64,000 nt of DNA from Eublepharis macularius (Eukaryota; Chordata; Lepidosauria; Squamata; Eublepharidae): NCBI RefSeq assembly GCF_028583425.1, contig NC_072801.1, positions 11,614,001 to 11,678,000 of the forward strand, in the 5' to 3' direction. Positions 1-64,000 of the stretch are shown here, in pieces (position 1 is the stretch's first letter; the number at the start of each line of letters is the position of its first letter). Under the pieces are notes generated by a model. It saw only the letters and a list, made by a program, of their open reading frames with translations. It did not search any database and had not been told where the DNA came from. Made by a program: the position numbers and the translations under genes.

Positions 1-303
1 TTGGATTTTTTAAGACTACCATTAACAGAATGCAAACAGAAGTTCAAGAATTGGGAAAGTGCACCAGAGCCATCAGTCACAAGCAAGGAGAGGGGAAAAT
101 ACGCTAGAGACAGCAAAAACCTACCGTAAATGTGCCAGAGAAGAACTGGAGAGAAGGGGCCACAGAGAGAGCAGCCCTTGTCAAAAGGTGGAGTGAGACA
201 CTGTGGTCTCCAGAATGTTTTTCATAATTAGTTATAAATCACTGGCTAGATCCAAACTCAGACCAAAAACAGAGACTAGTAAATTACAAAAATGGGAGGG
301 AAG

Positions 304-480
304 GCGGCATGGTATAGCCTGATCTCATCAGATCTCAGAAGCTAAGCAGGATCAGTACTTAGATGAGTGATCAACAAGGAAGACTGCAGAGGAAGACAAT
401 GGCAAACACACACTTCTGCTTTTCACTTCCTTTGAAAGCCCCTTGCTGGGGTTGCCATAAGTTGGTTGCGACCTGGGTGC
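304..480 (+). mobile_element. 5S-rRNA-derived SINE (5S-Sauria type)
   Basis: The segment GGCGGCATGGTATAGCCTGA and the following ATCTCAGAAGCTAAGCAGG match the 5' half of vertebrate 5S rRNA, including the internal box A region. A unique tail follows. This is the layout of 5S-derived SINEs known in squamates. The end near 480 runs into a GCGC/CACA simple repeat. Confidence 0.82.
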
Positions 481-939
481 GCGCGCGCACACACGCACAC
501 TACAAAAATAAGAGCATTTCCTCTGACAGGGATGTAAGCAAGATTTCTGTGAAATAATACCAAAAGCAACAACAGTCTGACACATTTGACTTTTCCACAT
601 CCTCTCCCGCCCACACGAAACGGCCCCAGGAATGGAGAGTCTGGCAAGAGAAGCTAAACCTTACAAAGATGAATTAACAGCGAGTCGGCATCTTAACCTT
701 ATTATTCACAGCCCTAGTAGAATGCTTCGGACACACTGTATACCTTAATGCACTGTGAGCATTACAAAGTGGAAGCATAGTGGGTGCACAGGCCAGTTCC
801 CAAGAGTCTCCAGAGGCACGGACATTGATTTAAAGAAAAAGAAAGACAAAGAACATTTTCAACATCTAGCTGGTCTTATCTTTAATACTTTTTTCTTAAA
901 GTCAAGTTTATATTGGAGCTGAATTTGCAAAAGGGAAAG

Positions 940-1165
940 GACGGTAGCTTGGCGACCAAGCAGATTTCTTTACTAATGCCTACAAAACTTCCCAGGTTCA
1001 ATCTCCAGCATTTCCAATGAAAGATGCTAAAGGGAGCACATGTTAGGAAAGACCATTTTCTTCCAGAGACCCTGGAAAGCCACTGCCAGAGCAGACAGCC
1101 CTAAGTCAGGTGAGTATCAGCCGTCTGACTCAGTATAAGGCAGCCTCATATGCTATTGCACCACC
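940..1165 (+). mobile_element. tRNA-derived SINE, degraded (family B)
   Basis: The ends GAGACCCTGGAAAGCCACTG and CTGACTCAGTATAAGGCAGC match the 3' body of the family best seen at 8462 and 35219. The tRNA-like head near 940 is decayed. Confidence 0.6.
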
Positions 1166-2049
1166 TGAATATTCATTTCTGCCCCTTTAGATGGACAGCC
1201 TGTGAATGTCATTGGGTGTATACTTGACCAAAGAATTCCCTACTGGACTATGATTAACAGTTGCAAGTCTCTCTTGTTATTTTTTTTTATTAATTTTTTT
1301 TCAGAAACGAGTAAAGCCAGACTCCATCATGTTCCAGTCCAACACATCACAGATGCTGTCCCTCCAGCAGGCAACAGCTGGATCAAATCTGACCCCTGCA
1401 TGTCAGACAGCTGAACCCAAAGGCCTTGTGATGCTATCACAAGAATGTCTTTGACTACAGAGCGGCCAGATAAGAGATCCTGAACAGTGCCGAGTTTGTA
1501 CTTTTACATTCAGTACCCTGCTCAACACCCCCACTCCTCAACCTTACAATTAGAGCTCAGTTTTTGAGCATCCCAGAGACCAGGCAAAAATTGAAAACAG
1601 ATTTCCACTACAGCACAGCTTGAATTTCCTAAATTCCATCACTCTCAACTTTCTCAGTCTTTCCTGAAAGGGGAGAGAGAGAATTGAAGAGAGGGGAGGC
1701 AGAGAGAATGAACAGCAGGCTGTGCCAGTATTCTACTTCTGCAAACACGTACAGTTAAGTGATTATGGCTCCCCCATAATTTTGCAAACAAAATATAGAA
1801 AAGTTTCTTCAATTTAGCATGAATTCAAAGACTCCAAATAGCAGCCTAATGGGAGGAAAAATAACCTCGAAGTTGAAACCTAAAGCATAAAGTCACCAAA
1901 ACAGATCAAAGCAAGAACTTTATTTGCAGGAAGCATCCAAAGAGCCATGCTCCACAGACAACAAGCCAGATCAGAGCTCTCCCCTTCAGTCTACAGGCAG
2001 TATTGAACATTAAAGAGTGCACAACAGGATTTGAGTCCCGGGGCACTTT

Positions 2050-2170
2050 AGAGACCCGAAGAAGGGAGTTCTGACTCTCAAATGCTTAAACTCTGAAAAT
2101 CTTGTTGGTCTCTAAGGTGCCGCTAGACTCAGTTCCTGCTGTCCTAGTGCAGACCAACATGGCTACCCGG
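2050..2170 (+). repeat. Hammerhead-core short repeat, degraded copy
   Basis: The order CGAAGAAGGGAGTTCTGACT, TCTTGTTGGTCTCTAAGGTG, and a terminal ACCAACATGGCTACC repeats the layout of the better copies at 14929 and 54970. The core is degenerate. Confidence 0.6.
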
Positions 2171-2857
2171 TAACATTAAAGAATGCGGTAAAAGAAACAG
2201 ACTGCCCAATCCTAAACCCTGCAATTGACACAGTCGGTCAGTATCCTATGCTCCCTGAGCAGAGAAAACTCCAGAAAAGACCTAACAAAAAGAAGGTGAG
2301 AACGTAGCAACTGCACTGACGTCCACAGGGACAGCGTTAACTCCCACAAATCACTGACTGGCAAGCCATGAGAGCCAGATGGGGAAACAGTCAATCAATG
2401 CACAAGTCCAAATTTACTTGGTAAATCCAGTGCCTTGTGGGTCACCATATCCAAAAGGTTGGGAACCAGTGCTCTGCTTGATTTTCCTTCACCAAAGGCC
2501 TGACAGGAAATCCTCTACAGCCAGCATCGGTCATGCAGACATGTGATCCAATTCCCTTCTTTCTTTGTTTCTCAGAATCCTGTATTCCACCAATTTCAAA
2601 AATCCGCTGACCAAGAGTGCAGGATCTCTTGGCAACTATGGTGTAACTCAGCTGTGTCCAGTGATCTTGAACATGCACTCCTGGCTTAAGATGACAAGCA
2701 GTGAGTACAGAGTTCCTGGATCACACCACGCTGTATTGAGCCCAGCATGCTTTGCCAGAATCCTAGCAGGTATCTAGTGGATTATGATCTGACTACTGCC
2801 CATTCCTGTCAGAGACCATACTTAGCATGGAAGTTACTGAGAAGTAACATAACTAAC

Positions 2858-3062
2858 TAATCGCCATCAAGTCACAGCTGACTTATGGCAAACCCATAGG
2901 GTTTTCAAACCAAGAGATGAACAGAGGAGGTTTGCCATTGCCTGTCTCTGCATAGCAACCCCAGTCTTCCTTGGTGGTCTCCTACCCAAGTACTAATGAC
3001 CGACCCTGCTCAGCTTCCAAGCTCTGACAAGCTCAAGCTAATCAGGGCTATTGAGGCTGCTA
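2858..3062 (-). mobile_element. 5S-rRNA-derived SINE
   Basis: On the minus strand the sequence reads GAAGCTGAGCAGGGTCGGTC and ATTAGTACTTGGGTAGGAGA, the 5S rRNA middle region. A body with TTTGCCATTGC (plus strand) follows and ends at a CAAGTCACAGCTGACTTATG motif. It is the same family as 304..480, in opposite orientation. Confidence 0.85.
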
Positions 3063-4044
3063 CTAAAAAGTAACAGGGGGTGGGGCATGCATAATGTAAA
3101 CACCAAGGCTACCAGAATGGGACTGGCAAAGGGATAATTTTTGGCACTGACTGCCTCTCACCCTGCTTTTAAAGTAACCACTTATTTTGCCAATCGCGTG
3201 CACTTTTCAAAACAAAAAGATGCATTCAGCCCTACTACTTTTCTCATTGTCTCGCCCTGAACTACAATCTTATGCTTCTAACAGCTCCCGAGAGATGATT
3301 TCAGTATCCAGAAGTACAGGTGCAGTCAAGCAGGTAAAACGGTGCCATGTTTCATTCATTTACTGGCATTTCTCCACTTCTTCCTATCTGCGCTCCAGGT
3401 GTTTGTTGAAGGCAATCCTATGCAGAGCTAACTTGTTTAAGGATACTGAAGTTAATAGGCTTAGGCTGGGGTAACTCTGCACAGGATTTCTCTGCAAATA
3501 TGCAAGAGGAGATCTGACTGAACTTGAATCCATTTCACAAAGGTTTTTTTTTTCCGTTTCCAATATGGTGCATTACCAGCTACATGCTTTGCTTTGCTCT
3601 TCCACCTTTCCAAGAATAAGATGACATACATCAGGCCTCAACACTCATTTGCTGACAAAGGCAGAACATCAATTCCTTGGGATGAGAGATCATCATTTTG
3701 CTCTGACTTTGAGGAGGGAAGGCCCATCCGCAGCTATCAAATCCTTTTCATTATGCAACTACACACACCCAATTAGCTTTCAGATGGATCTAGTTCAAAA
3801 CAAAGCTTTTCATTTGTGCTGGACTGGGATGGCTTTATGGATATCTGTACTCCTGCATTTACACTGTTTAAAATATGAGTAATGGCAGCTTCCTAGCACA
3901 CAAAAATAGTTTGCTAGAAAAACTGCTAACGTCCTTTCACCATATGGGACCTAAAGGGACTGGGTTTTCGACGTGGCAACTTATGCTTTACTCTGGATGT
4001 GGCTGGTATCACTCTCTTGTATGCAGTGACAGTCATATACTCTC

Positions 4045-4130
4045 TGTATAGCCTACCTCACAGAATTGTGCGGATAAAATGGAGGAGAGGAGAATGATGT
4101 TAACTGCTTCGGGGATCCACTAAGGAGAAA
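4045..4130 (+). mobile_element. tRNA SINE 3' fragment (family C)
   Basis: CCTACCTCACAGAATTGTG followed by GGAGAATGATGTTAACTGCT is the 3' body of the SINE seen nearly full length, in reverse, at 48196..48440. Confidence 0.6.
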
Positions 4131-4365
4131 AGCAGGGCAAAAGTGTACCACAGAAATTGTATTGGATTTGGACGAAGGTTGAACTACGGAAGGATTGCTT
4201 AGGTTGCTGCTGTAATGAAAATGGAAACATCTGATTAATTCTAGATGGAGATAAAACCATGCCCCTTACAAATTCTCCTTCTGCTTGTTTCTACTGTCCC
4301 TCCAGTCCTGTTCACATGTCAGAGTGAACATGTGGACATGTATGCGCAAGAATCTACACGTTTTC

Positions 4366-4475
4366 ACTTTACACATGAAACTGGTGAACATGGCTCAGTG
4401 GCAGACATCTCCTTGGCATGCAGAAATCCTTGCAACAGAGAGACCCTAGGCCCCCAAGGTGCCGCTTTATCTGGC
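4366..4475 (+). mobile_element. tRNA SINE head fragment (family B)
   Basis: ATGGCTCAGTGGCAGACATC and CTTGGCATGCAGAAATCC carry the tRNA-like head of the family at 8462. The fragment lies inside a fortuitously open 294-codon frame. Confidence 0.6.
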
Positions 4476-5504
4476 ATTCTCTTCTCTCCATGGTCAAGCA
4501 GCTTCTCTCACACCTTTTCTCCCAAGCTTGATGGAATCCTGGAAGAAAGCGTTTTTCTGGAGAGGTCACCTTATGACCACTTGCTCCCCTGGAGGAATCA
4601 TCTGCATCAGGGTTTTGTTGTTGTAGGCTTATTTGCCATCTGGCAGCAGAGCCCCCAAAATGATGAGTTCTACATCCATTTCAAAGTGATAAAAGCAAAA
4701 ATCGTATCAATCCTAGCAGGTGTGTTTAAATATAGTGCTCAAAAGTCCGGAGTGGTGCCTCCTGTTCACCCCCAGAATACTCTCAGACCTTTGACCCTTT
4801 CGAAGATGTTCTCAAATGTTTTCAACCATTTTTCTGTCCCCCGCCCCACACACACAACATGCCTGCATGGACTATTTCTGATAGTTGCCTGGTTTCACAT
4901 TTACCAGCAGAGCCTGTGTGGAAAGCTGGGAACATTGCAGCTAGAGTTTCTAGTCTCTTCTCCCCACCCCACCCTGCCACTGGGATTACAGCTCACTGAT
5001 GTTTCCTGTTCACGTTGCTTTTCTACCCTCCTCTCTCAAATTTTCCAGCAGGAACAAAGAGCTCTCTACACAAAAAGTCTCAGTTGCACTGACAAGTGTG
5101 CGAGAGGTACTGTATGGCACCTTAATTAGCTTTACAGATTTATACAATGCCATCTACCTGAGCAGCACTGCGGCCAAATATAAAACACACCATTAGAATG
5201 AAATATGTAAACAGCCCTGCCAGGGCTCCTGTTTTCACTGCTGCTAGCAAAAGAAAACTTGGTCCCAAGCAACTATGGCTTTTAAAATACTCCATTAGCA
5301 AAGGCAAACCTGTACGTTTGTTTGTTTAGTTTTCCCAAGCCGGACTTTCTAGCAGAGCATGATTCTGCCTAGCACCTCTGCAAGTCAGCTGAGGCCAATT
5401 CACCTGGGCTAAACAAACCTTCCACAGTTCTTTGAGGATAACACCACCATTTAATCCTGATGCTCTAAACCGGGGACTTGCCATATGGCCATTGCCACCT
5501 ACCA

Positions 5505-5534
5505 CCAATTTTATTTATTTATTTATTTATTTTG
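5505..5534. repeat. (TTTA)n microsatellite
   Basis: Seven or so TTTA/ATTT units are visible. No neighbouring element explains the run. Confidence 0.9.
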
Positions 5535-5799
5535 GATGGCAAGCAGCAGTTGGAAGAGGCAATGGCACCAGATTGTCAAGCACTGGCTCGATGCCCTTCT
5601 TGATCCTTTGGTTCAGGTTTATGATTCATTATTAAGCAAGAATCCTTGCAAGTATGACTCAGAGGTACAGCTGGGAAAGTCCTTTTATCACTTGAGATAA
5701 ACTCTTCTATACTCGTAATGATTCATGGAGAAGAGGAAAGGAGGCAGAGGCTGGGGGGAAAAGAGGCTTGCCTGAAAAAGCATTCTATAGGATACAAAC

Positions 5800-5985
5800 A
5801 CACGAAGCTGCCTTTACAATGGAGCAGACCACTGGTCTATCTAGATCTGAAATGTCTACACTGACTGATGTGTTCACAGATTTTAGTCAATGCCTTTCCA
5901 GCCCTCCTCTTTAGGTGGCCACGCTGAGAATCGAATCTAGGACCTTAGGCATGAAAAGCACATGCTCTCTACCACTATCAAAGTA
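5800..5985 (-). mobile_element. tRNA-derived SINE (family B)
   Basis: In reverse orientation it carries the family B ending (AGACCACTGGTCTATCTAGA on the plus strand) and a tRNA-like head ending GAATCGAATCTAGGACCTTA. It resembles the copy at 52375..52556. Confidence 0.7.
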
Positions 5986-6269
5986 AAGAAATCTGTGGCA
6001 AATTTTGAAGGACTGTGACATCATAAGCCTAAATGTTGCTGCAAAGCTAAACTGGTACATCTGCCCAGGAACATACTTTGCCAACTCAGAAGTGCTTCGC
6101 TGACTGGTAATTCATTTCTGAGCACACCTTGGCGAGCGAGGGCTTACTTTTAAACCTCTCAATGCACTAGGAGTTATACATTTTCAGGACCATCTTCGCC
6201 CACATGAGCATATTTGACCATTAGGATCTAATTCAGAAGCCTAGCTGTGGACAAACAGGTGGTCACTTG

Positions 6270-6525
6270 CAGGGCTTTTTTTCTGGGAAAAGAGGTGGTG
6301 GAACTCAGTGGGTTGCCTCGGAGAAAATGGTCACATGGCTGGTGGCCCCGCCCCCTGATCTCCAGACAGAGGGGAGTTGAGATTGCCCTCCGCGCTCAGC
6401 GGCGCGGAGGGCAATCTCAACTCCCCTCTGTCTGGAGATCTGGGGGCGGGGCCACCAGCCATGTGACCATTTCCAAGAGGTTCCGGAACTCCGTTCCCCC
6501 GCGTTCCCCCTGAAAAAAAGCCCTG
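6270..6525 (+). mobile_element. hAT MITE, copy 1 of 5
   Basis: The element is flanked by a perfect 8-bp duplication GTCACTTG (6262..6269 and 6526..6533), the hAT signature. Its termini are CAGGGCTTTTTTTC and GAAAAAAAGCCCTG. The centre is a near-perfect hairpin with arms of about 38 bases around a TCAGCG spacer. It has no coding capacity, so it depends on a transposase in trans. Confidence 0.95.
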
Positions 6526-6909
6526 GTCACTTGAGATGTGAAAGGCCAGGGGGGGAAAGGAAAGATTCGGGGGGGGCAGGGAGATTGCTGCTTCTGCCCC
6601 TGCACTTCTTTCCCCAATAGCAAAACTGGAAATTTGGAGGAGCACAGAAAAATGGTTTTAGGGAAGTTTTTTTAATGAGTGAAATGCTTTTTCAGACAAG
6701 ATTTTAATTCATTCAAAATGTACAGTATGAAGATTTTTAATGAAAAGTATGAAGATTTTTAATGTATGACCATCTACAGCACTAGAGAACAATTCCAGCG
6801 TAAACTGTATAATTATACAATGTTTACAAAGATATATTTATCGTTTAAATGTAGCTAATTTCTCCATTTTCAGTAAGCTATAATTACAAATGGATTATTC
6901 TGCTGCAAC

Positions 6910-7136
6910 CAAATAAAACAGGAGTCCAGTGCCACCTTAAAGGCAAACAAAGCTTACTCCAACAAGAAGCTGTCATACGTCAGAGCTTACTTTATCAGAT
7001 GTTAGTCTGTAGTTGCAAAATAGTAAAAAGTCTGACGAAGAGAGCTGTGCGTATCTGACAAAAAGAGCTGTGGTTCTCAAAAGCTTGTCTCAATAAAGTT
7101 GGTTAGTCTTAAAGGTGCTATTGGACTTTTTACTAT
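6910..7136. repeat. Hammerhead-core short repeat, fold-back copy
   Basis: A minus-oriented half (GAGTCCAGTGCCACCTTAAA) is followed by a plus-oriented half ending AGTTGGTTAGTCTTAAAGGT. Two CTGAC[GA]A cores are present (7032 and 7056 regions), followed by stem II and AAAAGCTT. It is the same inverted layout as 54660..55062, but shorter and more decayed. Confidence 0.75.
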
Positions 7137-8461
7137 TTATCAGATGACAATCCATTATTGAAAAATTCCTGGGGAATCAAGTTAAACTTTATAATACCGA
7201 AAGCCAGTATGCGGCTAGTTCCACTGTGACTAGAAGAAATGGCTTCCATCCAAAAAAATACTCTATTATTTTACACACTTTATGCTTTCTATTGTCAACA
7301 TTTGTTCTCAGCTTCTCAGGTTCCAAAGCTAAGGCCCATGTGCTAAGGCAGCAAAGGTTATGGCAGAGGGGTATCCTTTGCAAGCATTTGTTTGGGCCAA
7401 CTACGGGGTATGGAAGAGAAGGAAGGAAGTCCCTTCAGCAAGCCCGTTTTCAACCCCACAATTGCCCTTGGCAACACAAGGGCTGTATGGCACACAACTG
7501 CTGCTGACCCCAGAACAACAGAGGACCGTCGCATGAGAAGTGAGTGAGCAGTTAAAAGTTTAGTGTATTCATGCACGTGGCATGCATGCACCACACACAC
7601 AATCCAGGATTTCCTCAAAACACAGAAAGGCCTTCTATCTCCAAGAAGCAGAATGGATACAATATTGAACCACCATCCACTATGCATGGACTTCAGAAGA
7701 CATCATCTGTGGTTTTCCACTACAATTATATCCACTGCTTACAGATATTAAAGTTAGCAACTGCCTTTTTTAAAAAACTGTATTAAAACTTAATGAACGA
7801 TTAATGTTGTTCTCTTCCTCCAATCCCAACATTATTGTTTTGTAGAGATGTGCAGTTTTTGTTTTGTAGAGATTTTGTAGAGATGTGCAGTCATCTCTAC
7901 AATATGATTGGAAAAAAGGCTATTTTAGCAAACATCTCCCTCCTACTATTGCCAAAGAAACTTCCAAAATTCAAGCTTTACCTTGGAAATTAAACCATAA
8001 TGTCTCTGCAGCAATTCCCAGGAAATGGCATGTTACTTGGCTATGGGGCGGGGGGGAGGGGGTTGTACACATACACAAACTTGTACGAGTGCTCAGCTGT
8101 AGCTCCTCTTTAAAAGCAAACAATACTAAAACTTTCTAATTCCCATCATATCAGTGAACCACATTTCTTAAAGAGGACAACCTTCCACGCTGGAACGTTA
8201 ATGTACCATTAATGTGCCTTGAATTCTCCAGCATTCAGCCACAACCAGCAGGTTAACTGAAGAGAAAGCACACAGCACCTCTCCAATTTACAGACAGTGC
8301 ATGTACCTAGACTGCCATGTGACTGGCCCTTAGGATGTTTTTCTATTGTCTAGCCCATAGGATGTGGCAACAATTGTGCATTCCTATTCCATGTATCTCC
8401 CTACAGCAGCATCCACCAGAACAGAAAATGTATAGGGCAACAGACACTATGCTCATGTGGG

Positions 8462-8690
8462 GTGGGCCGTGGATCAGTGGTAAAGCATCTGCTTGGCATG
8501 CAGACGGCCCCCAGTTCTATCTCGAGCATCTCCACTTAAAAGTATCATGTAATGGGTGATGGGGAAGGCCTTTACCTGATACCCTGGACAGCCACAGCCC
8601 CTCTGAATGGACAATACTTTCCTTGACAGACCAAGGGTCTGACTCAATGGCAGGCAGCTTCAGGTGTGCCTTTTCTTAGTAATGCACAGC
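8462..8690 (+). mobile_element. tRNA-derived SINE (family B)
   Basis: The tRNA-like head reads GTGGATCAGTGGTAAAGCAT then CTGCTTGGCATGCAGACGG, with box A and box B positions. The body ends CCAAGGGTCTGACTCAATGG then CAGGCAGCTTCA. Partial and reversed relatives lie at 940, 4366, 5800, 35219, 40118 and 52375. Confidence 0.8.
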
Positions 8691-11600
8691 TGACCTCAAA
8701 TGTCTCAGAAGGCCACCTCAACCACTGAGATTTCCCTGTATAGCAGATACTTTATTAGAAAGGTTTCATGCGCTTGGGTTGCAGGGCGGTCATCACTACC
8801 TAGCAACAGAACCTCAAGCCTCTGACCCCAGTGGAAGCATGCCTATCCCTCTCTTCCCTTGACTTGTCCTCTTGCCAGCCCTACAAAACATCCTGTGCTG
8901 CTGTCAGGAGCAAGTCTTTTCAAACAGGATGCCAAGGATGCAAGACCGTAAGAGAAGAATGGGCCAGGCTCTGCATTCTCATTCACAACAAGGGAAGCTG
9001 ACAGAAAGAAAGGCATTTCCAAGCAAGTTATTTCGTCATGCACAGATTAAGAAAAATCACAGCGTCTTCAATTTCCACATCCAGTACTTTACATGCTTAG
9101 GCTGTTTAATCTTTGTCTGATTGTCCACAACTTGATCTTTGAAAGCCTCCTATTGTTCACGGAGATGTAGTTAGGTGTGCACAAACACTCTGTGAATTGA
9201 CAAACATTAACCAGCAAAAGCAGGCTAGAAAGAGACCTTGCACAACAAAACAAAAGACCCAACGCCGGTTTATCACACAGACTCCTCTGGGGATGCTGGT
9301 GCTTCTTACGTAAGAAGAGACAAGATAAACAGAAGGTCCTTTAGAACACTGTGAAGCTCATACAGCCGAGATCATTGTGTAACATGCAACATTTTCCTTC
9401 ACCATATTTTGCCATATAACAAAGGGTTTCTTTTAAACATAAGAAAGCCTCCAGCAGCTTTGGTCTGAGAAACAGACTGGTTTCTTGATTGGTTTGTATG
9501 GGTTTTTTCTTGAAAAAGATTTTTCTACGGGGTTGGGGGGGGAGGTCCAAGAGAAAACAGAGATAACACATGGAACAGATAACTCTGCCATCTCCAAGTG
9601 TTGGATGTTTTTGCTGCATCCTATCTAAGCAAGTGTACCGGGGGATGAAAAATGGTGTTTTTCATGCTAAAGATTGTGGGGAAACATCAAATTAGGTCCA
9701 GTAAAAAATATGACACTGGGAAACGCCATTCACTGGCATTTTCTTTAGATAACCAAGAGCAGAAATGTCAGGTTTCAACACCGACAAACCATTCTGTTAG
9801 TGCCTTGTTAGCATTGTAGGTTCAACCTCAATATAGCTGTAAGGCATTAAGTCATCCATTTTCATAACAGCAGCAGGCTGCTCTCTCCCCCTCTCAAAAG
9901 TGATAATGGGCATTTCAGCGGAACACCCAGCAACGACAGGATTATTGAATGGGCTATCTAGGAAAACTCTCCTTTCCCCTAACATAGTGAACGTAATTAC
10001 AGTCCGATTGACATCAGGTGCTTCAAAAGCTTGGGAGGGAGGGTAAAGACCAAGGGAGAGGAGGAAAAAAATATGGATGCCTTCTCTCCATCCTAGCTCT
10101 TCTCAGGGAATTCAGGATTCAGTCTACATGAGCTGTTTCTAAAAACTCATTACAATACTGACTTGGCATCATCCTGAGTTGGAGGGAAAGGACCCACAAG
10201 CCCTCCTTCTGTCTTCAAGCCTAAAATCCTCCTCTGACACCCACACATCTCCAAAAACCTTGCAAAGGTGGGAGGAAAATGGAAGCTTCCCTCCAAATCG
10301 CCCCCAACCTCCACCCCTGAGTTCCATCTGTAGAGGTGGGCAATTGTGTGGTGTGTTCCCACGGCCATCTTTCTCTCCCTAAATTCTTTTCTGTGGGGGT
10401 GATGAAATGGGGTGGGAGCAGCCTTTCTTCCTTACTCTCCCTATTTGCTCCACAAAAGTAACTTCACAGTGAGACACATCTGGGGAAGGAGAGAGGGGAG
10501 TTTTCCACAGCCCACAAACCTGGCTGCAAGAACAGCCAAGACGAGAAATAAACAAAATACTCTGTTCCTTCTCCCTCCCGTTAAATCTGGGGGCAGGAAG
10601 GGGGGGGATGGAAGATGGCTGGGGGGGTTGAAGGAGAGAAGAAAATGAAAAGTATCAAGAGGGCATACAAAGACTCCCTCGAGATGAATGGGGAGGGGGT
10701 GAGAAAGACAGATTACAAATAAAGAGAAATAAATAAACGAGGCTAATATGAAAAACTTGGGAGGATAACGTCCAAAAAAGGGTCTATTTCAGTCTTTCCT
10801 AAACCTCTGCCTTTAACATCCAGAGGCAAAGCCATTTCCGGACTGAATTGCTTCAAGCTGTGGGGGGGGAGAAACAGCCAAAGAAAGCTCTCCACAAACA
10901 AGCTCCCCTTCACACAGATGATCAGCACCTCAGGAAGTGATGTCTGGCTTAGACTTCTCCCCTAAATGCTATTCTCTGCCCCCCCCCCCATATCCAAGGC
11001 AGCCTTTGTTCACAAGCATCCTTCAACCACGCATATCCCCCACCTGCAGCCGGAAGTGGTACAGTCCAGGGAAGGCTGCACCACTGGCCTTTGAATGTAT
11101 GAACCGGGCATTGTGTGGGGAGGGAAGGGAGTGCAAAGGACAGGAAGAACACGTTTCCTGTTTTAAAAAGGGAGAAATTATTATTTCAGTTATGGGATTT
11201 TTGGAAAGGAGGGGAAAATGGGTCTGGGAGGATTGTGACATATGAAGGAAACTGTGCACTATAGGAAACAGGCAGTGTTTAGGGGGAGCTGGGGGAGAAG
11301 AAAAAAAATGAAAGGATGATATGAACCCCTATCTTATCCTGAAGCTCTCTTCGGAAGGGAGATTGTTGGGGGGTGTAAGGCACATATACAGAGAGTGACA
11401 TGTGGGGAGGGGAAGAGAAGGAAGAAAGCATCAGATGCCCCGCCAAAGTCCCTCTGATCACTCAATATGGGGAAATTGGGGGGCCTACAGAAAAGGTGGT
11501 TGTGTGTATGAGAGCGTATGAGGGACCTGCGAGGTAACTGATGGGGGGGAGAGATGTATGGGGCTGTGCTCCACTCTCCCCTCAACCTGAATTATGAAAA

Positions 11601-11830
11601 AGGGTTGTTATGCATATCTGGAAGGAGGGGAATGTGATGCTGGGTGGGGGTACGGGGTGATTGAAGGAGGACGAGAGGAAGGAGAGGAGAGTAGGCCCGT
11701 TCAGACGTGATCTGGGAGATGCGTGTTCACATCTTCCTTGCGCCTTTTTAATGCACGGCAGGGGGGAAGCGAGGGCCGGAGGGGCCGCTGGAAAGGAGGA
11801 GGGACCTGCCGGGCCGTCCCGCAGCCTCAC

Positions 11831-11956
11831 CTGCTGGTACTCGGCGTCCTCCGGTCGGAAGTCGTCGCCGGTGGCCTCCCAGCGGAGGCTGAAGTGGGGC
11901 AGGCGGTGCAGGAGGCTCACCCACCAGGGCGGCGAGTAGCTCACGCCCGCCGCCAT
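11831..11956 (-). CDS. TTYH3: TTYH3 (tweety family member 3), first coding exon
   Basis: This exon encodes the first 42 residues of a tweety-family protein. The peptide starts MAAGVSYSPPWWVSLLHRLP and ends FRPEDAEYQQ, which matches what I recall of the human TTYH3 N-terminus (MAGVSY..PWWVSLLHRLPHF, FRPEDTDYQQ). The ATG has G at -3 and G at +4, a strong Kozak context. The exon ends in phase 0 after CAGCAG, followed by the donor GTGAGG. Tweety proteins are five-pass plasma-membrane glycoproteins associated with calcium- or volume-regulated chloride conductance. This exon is the extracellular N-terminal tail before membrane segment 1. Segment 1 (human LLLLGAAALACLALD..) is not found in 1..11830, so intron 1 runs off the left edge. 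The frame stays open upstream of the ATG, but only the chosen start fits the family. The rest of the gene is outside the window. Confidence 0.93.
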
Positions 11957-12167
11957 GGCCGGCCCGGCCGCCCCGCAGCCCCTCACAGGCGCGCCGCCGC
12001 CGCCATCATGCGCCGAAAGGTCGCGCCGCCGCCTCGCCTCAGCCCGCAGCCCGGCCGGGCCCTTCAAGCCGCCCGGCGCGTCTCCCCGCCGCCGCCGCCG
12101 CTGCGGCTCCCCGGCCGAGGCTTCCCGCCCCTCATGGCCGCCGCCTCGCCTCGCCTCTCGCGCTCCT

Positions 12168-12193
12168 GCCGCCGCCGCCGCCGCCGCCGCCGC
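12168..12193. repeat. (GCC)n / (CGG)n triplet repeat upstream of TTYH3
   Basis: Nearly nine uninterrupted GCC units lie about 210 bases upstream of the TTYH3 ATG, so the transcribed strand would read CGG. The position fits the 5' untranslated region or core promoter. CGG runs of this kind are often polymorphic in length. Confidence 0.9.
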
Positions 12194-12560
12194 TCTTTGT
12201 TCGCCCAGAGCCTCGCCTCGCCTCCGCCTCCTCCCCGCCTAGCGCCGCCTACCCCGGCCGGCTCCCTCGGCGGCGCCGCCTCGGCCGGGCCCGAGCGGGG
12301 AGAGGGGGAAGGACGGGGGAGGCGCGGAGCGGGGCCCGCGGAGGGAAGGGGAGGCCGCGTCGCCGCGGGCCTCGCTGGGCGCCCCTCGCGCTTAAGCGGA
12401 GCGACTCGAGGCTATGGGGCTACGCCGCCCGGTGTGCGCAGCCTTGGCACGCCGACCCCTGGGCCCCACTCGCGCACGCCGCGACAGGCACCCGCACGCT
12501 GCCCCCGCACACTGGCGCGCACAGACCCCTTTTCCTCCATACAAGCCACGACTGGCGCTC

Positions 12561-13330
12561 GCACACCCCACGTTGCCCCCCACAGCACTGGCACACACAT
12601 CCCATTGCCTGCCATGCTCACACAGGCCCATTGGCGCACCCCTTCGTTGCCACACACACACACCTGGCCAGTGATTCTCTATGCACCGCACAGGCAGCCC
12701 TGACCCAGGGCCAACACTGAGGAAGGCCTTAGGGATGAAAGGCGCATGGTCTGACTTTGTCTCCATTACTGGATGGTATCATCATCCCCTCCCATCTGAA
12801 TCCACCCCCCCCCCCGCTGAAGTTTAAAGCACCCATTCTGGGGCTTCCCTGGGATTTAGCCGGGAGGAGGGGACTGGGAAGGGCCATACCCTGCACGATG
12901 ATATCACTTCCCAGAAGTGTCATCACAGGGTTCCGGGAGCGCACACACATGCATCGTGTGCGCACAATGTGGTGACAGGGTTGCCACCTCCTGCCAGGAG
13001 TTGCCCCAGGTGCAATAAAGCCCTTCCTGTACCGACACAGGCGCACCAGGAAAAAAATGAGTCATCAGCAACGCAGCAGCCCCCCCAGAAGCGCCAAGGA
13101 GGCCACCACCATAAAGACCCTCCCAAGGCCTCGCTAGAGCCTATTGTATTTTCTGCCACAACGGGCTATGTTGCTAGTTTGAGATAAGCATTAGCAGTAT
13201 GACTTCCATCCCAGCAATTTGCGCTGCCAAGTTAGAATTGTTCCTCTGGCTCAAGGGGCAAATCTTAGAAGGTTGGTTGGTTCCTTGGGCCAGAGAAAGA
13301 ATTCCAGTTTGGCTGGTATGACCTTAGGTC
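12561..13330. other. Intergenic DNA upstream of TTYH3, unclassified
   Basis: A CA-rich tract ends near 12663 and a run of C lies at about 12800. From 12880 to 13160 is a GC-rich stretch with a short palindrome of alternating GCACAC/GTGTGC near 12940. It may be an interspersed repeat, but I cannot classify it. No gene is visible. Confidence 0.5.
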
Positions 13331-13334
13331 TGTC

Positions 13335-13480
13335 ACAGCTTTCTCAGAGCTCTCTCAGCCCCACCCACCCCACAGCGCTCTACTAGTTTGTTGGGAGGAT
13401 AATAATAACACACTTTGTAAGCTGCTCTGAGTGGGCGTTACGTTATCCTGAAGGGCAGTATATAAATCAAATGTTATAAA
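13335..13480 (+). mobile_element. tRNA SINE 3' half (family A)
   Basis: TCTCAGCCCCACCCACCCCA, then AATAATAACACACTTTGTAA, then GCTCTGAGTGGGCGTTA match the 3' half of the SINE at 14186. The tRNA-like head is missing. Confidence 0.8.
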
Positions 13481-13805
13481 TATTATGCAAACTATTACCA
13501 ACTAAAGTCCAGCATCTAATATTGCCATACTGTAACACTGCACAGATGCATCCACATCATAACTTCCTCGGCAACCAGCGCACTGCTATACCACTGCTGC
13601 ACCACAACCCTTCTGATTTCTTTTGATTACGGGAGCCAGAAATTTTGGGTACTATTCATGATCCCCGCCACCCGATCTTCACCACAAAACTGTAAAGTAA
13701 ATTAAGATGACAGCCACTGGCTGAAAGTCAACCACTGATCTTCACGGCTGAGTGGCCACTGGAACCTGAGTCTCCAGCTTCTTGGACTGACATTTTAATC
13801 CCTGC

Positions 13806-14028
13806 ATGGCACTGACAGTGGTTAAGTGATTCGGCTGCGAATCAGCGCTCTACTGGTTTGAATCCCACTGCTGCCATGAGCTCAGTGGGTGACCCTGGGA
13901 AAGCCACTCCTCTTAGCCCCTGCTCCCCAGCTATATTGTGGGGATAATAATAACAACACTAACTTGTTCACCTCTCTGGGTGGGGCACTAATCTGTCTTG
14001 AAGACCTGAATATAAGCATTGTTGTTGT
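13806..14028 (+). mobile_element. tRNA SINE, diverged (family A)
   Basis: The head contains ACAGTGGTTAAGTGATTCGG and TGGTTTGAATCCCACTGC. The tail is ATTGTGGGGATAATAATAAC. It is the first of three consecutive SINEs. Confidence 0.78.
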
Positions 14029-14185
14029 AACAGAGAGCTGCTATAGCATAATGGTTAAGTGGCTGAGTTGTGAATTAGTACTCTGCTGGTTCGAGTCTCG
14101 CTATTACCACGAGCTCAATAGCTGGCCTTTGGTAAGCCACTCCTCTCAGCCCCAGCTCCCCAGCTGTATTGTGGGGATAATACTG
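14029..14185 (+). mobile_element. tRNA SINE, diverged and truncated (family A)
   Basis: GCATAATGGTTAAGTGGCTG and TGGTTCGAGTCTCGCTATTA form the tRNA-like head. The 3' end stops at GGGGATAATACTG where the next SINE begins. Confidence 0.78.
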
Positions 14186-14428
14186 AGCCAGTTTGGTATA
14201 GTGGTTAAGAGCATGGGACTCTAATCTGGAGAGCTGGGTTTGATTCCCCACTCCTCCACAAAGCCAGCTGGGTGACCTTGGGCGAGTCACAGTTCTCTGG
14301 AGCTCTCTCAGCCCCACCCACCTCACAGGGTGACTGTTGTGGGGTAATAATAACACTTTGTAAACCGCTCTGAGTGGGCATTAAGTTGTCCTGAAGGGCG
14401 GTATATAAATTGAATGTTGTTAATAATA
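14186..14428 (+). mobile_element. tRNA SINE, near full length (family A)
   Basis: The head is GCCAGTTTGGTATAGTGGTT then AAGAGCATGGGACTCTAATC then TGGGTTTGATTCCCC. The body ends CTGAAGGGCGGTATATAAAT. It is the reference copy in this window. Other copies are at 32436 (minus), 38050 and 43742. Confidence 0.88.
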
Positions 14429-14484
14429 ACACCGACTTTGCTCACTGCATGGGACAGTGATCTGTCCCAAAGAGTGGTAGTTAT

Positions 14485-14696
14485 CAGGACTTTTTTTCTG
14501 GGAAAAGAGGTGGTGGAACTCAGTGGGTTGCCCTTGGAAAAAATGGTCACATGGCTGGTGGTCACCCCGCTTGGCGGCACGGAGGGCAATCTAACCTCCC
14601 CTCTGTCGAGATCGGGGCAGGGCCACCAGCCATGTGACCATTTTCAAGAGGTTCCGGAACTCCGTTCCACTGCGTTCCAGATGAAAAAAAGCCCTC
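14485..14696 (+). mobile_element. hAT MITE, copy 2 of 5
   Basis: The termini CAGGACTTTTTTTC and GAAAAAAAGCCCTC are recognisable. The flanks GTAGTTAT and GTTATTAT are a diverged 8-bp duplication (6 of 8 shared). The inner hairpin is shortened compared with copy 1. Confidence 0.85.
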
Positions 14697-14928
14697 GTTA
14701 TTATAATGGTTGCCCTTTCAAGCCTCTCCTCCTCCACCCACTCCCCCAAAGCATGCTCCCTGGGTATTGGTACTATTTAACACATTCTGGCAATGTCACC
14801 TTGCACTGTGCCCTGGCACTCCACCACTGATGCCATGCTGCTTCCTTTGTACACATGTAGCACCACATCACAGCAGCCCTGCTGCATCCGTTGCCTGCCT
14901 TCTCAAGATTTCAGCAACTGGGACTCCC

Positions 14929-15052
14929 GCATCTGACAAAGAGAACTGTGATTCTCGAAAGCTTATGCTTCAGTAAAGTTGGTTAGTCTTAAAGGTGCTA
15001 CTGGACTCTTTTCGATTTTGCCACTACAGACTAACACGGCTAACTCCTCTGG
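14929..15052 (+). repeat. Hammerhead-core short repeat (best single copy)
   Basis: The order is GCAT, CTGACAA, a stem II of GAGAACTGTGATTCTC, GAAA, then GCTTATGC. In the hammerhead frame, GCAT pairs with ATGC as stem I, and AGCT is a palindrome able to form stem III only in a dimer. One core base deviates (CTGACAA for CTGANGA). The tail GTTGGTTAGTCTTAAAGGTG, then ACTACAGACTAACACGGCTA is shared by all copies. Confidence 0.8.
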
Positions 15053-15439
15053 ATCTGGGACTCTTAAGAATCTTACTACAACGGGGAGGAGGGGTGGAGT
15101 GAGATAATATAAAAAAGTTGCTAACCCTGCAGAGAGGATAAAAACTAGAGCTTTTCATTTAATTCATTTAAGGACTACACGGACAATGGCTGGAGGCAAG
15201 TGCCCAAACTAGAGTTCATAGTAGTTGTATGTGCATCTTCCCTTGCAGTTAAGGGACAGGGAACCGATAAGATGAAGGGAGGAGGAGGGAACACAGACTT
15301 CACTGCTATTGCTATAAGGATGATCCTACTGGGTAAATAAATAAAATGTGTGCATTTCCCTAGGTATGAAAATAATCCCAGTTTTGGTAAAGATAAGCAG
15401 GTCCTGGATCACTCACTCTCAGCCAAACCTACCATTGTT

Positions 15440-15540
15440 CTCAGGATAAAACAGAGGTAAGGAGAATGATGTAAACTGCTTTGGTTCCCCATTGGGAAGT
15501 AAGGTGGGGTATAAATGAAGTAAGTAAATAAATGGAGAGG
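15440..15540 (+). mobile_element. tRNA SINE 3' fragment (family C)
   Basis: GGAGAATGATGTAAACTGCT then GGGGTATAAATGAAGTAAGT is the 3' end of the family at 48196, finishing in TAAATAAA. Confidence 0.65.
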
Positions 15541-17734
15541 CCATCCCACGGAACACATTGCCTTGAGGTCTATGATGGAAGAAAGGCAGGAGGTATATCC
15601 TCTATATAGTTAATAAAATGACTCTGTCCTGGCATTATTCCAGAAATATGCCCTGGCACTTGGCTTTGGGACTAGGCCCCAGGTTGCCCGGCTGAAATTA
15701 AGTCTGGTCACATTTTATCCTGTAATCCCTGAATTGCATCTATAGCATAGAACTGGAGCTTGGCCAGGCCAATACTAGAATAATTCTATACCAATCCTGT
15801 GTGAAATTAACCTTTGTTTTGGAATATAAGGAAAGCATATCCTCTTAGGACTCAAAATAAGTTTGCTCTAATTAACTTCAAGATATTGTAAAGAAAGAGA
15901 ACATGATAACAAATGGTAATGGTTTGAAAAATACCAGTTTTACTGTCGGTCCTGATGCAAAGATCGGTGTGTGCATGCATGCATGCATGCATGCATGCAT
16001 GTGTTGGGTGGCAGTGGAGGGGGTCATTCCTGGAAATGTGCCAGCCAGCACCAAATCCAGTCTTAGTGCAGATAATGTGGCACAATGAAACATTCCCCTT
16101 CCTTTCTCCAGAAGGTTGATTCCGTTATAACGGAGACACTATCTCATGGACTAAGCAATTCTCTGTTTAACACATGGACTGTATCTCTTTGTCTGCAGTT
16201 GCTTAATATCCCAGGATTAATTACCAACAGTGTATGCATGAGAAAAAGCAATTTTAGCTATGTTTAGAACTATATAGCGTGGGGAGTGAGGGAACAGTAA
16301 CAAAGCCAGCAGCACTGTGAGATTAGCCAGTTTTACACAGACCACCATCAAGCTATTCTACAGATGAAACTGGGGGAACTTAAATCTAATTAAACCAGTT
16401 TAGGAAAAGACAGCAGCTAGCCAAGCCACATAACAACTCTGCATCTCCATGTCCCAGTTTGGAATCCCCAGATTCTAGAACCATGTTTTACCCCATCCAA
16501 AAGTTGTCCACTGCTCCCAATTCTTTAAGAGTTCTTCTGGACAATTTGTGCTGGCTGATCTGCTAAATGAATTGCAACCATTTTAACAGATGCAAATGTT
16601 TAGAATGGATCCGGTGAAGCTGTTCCCCCCCCCGCCCCCGACCAAAGTCCTTCTTAGAAAGCAGCTTCCCAACAGATGTTTTCTGTTTCAGACAACATGC
16701 AAAGTTTTTTTTTGGTCCTCCATAGTACTTTTCAGTGTTAAAAAGAAATCTTTTACAGCTTGTATTTCATCTATCCCAGCCTTATAAACGGAAATCTGCC
16801 TGGCCCCCAAGGCAAGCAAGAACTGCCTCCAGGCAACTAGGGAAGCATTATAAACGTTCTTTCTTTTTTTCTTTTCAGGCAATCAATATGCCACAAAATG
16901 AGAAATAAATGGTATGGATGGGTAGGCAGAACTTGGGGGTGGGTGGGATACATTCTCTAAATTTATTTGCAATCGTAATCTAAGCTTAGCAACCATCTGC
17001 TGAATCAGACAGTTGATCTATCTAGTCCAGCAACCTTCCCCCCTCCACCCCTGTGGCCAGCCAGCTGCCCCACAGAGGTAATAATAATAGTAACAACAGT
17101 ATGCTTATATATATGACAACATGGATCAGTGTAGCTCAGTCAGATGAGTCCCCTTGAGAAGACACATCTCACACATACATTGAAAGCAAACAGTGCCAAC
17201 CTGCTTTTCCAAAAGCAAGGGTTGCCAGGAGCACCCCCAAACTCTCGACACAATCTGTGGAGCCCATTTAAGACTTTTATTTCTTGCCTATCCAAGCTTT
17301 TAATAGTTCTGTTGGTCTTTATACTGTGGTTAATCATTTTAATATGCTGTCTTTGGAAGGACTTTAAAAAGAGTTCTGCTGTTCACATTTTAGATACTGC
17401 TTTATTGTTTTAGCTTTTTTGTTGTCTATTTAGTGCTATTACTCTTTTTACTTTTTATCGCTGCTGTTATTTTTGCTACTTAATTTTAATTTATTTTTAA
17501 TACCATTGTTTTAAATGTTTTGTTTTTTTAAAATTACTTGTTAGTCCAGAAGCAAATTAAGTTCATATGTAGATAACTTTTTTGAAGATCTGTTTTATTG
17601 ATCACATTTTATTGATATTAATGTTCTTTTGATAGGCTTCAGTAAATAGCAGGAAACTTTCTTTTTTGATACTTAGAGCTATCTATCCTTTTTATTTATT
17701 TATTTAAAAAATCAAATTAAGTATAGAAAAGATC
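15541..17734. other. Intergenic, no gene seen
   Basis: Apart from a (TGCA)n run, only short degraded SINE traces near 16980-17050 are seen. The span 17270-17720 is AT-rich and resembles a LINE 3' end but cannot be classified. Confidence 0.5.
15965..16001. repeat. (TGCA)n microsatellite
   Basis: A run of seven to nine GCAT units forms a perfect self-complementary repeat. Confidence 0.93.
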
Positions 17735-17838
17735 AAGAGTCCAGTTGCACCTATAAGGTCTAACAAAATTTGTGATAGGGTATGAGCTTTCGTGAGTCAC
17801 ACAGCTCACTTCTGCAGAGTGTCTCGGAGAAAACTTCT
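17735..17838 (-). repeat. Hammerhead-core short repeat (minus)
   Basis: On the minus strand: CTGCAGA, AGTGAGCTGTGTGACTCAC, GAAA, GCTCAT, then the shared tail in degraded form. Stem II (GTGAG/CTCAC) is intact. The first core element has one change. Confidence 0.75.
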
Positions 17839-18117
17839 CAGTGAGCTTGATTATCTCCAGAGGATCTGAACTTGGGGCCCTTTGATCTCATTCCAGCTCT
17901 CAGCCCACACAGCACTTGCCCATGATTTTAGGGCATTTATATCCTTCACTATATGCTCCATCAGAGCCATGAGAAATTGCAGATCTCAATCTGCAGAAAG
18001 AAAAAAATCTCTTCCTCTTAACCAAAGTGTTTGTTCAAACTCACCTGTCGTAACACAGAAAATTGCTTTAACTCAGACTGTGATCTTGCTATGGTGGATC
18101 AATGAAAGTCATATATA

Positions 18118-18282
18118 CAGGGCTTTTTTCTGGGAAAAGAGGTGGTGGAACTCAGTGGGTTGCCCTTGGAGAAAGACTCCCCCTCTGTCTGGAGATCAGG
18201 GGGCGGGGCCACCAGCCATGTGACCATTTTCAAGAGGTGCCGGAACTCCGTTCCCCCGCGTTTCCGCTGAAAAAAAGCCCTG
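18118..18282 (+). mobile_element. hAT MITE, copy 3 of 5
   Basis: A perfect 8-bp duplication CATATATA flanks it (18110..18117 and 18283..18290). It lacks the left half of the central hairpin, so it is an internal deletion copy of only 165 bases. Confidence 0.94.
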
Positions 18283-18618
18283 CATATATATAATTTAAGA
18301 ATGATCACGGACATATACCAAACAAGCAGCCATCCGAGGCAGCTTTAAATTGTTCCCTGTGGCAAGAGATTTGTGCTGTGCTGGACGCAACACACGTACA
18401 GGTTTTTCTCCTTGCCACTACTGTGGCTTTGTGGGGTTGCATAAAGAGAGTGTGGCAAAAGCAGGACTCCTTAGAACCTGCCACATGGAGTGCCATCTAC
18501 AGGGACCATCGTGTCACAGTGCATTTCGGCACTTGGTGCAGAGTTAAAGCAGCAGCAAAACAATGTAGGAGAGATACAGAAAGCCTCAGGCAGGTAATGA
18601 TACCCCACCCACCCCTCA

Positions 18619-18642
18619 CACACACACACACACACACAGTTT
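18619..18642. repeat. (AC)n microsatellite
   Basis: About twelve CA units lie in an otherwise mixed sequence. Confidence 0.92.
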
Positions 18643-18934
18643 CATCCCGAGAGAGCCCCCTCCACCCAGGCACATTGCAAAGGGAAAGAAATTTTAAGAA
18701 CTGCCTTCTTCCATCAAGAATATACAATGCAGGCCATTGTGAGGGGTCGGATGTACAGTGGAGAGCCATCATGATGCTGTTTTTGTGACACTAGCAGCCA
18801 TTACCCCAATCCTCCTCCTCCTCCTCCTCACAGATCTATTTGCATGGCTAGCAACCCGCATTCCTCGGAGCAAAAAAAGGAGCAAAGACTGGCTGTGCTT
18901 GGAAGTAAAGAGCTGAGAATGAAATTGTGCAGAT

Positions 18935-19260
18935 GCCCCTATTCTCTGGACCTCCCTCCCTCTGGAATTACCTCTAACCCCGCTACACACACATCCAGCT
19001 CATATCTTGCAATGTCATCTACAGCTTTTTTAAAGTTAGGAGGGCCTTTTTAAATTGAGTTCTTGCCTTAGTTTTAAATTCTGTGAAGTGTGGGTTTTTT
19101 TACTGTTTTCAGTGAACGTTGAATGTTACTGCTGTTTATATTTTTCTCTTCTTTGCAAGTTGTCTTCAACAGTTTTAAACATGGCAAAAAGATGGCCTAA
19201 ATGAGTAAACAACACATTCTTCCTACTAGGTGGTCGGCACTTACTAAGATCTGGTAATAA
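18935..19260 (+). mobile_element. LINE 3' end remnant (L2/CR1-like)
   Basis: CTATTCTCTGGACCTCCCTC, then CTCTGGAATTACC and a T-rich 3' region resemble the C-terminal codons and 3' UTR of L2/CR1-clade LINEs as seen at 46150 and 49525. The match is weak. Confidence 0.4.
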
Positions 19261-20089
19261 AAGGAATGGTCCTCGCTGTGCGGCAGGATTGGGAACCCCA
19301 GTCATGGGGGGGTGGGATGAGGGTGGAGATTCTAATCTCTTGGATCCTCTTGATCCTATTTAGGAAATTTTGCTCACATGAAAGCAGATGGCTAGCAATC
19401 CTTTACCAATTATGTTCAGATTATATCTTCTTCTTCTCTATCATTTTAAAGGCACCGCCCCCCCTCTGCCTGCCCCATCTTCTGTAGATTAATTCACATT
19501 AGCCTGGGTCTATCCCCAAGTTAGTTGATCAGCTTAAATGGCAATCCTTTTTTTGGAGGGGGAAGGAATCCTCTGAATAAAAGTTCATGGGTCTGTTTTA
19601 AATATTTCTCTCTCCAGCTAGGAAGCAGAGGAAAAGCACAGAGGAAATTAATCGAACAAGATGCTCCTCTTAAACTCTCAACGCCGACACAACCCTAGGG
19701 CAAGCCAGGGCTCTTCTGTTTAGGTGCCCTACACCCAAAATGGGCATGGTTCAACATGTTATAAATAAGACATTTGAAAATCAAACTGATTCCCATGCAG
19801 CAAAGCAAGAATGCATAAAGTATTTGTGATTTAGTTTTGAACACTCAATGAATACAAACGGACTTGGTTTCTGGGGCCGGGCGGTCATAATGGGCAAAGC
19901 TGGAATATTAGAGACAGCCAAAGGGGGAAGGGGACAGCAGCAGGAAAGCATTGTGCAAATGTGCACACACAAAATATTTGCCATGTGATTTAGAACAGTT
20001 CTTTCGATAAAAAGCAAAGTTTTTGAGTGTTCAAGGGTGCTGCTCACAACTAGCAAACCACAATTTAAAAAGAGGAATCTTCGCTCATT
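19261..20089. other. Intergenic, no feature seen
   Basis: No coding exon, RNA gene or classified repeat was recognised. Open frames are short and lack family features. Confidence 0.5.
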
Positions 20090-20097
20090 GTTATGCA

Positions 20098-20424
20098 GAG
20101 AGCTTTTTTTCAGCTGGAACGCAGTGGAAGGGAGTTCCAGCACCTCTAGAAAATGGTCACATGGCCGGTGGCCCCGCCCCCTGATCTCCAGACAGAGGGG
20201 AGTTTAGATTGTCCTCCGCGCCACTGGCACGGAGGACAATCTAAACTCCCCTTTGTCTGGAGATCAGGGGGCGGGGCCACCGGCCATGTGACCATTTTTG
20301 CTGAGGGCAATTTAAACTTTAAAAAACTCCCCTCTTGTTACAGCTGACCCGAAGTGTTGTCATTGTGCGGTCCTGAGTTCCACCACTGAGTTCCACCACC
20401 TCTTTTCCCAGAAAAAAAGCCCTG
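20098..20424 (-). mobile_element. hAT MITE, copy 4 of 5
   Basis: A perfect 8-bp duplication GTTATGCA flanks it (20090..20097 and 20425..20432). It lies in the opposite orientation to copies 1-3. The central hairpin is intact, and about 80 bases of extra sequence follow the right arm, making it the longest copy at 327 bases. Confidence 0.94.
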
Positions 20425-20432
20425 GTTATGCA

Positions 20433-21558
20433 AGAGCTAAGGGCCATCCTCTAGTAAGGAGAGGAAAAGCCATCATGGCTTCAGGTGTTGGTTTAGCAGT
20501 GTGTGTGCCACTCTGTGCCACTCTGTTGAATGGGCTTAAAAGGGCATGACTCTCTGCTTAGGATGGCACTGTGAATTAACAGGTGTGTATTTATTTCTAC
20601 CTTCATGAGCCATCTTGAGTGCTCCTGAAGTAGGAAGTTGGCATTTGAAAAATTGTTCCCAGATAATATTCATGCTTGTTCTCATGTTTGTTCAATGTCA
20701 CTCTTTGTTACTGGAGGCAACAGTGGATCGTATTAGCAATTCACGTGATACAAAACTTCACCCATCTTGATGTCCATGTCTTTTTAAAATTATAATTCCC
20801 CAAATGTTTTAATGTTGTATCAAACTATGCAACTGATCCTCCCATGTGAAACCAAGATCAGGGCTGGATTTATTTTTAAAATATACATTCAATTTTCCCC
20901 CGCCCTTGTGATAAATGCCAGAAGGTTGCCTCATCATGACCTCTGTTATGTCAAGGGATTAGACAAAAGGAAGTCAGAGAGAGGGCGATGTACCAGATGT
21001 TTGTTAGCATTGCCTCCATCACCCTATTCCATTTCCCTAGTAAATGCACAGCCTGCTAACCTCCAGCTATATAAACATGAATGAAATTGCCCTTTGCCCT
21101 CTCTAAACTACAAAAGTTCCTTTGTTATGTTACTCCTCCTCCTCAATGAAGTTTAGTATGGGTATGACTGTAGGGTAGCAGTGATGATCTCCCCTTCGCC
21201 CAAACTCATCTGACTTTTTTTCTTGAAAAAAGCAAGGATCCCTGCCCAGGCCCTCATACCCTCCAAAATACATTCCTTTCTATGACCTCCCCCAGCTGAT
21301 GAACGGTCCTTTCTCTAACATACACATAGTGCAAGTTTATTCAAGTTTATTGTGCATCACCTGCCAGTTTAACTTGCACCCTGCTTGCAATCAGAGAGAT
21401 GACAGTTCTTGGTGCTTTTCAAATGTGTCTGAGTAAATATGCAGGGAGAGTGAAATATATATAAATTGAAAAAAATAATAAATAACTTGGTATGATTAGT
21501 CCGCTTTCTAGCAGATGCTCCCCAGTTCTGCTGCTGACACCACCTCCATAGATAAAAA
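20433..21558. other. Intergenic, no feature seen
   Basis: Mixed AT-rich sequence without a recognisable gene or element. A 90-codon plus-strand frame at 20812 has no family features. Confidence 0.5.
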
Positions 21559-21566
21559 GGTGGGAA

Positions 21567-21817
21567 CAGGGCTTTTTTTCATCTGGAACGCGGTGGAATG
21601 GAGTTCCAGAATCTCTTGAAAATGGTCACATGGCTGGTGGCCCCGCCCCCCTGATCTCCAGACAGAGGGGAGTTGAGATTGCCCTCTGTGCCGCCAAGCA
21701 CAATCTCAACTCCCCTCTGTCTGGAGATCAGGGGGCAGGGCCACCTGCCATGTGACCATTTTCTCTGAGGGCAACCCACTGAGTTCCACCACCTCTTTTC
21801 CCAGAAAAAAAGCCCTG
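21567..21817 (-). mobile_element. hAT MITE, copy 5 of 5
   Basis: The flanks GGTGGGAA and GGTGGGAG are an 8-bp duplication with one change. The termini are CAGGGCTTTTTTTC and GAAAAAAAGCCCTG. The central palindrome is intact. It has the same orientation as copy 4. Confidence 0.93.
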
Positions 21818-22254
21818 GGTGGGAGAGAAATCTGTTCGACATTTCTGAGCTGAGATTTACTGCTTATATCTCCCTGTATGCTTTCAGTTTCTGCCCATGA
21901 TCCTAGCTAGTCTTGTAGTCCCTTCACAAATTGACGGTGCTGCCCATGCAGGTGCCAAAAGCAAACAATGCAGTGTATCCAGTCTTGAATTTTTAAAGTA
22001 CACATCTAACCCCACAGGCACATAGAGGAGATAAACCACAAGTGATTCGCTACTTGACAAGAAAATCATTTTAATGACCCAACCAAGTCTTTAAAGGATA
22101 CACGCCTCTTCTCCAGTAATCAAAAAGAGTTAGTTGAACGTCTTGTTACTTATTACAAAGGCCCAATCTGGCCTCCTTTTCTGGGAGGAAAAAGTGACCC
22201 TGACCTCCATCACTGGAGTAATGAATGACCTTGCAAAATACACTGCCGTTGTGT

Positions 22255-22345
22255 TATGTGTGTGTGTTATGTGCCATCAAGTCGCCTCTAACCTATGGTG
22301 ACCCTATGAATCACCTCCAAAATGTCCTGTCATTAACAGATTTGC
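22255..22345 (+). mobile_element. SINE fragment
   Basis: TGCCATCAAGTCGCCTCTAA then CTATGGTGACCCTATGAAT is the 5' part of the unit that is fused to the 5S-SINE body at 2858. The rest is missing. Confidence 0.55.
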
Positions 22346-22463
22346 TCAGTTGTGTTATAAGGTAGCAGAATTTGCTTTTTTTAAAAAAAGAACACAAATC
22401 GCAACCTCCCAGATCGACTGTTATATGCTCCTGGCTTACTTTTAAAGGCTTTTGTTTTATAAT

Positions 22464-23210
22464 TAGACATGGGCACGAACAGCATTATGAACCAAAAAAC
22501 CCCATTAACCGCCTGATCGTCTGTTTGTGATCCAGCGGTTCGTGAGGGTCCATGGCCAATGAACCAGTGTTTATTGGAAGCCCAGTTCGTTGCATTTGCC
22601 TGTGGTTCATGAAGCCAGACAGTCAGGCATCATCAATCAATTCCCTTGGAAATGGAGCTGGGGGAATGGCTGAACTCTGTCTGCACTCCTTCTGTCGCCC
22701 TGGAAACCCGAATCGAAGCCCAGCTTACCTTGATCGGTAGGTCTTCCCTCCAACCATGGAGCTGCAAATTGGTTACAATTGGTTACATGGGAGTAGACAC
22801 CCGGGAGGAGGGAGGGTGTTCTGTAGCCATGGGCACTCCAATCTCATCCCTGCAAACCCTGATAGGCAGTTCTGACGGCCAACCCCTTGTACACTGGGCC
22901 AACATCAACTGGTGGCTCTAATTGTATTGAGTGGGAGTTTCCTGGGGGCCTCGTATTGGAGAGGGTATAACTCCAAGATCCCTATTGCAATCTTGACCAA
23001 ACTTGGGTGCAGGCTAGAGGAAAGCCTGCTGAACACTCCCTGTGAATATGGGCTCTCTAAGTGCAACGGGGGGCGTTCCAATGCCCATGAACCACGAACC
23101 GGTTCGGTAACAGGAATTGTTCGTTATGGTTCGTTTGTTCGGGTTTGGTGGTGGCATCGAACCACGAACTGCAGGTTTGTTAATTTTTTTTTGGTTCGTG
23201 CCCATGTCTA
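22464..23210. mobile_element. Non-autonomous hAT-like element, 747 bp
   Basis: The termini TAGACATGGGCACGAAC and GTTCGTGCCCATGTCTA are perfect inverted repeats. The flanks TTTATAAT and CTTATAAT match at 7 of 8 positions, as expected for a hAT target duplication. Subterminal GGTTCG/CGAACC motifs recur on both sides. No transposase frame is present. Confidence 0.88.
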
Positions 23211-23934
23211 CTTATAATTAACTGTTTTTAATTTTTTTAATGATATTTTTACTGGTATGCCAGAAAGCTTCTAGAAAGGGGGCATATAGAGTCTCTAAAT
23301 AAATAAGAGCAACAAAACAATGGATTGTTTCAAAGGTATTTAGAATGGCACCAAACTTGAAATTAAAGTTGGAATTTTATTTTTAACACTTTAAAAACTC
23401 CCCCCCCCCATTACTGAATTGCTATAAATATCATGCAACATAGTTGCTCCTTCATATAACAAAGCCCAACCAAATCATATTATATTATTTGGACCTCCAA
23501 AAAGGCCATATATAAAAGACAAGAGGAATTCAGTTCACTGAACTTTTATCAGTTAAATAAAGCACGGGATTTTTATTTACTACCTGCTGCACTGCAGAAG
23601 CATCAGTGGAGCCTGGGTTGAGCAAGCCCCAGCGTGCTTTCACTGGCAATCTGCATCTTTTGCCAGCCTCATCGAAACTGGTGGGAGGTGTGAAGCAGCA
23701 GCACAGGGTAGACTGGAATGCCTTTCACAACTTGTTGGGCCATATACCAGGAGAAGGCCCTGCTCAGCTAAACGAAAAAGCCCCCAAAGCTCTTAGCCTT
23801 ACTTCTTAGCGAAGATGCTCCGACCCTTTCCTCATGTCGGCTGCCCTTTTCTCCACCTTTTCCAGCTGTGCAACATCCTTTTTGCAACAGACCAACCTTT
23901 GCACAGTATTCTAAATACGGCTGCACAATACAAA

Positions 23935-24012
23935 CACTGCAAAACTCCAGTGGCACCTTAAAGACTGACGGCATTTATTTCAATCTGAGCTTTCCTGAGT
24001 CACAGCTCAATT
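23935..24012 (-). repeat. Hammerhead-core short repeat, degraded (minus)
   Basis: AAAACTCCAGTGGCACCTTA then AAGACTGACGG is the reversed tail. GAGCTTTCCTGAGTCACAGC is the reversed GAAAGC and stem II. The first core element is lost. Confidence 0.65.
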
Positions 24013-25172
24013 TCCGGGGCCAACAGAACAGGTAACTGAACCCTTGGTAAGAGAGCCAAAGCCACACATTTCCCACGGGCACCACCAGGTTTCTGCCTTA
24101 GCAACCCTGCAATGCGTGAGCATGTTGGCTGGCCAGTCCACCCCGTAACACTGAGAGATAAATTGCAAATCTCTATGGATTAACACATGCCAAATTGAAA
24201 GCCTCTCTCTCCCTTTCATCCTGTTCCTAACGTTTTGCTAATGGCTCTCTATTACTGCTTGCTACTGTGAGGGAGAGGATTCGGTTCCACCAAATCCCTG
24301 CTCCTAGCAGCTCCCTGCATACCAAAGTCTGGGGGAAATATTTTGCTCCTCTCTCGGCCCTTATGATGTGCTCCGAGCTATGAAACTCCTGACGTTTCAT
24401 CATTGTCGTCTGCAGGGATACCTCTAAGACTTAATTACAACTCAAAGCAAGCAACTCTGCAGGCTGGAATATTTTTTTTAAAAAACACACTCAAGTGCTA
24501 GAACCCCCAGCCTCCTGCTCCCCCAACCATAACCATGTGACTGGGACAGCAGCCGGAATTAATCTACCCAAACGGTGTAAACCTTGCTCTGGACAGCTCC
24601 CAGCAGCTGCCTCTGGAAACACTACAGACGGCGTTTTCCCTGATGGGATTAAGAAAAAAAAATCATCTGCTGTGTACAGCCGCCATCCTTTCTGGCTATA
24701 AGTACCAGCATGAGTGACGTTAAGTGTCAGATAAAGAGCAGTGTCAGCCCATGAATTAACAAGCGTTTGGCATGGTAGCAGGAAGCCAAGTTTCCTTTTT
24801 TATAATGTTGAAAGAGAGAGGCTGCAACAGGGAAGCAGCAGAACAAGAAATATCTTTCAAGGAACAGAGAGCTCAATGCCTTCAGAAGATGCAAATGGCT
24901 TAGCGTTGCCGTTTCTTCCTTCTTGGGTCGCAGTGAAATAGTTGCAGAAGCCAGTTGGATTCCTTTTATGCCTTTGAATGGCAGACTCATATGCAATGCA
25001 ATTTAGGGGTGAATGGGTGCTCCCTCATCCCTTCTTTCCCCTTGTTTGCCAAGCATGTCAGCAATCAGCACAAAATTTCATGGGACATTTATATCCATTT
25101 GTATCCCACTTTTCAACCAGATCAGCTCTCAAAGCTGCTTATAATTAAAACCTAAGAGAGTATCACAAGGAG
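24013..25172. other. Intergenic, no gene seen
   Basis: A short repeat trace with TATCCCACTTTTCAACC near 25100 resembles a SINE 3' body. The PLE described next has inserted at its end. Confidence 0.5.
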
Positions 25173-28100
25173 ATACAAACCCAAGAGAAATTTGTGAAAC
25201 CTAACTAACAACAATAAACAACAATCATATGTTTCAATCATGTGTAATTATTGTAAATATATCAATATATCAAGTGCTATAATTTAACAAACGTTGTATG
25301 CTATATAATTCAAACCACACAACAACCATACAGCAGTGCTGAAATTCTACAGTACATTAATTTGTTAGGGGAGGTCACAGTTAAAGTGCTATGTGCTATG
25401 CCTTACAAATTCCTCAAGTCCATATAAATATTTTCTTTAAAGTGCAAGGTTCTAAGGCAAGGTGTAGTCCATTCAAGCACCCTGTGCCTCACAAATAGTT
25501 AATCCAGTAACAAACTGTTAGGACGCTGCCGAGGAAATTAGAAAGGGAAGGAGCAGTCCAACCATGAACAAGCCATTGACGGATGGACCAGTTCCTGAAA
25601 AAGCCGTTTCGGATCTTCTTCAAAGATAGCAAGATGGTACCACAAAGGGTGCTGATGCTTTTCTTAATTGTTTCCTAAGGTGCAAAGGTACAATATGATA
25701 TACAGTTGCGATAGTATAAATAGTCATAACAACATTGTTTTACAATTCCAATTGTACTCACTTAACAGTATAATAATTCCATACATGCATCAACCCCCCT
25801 CCTTCATGAAAGTCAAATACAAAGGTGCACGTATGAACAATTACAAGATGCCTATTTTATACAACGTCAACCAATTAACTAATCAGAACTATCAAAGAGA
25901 CATACCGGCCAATAGCCACCATGCATGGCAACAGGGGAAGAAATTCATTAAAGGTGACTAAAGGTAGCAGGAGAAATCATTGCTTGCGTTCAGACCTCCC
26001 GGGGCCAATGTATGTAATCTATAGATCCAAAATGTTTCCTTTCTATGAATATCAATCACAGCGGTCTCTGAACGTTTTTCCTTAGTCACATACAGTACGG
26101 TGTATTCAAAGTCCCGATCACTATGACCTGCCTCTAAAAAATGACTAACTAAGGGAGCCTCTAGAACACCATGGCGGATACAGGACTGGTGTTCGAGGAT
26201 ACGTTGTTTGACCTGACGAGTGGTGCTACCGATGTACAATAGTGCACACTTGCATCTTATTAAATAAACTACATTTTGTGTGTTACAATTACTAAAGCCC
26301 CGGGTCGTTTTTATGTCCAACCTTTGGAAGTCCCGTTTGTTGAGTACCAGAGAACAAGCCTTGCATCTTCCACAACTATAATGTCTCACAGGTAAGTGGC
26401 TAGGAACCGATGCAGTGGAGGACACAAATTCAGATCTAATTAGAAGGTCCCTGATGTTACGTGTCCTGTGAAATGCTATTACCGGGGATGCCTGGCACCC
26501 TGGTATATCTGCCACCAAATGCCAATGTTTGTAAATGGCCCTCCTAATATCATATGCGAGGGGGGGGGTATAGTCCAAAAAGCATTTCATTCTGGAGTCT
26601 ATGTTCCTTTTTTGTAAAGTTAAGAGATCTTCACGTTTTGCCAGTCTAGCCCTCTGTAGAGCTTTATCAATAATTTCAGCTGGATACCCCCTCGATGCAA
26701 ATTGTTCAGTCATTATTCTGCTATTGGTATTATAATCAACCGATCGGGTGGAATTCCTTTGTAACCTTAAAAATTGTCCAAAGGGGATGTTATCCCTTAT
26801 ATAATGTGGGTGAAATGAGCGATAATGCAAATATGACGCCCTGTCAGTTGGCTTCCTATATGGTCGAACTGCCAAACGGTTGCTATCATCCCTGAATATC
26901 GTAAGGTCCAAAAAGTCAATTTGATGTGCACTGTAGTGCCAACTAAATCGTATGTTAGGATGGATACCATCCATCCATGTGCAAAGGGACTCTGCTTCTT
27001 CCATTTCAGCATAAATGATGAGTAAATCATCCATATAGCGGCGGAATAGTATAATCTTCTCAAAGAAGGGATTATTGGTGGGGTTACAGAAAAATCTTTG
27101 TTCCAGGAAGTGCATAAACATATTAGCTACACTAGGTGCAGCAGTGCACCCCATAGCCACCCCCTTGGTCTGCAGGAAAAAAGAGTTGTCAAATTTAAAG
27201 TAATTTTGTTCCAAGACCACTTCTAACAATGAGACCAGAAAATGAGTGGGTGGCAACAAGCTAGGGCGAAGATTTAATGTGTCCTCTACCACCATCCCAG
27301 CCTCATCGTGTGGTATGCTGGTGTAGAGAGAGGGTACATCCATCATGAGTAGCACAGCTCCCTGGGGAAAAACCATCCCCTCCAGTAGGCTAATTACGTC
27401 TCTCGAGTCCTGCAAAAAGGTAGGCATCTGTTTTACAAAAGGCTGTAGAAAAGTATCAATGTACTTTGATAGGGGTTCAAGTATGGAATTAGATCCCGAT
27501 ACTATAGGTCGCCCCGGCGGGGGGTAACCCTTGTTTGTGAATCTTGGGGAGTAAATAGAACACAGGTGTCCTTGGCTGAGTATTAATAAGGGCTCTATGA
27601 GTCTGTTCATTTAGCCCAGTGCCAGTCCCTCATCTACTGTGATCCTAATTATGTTGGCAATGTGGTGAGTTGGATCATCTGGTATCGGCACATAACTGCC
27701 CCCGTCTGACAACTGTCTTCTAACCTCCCCCACATAATCTGATTTATTCAAAGCCACGATCGCCCCTCCCTTATCTGCCTCTTTAAATATTATCTCTGAG
27801 TCCGTCGCCAATTTTTCAAGTGCAGTGCGTTCCTCACGAGTAATGTTATGCCCCTTGCATATTTTATTGGATTCAATTTTACTAATTTCTTTAAGGATCA
27901 TATTTTCAAATGTGACAACATGCGGGTCATTAATGTTAGGCACAAAATTAGATTTAGTTTTAAGAACAGGCACTTCAACCGTGTAGTTGACTCACTGAAG
28001 AACAACCGCAGCTTAAGTTGCTGTATTAACTTATAAAAGTTTTCAGACCTGGATTGATATATATAAGTTAATACGGCAACTTAAGGTCAAGGCACAGGGT

Positions 28101-28402
28101 GCTTGAATGGACTACACCTTGCCTTAGCACCTTGCACTTTAAGAAAATATTTATATGGACTTGAGGAATTTGTAAGGCATAGCACATAGCACTTTAACTG
28201 TGACCTCCCCTAACAAATTAATGTACTGTAGAATTTCAGCACTGCTGTATGGTTGTTGTGTGGTTTGAATTATATAGCATACAACGTTTGTTAAATTATA
28301 GCACTTGATATATTGATATATTTACAATCATTACACGTGATTGAAACATATGATTGTTATTTATTGTTAGCTAGGTTTCACGAATTTCTCTTGGGTTTGT
28401 AT
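25173..28402 (-). mobile_element. Penelope-like element with inverted terminal repeats
   Basis: A 3.2 kb element. Segments 25173..25489 and 28090..28402 are inverted copies of each other, differing at only scattered positions. Penelope elements are known to carry pseudo-LTRs in direct or inverted order. The flanks share ATAATTAAAACCTA (25141..25154 and 28401..28414), a likely target duplication. The coding part on the minus strand carries a reverse transcriptase and a GIY-YIG endonuclease. A further 20-bp hairpin with CTTAAGTTGC arms lies at 28011..28086, just inside the right terminal repeat. The coding region has about one break, so it is a young, nearly whole copy. Confidence 0.93.
25958..27610 (-). 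CDS. Penelope-like reverse transcriptase with GIY-YIG endonuclease
   Basis: A 550-codon frame. Residues 22-38 (PRFTNKGYPPPGRPIVS) form an RT region. RT motif A has aspartate 91 in LLMMDVPSLYTSIPHDE. Motif B is at 149-165 (KGVAMGCTAAPSVANMF). Motif C is YMDD at 192-195. A linker with CxxCxxC cysteines follows at 413-419 (CGRCKAC). The GIY-YIG endonuclease runs from 446 (NVVYLIRCKCALLYIGS) with arginine 470, histidine 474, glutamate 525 in KETFWI and the closing PGGLN at 537-541. This order, with the cysteine-rich linker, fits the Neptune-type Penelope lineage. The more N-terminal RT portion (FKEADKGGAIVALNKSDYV) lies directly upstream to about 27973. The protein would prime and copy its own RNA into chromosomal DNA. 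The lineage name is inference. Confidence 0.92.
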   Translation of the reverse strand: MNRLIEPLLILSQGHLCSIYSPRFTNKGYPPPGRPIVSGSNSILEPLSKYIDTFLQPFVKQMPTFLQDSRDVISLLEGMVFPQGAVLLMMDVPSLYTSIPHDEAGMVVEDTLNLRPSLLPPTHFLVSLLEVVLEQNYFKFDNSFFLQTKGVAMGCTAAPSVANMFMHFLEQRFFCNPTNNPFFEKIILFRRYMDDLLIIYAEMEEAESLCTWMDGIHPNIRFSWHYSAHQIDFLDLTIFRDDSNRLAVRPYRKPTDRASYLHYRSFHPHYIRDNIPFGQFLRLQRNSTRSVDYNTNSRIMTEQFASRGYPAEIIDKALQRARLAKREDLLTLQKRNIDSRMKCFLDYTPPLAYDIRRAIYKHWHLVADIPGCQASPVIAFHRTRNIRDLLIRSEFVSSTASVPSHLPVRHYSCGRCKACSLVLNKRDFQRLDIKTTRGFSNCNTQNVVYLIRCKCALLYIGSTTRQVKQRILEHQSCIRHGVLEAPLVSHFLEAGHSDRDFEYTVLYVTKEKRSETAVIDIHRKETFWIYRLHTLAPGGLNASNDFSCYL

Positions 28403-28619
28403 AATTAAAACCTATCATATTTTTAAAAATTAAAAGTTGCTGAAGTTCACAGGTGCCTTGGAATTTTGCCCTTTGCAGCAGGTGAAGCTTGATGAAATGC
28501 ATCATCATCAATTGGGATCTGGAAGAATCCTTAGACTGCAGAAAGGATCATAGTGGGAGGAGCCTCTCGGCTGCTTGTCCCCCACTGTCACCCCGCCTTT
28601 CAACTGCTGATGGCTTCAG

Positions 28620-29193
28620 TGGCTGGAATCTTTTATTTATTTATTTATTAAACTTCTATCTCACCCTCTCTGCAAGTGGGCTCAGGGCGAGTTACAACAG
28701 TAAAACATAATTTACATTAAAACTTCAATAAAACCACAGAATTCCTGTTAACATCACCCACAGCGACCTTACACCCCATCCCATCCAATAATACCCAAAG
28801 AGGTGTGCAAAAATGAGGGGGGACAGGCCTTTCAGTTAAGCTGTAACTTGTATGGGGGGGGGCTCCTTACAGGAGTCTGTTTGGGAGGCTGACTATTGGA
28901 CCGGCCTCAATCATATGGCTGGCAGAACATCTCAGCCTTGCAGGCCTGCTTGAACATTAGAAGATCCTGGCAGGCCCGCGTATCCTCTGACAGAGAGTTC
29001 TACCAGGCCAGAGCCAGGACCAAAAAGGTTCTGGCTCTGGTTGAGGCCTGTCTCGCCTACCTGGGGCCTGGGATCACCAGCAGATGTTTGTTGGCTGATC
29101 TCAGCCTTTTCCGGGGCACATATAGTGAGAGGTGGTCCTGTAGGTATGCCATAGGCGTGATGACCTGTAGGTATGATGACCCTGCCCAATGAT
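28620..29193. repeat. Unclassified interspersed repeat, target of the L1 insertion
   Basis: A TTTATTTA run is followed by CTCTGCAAGTGGGCTCAGGG then a GC-rich body. It resembles the 3' end of a repeat also suggested at 32280-32420, but I cannot name the family. Confidence 0.4.
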
Positions 29194-29360
29194 AAAAAGA
29201 CTTCCCTCGGAGAGACATTGCAGACAACATCTATAAGACATTCAATTTACTTACCACCGATAAACAACAATCCACATCTGAATCGTTATTCCTTTCACCT
29301 GATATAGAAAAAGCCTTCTACTCCCTAGAAATACGCTATCTTCTTTCCCTATTACGTTTT

Positions 29361-29955
29361 ATGAACTTTGGAGGAAAATTCATACAATCCATTAGTACAA
29401 TCTATTCCCAAGCTAAAGCCCAAATTCTAACAAACAATATCACTTCACATGCAATACACATAAACAGAGGAACAAGACAGGGATGCCCCCTTTCACCCCT
29501 TTTGTTTGCCCTAGCGTTAGAACCTCTCGCAGCTGAGATTCGGAAAAACACGCGTATACATGGTGTAAAAACTGAAAACAAAATTTTGAAAACTTAGTAT
29601 GTTTGCTGACGATATCCTTTTGTCTATTATGAAACCAGAGGAATCACTACAATTGAAAGATACACTTAATTCATTCGCACAATTTTCTGGACTAAAAACC
29701 AACATTTTAAAGTCAACAATTCTCCCAGTCAATATAACTACAGCAACTAAGATCAAAATTTGTGAGATACATAAATGTCAATGGGTAGATAAATATCTCC
29801 CCTACTTAGGAGTCAACATTCCCAATAAAATAAATCATATCATCAAATATAACCATATAAAGAAAATTAAGGAAATAAAACTAGATATCCTTAAATGGAA
29901 CAAGAAACAGCTGGCCTGGCACGATAGATTGAATCTAATCAAAGCCTTTATTTGA
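29361..29955 (+). pseudogene. L1-like ORF2 reverse transcriptase remnant
   Basis: Two consecutive frames, 29361..29597 and 29599..29955, carry RT motif B (RQGCPLSPLLF) and motif C (FADD) with the following thumb region (KYLPYLGVNI, LKWNKKQLAWHDRLNLIKAF). They are offset by one stop and a short out-of-phase gap. Later C-terminal pieces appear at 30206..30619 and 31800..32024. No function is expected. Confidence 0.88.
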
Positions 29956-30906
29956 TCAAAACTTATCTTTCTTTTTCGCACTATTCCTATTCTACCAACC
30001 AAAGCTACTTTACAAAATGGCAAACTATTCTGAATAGATTTCTGTGAAACTATAGAAAACCAAGAATTTCCTTCCAAATCCTGAGACAACTCACTATTAA
30101 TGGTGGTCTCAAATATACAGATATACTAGCTTATGCCAATTCAGTCCACCTTGCTAAAAAACAAACACCCAAAATATCACGTTATTCCTCATTTTTGCTT
30201 CAATATTGGTATCCCACCCCCCCGGAAAACAACAAAATAAAAGAAATTACTGGAAAAAATTAAATATAACAAAACTTTCCGATGTAACGACAAATAAAGG
30301 TTTTAAAACAAAAGAAGAACAGACAGGCCATCTTTCCATACCATGGTTTATTTATTTTCAACTTTCTCATATGGTATCACAAATAAATTTACATGGAATA
30401 CTTCACAAACTCAAAACAGATCTCGAAAAAATTTTAGACCGAGATTTTAAAATAAATAAAGGGTTAATTTCCAAAGTATATAATATTACAAAACACCAAA
30501 CCAAAAAGTATGTCTATCAAGACAAATGGCAACATGATTGTAAAATGGAACGCACACAAGAACAATGGACCCAAATCTGGTCCTCTTCTTTATTAAAATC
30601 TCATGAAATCAATGTATGACTTCAGACTTTTAAAATTCTTACAAGATGGTATTGCACTCCCATAAAGTTATCAAAAATCACCTCGTCCCACTCCCCCCTT
30701 TGCTGGAAAAAATGTGGCGAAGCCGGCACTTATGTGCATTGTTGATGGCAGTGTCATTAATCAACAAATTTCGGAGAGAGATTCTAGAACAAATAGAACA
30801 TTATGTTCTATTATAAGATGTATTAACATCTTATAAAATTCCAATAGATCCACTGATATTTCTTGATATTTGGCAATTAGTCCAGATCCCAAATATACAT
30901 CGATCA

Positions 30907-31690
30907 AGCAAATAAACAATCATAAATAGCTATCAGATAACATACATTCCAATCAATAGTATAACACACAAACCACTATACAACCAGAACCAAGTGTGAA
31001 ATGAATCAAATGAAATCTATCAAAAGGGAGTCCTGAATAATCACAATCATTCAAAATACAGCCGTCAAGAAGTCCAAAGGCAAAGGAAGCAGAACGTAAT
31101 CGAAGTCAGCCATTCCATCCACCAGAGTCCAAGTAATGGTGTCCGCAGTGTAGATAAGGTCCAATTAATCCTGGAAGCAGCTGGCGAAAGTAACAGCCCG
31201 ACACACTGCCCGCAAAAGAGTGTTTCGCCTCATGGGCTTTCTCAGGGGCTAAAGGTCCAGACCAGATTGTAAATTGCTCTGAGCTTGAGACTGTTTCATT
31301 GACCTTTAGCCCCTGAGAAACGGACACCATTACTTGGACTCTGGTGGAAGGAATGGCTGACTTCTATTACATTCTGCTTCCTGTGCCTTTGGACTTCTTG
31401 ACGGCTGTATTTTGAATGATTGTGATTATTCAGGACTCCCTTTTGAAAGATTTCATTTGATTCATTTCACACTTGGTTCTGGCTGTATAGTGGTTTGTGT
31501 GTTATACTATTGATTGGAATGTATGTTATCCGATAGCTATTCATGATAGTTTATTTGCTTAATTATTATATTTGTGAGATATTAATGCTTTGTTCATTGC
31601 TCATTTTGTATCATTCTTGATTACCCTAGTATATTGAGTGTTTCATAGAGGGGAACTGTGGTTGTTTGTTTGGCGGTGTTCCCCCAGAGT
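30907..31690. mobile_element. Fold-back element inside the L1, with hammerhead-like core
   Basis: Arms 30907..31258 and 31301..31560 are inverted copies. The right arm lacks the 93 bases corresponding to 31146..31238. The loop is 42 bases. On the minus strand the left arm carries CTGAGAA, AGCCCATGAGGC, GAAAC at about 31218..31244, a hammerhead-like core with a 3-bp GCC/GGC stem II. About 130 more bases (to 31690) lie before the L1 resumes. The flanks CCCAAATATACATCGATCAA and CCCAAACATACATCCACAAC look like a diverged target duplication. Inverted pseudo-LTRs of a Penelope-like element are the best explanation. Confidence 0.75.
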
Positions 31691-32435
31691 GCCTCTTTAG
31701 TTGAAGACCCAAACATACATCCACAACTCAGATCAAGCCTTTTGACTGCAGCAAAGGTCACTGATAGCTCTTAATTGGAAAAACCATCTCCCTCCATCAG
31801 TGCCACACTGGCATTTTCGAATCTGGGACCAATTCATCATCAAAAAAATTACCGATAAGAGCCAATGTGCTAATTCACCTAATAAAAGAACAGATTTTTA
31901 TGAAGAATGGATGCCATTTTTGAGTTTATTGGGAAAAAAACCGACATGCAGCCCTCAAGCTATCGATATCGCACTATTTTGGAAGCATGATGGTTATACT
32001 TATGCTACTTGCGCAATGTTATGAAAGTTATCCCAAAGTGAAGTCTACTTTTCTGCGGTGATATATCTGTATAGCATCTAAGTTTTCAACAGGTCATAAT
32101 AGTTAACCGTATAATAATTCTGTATTTCATCTCTATATGTATTAAGCTGTGTTATTAATTTAATAAAGAATATTAAAAAAGACTTCCCTCCTGGAAGTGA
32201 GCCCCAACAAAAATAATCTAGGCAGCACAGAGAGCCTCCTTCTACATAGCACTGGTACTTTCGGTTTCGTGATCTTATTATTTATATTTATTTATTTAAT
32301 TCAATTTATATTCTGCCCTCCCCGCATCAGCAGGCTAAGGGCGGATTACAATCTTGCACAGACCCATGTAGGGCCCAGTTCCAGAGCTGACAAAGAGCTG
32401 CTCAAACTCCAAAGGAAGCATTTTCTGCGGGACGG

Positions 32436-32690
32436 CTTGAGGATAATAATAATAATAATAATAACATTCGATTTATATACCGCCCTTCAGGACAACTTAA
32501 TGCCCACTCAGAGCGGTTTACAAAGTGTTATTATTACCCCACAACAATCACCCTGTGAGGTGGGTGGGGCTAAGAGAGCTCAAGAGAACTGTGACTCGCC
32601 CAAGGTCACCCAGCTGGCTTTGTGGAGGAGTGGGGAATCAAACCCGGCTCTCCAGATTAGAGTCCCGTGCTCTTAACCACTACACCAAAC
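32436..32690 (-). mobile_element. tRNA SINE, near full length (family A)
   Basis: In reverse it carries ATTCGATTTATATACCGCCC, then CCACTCAGAGCGGTTTACAA, then GGGGAATCAAACCC and TTAACCACTACACCAAAC. An (AAT)n run at its 3' end (32443..32463) is the SINE tail. Confidence 0.88.
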
Positions 32691-32699
32691 ATAAGCTGC

Positions 32700-34774
32700 A
32701 CACTTTCCTGATTGCAAAGACGGAGACAGTAAGGAAGTCAGTGCTTGTAACCTCCTAGCCCCAGGAGATGGAGGATATTTATTTGCTTCACTCATCGTCC
32801 ACCTTGTTTGCTGAGCCTCAAGGCAGATGACTTAAAAAAAAATACAGTAAGAAAAATGTAATAATACAATAAGCACATAAACTGTACACATTGTGCAGTG
32901 GTAACTGGTTGTGATCTAAATAAATCAAACTCAATTTATTAGAGTATTTAAAAAAATAAGTCGTTTAAACATTTACACATCCACTGCACCTATTTGAGAG
33001 TTACATTTCCTACATCAGACATGACACAGGATTTTCTGTCACCCCATCCTAGGATGAGAATTAAGTTATTTGGCCTGGGGTGTGACCAGTAACACACCCC
33101 AGATACAGGCACTATAGCTCACAATACATAACATCGAAAACAACACAATGCCAGGACAAATATTTTGCATAAGGTTAGATCCTGTTCAGCATTAACAGAG
33201 CAATACCACATAAATGCCGACTTTCCTGCCCCTCCTCTGCTGCTGCAGTGGTCCATTCCCCTCTTGAGTCAGCAGATCCCCAGAATCGAGGGGGAGGTCA
33301 GAAGGGGGGGGAGGGGTGCTGTAAGAAGAGGGAATTGGTAAAAATTGCCTTGCTCCTCTTCCACAAGCAGGTGTGCCTACCCGCAAGGGGGCAGGGTATT
33401 TGGAATCCAAACTGCAGCTGCAGAGAAAAGGCTGATCCCAAAGTAAGCTTCTTCCTCCAAGCACCAGGATACGGTAGATTCATATGCAAGAAATGTCCCC
33501 CTGGTCTTCAGACAGTATCTGTTACTGCTCAGTATACATCAAAGCTGCAGCAATTTCCACACCAGGGACAGTCAGCTGGCAGGACAGATCTGCCACCTCC
33601 CCCTTCTCTGCCGCGGCACTTTTGTGACAAGATCCACCCATGTCCTCCCTTCAACTAGATTTTAACTGTTACACGGCAAAGCCATTCCACCTGCCAAAGA
33701 CATCCCTTCTAGCGTACACATTTCCAGCACCTTGAAATGTGATTTATGCCCTCTTGCTACGTGAGAAAAATTGGGCTTGGTTTCATCTCTGCATCCTTTT
33801 TGGACCTCGCAGCTTTGGGAACCATGCATGTTGTTGTGGAGGGTCGGAGAGCTGTGGCTGGCATCTCTCTCTGCTTTCTGGTTGCAGAGTGGCGGGGAGA
33901 CAATCAATAGAGTGATCAATGGGGAGAGCAGGCCCTCTGTCTTCGGTCTGGAGAGAAGATGAGTGATGGCAGTTGCTCTTTCATACATCAATCAAGATGA
34001 GCCACCAAGACATACATAGTGACTGAGGGGAGGATGGTGGATCTTTCTCGTAAAAACCACAGTGTCTTCCCAAGTTAATTCTCTGAAGAAGAAGTGGAGA
34101 AGACAGCCATGCAAACTCACTGGTGGAACTGTAGAAGGCAAAGACAACTTTTGAGGGGCACACATCACTTAAGGCTAAAAATTGTATGTATGTATGTATA
34201 CATGTGTATAGAAATGCTCTATGCCAATTAAGTATGACCACATGTGTAAGATTTTGAGATAAAGGTATGCCTCTTGCAAGACAGAGACAGCCAGAAGATA
34301 AAGGAGTTAGGAACCTTGTTCAGTTGATACTATATTCTTTAGCAAAAGCCAGAAATGGCTGCTAATTCTATTATCTTCTAACTTGCATGGCAAAATGCCT
34401 CCCCTCTTTGCTGAAGATTTGTTTTTGCTTCTGAGTCTTTGAAGAGTTTGCCTCGGAGCATCTGTGGTTCGAGTGCCACAGGAAACTCCAGACACTGGTG
34501 GTGTGTTTGCATTGTGCATTTTGGAATCAATGTGTTTTAGGCCACAAAACAACTTATGAGGGGGAGAGGAGGTCACTCCAACTGATTTTTCAGGGGCCAT
34601 CACTTTGGCCTTACAGTGTGCCGTTCCAACCGCACAGCACTGTCTCATGCTCTTATAGTGAAACTTAAAAGCCCCCCTGCCCCAAACACAAGCTGAGGGC
34701 CGAAGACACACATTTTTTAAAAAGGCAGATGCTTCCTCAGAGTGGCTTCTGTTGGGCCTACAGTCCCCCCCTCC
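32700..34774. other. Intergenic DNA, no gene seen
   Basis: No recognisable coding exon. A short (TGTA)n run is at about 34185-34203. The 3' untranslated end of IQCE could reach into the right part. Confidence 0.5.
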
Positions 34775-35128
34775 CAGGGGTCACTTCGTAGAAAAAGAGC
34801 TGGAGGAACTCATTAGCATAACTCATTAGCATATGCCACACCCCCTGACATCACCTATCCTGGTTGTTTTGGACCCAATCCTGGCCATTCAGGACTAAAA
34901 TTGGGCCCAAAATGGCAAAAAAGGGGCTGAAAATGGCCAAAAAGGGGCCCAAAATGGTCAGGATCGGGCCGCTGATGAGCGGGAGAGTGATCCACCACCC
35001 GTCAGAGGCCCGATCCGGGCTGTTTTGGCCCAAACCGGCTGTCAGGTGGGGGGGGCACCTATCATGTGACCTCTTTGGGGACCTGCCGGAACTGCGTTCC
35101 GGCACGTTCCCCCTCGAAATGAGCCCTG
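34775..35128. mobile_element. hAT MITE of a second family
   Basis: A perfect 8-bp duplication CCCCCTCC flanks it (34767..34774 and 35129..35136). The ends CAGGGGTCACTTCGTAGAAA and CCCTCGAAATGAGCCCTG are short inverted termini. The interior has repeated GGGCCCAAAATGG-like motifs. The right subterminal GAACTGCGTTCCGGC resembles the five-copy family, so the two may share a transposase. Confidence 0.9.
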
Positions 35129-35218
35129 CCCCCTCCACTCCAAAAACGTGTAAAGAACCAGCAGGGACAGAACGGTGCCTGTTGAACACGAGCAATTAAG
35201 AAACGCATTTAACGACGG

Positions 35219-35415
35219 AGGGGCAGTAGCTCAGCAGCAGAGCATTTGCTTGGCATGCAGAAGGTTCCTGTTTCAATGGCCGGCATCTCCAGCTAAAAGG
35301 ATCCGGAGATGCGGAAGACCTCCACCCGAGACCCCGGAGAGCCTCCACCGATCCGAGAAGACAAAACCCATCTTGACAGACTAAGCGTCTGATTTGTATG
35401 AGGCAGGTTCATGCG
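35219..35415 (+). mobile_element. tRNA-derived SINE (family B)
   Basis: GGGGCAGTAGCTCAGCAGCA, then GAGCATTTGCTTGGCATGCA, then a body ending GACTAAGCGTCTGATTTGTA. It lies between the MITE and the IQCE stop codon, possibly inside the IQCE 3' UTR. Confidence 0.85.
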
Positions 35416-35867
35416 TGTTCAAACCGTGGGCCTCTCCAACATCCTTCAAAGCCATGTAGCAAAAAGGGGCCGTAACTATCTATTGCTTTCCCCCCAAACT
35501 TATCACTGGCAACTCCCTGGGCAACACTGCCTGGCCAAACAACAGGAAAACATCCATGAGTGAAAGAAGCTGACAGAATCCTGAGGTGGCGGAATGGACC
35601 ATGTTAACCCAGGCCGCAGCTAGAAGTACAGTTTCTGAATGCTCAAAAGTTCCCTGCAGGGAAAAAAACAGCACATCAAGCGTAAAGCTTCTAGCTCCTC
35701 CCGCCCCCTGCTGTCGAAGTCTTCTATTTGCAAGGAACTTTCTATGCAATGGAGCATTCCAAAATGCGATCCCCATCGCCACTCTCATCTGCAGTCTGAA
35801 GTGTTACAGTCAGTTTTGCCCCTTCGTTCTCCAGGATGTGTAGACCCGGCTGGCTATCCACATGCAG

Positions 35868-36031
35868 CTAGGAGCGCAAGAGGGAATGTGACAGCGAGCT
35901 GCTGAAATCCAAAGGTGTTTTTTTCTTCCCTGGCGACGGAGACACGGTGATGATATCATCGGAATCATCCGAATGAGCTTCATCTGCAGGTGGCAAAGGA
36001 GAGGGCTGCAGGCAATGCGGGGAGGACGTGG
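35868..36031 (-). CDS. IQCE: IQCE last coding exon with acidic SDDSDD tail and stop
   Basis: The exon starts with two bases of a split codon, then runs 53 codons to a TAG. The peptide includes TSSPHCLQPSPLPPADEAHS then DDSDDIITVSPSP and a basic stretch GKKKTP, ending SLSHSLLRS. Human ends with NSDDSDDIVIAPSLP. The acceptor is TTTTCATTTCAG. The end differs from human after SPSP and is about 20 residues longer than the human tail. The 3' untranslated region continues leftward; no clear poly(A) signal was found in the next 400 bases. Confidence 0.93.
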
Positions 36032-38040
36032 CTGAAATGAAAACAAAGATGCAATAAAAACAAAGGACCCAAGTCCCTCTGGGAAGAACGATGCTGTCTG
36101 GGCCATTAGGTTTCCAGAACGGCCTCCAGTTATGAATAATTCTGATTTGCTCTTTGGGCCTGGCACCAGGCAGCTTCCTTCCCTTTCTGTGTCAAAGCAC
36201 GGCCGGCACAAAGATCAGCAGCCACAGACAAGGCTAAGTTATCTCTCCCCTCCTCAAGTATTACGAAGCCATCACAAACAGTTGTGCTGTAAGGGGGGGG
36301 GGGGGTTGGTGCTGAAGAACACAATTGCCGTACGAGTCGTTTATCACTAATACAAAATGATAAATAATAATAATAAAAAGAGGGAAAAATAAGTTATCAC
36401 ATAGAAAGCCTTTATGTGTTTATGGATTTGGAAACTGGCAAAATGAATTAATGTTCTGGGCTGTGCGTATGTAGACTCCTGAGCACCTTCCTCCCCCCAA
36501 AGACCCAAAACCTTTCATGGGGTCTGAGTGGCTGCAACATGTGAACTGGGAGAGGCACTGTGAACAAAGGTGCACAATCTCTGCATCATGCATGGCCCCC
36601 GGCAAACTGTTGCTTGGCACTCTCTGTGAGGCTGCAAGTTACCTCGGCCTGCTGGACTGCAAATGTATCATTGGTAGGTCCTTAAAGTATTTTATCATGT
36701 TCGTCAGCTGTTCTAATCAGACCTTGTTGGTGCCCTTTTAAGCACGAAAAATTCTTGTTTAAGCCAAGTACCATACAGTGAATAGCGTTCAAGAAACATA
36801 TACAAAATCTGTATTCTCGCTTGGATATTGTTTGAGGAGGAAAAATGCTTTTTACAAAAACGAGCAAACTTGGGGGACTCTGACTACCCACATGCATGTG
36901 TGTTCCTTACGTCTGGAGTCAGAGAAAGGGATAGATGTTTGAGCATGATGTATGGACTCACCATGCAACAAAAAGACTAAGAAAAGATTGCTGCCACCAG
37001 GAGTTCCAAAATAATTTAAAATTTCCCCTTTAATAACATGCCCAAGAGTCAGGCTCCTTTGTGGTACTATGTGGCCCAGAGGATAGGAATAGGATATGGG
37101 AATAACAGATACTATGGGATAACAAAACAAAACAAACTTTTATTTTTACACTTATCGGTTTCACTACAGTACTTAAGCTTGCTGGTTTCAAAGAGTGTTA
37201 TCTGTTCTTAAAGTTTCTTTACATAGGTCCAGCCATTCAGATCTTCATAAACTTTCTCTCTCAGGCTACATTCACAGTTTTGCCTGCTTCAGATATCAAT
37301 TTCTCACTCAAATACACATAGATTTTCTCTCAGGCGCGCGCAGAGTTTGCCTGCTTTAGATAGAATGAATGGGTTCCTCTCAGACACACAGAGTTCAGAT
37401 TTCCACACAGGTGATATTTCGCTCAGAAATTCACAGATACGCTCAGGCTGCACACAGCTTGTCCATCTTGCCCTGATTCAATAATTCTCTCAGAAATGCT
37501 TAGACTTGCTCAGGCTGCACACAGCTTGCCTGCTAAAATCAGACTGAATCTTTTTTCCCCACTCAGTAACTGAAAAGCAGTTCACTCCGCCCACGCTCAG
37601 TCATCAGCCAATCATCTCTCACTCATCCCTCTCTTTCACGCCCCCCTCTTCATCTATACCACACCAAGCATTTAAAGACACGCACGCGCACACACTTAAA
37701 ATCAAATCAAAACAGCTCAGATGTCAGAATTGCACACATGCACACGAGCCTTTGAGTATGTTAAAGGAAGGATAAAAAATGCACTAAATAGTAAAAATAA
37801 TAAATAATATGTCCTGTCAAATCAGAGGAGATAGTCTGAGAATACTTCAGCAAAGTGGTGGTGTACCAGAGCCCTCTTAAAAAAGGACATAATTTGCCAG
37901 TAAATGATAAAGAGGATGAAACATAATCTACCAAAGACATTTCGGTAGTTCTCAAGACTGACTAGTAAATGTCAGAAACTCCTGCTCATTTATCCACTAG
38001 CCTCACAAATGTTGTATGTAAATGACAACATTCACATTTT
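36032..38040 (-). other. IQCE last intron, distal part
   Basis: No exon was found. Between 37140 and 37720 the sequence carries imperfect direct repeats of about 70 bases (GCTCAGGCTGCACACAGCTT at about 37441 and 37510) that I cannot assign to a family. Confidence 0.55.
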
Positions 38041-38049
38041 CTGATGCAC

Positions 38050-38300
38050 ACCAGTTTGGTGCAGTGGTTAAGAGCGCGGGACTCTAATCTGGAGAGCTGG
38101 GTTTGATTCCCCACTCCTCCACTTGAAGCCAGCTGGGTGACCTTGGGCTAATCACGGCTCTCTGGAACTCTCTCAGCCCCACCCACCTCACAGGGTGTTT
38201 CGTTGTGGGGATAATAAAGACATACTTTGTAAACTGCTCTGAGTGGGTGTTAAGTCATCCTGAAAGGTGGTATATACATCGAATGCTGTTGTCGTTGTTA
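38050..38300 (+). mobile_element. tRNA SINE, near full length (family A)
   Basis: CCAGTTTGGTGCAGTGGTTA, then AGAGCGCGGGACTCTAATCT, then GGTTTGATTCCCCACTCC, ending GAAAGGTGGTATATACATCG. Confidence 0.9.
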
Positions 38301-38591
38301 TTTCTATCTCTTGAGGTTACAAGATAGGAGCCTACTCAGAGTGTGAATGGAAGGTAACCATTGATAAATATTAATAGGCAAAGCCATTTATTTTTGCATT
38401 ACCAGTTCAAGTAATAAATAACAACAATGTAACAGACAACCCCATCTATCCTCCCCCAATGGGCTGATCTTTTCTTTATGACTGAATTGCATCTTGAAAA
38501 GAGAGTCCTGAGGAGCAGTTAAGCGGTTAAATGATGATAGTTATTAACCTTCACAACATCCCCCTTGAAGTAAACAGTAATTGACACTTAC

Positions 38592-38599
38592 TCTGCGGC
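38592..38599 (-). CDS. IQCE: Candidate 8-nt microexon of IQCE
   Basis: The candidate is eight bases, GCCGCAGA on the minus strand, with the acceptor GATTTTTTTTGTGCAG and the perfect donor GTAAGT. An exon of length 2 modulo 3 is required between 40261 and 36031, and this one restores the frame: ..TQE-R-P-Q-T-TSSPH... The competing candidate is at 38645..38670 or 38645..38673 (RTAALLIPN), which has a good acceptor but a poor donor GTTATC. Human IQCE has a longer basic serine-rich segment here, so a missed exon is also possible. Confidence 0.4.
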
Positions 38600-39014
38600 C
38601 TGCACAAAAAAAATCAATGTGATGCAGCAGCCGTCAGAGATAACCATTAGGAATCAATAACGCAGCTGTTCTGCTGCAAGACAAAGGGCTACACAGCCCC
38701 AGGTGGGTGCTGCAAGCCCCAAAGGTGGAAAGTTGTGAGACAGACCCTAGGTTGCACTGCTGATCTGAAGCACATGCAAAGATGCCCCCAGCTGATGATG
38801 CAGAAAAATGGGGCAGGCATCGTATCACTGTGCAGAAAACAGCACTAGCTCAAAAACGGGGGAATAAACGTGCTGCAGAAATGTGAGTGGATGATACCCT
38901 ATGAAATACTGTATTCCTCTCTGTGTTGGGTCTTGTTTTAAACTGGTCTCTACTTTTAACACCCCCACCCCATCTTTCCATTGTGTATATAAATTGGTCT
39001 GATACATTTTCACT

Positions 39015-39130
39015 CCTATGCATCTGACAAAGTGAACTCTGGCTCACAAAAGCTTCTGCTGGAAATGATTATGTTAAATCTTTAACTTGTTTTATTCTGC
39101 TGCTACAGACAAATATGGCGACCCTTCTGA
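39015..39130 (+). repeat. Hammerhead-core short repeat
   Basis: GCAT, CTGACAA, AGTGAACTCTGGCTCAC, AAAA, GCTT then CTGC. Stem II (GTGA/TCAC) is intact. The core has the same G-to-A change as at 14933 and one change in GAAA. It ends with ACAGACAAATATGGCGACCC. Confidence 0.75.
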
Positions 39131-40117
39131 GAATTGTCATCTATGGGTGGAACCCATATGGGCACGCAGAAATAGGAGAATCAAATGAAATATTCAGATT
39201 GTTTCATTTGACCCATGTTTCTGCATTCTAGTTTGAATGGTGAGATGCCATTTAGCAAGAGGGTTCAGAAGGAATGAGCAATTCAATTTCAATTAGAGCC
39301 TGCATGTACATCAAATATAATAGCTGTAATCTCCCTGAACTCTGCTGGACTATAAATCTAGAAAATAAATAATGTAATCCTGAAATAATCTAGGAGGGAA
39401 ATTCATGGTGGGGTTGGTTGATTGTGCCTCCAAAGCCCCCTCCCTTGGGGCATGGTCCACCGCCCAGAGGAAGTGCAAATGGAATACAATAGATGCTTTG
39501 TGGATTCACTCCACAATGGCTACCAATGAACTCAAGTGCATTCCTGCTTGCATTTTATGAGACAAGTGCCCCATGCCAGGCAAAACCCAGAAAACATTTG
39601 CCTAAATTTGACAACGGCCGAGCTTTTCTGTTGTGGCACTGACTAACGTTAATTTGCGCCGGGGATCAAGAGAATCCACAGCATCTTTTTTTTAAAGCAC
39701 ACAAATGCCCACTCAAAACCACTCCAAAAAATGATATTTACCAGGATTCGGCACAGTGAAGACTAAAGGGGAATATTTGAACGGTGACCACACTGACTTC
39801 CCCTCTCCAGGATCAGCAGCTAGGGAGAATGTCTCTCTCACTGGGTTAGAGATTGGCAGCCTGCAATATGCAGAGAGAATGGGCAACAGTCATAAAACAG
39901 TCTACCAGTAGAGACTAAAGTCAGAAAGACATAGTCTTTAAGATCTACGATAAGGACACGAAAGAAGTCAGAGGCTCTAAGTCATGTCCAAGCTCTCTGT
40001 TACATCCATCTTTTCATTTAATTTCTCCACGGAAGGCATCCAATGGGATTTAAAGCTGTGTGGGGAAGTATATTATGGGAGTAGGGTGATCAGTCTTGAT
40101 GTTTTCTGGAAGAGGCT

Positions 40118-40240
40118 GGCCAAAGAATATATTAGAAATTAATGCTAGTGAGCAAAGTGGCAGACCACGCATGGGGCATGCAGAAGGCCCCAGCTTTACG
40201 CCTTTCCCAACTCCAGTTAGAAGGATCATGTCACGTGAAT
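40118..40240 (+). mobile_element. tRNA SINE fragment (family B)
   Basis: AGTGGCAGACCACGCATGGG then GCATGCAGAAGGCCCCAGC matches the family head with one internal deletion. It sits 20 bases from an IQCE exon. Confidence 0.6.
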
Positions 40241-40260
40241 ACAACCTGCCCTAGGCTTAC

Positions 40261-40382
40261 CTTTCCTGCGTGCGGGCAGTGTGAGCCCTGAAAACAGACT
40301 GGATAAGCCTCAGGGCCTCCTCGTCTGCTTCAGTGCCCACAGTCATTTGTGAAGGGAGGGGCTCACACAATAATCCGGAGTT
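40261..40382 (-). CDS. IQCE: IQCE coding exon with IQ motif 3
   Basis: A 122-base exon of 40 codons plus two bases. It starts NSGLLCEPLPSQMTVGTEAD and ends EEALRLIQSVFRAHTARTQE. Human has QEEAIVIIQSALRAHLARAR. The acceptor is TGCTTCCAG and the donor is GTAAGC. It leaves two bases, but the final exon needs one incoming base, so another small exon must lie between them. Confidence 0.94.
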
Positions 40383-41493
40383 CTGGAAGCAGAAGCAGAA
40401 CAGGCAAGCATTGGCTTTTGATACATTCTTTGGCACCCCAATGCTGAGAATTTCCACCCTCAGTTCTAACCACCCCGTTTTCCATCAACAGCAGAACCCA
40501 ACTGTCTGCTTTTGAACTAGAGCTGTCCAGGATGCTACCAGATTCCTGCGACAGCCAGTCAGGAAGCTGATCTGCGCATCTTGCTAAATGGAAGAATTGT
40601 AGATACAGGACAGCAAAAGGATTAGAATGCAAAATATCCAAACTAGTCCTGTCTCCTGATTAAATAAATCTTAGGCTGAATAAATAGAACGAGTTCTAAT
40701 GAACTGTCCATTAATTAAACCTGCAAACACCTGAATGCTAGTAAACCAACAGTTCTGAAGAAAGCAAGCATGGGTTCATTGTTTTTAAATGAAGCCTGCA
40801 TGAGATGTGGACATCTTGGAAGAGGATTCCCGTCTGGTAGAAGAGACATGGGCAGATGCCTCTGACAAGATTAAACCTGCAGCCTTCAGAAGATCTTAGT
40901 TATGATAAGAACTAGGGGGTCAGGAAAAAGCTCTGACTTTATGCTAGCCTCTCCTAAAATAACAGCAGCTCCTCTTTTGGCCAAAGGGTAGTTTGGTTGG
41001 GTTCTTTGAAAGACAGGTCACCTGTATAAACATGAGACTGGGTTTATCTTTAACTTTCTGGCAGCACCAGAATTCCCTTTTGCACAATATCAGGGAAAGG
41101 CTTTTCCCCAACAATTAGACTTTGGTTCAAAAAATGCAGGAAGTTAATGTCAATGATAAAGACTGAGGTGAGTTGTTGGGAGAAGAAAGAGCCATCTGTA
41201 GGGAACGCATTTGCATCCCCCGAGGAAAAATGGCAGCATTCAGATGTCGCAACCCATTGCAATTATACTGAGATCTGCCACAGTAAGCATTCACCCTCTT
41301 CCCATCCACAGTATGGAATAATTTGGTTATCAAAATGTAGCAGCAACCAAAACAGACATCTGGGTCTTTGTGGCTGACTGGCAGGCAGCAGACCTTACTG
41401 GGGGTCGAAATGCATGCACTGTGGCTTGTTTGCCTATAATGGAAAACTGGCAGAGGCTGCTGCGTCTGACTCCCTCCTGACCCCGATGGTTAC

Positions 41494-41595
41494 CTCATTT
41501 CCAGTGCCAGGAGAATGCTGACCTTGAGCATTACAGGCTAATAGTTTCTGCCGAGCTAAATGTCCCCTGAAAGCCGCCTGGAGCACAACGGCCAC
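41494..41595 (-). CDS. IQCE: IQCE coding exon with IQ motif 2
   Basis: A 102-base, 34-codon exon in phase 0, encoding VAVVLQAAFRGHLARQKLLA then a short linker ending GTGNE. Human has AAVVLQAAFRGHLTRTKLLA. The acceptor is TTTCTCTGTCAG and the donor is GTAACC. The canonical IQ core (LQxxxRGxxxR) is intact. Confidence 0.96.
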
Positions 41596-43133
41596 CTGAC
41601 AGAGAAAAAGATAAATGGACATTAGCTTCTTTGAAAGATGACAGCAACAAATTAAAGCACAGCCTGAGGGAGGAGAGAAAAGCATCCCAACGTACAGGAT
41701 TGCTTTTCCTTGGGTGAGAAACGTTCCCCTGCCGATCAAGTGGTAAACCTAAAAGCTCATTTTTGAACCTAGGCTCAGAATTATGAAGAGACCCACTAGG
41801 ACGCAACTCCCCGCAGCGGGCCTGGGAGGGGGAATATATCTCTGCAATCAAATCTATCAAATAAATGCAGTTAAGTGAAGCTTAAGGAGCCCACGTAGCT
41901 CTTATGCACCTCTCCATGATGAGCACAACCCAACTTTTGCAAGAGTAAAAACAGGGTAATATGTAGCACAAAAAGAAAAATACATCTTGTATCGTTCCTC
42001 TTCAGTATAATGCCATCAAGCGGCAGAATCCAACTTTTCCTTGCTGCAGTTACAAACCTTTTCCGGACAGAATATATACAGCCCAAGTCTTTGCTCACTA
42101 TTCTCTGCCTACGTCAAATAGACTTGCCTGAAATGAAGAGCACTGGGACAGATGCAGGATATGAGCAAAGGCCAGCAAGGAAGATCAGTATCCCCTTACT
42201 GATGCCTTCCCCTCTCACCCCGGGCTTAGGCTGTAAAAGGGTAGAAAATATCAGGGTGGAAGAGAACTAGAAGTTTGCCTCTCAGGACCTCAGAGCTTAA
42301 AGGAAGCTGGCAACTGCAAGCATGAATTGCTCATAATATCATACTAATCTGCATATAGTGGGAGTTTCCAGAAAGCCCCAATGCAAAGTCATTGTGGGTT
42401 CGGTTGTGCACACAGAACTCAGTGGTTCAAGAAAGAGACCGCTCTTCCATCTAAGTCAGGAAATGCTCTATATACACACTGGCTGGCACTGGTTGTACCG
42501 AAGCCCTCCCATGATAGACGGGGGCACCTCTATTAAGCATGGTTCCACTTGCTAGGTTTCTTGCCTTGAGGCCTTCTGACCTCAAATTACCCTTTAGTCT
42601 CAAATGGGCTGTAACTTAAAGCAAGCATTCTTAGACTTTTTTGTCCTGTGACGTCAATGGAGAAATGTGCAGATGAAAGGGCGAGAGCAAAGGATTAATG
42701 TTCAAAATTTAGGTGGAAAAGGGGTCAGGACACCCAGCACAGTGGGAGCATGGAACATGTGCTGCGGTAAGGGGCATGTCAGAACAGTATCACAAAGCAC
42801 ATTCAATGTGACTTCCCCTGTAATCTGCAGAGCATTTTCATGGCAATAGAAAAGCCTAATCTTGACCCAGAACACAATCAATCACACCTTCTTAGGGACT
42901 GAAAGCACAGAATCCACAGTAAGGAAATGCCAGCAGGTGGACACAGAAGCACTCAATCAGCTGATAACATGTTGTTGGGCTCAACTGATGACCTCAAAAT
43001 TAGCTTAGTTCCTTTCAACCATGTTTCCGGGGCCCTCGGAGGGTGGAGGAGGGCACCTGGCCACAAATGTACATGCTTTATGCCAAAGCCATACAGTTCT
43101 CTGACCTTGTGCATTGAAGTTACACATACTCAC
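41596..43133 (-). other. IQCE: IQCE intron between IQ motif 2 and the microexon
   Basis: No further exon or classified repeat was recognised. Confidence 0.55.
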
Positions 43134-43157
43134 CTTATCCAGTGCAATCTCATCCAT
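43134..43157 (-). CDS. IQCE: IQCE 24-nt microexon (MDEIALDK)
   Basis: The exon is only 24 bases, eight codons, phase 0 on both sides. It has a strong acceptor (CTCCATTTCAG) and donor (GTGAGT). The peptide fills the place of human KKKAVLDE between IQ motifs 1 and 2. Without it the frame would still be open, so it could be a cassette exon. Confidence 0.82.
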
Positions 43158-43741
43158 CTGAAATGGAGAAACAGTAAATTAAAATAAAGTGTTCCTCCAT
43201 ATTTTGAACAGCATTCGCTCATCTTCCTTCTTTCTTACTGCCTTTTCTAAGGATGCATACCACTCAGACTCGGACAGGATGCAGGTTTTTCAGCTATGGG
43301 GCAAGTTCTCCTTTCCTCAGCCATCCCACAAATCTGATTCCAGCTCCTTGTATGTACCAGAAGATCCTCCACCCCACCCTGGTACCAGGCAGATTTACCC
43401 AATTAAATTATTTGGCACTATTTAAGAAAACAGAAATAATACATTTTGTTTTCTTTAACTTGCTCTGGATGGGGATATGGGAGTGCCTCTGTGAATGTCA
43501 GAGGCAGGGGAAAGCGCTCTTGTGACCGACAGGAAGATCAGCCAATCAGTGTTCTGTACAGCCAGCTTGTTCTGAAAACATGAGTTCAACTAAGTTCTAA
43601 AGTTTGTACATCTGTTCAAAAAGGGGCAAGCACAGGTCCACAGAAGGCTTGCCACATGAACAAGGCACAGTTACATATGCTCAAAACCATTTCCCATCTT
43701 CTGTGATAAGTTTTCTTGTTTTTCTTTCATTTGTCATCTCC

Positions 43742-43985
43742 AGAGCCAGTTTGGTGTAGTGGTTACGAGCAGCAGGACTGTAATCTGGAGAACTGGGTTT
43801 GATTCCCCACTCCTCTGCTTGAAGCCAGCTGGGAGACCTTGGGTCAGCCACAGCTCTCCAGAGCTCTCTCAGCCCAACCCACCTCACAGGGTGATTGTGA
43901 CTGAGGATGATAACACACACTTTGTAAAGCGCTCCGAGTGTGGCATTAAGTTGCTCTGAAGGGTGGTATATGAATCGGATGTGCT
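43742..43985 (+). mobile_element. tRNA SINE, near full length (family A)
   Basis: AGCCAGTTTGGTGTAGTGGT, then AACTGGGTTTGATTCCCC, and a tail TCTGAAGGGTGGTATATGAA. Confidence 0.88.
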
Positions 43986-44277
43986 CAGAAGCTAAGTCTG
44001 AAAGCCCTGTAAGAGTGTCCAAATATTCATACATTTTCCTCTGTGGGCTGTGTCAACAGTTGTAACCTTAAATTGCTCAAGTCATACATGGTATCTAAAC
44101 ATGATCAGGATTACTTTGCCCAGCACATCATGGGCTACCCACAATCCAACTTAGCATATATAGCGCTGTTGGTGTTCAAAGTGCCTCATATGCATGTTCT
44201 CAGTAGTCCTTACAACACTCCTGTAAGGCAGACAACTACTGTTATCCTTACAGCGGAGATGGGAGGCTAAGAATATA

Positions 44278-44541
<264 letters not shown>

Positions 44542-44882
44542 AGCTTCTGCCCATGACTGATGCAAGTGAGATTTGGACCACTAGGGCTATGTCAGCTTCA
44601 AGGCACCCACATTTATGCAAGTCTGGGAGTATTCAGCAATTCTACAAAACTGCACTGAGCAAATGCAAAAATCTGTACTGGATACATTAAAAAATAAAAC
44701 AGGTTTCTTACAATTGTAAAGACAGGCCTGAAAATGTGGGGAGCATCCACAGGAGCCCCAAAATGCTTTTGTCAAAGGGTTTTGCTAAACTTCGCCTCCT
44801 CTCAGCCACCAGTTCTGTGCTCAGCAACAGCTTCTTCCCAGGCCCCAAAGGAAGTCCCGGTAGGTGGCTGAAAGAGCATCAC

Positions 44883-45047
44883 CTTGGTTTTATATTCCTT
44901 CCACCGTCTCTGGATGATTCGAGCTGCTTGTTCCTTTCTGTGATGAGCGGGAGAACACAGTGGAGAATGCCTTGAGTCCGAACCCCTTGAACGCAGTGCA
45001 CTAGCTGGATGGGACAGGCAGCTGCTGGTCGGCGATTCTGGCTGGCT
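44883..45047 (-). CDS. IQCE: IQCE coding exon with IQ motif 1
   Basis: A 165-base, 55-codon exon in phase 0. It begins SQPESPTSSCLSHPASALRS, a serine/histidine-rich linker, and ends RKEQAARIIQRRWKEYKTK. The tail is a complete IQ motif matching human AAARVLQAQWKVYKHK. The acceptor is TATTTTAAG and the donor GTGATG is weaker than its neighbours. Confidence 0.9.
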
Positions 45048-46149
45048 CTTAAAATAAAGATCAGGAAGAATACGAGTGAACCACCAGCAGGTAAAGAGAC
45101 AAGAGAACCGCTGCTTCTTTGCGGCACTTTGGAAGGACAGAATAGTAACAACGACATGGACCCCCTTGAGTCATCACAGATCAAAGACTAAAAAAAATTA
45201 TATCTGTCCATAGAACTAGGCTTTCTGGCATTTCCCCTCACCCCCATGCTGCTGCAGCTCAAAATACCCCCCTTGTGCTGCTCCTGAGGGTCCTATCCCC
45301 AGAAACTTCATTTTGAGTTTATTTTGGGCTGCAGAAGGAAGCTCTGTGGGAGCTCTGTGGGAGCCAAGCCACTGTTTAGGGAGGAAATTAGTATCTCGAT
45401 AACAAAACAGGTCAAATTGTGAACTGCATCCAAATGGAGGCCAGGAGAGAGGAGTAGGGTCAGGCAGAGCAGGGAGGGGAGGCTAGAGGGCAAAAACTGG
45501 GTTTGCCTCTGCCACAGTATCCATTGGCCACGCTGTATTCCGAATGCATAAATAACGGCACAGATTTATACCTTCTCAGCATGATATAATAAAAGATAAA
45601 TTTGAATGCTGATGCAAGATGGCTAGGGAAAAGTTGCGCAGAGTCCCTTTGGCAAAGGGTACAGCCAGTTTAGAAGTGGACTTTGTTTTGAGAAGTCTGA
45701 GAACTACAGCAGTAAGCCCAAGCAGGAGAACAGAGCAAGATTTTGCTGTCCGTCAACTGGATCACAATGCAAGAATTGTGTACTCCAATGTTCCTAAATT
45801 AGAGAGTTAGGAAGTTAAAAAACCCATATCCTGTTTAACTGGAGACAGATGGGTGCCCTGAAGCCATAGAGTTTGAGAAAGTCTCCTTCCTCAAACCAGG
45901 GACAGTTTTTGTGATCCCAAAGTGCTACAAATTCACCAAAATAAACTCTCCAAAAGGAATTCGCCAAAAGGAAAAAAACAGGCAAAATAAAAGGAATTAT
46001 GCAAATGTGTTTGATTTGCATCATTTTTACAGGTCTCAGAATTCTGCATTCTTTAATTTTGGGAATAAGGGGAGTAAACATAGTCCTAATAGCAGCAACG
46101 GATGCAAATCCTTCTGCTCTTTTAACCAATAGTGATATTATTATAGAAA
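45048..46149 (-). other. IQCE: IQCE intron, no feature seen
   Basis: No exon, SINE or LINE was recognised. Confidence 0.5.
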
Positions 46150-47370
46150 GAAATAGGGTTGTAGACTGACAAGTACCTAGGGGTTACACTAGATCCTGTG
46201 CTGCTAGTAAAAAAGCAAGTTAAGGCAGCTGCAAAATCACTTTCCACAAACTTAGTCTAGCTTGGAAGATGGCCTCCTACCTCAACACAGCTGATCTGAC
46301 CACCTGGATCCATTGCAATGGTAACATCGAGAATTGACTACTGTAAAGCACTGAACATAGGTCTCCCCTCTAAGTTAACTCGGAGAGTCCAGTCGGTACA
46401 AAACATTGCAGCTTGATTATTATCAGGAGCTAGAAGGAGCATGAATGTCACCCCCATTCTTCAGCCTCTCCATTGGCTACCTATCTGCTATTAAGCTCAA
46501 TTCAAGGTTTTGGCTATCGCATTCAAACCTTTTCATGGCCTTGCTATATATCTATGGTACCACCTCTTTATGTTCCACCATAATAGCTTTGCTTATTAGA
46601 ACAGGGCCTTCTGCAGATGCCACCTTGCACATGGGGATAATCAACAGCTGCTTGTACATGTGTCTTCTCTGTGGCGACTCTCCCCACCCACCCATGGAAC
46701 AGCCTACCAGAAGAAGTCAGGAAGGCTCCCATTCTTCTGGCTTTCTACAAACAATGCAAAAATAAATTATTCAAGAGGGCTTTTTCTCAGATAGGAGGGC
46801 TGTACTATAAAGAAGTAGTCTCAAAGAGATGCATAAGTAAAGGGATAGAGACTATAGACTTTACTACTATGTACTGCCTGTTGCTGTAAGTATGATCCTG
46901 TTGTCAGTCTTAGAGCTGCTTGTGCTCTGCTTTAACACTTCTTCAACTCTGAATTGGATTCTTGCTAGTTTAAAACTTTGTAAATTGCAGCCCAAGCTCT
47001 GCTCACGACCTGAGTTTGATCCTGGCGGAAGCCGGGTTCAGGTGGCCGGCTCAAGGTTGACTCAGCCTTCCATCCTTCCGATGTCGGTAAAATGAGTACC
47101 CAGTTTCCTGGGGGTAAAGTGTAGATGACTGGGGAAGGCAATGGCAAACCACCCCATAACAAAAGTCTGCCAAGAAAATGTCATGATGCGACGTCCCCCC
47201 ATGGGTCAGTAATGACTCGGTGCTTGCACCTTTACCTTTTAAATTGCATTGATACACCCTATTGTTTATTGAAATGTCTTTGAAACTGACTGTACTGACT
47301 CAATCTCTGTAATCTGCACTGAGTCTCAAAGAGAAAGGTAGACTATAAACAAAGTAAATAAATAAATAGG
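46150..47370 (+). mobile_element. L2/CR1-clade LINE 3' part interrupted by a Sauria SINE
   Basis: Fragments YLGVTLDPVLL, WKMASYLNTADLTT and KLNSRFW in different frames match the RT C-terminal end of L2/CR1-like LINEs (LGV.LD.., A..LHWLP, Y.IQFK). The element ends in AAGTAAATAAATAAAT near 47370. The SINE at 46990 splits the 3' UTR. Many frame changes indicate an old copy. Confidence 0.65.
46990..47239 (+). mobile_element. Sauria SINE
   Basis: The body contains TCAAGGTTGACTCAGCCTTC, then GGTAAAATGAGTACCCAG, then GGGGAAGGCAATGGCAAACC. The tail CTTGCACCTTTACCTTTT is the Bov-B-type tail typical of Sauria SINEs. The flanks TAAATTGCA (46981..46989 and 47240..47248) are a 9-bp target duplication. 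Mobilisation by Bov-B LINEs is known for this family. Confidence 0.92.
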
Positions 47371-47940
47371 AGAACACAAGAGGAATGAAAGAGAAAAGGA
47401 AGTAAAAAGGAACAGAGCAGAGAACATCAAGGGAATGGGTAATTGCTGAGGCTGAAGGAGCAGACAGAAAGGAATAGGAGGGAAGGATGTGTCAGAGGCA
47501 GGAGAGGGAAGGATGGAGAAGAAAAAAGGAGAGAGAAAGATGAGGCAGAGGACAGGTGAGCAGGCAACTCCAGGAGAAAGTATATCCTTTGTGTAGGTAA
47601 CAAGCAAGGTTCATCCCTGGCAACTCCAGTTTGAAGAAACTGTGGTAGCTGACGTGACACAAAACTACTGAGTCAAACCACTAACCACAGTCTAATCAGA
47701 GTCTACAGCAGAGATTTACTGCGTCACCTATGACCAAATCTTAGTTACAGCAAAAGCCCTCTCTCTCACACGCACATAAGAAATATAAAATCCAACACTT
47801 GGCTGAGAAAAAAAAACCTTAAGGTGGCCACGATCCAAGTAACCACAAAAATCACAGTCCAGTTATGTGCAAGAACCCATGAAGAGCCCACAATAAGCTA
47901 CATCACTCTGTGTGATAAGACACTGTGCCAGGGACCGTAC

Positions 47941-48043
47941 CTGAAAGTGAAGTTCCATGGAATCAAGCCTAGTCTGTCCAGAGTTTACTCCTTGCTTTGC
48001 CTCCAGTTTGTTCACCTTTTCTTTCAGTTTCAGGATCTCTTTC
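47941..48043 (-). CDS. IQCE: IQCE coding exon (KEILKLKEKVNKLEAK..)
   Basis: A 103-base exon: one base completing a glutamate codon, then 34 codons, KEILKLKEKVNKLEAKQGVN to MELHFQ. It corresponds to the human helix around LLQAKADLEKELE. The acceptor is TGCTTTGGCAG and the donor is GTACGG. It ends in phase 0. Confidence 0.88.
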
Positions 48044-48195
48044 CTGCCAAAGCATAAAAACTCATCATTTGAAATGAGTTTATTTGTTGTTGCTGTTGTA
48101 GGAACCGTGAAGCCTACAGGTACCACCAGATGCAGCCGTGCAGCATGAGCGGCCCGAACAGCAGCTTGAGATGGACACATGCTTTCTGTGGCACC

Positions 48196-48440
48196 AAGTA
48201 TTTCGTTATTTAGATACTTATACCCCACTTTTCTCCCCAGTGGGGGACTCTAACCACCCTACAGCATTGTTCTCCCCTCTGCTGTTTCATCGTCACAACC
48301 ATCACCACCCCGTGAGGCTGGCTAGGCTGAAAGGGTATGGCTGGCTCAGGATTACCCGCAAGCTTCTAAGGCAGAGTGGAGATTCGAACCTGGGTCTCAC
48401 AGACCCTAGGCTAACCACAGCACCATGCTTGAGGCCCCAA
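48196..48440 (-). mobile_element. tRNA-derived SINE (family C)
   Basis: In reverse it carries TTATACCCCACTTTTCTCCC, CACAACCATCACCACCCCGT, GGATTACCCGCAAGCTTCTA, and the B-box-like TTCGAACCTGGGTCTCACAG. It lies about 150 bases from an IQCE exon. Confidence 0.82.
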
Positions 48441-49021
48441 AGGCATGACTGGGGATCCCTGCCAACCTCAAAGAAGAATGTCGAGCACAACGCTTACATC
48501 ACACCCTTCTTTAGTAACATTATTTCAAGTCCTAGGACATAATTCTTGGATCACGGAGCTGCTTGGGATAACTGAAGATCCCTGGATACCAGACACTATT
48601 AACATCTGAGAAAACTGGTTATAATATTTTATTTTTAAAATTTAAAAAAGGCTTTCTTGCTTCGCAACTGTGTACGGAATCAAACGTTCAAACCCAGTCT
48701 TAGAGCAAGCCTCCCATATCAGAGAAGGCTTCTGGTGACTTTTTAAAAAAGATTTATAATCTGCATTTCCAGATTAATGCCCGTCTCCAACGACGAAAAT
48801 GTTAACACAATTAGAGAGCAACAGATTACACACAATTTAGAACAACTGAACTGAGAGTAGCTATTGAAGTGTTTTGCAGAGCATACTATTGAAATGCTAA
48901 GAGCAAGCAAGGTTTTAAAGGCTTGCTTAAAAAATAAGATTTTGAGACTGTTTTTCTATTGCCCCCGAGAGTGCAGGAAACAGTATGTGTGCCTGTTGGT
49001 CAGGTGACACCCAGACTTAAC

Positions 49022-49221
49022 TCTTTCGCTGCCAGCTGATTCCGGAGGACTGCCCGTTGGCCCTGCAGTTTCTTTGCCAGCCTGCAGACATGTTCACAGT
49101 CTTCTGGAGCGTCTGATTGTTTAACAACTGGCTGATCCAGGCGGGCAGAAGCAGGTGGAGTGAATGACGACAGCGTGCTGGTCTCCGAGAGCGGCGGCTT
49201 GGTGTTCTCCATCTCAGCTAT
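49022..49221 (-). CDS. IQCE: IQCE coding exon (IAEMENTKPP..QLAAK)
   Basis: A 200-base exon of 66 codons plus two bases. It opens IAEMENTKPPLSETSTLSSF, a serine/threonine/proline-rich linker, and ends LQGQRAVLRNQLAAK. The end corresponds to the human LKEERTALQEQLLQRD helix. The acceptor is ACTTCTAGAAG and the donor is GTTAAGT. The linker is poorly conserved, as expected for this part of the family. Confidence 0.88.
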
Positions 49222-49373
49222 CTTCTAGAAGTTGAAAGGGAAAGAGAGCATGTTTTTTCATTCTTTTCCTGCAAACCACAAAACGAGCAAGAGCAAGGGA
49301 CCCGAGGAGCCTTGTTAGAATCTCTGCTGTTTCTCCGCTTTATCAGTGATGACTTCTGGTTTCCATAACTCAC

Positions 49374-49429
49374 TTTTTCCAGCTTTGAAATCTGCCGCAC
49401 CAGCCTCTGTCTGCTCCACTCGGTGTAAT
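49374..49429 (-). CDS. IQCE: IQCE coding exon (YTEWSRQRLVRQISKLEK)
   Basis: A 56-base exon: two bases completing a split codon, then 18 codons, YTEWSRQRLVRQISKLEK. Human has YVEWSKPRLLRRIVELEK. The acceptor is ACTTTCCTCAG and the donor is a near-consensus GTGAGT. It ends in phase 0. Confidence 0.95.
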
Positions 49430-49524
49430 CTGAGGAAAGTTGACAAAATTCCAAACTAGAGATCAGAGACAAATTCCTGAAAGAAAATATCTACCAAGCA
49501 GCAGGAATCTCAAATCCTGTATGG

Positions 49525-49945
49525 CCCAGCTTGGCAGCTAAGACCTTCCTCACAAGCTCTGGTCTCTGTGCCGCTGCTGTCCACAGAGATGACAGGGCTT
49601 TCTCAGTGGAGGCTCCTCACCTTTGAAATGCCTCCTCCCTTGAGGCTTCTCTGGGCCCTACTCATTGCCATTTAGGAGATCCAGGTGTTTAACTTTAGCT
49701 TTATCCCACCCCTTTTAACTGTCCCTTTTATTTCTTGTATCCTGCTTGAGTGCCATTTTATCACTGTGCCAAGATTCCTTTTACGTTTTTTCAATGATGG
49801 TTTTATTGCTAATGAGGTTAATGTTCAGCATGATTTTATTATTTTATTCTGGAGTCGGATTACTTTTATCACTTTTCATTGCTTGCCAACTCAAAGCAAA
49901 TCTTGGAGAGAGGTGGCCTATTCATTTGCTAAATAAATATGTTCT
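49525..49945 (+). mobile_element. LINE 3' end remnant (L2/CR1-like)
   Basis: GGCTTTCTCAGTGGAGGCTC, then CTCACCTTTGAAATGCCTCC is the conserved C-terminal stretch of these LINEs. The 3' UTR ends TGCTAAATAAATATG. Confidence 0.55.
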
Positions 49946-50904
49946 TGGTAGAAGCAGCAATAACAGACTGTTTCGAGACATCCAACATTGAACCAAGCTG
50001 CCTCAACACCGGATTCCCGAACAACAGGGGCTGCAGCTCAGCGAGGGGCAGATAATGAGGCAAAGATCATGGAGTGTATTAAACAGTTCTTAAAGAAGTG
50101 TTATGTTACACCCTGTTTTGCTGTATGGAGTAATTCATCTATACTGCCTCCTGAAACAGTGTTAACTAGCAGGGAACTGTGTGTAATTGGCTGCAGACAT
50201 TCTAGCCTGCCTTCTGTGCCGTGTTTCTTAGGACTTGGGGTTCCTCAGCCTCCTCGGCAGCTTGAAAGGGAAGAAGGCTGAGATACCTGGAAGAGAAAAT
50301 CTGAAGATGAGCTAAGGGGGAAGCTCAAAACTGGCTCCCTGACACTAACGGGATCCCACCACTGCTACTTTTGAGATGTATTTGGATCGTGAGTGGTGGC
50401 TGTTGCTAGGAGTACTGCAGAAAGGATGCAGTCCTTGTGAAGAGGCTTTGTAGATTATGATACATTGAGAGGGATAGGTCAAAGTGGTCGAGAGGAGAGG
50501 GAGGTTGGGTAAGGGACGACCAAGTCGTCCCTAGGTAAAGATGACTCAGGTTGCCAAGCAATCCAAGGGAGATCAGGGACCCAAGCAGTATGTAAGCTTA
50601 TTTACCCCCCAAGGCTACTGCTGGGGGAGGCTAATAGTTTTTTTTAATGTGGTCTCTGGTTACCCTTGATATTCTGGTTCTTTATTCAGTTCCCACAAAT
50701 GCTTCCTTTTAAAAATGAATCTTCTTGGAAATACACCCAACACAACAGTAGGCCAGTTAGAGGAGGCTGTTGCGCCTTAAGGTGTTGCGTAGCTAGGGGC
50801 CTTAAGATGGTCACTGAATTGTTAGTGGCCAACCTATAGTTCTACAACACATGCGCCCACCCATGTAAGGAAACCAAGACCTTTTGAACATCCATAGAAC
50901 GTAC

Positions 50905-51056
50905 TCTTTGCTTTACTGGAGGCAGGGGAGCTTCTCAGCATCTGATGCAGGTCCACTTTGAGGTTCTGGTTCTCTTCTTGCAGTTCTTTGATGCTCCTGG
51001 ATAACTGCAAGATGGCAGTGGTGAGTACCTTCTGCTGTCTGCTCTCAGGAGGAGAC
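50905..51056 (-). CDS. IQCE: IQCE coding exon (SPPESRQQKVLTTAIL..)
   Basis: A 152-base exon: one base, 50 codons, one base. It encodes SPPESRQQKVLTTAILQLSR, then SIKELQEENQNLKVDL, then HQMLRSSPASSKAK. Human has LLSLSRSVQELTEENQSLKE and LSTSPTISK. The acceptor follows a C/T tract ending TCTGAGAGCAG, and the donor is GTACGT. An AG further upstream would put a stop in the required frame, so the downstream AG was chosen. Confidence 0.92.
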
Positions 51057-51179
51057 CTGCTCTCAGAAAAGGGGGGAACAGCTGCAGCCAAGACTGAAAA
51101 TGTTAACATGGAAGGTAAATAAACTAGATATCTGGCCAAAACTTGAGGCCTGGATGGGGTGGGGATGGACAAAAAAACA

Positions 51180-51946
51180 ACCAATGTCAACAGAGATAAA
51201 TGCAAAGTTCTGCATTTAAGTAGGAAAAATCAAAGACATACTTATAGGATGGGGGAGACTTGGCAGCAGTACATGTGAAAAGGATCTCGGGGTCTTAGCA
51301 GATCATACACTGAACATGTGTCAGCAGTGTGACACTCTAGCTAAAAAGACAAATGCAATTTTAGGTTGTATCAACAGAAGTGTAGAGTCCAGATCATGCG
51401 AAGTGATGGCATCACTTTACTCTGCTCTGGTTAGACCTTACTTGGAGTAGTGTGTTCAGTTCTGGGGACCACATTTTAAGAATGTTGACAAGATGGAACA
51501 TGTCCAAAGGAGGAAAACAAAGATGGAGAGGGATCTGGAGACCAAGCCTGATGAGGAAAGGTTGGAGGACATCGTATGTTTAGCCTGGAGAGGAGGCGAC
51601 CAAGAGGTGATGGCCACCTGACAGCAATGATGATTCTCTGACTCAATATGAATGTACATAGATCAAGAGAGGGAGGGGATGAAGGGATAAGCCAATGCTA
51701 GGCTCTCGTGGTCCTTTCTTATATGCCCAGGGTAATACTGATTGCCACTTTGGGATCAGGAAGGTATTTTCCTCTAGGCCAGATTGGTCAGGGATTCTGG
51801 AGGTTTTTTTGCCTTCCTCTGGGCATAGAGCGCAGCAGTTACTGGGAGAGATGAGGGGTGGGGGGAGAGAACTGTGAATTTCCTGCATTGTGCAGGGGAC
51901 TGGACTAGATGACCCTTGGTGTCCCTTCCAGCTCTATGTTTCTAAT
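51180..51946 (+). mobile_element. CR1 LINE, 5'-truncated 3' end
   Basis: AGATAAATGCAAAGTTCTGC, CTTACTTGGAGTAGTGTGTT and TCTGGGGACCACATTTTAAG encode the end of the CR1 RT in broken frames. The end ACTGGACTAGATGACCCTTG, then GTCCCTTCCAGCTCTATG is the CR1 3' terminus. It sits about 120 bases upstream (in gene sense) of the IQCE exon at 50905..51056. Confidence 0.92.
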
Positions 51947-52374
51947 AACATGGTGGTTACTTTCATACATAACAGAATTGACAGCCAGCGTGAGATACAG
52001 AGAACATTTGTTGGGCCAGAGATACCTGGATTCGAATTCCCTTTCAGATACAAAGTTTGCATGGTCTCCAGTTTCCTGCTGTTGTCTATGGTGTGGAGGG
52101 GGGGGGTGCCAAGAAGCCAAGCTGGACAGCTCACAGGAGCTCAGAGAGCTGTCCCAGCACTAGTTCCTAAGGGAGGTGTGAGTATCTCAAGCCCTGCCTC
52201 CCTGAAGGGCCATGATGAATTGTGGAGGTGGGCACACACTGAAGGAAGGAACTCCAAGTAAGCAACTCCCACAATTTTCAGATAGACTTATTGGTCATCA
52301 CTGTCCACCCTTTTATCCAGAAAAGGAATACGCACAAACATATGCAGAAACACATGCGCAAACGTATCAGAAGC

Positions 52375-52556
52375 TTCCCTCTACTGAGTCAGACCCTTGG
52401 TCTATCAAGGTCAGGATCGTCTACTCTGACTGGCAGCCACTCTCCATGGTATTAGGTGATAGTCTTTCACATCAATCCATCTAGCCAGATATGCCAGGAA
52501 CTGAATCTGGGACCTGCTAGATGGCAAGCGGATGGTTTTACCACTGAGCTATGGCC
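52375..52556 (-). mobile_element. tRNA-derived SINE (family B)
   Basis: In reverse: GAGTCAGACCCTTGGTCTAT at the 5' side and AATCTGGGACCTGCTAGATG, then GTTTTACCACTGAGCTATGG, the tRNA-like head. Confidence 0.82.
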
Positions 52557-54640
52557 CCTTGCTCTTATTCCCCCCTCAATATTTTAATTATGGAATTGTT
52601 CCTAATGAAAAGCTTAAGGTTTTCAGCAATTTTTTTTTTAAAAAAAAGCAGATACATGTAAAAGATACCAGTGCTTTTTAAAGGTTTTGCTATCACGCTC
52701 AAGAGCACCTTTTTATTTTGCAAGACAGACAGATACTGGTATCAGCCCCTGCATATGGAAGCCAGGAAATGGAAGGTCAAGGGGGAAAAGTCTCTGCAAA
52801 AAGACTGCCCTTTCCAGAAAGAGGAAACAGCCTATATAATCAATTGCATGCCCCAGCAGAGGGATTTTGAATACTGTTAAAACGTATGACTCGGAACCTG
52901 CTCATGCTGAAAAGGCAAAGGAAGATGGGTATGTATGGAAGGGCGAGAACGAAACGTCATCGAAAGCACCCAGCATAAAGCTAGTGAAGAATGTATTGGT
53001 TTTCATTCAAGGAAGACGGGCCCAGTCATGATGACCATGCTTGCTCACAGGTAAACAAACCCTAAGGGTTTTAAGAAAGGACTTTTTTGTGCACAAATGT
53101 GCTCAGGATCACAACCCCGTTGATCCTCACTGGAAGGGAGAGTGCCTGCATGGTGCTACACTAGAACTCTGGGCCCAGAATGCCAACCTTTAAATACATT
53201 TGGCCACCTTCTTGTACCTTCGCTCCTGTCTATGGCTTTCAAGAGAGAAAATCAAGTTAAATCTTATTGATATTTTAAAAAAACACTACCTTGAGCTCCG
53301 TGGTGCTGCAGCCTTCCTCTAGCAGCACCATCTTTTTCTCTCCCCCCATCTTCTTCCTGAGAGATTCCATGGGTTTCTTCCTTCTCTTTCACCTGATCTC
53401 TATCTGGGCAACCTGGAGAGTTAAGCCTCTTCCCCCATCGAGAACAGCAAGGTCGGCTACAATTCATTCCCCGTCTGGATCCTCCCTCCCTGCCAATCTC
53501 ATGCTACTAAAATATCACTACTAATGAGGCACTGAAGTTTTAGTAGCCCTTCTCAAGACTGCATTTTTTATTTGCAATTAATTCACCATATCTGGGACTG
53601 TACACTCTATGCTCCACTATTAACCACAACTACATTAATTAATCGACAGTTTGTGCCAGCATGGCTGAACTTCAGCCCCTAGCTTGGAGCCTTTCCTATG
53701 GCCATCCTGGGGTGCCATCTTTTTTCCAGTCCAACTGCCGCCAAGGGAGCTAGCTGTGGAGGGAGGTTTGCTCTGGCCACAATTATGGAAAAACCACCTG
53801 TCCATGACCCAGGTGGGGTGACGATATAAGCACGTGTGGAGATGGTGACGAGGCCAAGCACTGAGAGGGTCACGTTGCATTTAATGCTGCTCAATGGATT
53901 TGAGGCAGGGCCAATTACATACCACCCACAAATCTGAGATCTAGACCCCGTATGTTAAGAAACCTGGTCCAACCATGCTTTACAGAGCAGGTGCATAAAA
54001 ATCCAGACGTGGACTTGTGAATCTGAACACTGCCCCCTTTTGTTCTCTCCATCGGTGGCATTAAGAATGAAGGAAAGATGGCGGCAGTCTTTTCCCCAGT
54101 CAACAGTTGTGTTACAGTCCAAAACACAGAACTTTTACAACATTTTTAGGAGGCCTGGATGCAGGGGCTGGTACGTTTAATTCCTGATCAGCACACATTA
54201 TCAACTGCTGCATCCCTCTTTAAAGACTATTTTCTTTTTGGCAAGCCCAGGGAGGTGTCTATCTGTTTACCACTATTTAACTACCTTGGTGTTCAGAAAA
54301 ACTAGGCTGGAGACCCCAACCCATGGACGCAAGCAGCTTCACCTATCTTTTTTCCTGCATCAAAGTCTTGGGTGAATCAACACTCCCTGCACAATTCCCA
54401 GCGTTTAATCCTTTTGTAACCAAAGAGGGCTAAAACATATATTTCTTTGTAAGAAGTGGATTTTTTTTTAAATCAAGATTTTCAAGACTTCCAGATTTGT
54501 GCCAGATTTCTCACTACCCTGACTACAGGGTTACTTGTCCATTACTTGAAGCACTAACTGAGGAGCACCTACCAGTTCCATCCCAGGCAGTCTCTTCTAA
54601 AGCTCAGTCAATGGGCTTAGAAGGGTGTAACTCTGCTTAG
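52557..54640 (-). other. IQCE: IQCE intron, no exon accepted
   Basis: A lysine/glutamate-rich open stretch at about 53280-53440 was considered and rejected as an exon. No element was classified. Confidence 0.5.
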
Positions 54641-54644
54641 AATA

Positions 54645-55062
54645 CAGAGGAGTTAGCCGTGTTAGTCTGTAGTCACAAAATAGTAAAGAGTCCAGTAGCA
54701 CCTTTAAGACTAACCAACTTTATTGTAGCATCGTCAGCTTTCAAGAACCACAGCTCCCTTCATCACATGCATCGTCAGCTTTCAAGAACCACAGCTCTCT
54801 TCGTCACATGCATCGTCAGCTTTCGAGAACCACAGCTCTCTTCGTCACATGCATCGTCAGCTTTCGAGAACCACAGCTCTCTTTGTCACATGCATCATCT
54901 GACAAAGAGAGCTGTGGTTCTTGAAAGCTCATTTGACAAAGAGGGCCGTAGTTCTCAAAAGCTGACGATACATCTGATGAAGACAGCTGTGGTTCTCGAA
55001 AGCTTATGCTACAATAAAGTTGGTTAGTCTTAAAGGTGCTACTGGAATCTTTACTATTCTGC
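54645..55062. repeat. Fold-back repeat with tandem hammerhead-like cores
   Basis: Outer arms of about 60 bases (54671..54730 and 55003..55062) are inverted copies. Inside the left arm are four 41-bp tandem units (54729..54892). Each reads, on the minus strand, GTGACGA, AGAGAGCTGTGGTTCTC, GAAA, GCTGAC. Inside the right arm are three plus-strand cores. The last, at 54971..55009, has the exact CTGATGA and GAAA with GCTTATGC. The left end AGGAGTTAGCCGTGTTAGTC is the standard terminus of the family. Confidence 0.85.
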
Positions 55063-55736
55063 TTAGGATGGCACTGTAAGTTACTAAAGACTTCTCGGAA
55101 TGCTACTGGCCACTGCAGGGACCCTGCTTTGAAGGTTGGAAGAGGGCTTGTTTTTAACACTAAAGGTCGTATGTCAGAACTGTGTTCTGCTGCTTTCTGA
55201 CGGCGTTTCCAAGCAGCTTAAAACCTGATTAGGAAGAGGAACATTTTCTTGGTGTGTCATTTGTATTTGTTTAAACCTAATGAAATTTTTAACATATAAC
55301 AAGTAACACAATCAACTAGAAAATAAACATTGGGAACCAATATCTTAAAAGGAAAGAAAGGACTCCAGATATTCACTGAATATTCACTGTATGCCCTTAA
55401 GTTTAACTGTTTTGTCTTAAAAGGGGTTTTAGATACGGGACTACAGCCTTTAAGAAACTGCTGTCTTCATTTAACAGGTGCAGATTTCATCGTTACGTAG
55501 AGGATACCCTAAAACTGAAACTTGCCCTCCCATCCAAAGTCAAGAAACCTTTGGAAATAACATACGCAGGGCATGGATACAGTGAAGTAATCAATTGTGT
55601 GTGTGTAGGGAGGGATCACAACCCAAAACAACATCTAAATGACGACATTTTACGTTTTTACTGTCCAGCTAGTGTATATAAATTAAGGCACCAAAAACTT
55701 ATACACGTGCATACAGCTCCAAGGAAATAAACATAC

Positions 55737-55786
55737 TTCCGTTCCATCGACTTTGATTTTACCAGCAGGGCTTGGAGTTGCTGGAT
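55737..55786 (-). CDS. IQCE: IQCE coding exon (IQQLQALLVKSKSMER)
   Basis: A 50-base exon of 16 codons plus two bases. It aligns with human VHRLQTLLASSETTGKK. The acceptor TTTTTCAG and donor GTATGT are both good. It splices in frame only to an acceptor leaving one base, which exists at 51056. Confidence 0.9.
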
Positions 55787-57304
55787 CTGAAAAAGACAAG
55801 AGGGCAGGTGATGAGAACTGAAAGAGCAGAGGAAATGGGCTTTGCTAACATGCAATGCTGTATCTGGCAGATAGAAAGAAGCAAAGGGAAACAAGCCAAT
55901 GGCAAATTAACGTGGAACTATTTAGCTGCCCAAGTGGCTGTGATCAGTAAGCCCCCAGGAATCCTGGCATTTCACAAAGGACTCCCAGAAAAACCTCTGG
56001 CATTGCATACGGGCTGCACACAACGTCATTTGCACCAAACAATCTCTGTGATGCTACAAGGGGCACTGTGGGTGTCCACTTATCACATTAATACTTATTA
56101 ATACTAAATATTGCCGTCCTAAGCAACGGTAGGGGGTTGCAGAAGCACTTGGAAAAAGCCTAGAAATGAGTAAGTCTTCTATGGAGAAAGCCCACCGGTA
56201 ATTATGTAAAAAATGAGAGCATCAGAACTGGCAATGTCCTGAAGACTTTAACTTAAAGAGGACACTGCAAGAGGACACTGCAAGGGAAACCTGCCAAGTA
56301 AAGATTTTCCGTGCACCTCCTCCAAGTTGCTTAGAGCAGCGTATGTAGATTTCCCTTCTTTATTTTATCCTGACCCTGTGAAGCAGGTTAGGCTGAGAGA
56401 GAATGATTAGCCCATGGTCACCCAGTGAGCTAATTGCACTGTATATTTTCCCAGGTCTTTCTCTCCAGATCAGGGAACCAGATGAGATCTGGGAGTTCTC
56501 AATTTCTGGATGTGGGGGGTCCTATTTGGACTGGGACCACAGCGCAGGAGGGTACTTAAGCCTGCCCTGGCAGCATTTCCCGAACTTAAAAGGCCCCAAG
56601 GAGCTACTATTTGCCCTGTTAGGGAAATGTAATGAGTACCAACAAGGCTGCGAGTGTCCTAATAAATCCTTCATAGGGATTTATTAGGACACTTGCATGT
56701 GGATCAGTACACACAACTCATTTGAAACCTACATGCCTGTCTCTGTTTCTGTACAAACACAATACTTGACACCAGGTGGGCAATTTATCATATTGAATAG
56801 TCTGCAGCATCTTAAGTCTCTCAGTATGTGCTCTTTAAATTCAGCTTGTAGCTTGGATGATAACCTAGAAAGCATACGGGCAATGCCTAATACAACTGAG
56901 AGAGAGAGAGAGAGCACGCACTTGAGGAGGCTTGGCAGTTCTCAGGATGCAAGATACTGGTATGCTGCCTGGCTGGCTGCCGGTTCTCAGATCACAGAGG
57001 AGCAGAATAAATTATGCAAAATAACCACATGTATAAGGCTGAGAGAGCTGTGTCTAATTTATATATGGATTCTGTTTCCTATACACAATCCTGGCTTGAT
57101 TCAGACAATCAATCAATGTCTGGTGGAGCCAGAGGCTTTCTATGCATGTCTTTAACCCATGATCTTCTGGGAGGCAATTTTGTGGTTTAAATTCAAGTAT
57201 ATCCAAGAGAACTCCAGGCAGCAAACTTAAGTGGTTCCAGGCCTCTCTCTAGATTTTTGTTTAAAAGCTATGTTTTCCCCCTTTCAACTTGAACAAAGAC
57301 ATAC
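55787..57304 (-). other. IQCE: IQCE intron
   Basis: It contains a degraded family C SINE fragment (56340..56432, minus; GTGAAGCAGGTTAGGCTGAG). No other feature was recognised. Confidence 0.5.
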
Positions 57305-57377
57305 TTCCTCATAGCAGGTCTCCAGAGAAATCCGCATTTCTTCTGCATTCGTGGTCTTGATATCTGCCTGGAGTTTG
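57305..57377 (-). CDS. IQCE: IQCE coding exon (KLQADIKTTNAEEMR..)
   Basis: A 73-base exon. One base completes the split codon from the upstream exon, then 24 codons follow: KLQADIKTTNAEEMRISLET then CYEE. Human reads KLQTDMKTTNLEEMRIAMET then YYEE. The acceptor is CATTAAAAAG and the donor is GTATGT. It ends in phase 0. Confidence 0.95.
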
Positions 57378-58139
57378 CTTTTTAATGGAAACAAACAAAC
57401 AAACAAACCCTCCATGATCAACAACACAAATATTAGCCACAAATGTTGATTAGCAGCAAGACCAAGTTTTATCCCAACCCACCCACCCCCAGCTCACAAA
57501 GATAATGATGTTAGCAGTACAGATTACCAAATATTATGCTTAGTTCCAACAGTGTTATTCTGAAACTGAGAAAACTGTGTTAGCAGACAGTGATAGTCGT
57601 GTATCCTACAGAGTTTCACAATTTGCATTAGCGGCCAGAAAGATCAGATCCAAGGCTTCTCCGAATGGGGTGTCCTTACGGCCGGTATGATCCATTTTAA
57701 AGTTTATTTTAATTTTTTTTAACAATGATGCTGCATGTAACTGCTTTTCGATGAAGCATGTTTTTCTTATCTTGTGATGGCCTATGGCTAATGCCAATAA
57801 ATCTACTTCTGCTTAGTCTGAAACATTGGGTAAGGGCACACAGCTGGGTATGGCAGATTCACGGCATGACAAAACACACCCTCGCCAACTGGCTTACGTC
57901 ATCCCCATTTTACACTGTAAAGTCACACTAAATTCTCTTGAGCCAGTTTGTAGAGGGGGGGGGACTCTGCCAGATTATTCAAGCATCTGGAACAGCCCTC
58001 CCCACCCGTGATCAGCATTGATTGTGGATCTGCATTGATTGTGGATTCTTCCACAATCGACAGAGCAAGGTTCAGGACTGAGTCTTCTTCTGGCCATGCT
58101 CTTCCTGGACACCCACCTCTATCTCGTGCTGACATTCTA

Positions 58140-58222
58140 CTGCATCTGAAGAGGTGAGCCCTGACTTACAGAAACTCATGCTGGAATAGCTTGTTAGTCT
58201 TTCCCGTGCCCCTGGACTCCCA
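58140..58222 (+). repeat. Hammerhead-core short repeat with intact core elements
   Basis: CATCTGAAGAGGTGAGCCCT then GACTTACAGAAACTCATGC holds an exact CTGAAGA and a GAAA separated by a GTGAG/CTTAC stem II. The tail is AGCTTGTTAGTCTTTCCCGT. Confidence 0.75.
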
Positions 58223-58420
58223 CTTTGTCCAAAAATGTCCGTGATCAGCATGGGCAATCTAGGTTTGAGTCAAGGAAGAGAAGGCCTGGCTTGGCCTGCT
58301 GTGGCTTCCGTGTCCACGTTCGGCCTGGAATAGCTTTGCCATCTTCATTTCCACTATCTTTACCCCCACCACCACCAAACCAACCCCTTAATGTACGTGG
58401 CTATGCCCAAGTTTCCATAC

Positions 58421-58491
58421 TTGATGGTGTTGTCTTTCTCCTTGCACTGTTGCTCCAGTTTGAGGATCTTCTGCTTCAAGCCATTGATAAC
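58421..58491 (-). CDS. IQCE: IQCE coding exon (VINGLKQKILKLEQQ..)
   Basis: A 71-base exon that enters in phase 0 and leaves two bases of a split codon. It encodes VINGLKQKILKLEQQCKEKD then NTI, almost identical to human VINGLKQRILKLEQQCKEKD. The acceptor is TTTTAATTAG and the donor is GTATGG. This is the best conserved coiled-coil segment in the window. Confidence 0.95.
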
Positions 58492-60031
58492 CTAATTAAA
58501 AGAAAAAACGGGGGGCCTCCCCTGAAGCACAGTTTGTCTTTATCACACAGAGACACAACGTGGAGGTAAAGTTTTTAAAGATTGTGTTGCCTACCACTCC
58601 ACACAAAATGGGACTGTTTCAGGCAGATAAACAAATCTCATTAGGCAGGGAGATCATCTAGCACAGGCTCTGCTCCACCCACCTTCTTTGGGTGACATGA
58701 GGCTGGTGCTGACAAAGTTCTGGTAGTAGCCACCTGGTTGTGGATCACTCCCTCCTACATGGCCCGTATTGCCAGCTGCCTCCAAGTTTTTCAAAAACAT
58801 TTTGATTTTCTTATTCTTCCAGGCCCAAAGAGAATATGTTCTTGGACATTTGCTGCATATATGTATATATACATTTTATATACAAATGTGCATGTTTTAT
58901 ACAAACACTCATCCAAGGTAAGCTGTATTGGCGACGACTCACTTGTTATCCTCAAGCAGGCGCATTGCCAACAACTTTGGCCTTGAGGCCACTGTGAAGT
59001 GCCCATTTGCCGCCGGGAGAGGGTCCGCTGAATCAATTTTCTAGAGCCCATTGTATTTTTTCACACAACTGGTGTTGCTGCTGGTAGGCATATATGGTTT
59101 ATACATACAATAGAAATTATGTACAAACACTGGTATTATATTATTTTGTACTGTCTTTTTATTTGAATGGTCTGGTTGCTAGCACCTTTGCTGACCCATT
59201 GAAGAAAAAGTTAGGATAAAAATACATTAACTAAATATAAAAGTAGATAAGGATGGATCAAATAAACCCAATTTCAGCCTTTGGACTGCACTTTTTAAGT
59301 GCGATTTTTCATAAAAATCTCATTACCAAATTATTTTCTTACACACAAGAAAATAAGAACACATAAAGAGTCTGATTGGAACAAGCCACTAGCCCATCCA
59401 GCTTAGTCTAGTGTCCCTACAACTGGTCAGTCAAAGGTCCTTGAAGGCCCACGAGAAGAGGCACAGCAACTGGCATTCCGAGGTATACTGCCTTGGAACA
59501 TGGAAGTTTCATTTAGCTAATGAAAGCTCATTCATTATTATATCATTATTTATTAACGAGATTAACAAATTAGATTGCAATTTGCTTTGTAAACAAACAA
59601 GGAGTAACTGTGTAAATTAAAGCCCATTTCAAAGCTGTCATGGCTAAGAGCCAAGCATTCCTATGATACTGATCACACCCCTGAGGGATTCAATCTCCAC
59701 TCACAACTCTGTATAACAATTCAATGGTAAAAGCAGAGCTACAGTCCTCAAGGATTCATTGCTGTTAAGGATCACAGGCAGGCCAAATGGAAATAAAATA
59801 AGAATGATGCATCTAAAATCAGAGTTTTGAATATCAGGGAGAATCCAGCGGCAAGTATGCCCACATGAAGGCAAGGAATTTGGGCAATTTTTAAATAGTT
59901 CTCAGTAGTTTCTCGCTGTGCCTTATCTACATGGCGTAGTGATGCAGTCATCCTATTAACTGACTATGATCTGATCCATTCACAAACATCAAGCCATAGG
60001 GAAAGAAAAAGACTGGAAAGGTGCAATTTAC
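58492..60031 (-). other. IQCE: IQCE intron
   Basis: A decayed family B SINE trace lies near 59350-59420 (AGAGTCTGATTGGAACAAGC). No other feature was recognised. Confidence 0.5.
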
Positions 60032-60082
60032 CCAGCTGCTATTGCTCCTTGGCTCGGTTCGTGTCCCAATAAACTCAGAGCC
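60032..60082 (-). CDS. IQCE: IQCE coding exon (GSEFIGTRTEPRSNSSW)
   Basis: A 51-base exon of 17 codons, phase 0 on both sides. The acceptor is TTTTTAAAGCAG and the donor is GTAAAT. The peptide aligns with human GTDFVRTLAEKRPDASW. It is more diverged than its neighbours, but its position, phase and conserved first and last residues support it. Confidence 0.87.
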
Positions 60083-60598
60083 CTGCTTTAAAAAAAAAGG
60101 AAGTACTAATATTTAATATGTATAGATTGCTTTCAGTAAAATAACCGTCAGGATGGACCTTACCCATCATCTTACAACCTAGAATCGACAGACTATCATA
60201 ATAATACTTAGCATTACTAAGATAACAAGTGCCTATCTTATTGGACTGTGACAGGAGTTACTAATAAAAAACACTGAAACAGAATCTGGGAATGTCTTAA
60301 AGCCAAATTTCTTACAGCATACATTTTCGTGGCCTAGAGCCAACTCTTATCAAGGGAAAGAAGTGTGCAGTTCTTTAACTGCGCTGATATTATTATCATT
60401 ACTAATATTTGCCCAGCACACCATTACTTTATGGAAAACAGGATATCAGCTCCTTCCTGTCTTTTTTGCTTTCCAAACTGATGTCCTGAGTTAGAAGCCA
60501 AAATGCTATACATGCCCCTCCGGAATGGAAAAAGAAACAGTTGGACAAGCAGATTCAAATGCTACTCTCCCAACCATGCCACTGCCCATGGAGCTCAC

Positions 60599-60712
60599 CC
60601 GGGAGGGATCCAGCAGCTGTTCGAGCTGTTTGTCTTTTCGGTTATTCTCCTCTTCCATTCGCTGAAGCTTTGTTTTCATCCGATCTGCTTCGCATTTCTG
60701 AGCTTGTATTTC
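60599..60712 (-). CDS. IQCE: IQCE coding exon (EIQAQK..LLDPSR)
   Basis: This 114-base exon of 38 codons enters and leaves in phase 0. It starts EIQAQKCEADRMKTKLQRME and ends RKDKQLEQLLDPSR. Human IQCE has MRTKLRRLEEENSRKDRQIE followed by QLLDPSR. The acceptor is TTTGTATAG and the donor is GTGAGC. The heptad-like pattern indicates coiled coil. The preceding exon (human ..DEIIELKK) is not seen up to the right edge. Confidence 0.92.
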
Positions 60713-61429
60713 CTATACAAAGAAAGAAAAAATGGGTTGTTATCCAGCAACCTGTCAATGAAAGATGCCAACACTCATGGATGTTTCCCTGTTCCCCTTC
60801 CCTAGCAGTCCCATCCAACCTGGAAAGTCAATTCCCAATTTTTGGGACCCCCATGAACAACTGCACCCCCCCCATATGTGTGTGGAGGGGGGAGCAGTGT
60901 GGAAAGGGAAGGGGACAAGATCACCCTTCCTGCCTTTTCTGTCAGGGTAACCACGACCCTCAATGTTCCCAGGGTCAGAAATGACTACTGGACGAGAGGG
61001 AAGCGTGGGAAAGATCCACAGTCATGGGGTCCACAGTTTGCCAAAGCCAACCCAATGCCTTGGGCTCTCTGCAAGCTTCTCCCTGCAGCTCCCTCATCAT
61101 AACAAATCGACATTTTTTTTTCATTTCTTGATTTTGTTTAAACTGTCAACCTCCATATAGCCCAGAACATCAACAATGAAAACCAAATGAAGTTAACTGC
61201 AGGGGCAAATGAAACTGGAAGGAGACGCAGTTCTGCCTCTTAATGCTTCTTCAGCAATGTGCTTCCCACCTCCTCACTCCGTCAGTTCCCACCCCTATGC
61301 TGGGAACTTTGGAAAAGTCACTGGATGGCAGCAAAGCAAAACACCAGATATTCAAGGGATGATTACAGGTGGACCTGAGACCGGGAGAGGCCAAAACCAC
61401 CACACAGACACCTTGCCATAGACAGGACA

Positions 61430-62065
61430 GATGGACAGATGGACGCCTCCCCCTTGGGGAAGGAAATTCTACATGCCGGGGGGGGGGCGGTCTCCCTCAC
61501 CCCAGGACATGCATGGGAGGGAAGGATGGACGGATGCCTCCCCCTTGGGCGGGGAGGAAATTCTACATGCCCGAGGGGCCATCTCCCTCACCCCAGAACA
61601 TGCATGGGAGGGAAGGATGAATGGATGGACACCTCCCCCTTGGGGGGAGGAAATTCTACATGCCCGGGGGGGGCGGTCTCCCTCACCCCAGGACATGCAT
61701 GGGAGGGAAGGATGAATGGATGGACGCCTCCCCCTTGGGGGAGGAAATTCTACATGCCCGGGGGGGGGCGGTCTCCCTCACCCCAGGACATGCATGGGAG
61801 GGAAGGATGGACGGATGCCTCCCCCTTGGGCGGGGAGGAAATTCTACATGCCCGAGGGGCCATCTCCCTCACCCCAGAACATGCATGGGAGGGAAGGATG
61901 AATGGATGGACACCTCCCCCTTGGGGGGAGGAAATTCTACATGTCGGGGGGGGCTATCTCCCTCGCCCTGGGACGTACATGGGAGGGAAGGACGGATGGA
62001 CACCCCTCTTTGGGGGAGGAAATTCTAAATGCCCGGGGGGGGGGCGTCTCCCTCACCCTGGGACA
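61430..62065. repeat. GC-rich minisatellite, about 91-bp unit, seven copies
   Basis: Each unit has CCTCCCCCTTGGG, GAAATTCTACATGCCCG, a G run, TCTCCCTCACCCCAG and CATGCATGGGAGGGAAGG. Three unit types recur in the same order, so 61500..61700 resembles 61785..61960, giving a higher-order period of about 277 bases. The open plus-strand frame of 211 codons is a consequence of the repeat, not a gene. Confidence 0.93.
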
Positions 62066-62099
62066 GCAGAGTAAGCAATGGAATCATGCCTGCTGGCTG

Positions 62100-62465
62100 C
62101 GGAAATGACAGAAGCCCTCCACACCTTTCCGGGCGGTACAGGCTCATAAAATAAGGCCTCTGTATGGAGACTGCAGGGCAGCACAGGTGAACTATGCCCT
62201 TCCCCCCCACCAGGGACCAACAGGGACCTACAGAACCCACCTGCCGGACATGGCGGCACTAGCAGAACCCCTGCCTCAAGTCGGGGAGGGAAGAGACAGT
62301 CCCCTGCATGGAGACAGCAGAGCAGCACAGCTGAGTTACGCCCGTCCCCCGTGCTGAGGAGTCTTGGCTGCCAGTGCCCACAGAACCCACCTTCCGGACA
62401 TGGCAGTACCGACAGATGCCCTCCACACCCTCTCAAGAGGGATCAGTGCTCAAAATAAGTCTCTG
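62100..62465. repeat. Imperfect tandem repeat, about 142-150 bp unit
   Basis: GGAGACTGCAGGGCAGCACA (62167) and GGAGACAGCAGAGCAGCACA (62309) start two units. The ends are marked by AGAACCCACCTGCCGGACAT and AGAACCCACCTTCCGGACAT. GCCCTCCACACC recurs at both outer edges. Confidence 0.8.
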
Positions 62466-62559
62466 CCTCCACAAGGATGTGCGAGTGGCCCAGACAGAGC
62501 CTGACCGTGTACCACTTTACTTTGGCGCAGGAGGGACATAACCCACAGACCCCTTACAA

Positions 62560-62880
62560 TTCAGTACAGGTGCTCCAAGAAAGAATATCGGTCCGTGGGT
62601 GAGCCCTTGGGTGAGGATCCCACTCAGCTTTGCCCCAGAGCCAGGTGGTGGCCCTGAGACGGGCGCTTAAGAGAGCACAGACACCTTGCCGTTCGAGACA
62701 GGTGCTCAAAGAAAGAGTAAGGAGGAACAAAAACAAAAGGTTGTCCTGTATGAGCCTCCAGGGGAGGTGCCCACACTCATCTTTCCCCCAGAGCCAGGTG
62801 GTGGCCCTGAGACTGGCGCCCAAATAGCGCACAGAGACAGGTGCTCAAAGCAAGAGTAAGGAGGAATACCCACTCATTCC
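62560..62880. repeat. Imperfect tandem repeat, about 130-150 bp unit
   Basis: CCCCAGAGCCAGGTGGTGGC then CCTGAGAC recurs at 62632 and 62780, and GACAGGTGCTCAAAG recurs at 62696 and 62834. Together with the repeat before it, this may be subterminal DNA of the adjoining hAT transposon. Confidence 0.75.
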
Positions 62881-63145
62881 GGACACTGGTGGGAGGGCAG
62901 GAGAGGATGTTAGTGGCCACGATGGAGAGGTCCAGCCAGATGGCAGATTTTCATGCCCAATACTCCAGGGGGGTTGGTGTGGGAGGGCTCAGCGGGCTTG
63001 GCAAGGCACTCTTGCACCATGGCACCCACCGTGTCCTCTGCCCTGACAGATGCACCAACCCTGCTGGTGTCAACCACACAGCTCACTGCATATGACCAGA
63101 GATCCCTGTTGGAAGGGCTCTCATGGCTGGGGACGCCCGGCTTGT

Positions 63146-64000
63146 TTACAGCCTCCCGCTCCCCGCCCCCGCTGCACCCTCAACCCTCCATCCCACTTTT
63201 TGTGCCTGATACCTGTGCACTGTTCTGCACAGGACCTTCTCCCAGTCCTGCAGCTGGCTGTCCCACATGGCGATGCTGCCCTTTATCCGGGGATCACATA
63301 TGTATGCCAGTGTGTATGGCTGCTCCTGGCAGAGAGGATGCAAGCGGGCAGCTATGCCGCCTGCAACCTCCTGACCAAGTCCCTGACCCTGGGGCAAGAT
63401 CTTCCTCATTCTCCACCTTGTCGACCAGCACCCGGCCCAGCCCGTAGATCAGGGGGATGACCTGTCCCACGCTGGTCTGGTATGAGCATAGGAGCTCAGT
63501 GGCGTCCTTAAAGGGCTTAAGGACACAGACCCTCTGGGAGAGGGCGAACCAGACCGCATAGCTGATGCTGACCTCCTCTCCCTCCCACATAATAGCCACA
63601 GACAACATGATGTCCTGGACTGGTTTTTGCTCCACCAGAAGACTAACCATGGTGGAGTTCCAGCGGGTGGAGTTCCAGCGGGTGGGCATGTTCTGGTAGA
63701 GGTAGTGCTTGGGATCGCCCCCCTCCCCCTGCCTCTGAAGCAGCTCACGAGAAGACTTCACACTGCGGGAGTAGTGCGAAGCCAGACACCGGCGGTTTTC
63801 CAACAAGTCACGCATGGACAATGTTCCCTGGTCCCAGGGAACCTAGCCCAAGAGCATCCGCCATGATCAGGTGCAGCTTATGCGTCAGGCAGACAAGGCC
63901 ATTGAGGGATGCCTCTCTCAGCGCTGCCAGCATGCTGCTTCCCGCATCGGCGACCATGATGCCACGGACAAAATCACCCCCGGGGCCCCACTCCCTCAGC
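63146..64000 (-). pseudogene. hAT transposase (ZBED/Ac-like), partial and frameshifted
   Basis: On the minus strand from the right edge: FVRGIMVADAGSSMLAALRE and GLVCLTHKLHLIMADALGLG match the catalytic-domain region of hAT transposases (D.GSNM..., C..H.LNL....AL). Then comes MPTRWNST with a small in-frame duplication (RWNST twice), the MPTRWNSTY..L.R..EQ motif. A second frame (63146..63409) continues with LAYICDPRIKGSIAMWDSQL, the LDPR.K region. The change of frame near 63300-63400 shows at least one frameshift. Cut DNA transposition would be its role if whole. The C-terminal dimerisation helix is not recognised. It may be unrelated to the MITEs above. Confidence 0.82.

Follow-up and report, generated by a model that had tools for sequence, protein, structure and literature searches.

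Minimal type I hammerheads are reportedly carried in the pseudo-LTRs of Penelope-like elements (PLEs), according to Cervera and de la Pena in 2014 and Lunse, Weinberg and Breaker in 2017. In the accessible parts of two sources (PMC7761336, PMC6466107), the hammerheads of PLEs were described as minimal, arranged in tandem and possibly cleaving as dimers, and the accessible part of a third described minimal hammerhead copies in tandem in axolotl PLEs (PMC7229834). In the Anolis Poseidon element, the ORF starts at stem II and reverse transcription starts 111-118 nt into the ORF; there are two adjacent start sites with a tail of 30-40 bp between them, and the protein both cuts and extends each strand (PMC11167929). 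The Penelope elements of the rotifer Adineta vaga have inverted pseudo-LTRs, target duplications of 9-10 bp and an optional 31-bp tail on one inverted pseudo-LTR, as given in the accessible part of PMC3846280.

The window, that is, the whole 64,000-nt stretch of DNA analyzed here, contained an insertion that combined these features. The first-pass annotation had recognized a fold-back array at 54645-55062. The array was real and its limits were revised: the direct repeats flanking it were taken as a target duplication, and the insertion thus spanned 54644-55057 (414 bp, measured from the target duplications on both sides), with the following features.

54632-54643, no strand: left target-site duplication TCTGCTTAGAAT, 11/12 identical to 55058-55069
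54644-54678, minus strand: 3′ extension (35-nt tail), present on the minus-strand pseudo-LTR copy only, from the sequence and the arm alignment
54679-54727, minus strand: pseudo-LTR body of the left arm, inverted repeat
54728-54891, minus strand: four tandem hammerhead-type units of 41 bp, from TRF and the unit listing, predicted inactive
54890-54895, no strand: ATGCAT palindrome at the head-to-head centre, matching the six bases predicted at the start of a 5′ end made by ribozyme cutting
54896-54929, plus strand: plus unit 1, core CTGACAA (G8 to A), GAAA, AGCT, C
54930-54970, plus strand: plus unit 2, core TTGACAA, AAAA, AGCT, G, predicted inactive
54971-55012, plus strand: plus unit 3, core CTGATGA and GAAA intact, AGCT-T, predicted cut at 55005/55006
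55013-55057, plus strand: pseudo-LTR body of the right arm, ending ..TTTACTAT(T), tail-less, from the arm alignment
55058-55069, no strand: right target-site duplication TCTGCTTAGGAT, 11/12 identical to 54632-54643

The insertion consisted of two head-to-head copies of a PLE pseudo-LTR: the minus copy comprised four units, the body and the 35-nt tail, and the plus copy comprised three units and the body and was tail-less. The inverted arms that had been noted at 60 bp were present, with a measured length of 56 nt (54676-54731 / 55006-55061) and 96% complementarity. Compared with the body, the array was by far the more divergent part of the arms. In single-copy form, the target site would read TCTGCTTAGRAT. 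The score of the 12-bp duplication was equalled in 12/3000 random edge pairs within the window, with offsets free by 5 bases each way and identical scoring, a comparison that is only partly fair because the duplication edges were picked with the repeats already known. The target duplication, the inverted pseudo-LTR copies and the 35-nt tail at one end, all of which mark a PLE, were found at 54644-55057. No telomerase-like reverse transcriptase (RT) with a GIY-YIG nuclease was found inside the insertion, which is therefore non-autonomous. We consider it highly probable that the insertion is a degenerate non-autonomous element of the Penelope/Poseidon type that would have been formed by two-sided priming with its enzyme supplied in trans.

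Relatives were searched for by BLAST of the 54644-55057 insertion against the 64,000-nt window. A second fold-back and a solo copy of the same family (BLAST match 14929-15054 for the latter) were recognized; the window also held one PLE of another family.

7002-7135, no strand: second, shorter fold-back of the same family, with a 17-nt tail on the left arm and a right arm ending TTTACTATT
14927-15054, plus strand: solo copy, made up of a single hammerhead-type unit, the pseudo-LTR body and the tail
25155-28399, minus strand: PLE of another family, with an RT ORF at 25958-27610 (minus), inverted pseudo-LTRs and a tail at the 3′ side only

The target duplication of the second fold-back (6991-7001 / 7136-7146) matched at 11/11 bp (5/3000 random pairs as good), and that of the solo copy (14918-14926 / 15055-15063) at 9/9 bp (12/3000). 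The second fold-back was nested in an older hammerhead-bearing pseudo-LTR copy (6922-7146), its target duplication lying within the old core region. Older fragments were detected at 6922-7002, 17735-17812, 23946-24008, 39018-39060 and 2104-2165; no target duplication was found at copy 39018, where the best match was 6/7. The window held no PLE protein of the same family, which counts against the proposed origin. Scans of viral and prokaryote collections gave no relatives, an outcome to be expected when the DNA is from a vertebrate. The putative PLE family name was taken from the anatomy and from published papers, not from a repeat library.

The window was vertebrate nuclear DNA, as shown by a CpG observed/expected ratio of 0.33 and by a minus-strand ORF at 11582-12238 that encoded the start of tweety homolog 3 (Pfam Tweety, E 2.2e-10; PDB TTYH3 chains, E 3.4e-18); this was the first coding exon of TTYH3 (minus), lying within a GC-rich stretch. 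Similar repeats would tentatively point to a reptile. A minisatellite with higher-order periods of 95/186/281 bp was located at 61430-62065, and pure (GGGAGA)n and (AAAG)n arrays stood side by side at 44279-44542. A tRNA-like match at 35220-35291 (35.2 bits) could be a tRNA-derived SINE. The minus-strand open frame at 63294-63842 was read by eye as the remnant of a hAT-type transposase and had no Pfam match at 0.01.

The copies of the family had two different 3′ ends. The right arms of both fold-backs (54644-55057 and 7002-7135) ended at the same TTTACTATT, and the left arms overran this point by 35 nt in the first fold-back and by 17 nt in the second. The solo copy ended at the outer point of the first fold-back and had the same tail (end ~15052). 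The reference points for the 3′ ends of the pseudo-LTR copies were TTTACTATT and CTCCTCTG. The distance from the outer end to the start of stem II was 115 nt in the first fold-back, in which a linker was three bases longer than the canonical form, and 112 nt in the solo copy; from the inner end to the start of stem II it was 76 nt. In PAc of Anolis carolinensis, a hammerhead is likewise followed by a stretch ending ~111-118 nt from stem II and by a tail (PMC11167929), although the ORF is absent from 54644-55057 and the hammerhead of PAc is described as single; this likeness is one of description, not of sequence.

The same anatomy was observed in the PLE of the other family. Its RT ORF at 25958-27610 matched RVT_1 (E 6.8e-8), the sole Pfam domain passing, and the GIY-YIG part was read by eye. 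Its inverted pseudo-LTRs were 231 nt long and 98% alike, extra tail-like bases were found at the 3′ side only of the 25140-28414 element, and it was flanked by a direct repeat (25140-25154 / 28400-28414) that matched at 15/15 bp (3/3000 random pairs as good) and that was taken as the target duplication, possibly plus end bases. Both the second fold-back and the PLE at 25155-28399 thus had the insertion anatomy of 54644-55057. The asymmetric ends, the published PLE anatomy and the like anatomy at 25140-28414 indicated that 54644-55057 was a fold-back insertion of a PLE pseudo-LTR. In the Penelope elements of Adineta vaga, inverted pseudo-LTRs, short target duplications, a one-sided tail and head-to-head palindromes also occur, but most have coding parts between the pseudo-LTRs and the accessible part of the source does not mention a hammerhead (PMC3846280).

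Two observations led us to infer two-sided priming: the 3′ ends are of two kinds, and the Anolis protein is active on both strands. In this mechanism, a PLE RT with a GIY-YIG nuclease, supplied in trans, would cut both target strands ~12 bp apart, and two pieces of element RNA would be copied, one per broken end. Reverse transcription would start at two internal sites, the outer one on the left, where the tail is kept, and the inner one on the right, where the tail is absent, and each copy would run to the RNA 5′ end within the tandem minimal-hammerhead array. The two cDNA ends would be joined head to head, and gap filling would yield the target duplication. The hammerhead units would have been inherited as parts of the pseudo-LTR, and any need for them would lie with the parent element. 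In both arms several units were in register and a GACGAT linker was common to both (between plus units 2 and 3 on the right), so at least part of the array predated the insertion. Against this mechanism, the divergence between the arms was concentrated in the array, and either two templates or later conversion must therefore be assumed.

The four tandem 41-bp units reported on the minus strand were recovered at 54728-54896 (96% matches, TRF score 303), as were the three plus-strand cores, in 45-nt stretches at 54893-54937, 54927-54971 and 54968-55012. The units followed the layout of a type I hammerhead, which starts with a GCAT-type stem I and passes through CTGANGA, an additional A, a stem II of 6 bp, GAAA, AGCT and a cleavable base to ATGC. 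The repeated order of core and GAAA given by the first-pass annotation was right as a layout, but the motifs themselves were not kept intact throughout: the middle plus copy read TTGACAA/AAAA and the minus units had G for the first C of the core. Its reading of the last plus copy stood for CTGATGA, GAAA and the following GCT, T and ATGC, whereas the stem I given as GCAT/ATGC was really ACAT/ATGC, with three pairs and an A-C mismatch. The same order of the core, the missing helix III, the palindromic AGCT, the tandem units and the adjoining pseudo-LTR body are found in the published minimal hammerheads of PLEs; unlike these, 54644-55057 carried four and three units in opposite orientation in one insertion, none of them fully intact.

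The cores were broken in almost every unit. All four minus units had the core GTGANNA (C3 to G) and carried G directly after AGCT, at the cleavage position. In plus unit 1, G8 was changed to A; in plus unit 2, C3 was changed to T and G8 to A, GAAA had become AAAA and a G followed AGCT; plus unit 3 had an intact core, a stem II with a C-C mismatch and a stem I of three pairs. The copies at 7049, 14927 and 39018 all had G8 to A, with AAAA as well at 7049 and 39018. AGCT was found in 10/10 aligned units and was followed by T or C in five and by G in the other five (the four minus units and plus unit 2). The CTGANGA core and GAAA were both kept in one unit of ten (54968-55012), at least one of the two being altered in every other unit, and none of the ten kept all strict hammerhead requirements. 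The extra A would be tolerated in a hammerhead, and a G at the cleavage position would block hammerhead cleavage. The C3G change alone abolished cleavage of the Anolis hammerhead (PMC11167929). Judged from these sequences, the 54644-55057 array has decayed and is expected to be inactive in its present copy. Much of the change at G8 would be CG to CA, the usual CpG decay. The near-identical minus units with a common C3G would fit a later homogenization or amplification of an already broken unit, which argues against cleavage driving the growth of the array.

Several statistical tests did not back the hammerhead reading. Stem II was paired in 93% of cells, which shuffles equalled (162/500), and its covariation came down to one two-sided change (A-U to U-A, copy 39018), with shuffles as good in 185/500. 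The single-strand folding of five stretches, including those of 45 nt and 86 nt, did not go beyond shuffles (z -1.22 to 0.46). The bare pattern CTGANGA..GAAA matched 11 times in the window against 6.2 expected, and 5/100 shuffles were at least as high; since the bare core pattern is common in the window, significance came from the repeats and the related copies, not from the core motif. A strict minimal-hammerhead pattern, with at least 4 unbroken pairs in stem II and at least 3 pairs in stem I, had no match in the window and none in 200 shuffles; no copy in the window was complete under it, and the scan carries no significance either way.

No Rfam hammerhead model reached its gathering score in the whole window. 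With the E limit relaxed to 10, scans of 54600-55100 and of the solo copy (14900-15070) likewise gave no hammerhead match. The first-pass annotation had named this outcome in advance as refuting its hammerhead reading. We did not treat it as decisive, arguing, and only arguing, from PLE variants without helix III, the helix that such models score; these variants are published in PMC6155905, as far as that source was accessible. Twenty Rfam matches to microRNA and other models over 54600-55100 fitted the long inverted repeat, were all below gathering scores and were rejected. A covariance model built from the 10 units recovered its own members with E 2e-9 to 2e-15 for the 7 listed, scores that are high by construction and in which overlapping array units are counted once. 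Four further weak matches (E 0.011 to 0.076), at 58140, 23980, 6960 and 17777, look like old copies. The layout, the place beside RT start sites as in Anolis and the published papers, rather than a model score, suggest the hammerhead assignment. On these grounds the units are probably related to the minimal type I hammerheads that PLEs carry, with a dimer stem III predicted from the palindromic AGCT. The earlier proposal of hammerheads of the PLE kind, with stem III formed only between monomers, was thus right in kind and matches the published minimal PLE type.

The fold-back had been attributed to multimeric or rolling-circle RNA, and an active retrozyme-like array would release self-cut 41-nt or small circular RNAs. 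The tandem 41-bp units of hammerhead layout and the palindromic AGCT available for a dimer speak for such an array, and metazoan retrozymes do yield RNA circles of ~170-400 nt, according to the accessible part of PMC7229834. The non-LTR retrozymes of metazoans share tandem type I hammerheads, with dimers needed in vertebrates, but their repeats of ~170-400 nt have one hammerhead each, as far as the same source could be seen, whereas the unit of 54644-55057 is a 41-bp hammerhead alone, and this length counts against membership. The four minus units combine C3 to G, which by itself kills cleavage in Anolis, with a G at the cleavage position; 0/10 units were fully intact, Rfam gave no hammerhead, and the lone 45-nt and 86-nt stretches folded no better than shuffles. 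The target duplications, the tail and the inverted copies are explained without circles. We regard an active array as very unlikely, and the attribution to multimeric RNA found no support, as the published PLE insertion anatomy suffices. The layout of fold-back and micro-tandem that the first-pass annotation did not recognize also has precedents, tandem hammerheads and inverted pseudo-LTRs both being published PLE features; each feature of 54644-55057 is already known for PLEs, and the insertion combines them as a further example of that kind.

A fold-back could also arise if one cDNA primed itself on an antisense template, or by template jumping. Head-to-head palindromes were read in this way by the rotifer authors, who preferred self-priming on an antisense template over two-sided priming (PMC3846280, accessible part), and the ATGCAT at 54890-54895 lies at the centre, as such a reading would have it. 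However, one template hardly gives 3′ ends with and without a tail in both fold-backs, the arrays of the two arms differ in sequence and indels, and the Anolis protein extends both strands, so that we think this origin unlikely. That an older solo pseudo-LTR was later duplicated locally in inverted form would account for the array parts that are alike in both arms, but one target duplication encloses both arms and the second fold-back is equally asymmetric, and we hold this to be highly improbable. A DNA transposon of the fold-back kind, or a MITE, that had terminal inverted repeats and had captured hammerhead-like repeats would share the inverted arms and flanking direct repeats; it is scarcely credible given that the inversion reaches one end only and leaves the 35-nt tail unpaired, that the length of the target repeat varies by copy (9, 11, 12) and that a non-inverted solo copy has its own target duplication.

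The 5′ ends of the copies were compared with the predicted cut site. Only the five-prime-most units were examined, in which the upstream sequence should stop at the start of the copy; within the array it continues into the previous unit. Seven of the 10 started 0-6 nt downstream of the predicted cut, two (17777 and 2064) were too diverged to place, and one (at 24013) started ~12 nt in, or had decayed there; the count was made post hoc, similarity-based copy finding favours whole units, and the two ends of the first fold-back are not independent. Of the first eight of these units, seven retained the ATGCAT that follows the predicted cut, wholly or in part, or started at most 6 nt away. The next 14 bases upstream matched at 3-7/14 positions, no better than random positions (mean about 4). 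The left arm of the second fold-back had no unit, which counts against phasing by the cut site. The ATGCAT at the centre of the first fold-back (54890-54895) is identical on the two strands, as would be the sequence shared by two cut-ended cDNAs; three further bases (CAT) follow it, which makes the overlap at the junction imperfect. The phasing hints that ribozyme-cut RNA served as template, and it is taken as a lead only, in view of the post hoc count and the similarity-based collection of copies. We tentatively speculated, while leaning somewhat against it, that the 5′ end of the mobile RNA is fixed by the hammerhead cut, that copies would consist of whole 41-nt units counted from that cut and that AUGCAU ends might anneal the cDNAs head to head. 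A mapping of PLE 5′ ends to the hammerhead cut was not reported in the open-access literature that we found.

The role of the hammerhead in PLEs is called unknown in the accessible part of PMC7761336, and the Anolis element inserts in vitro without cleavage (PMC11167929). The insertion at 54644-55057, whose two 3′ ends differ, cleanly shows the footprint expected of two-sided priming. Genomic copies record the RNA ends that were used, and starts at the cut across a whole genome, as for most copies in the small sample of this window, would show cleavage in real insertions; the question of the cut site is testable with existing genomes. If this were true, the hammerhead of PLEs would gain a role in integration, and both the dispersed short hammerhead copies and the fold-backs would be explained.
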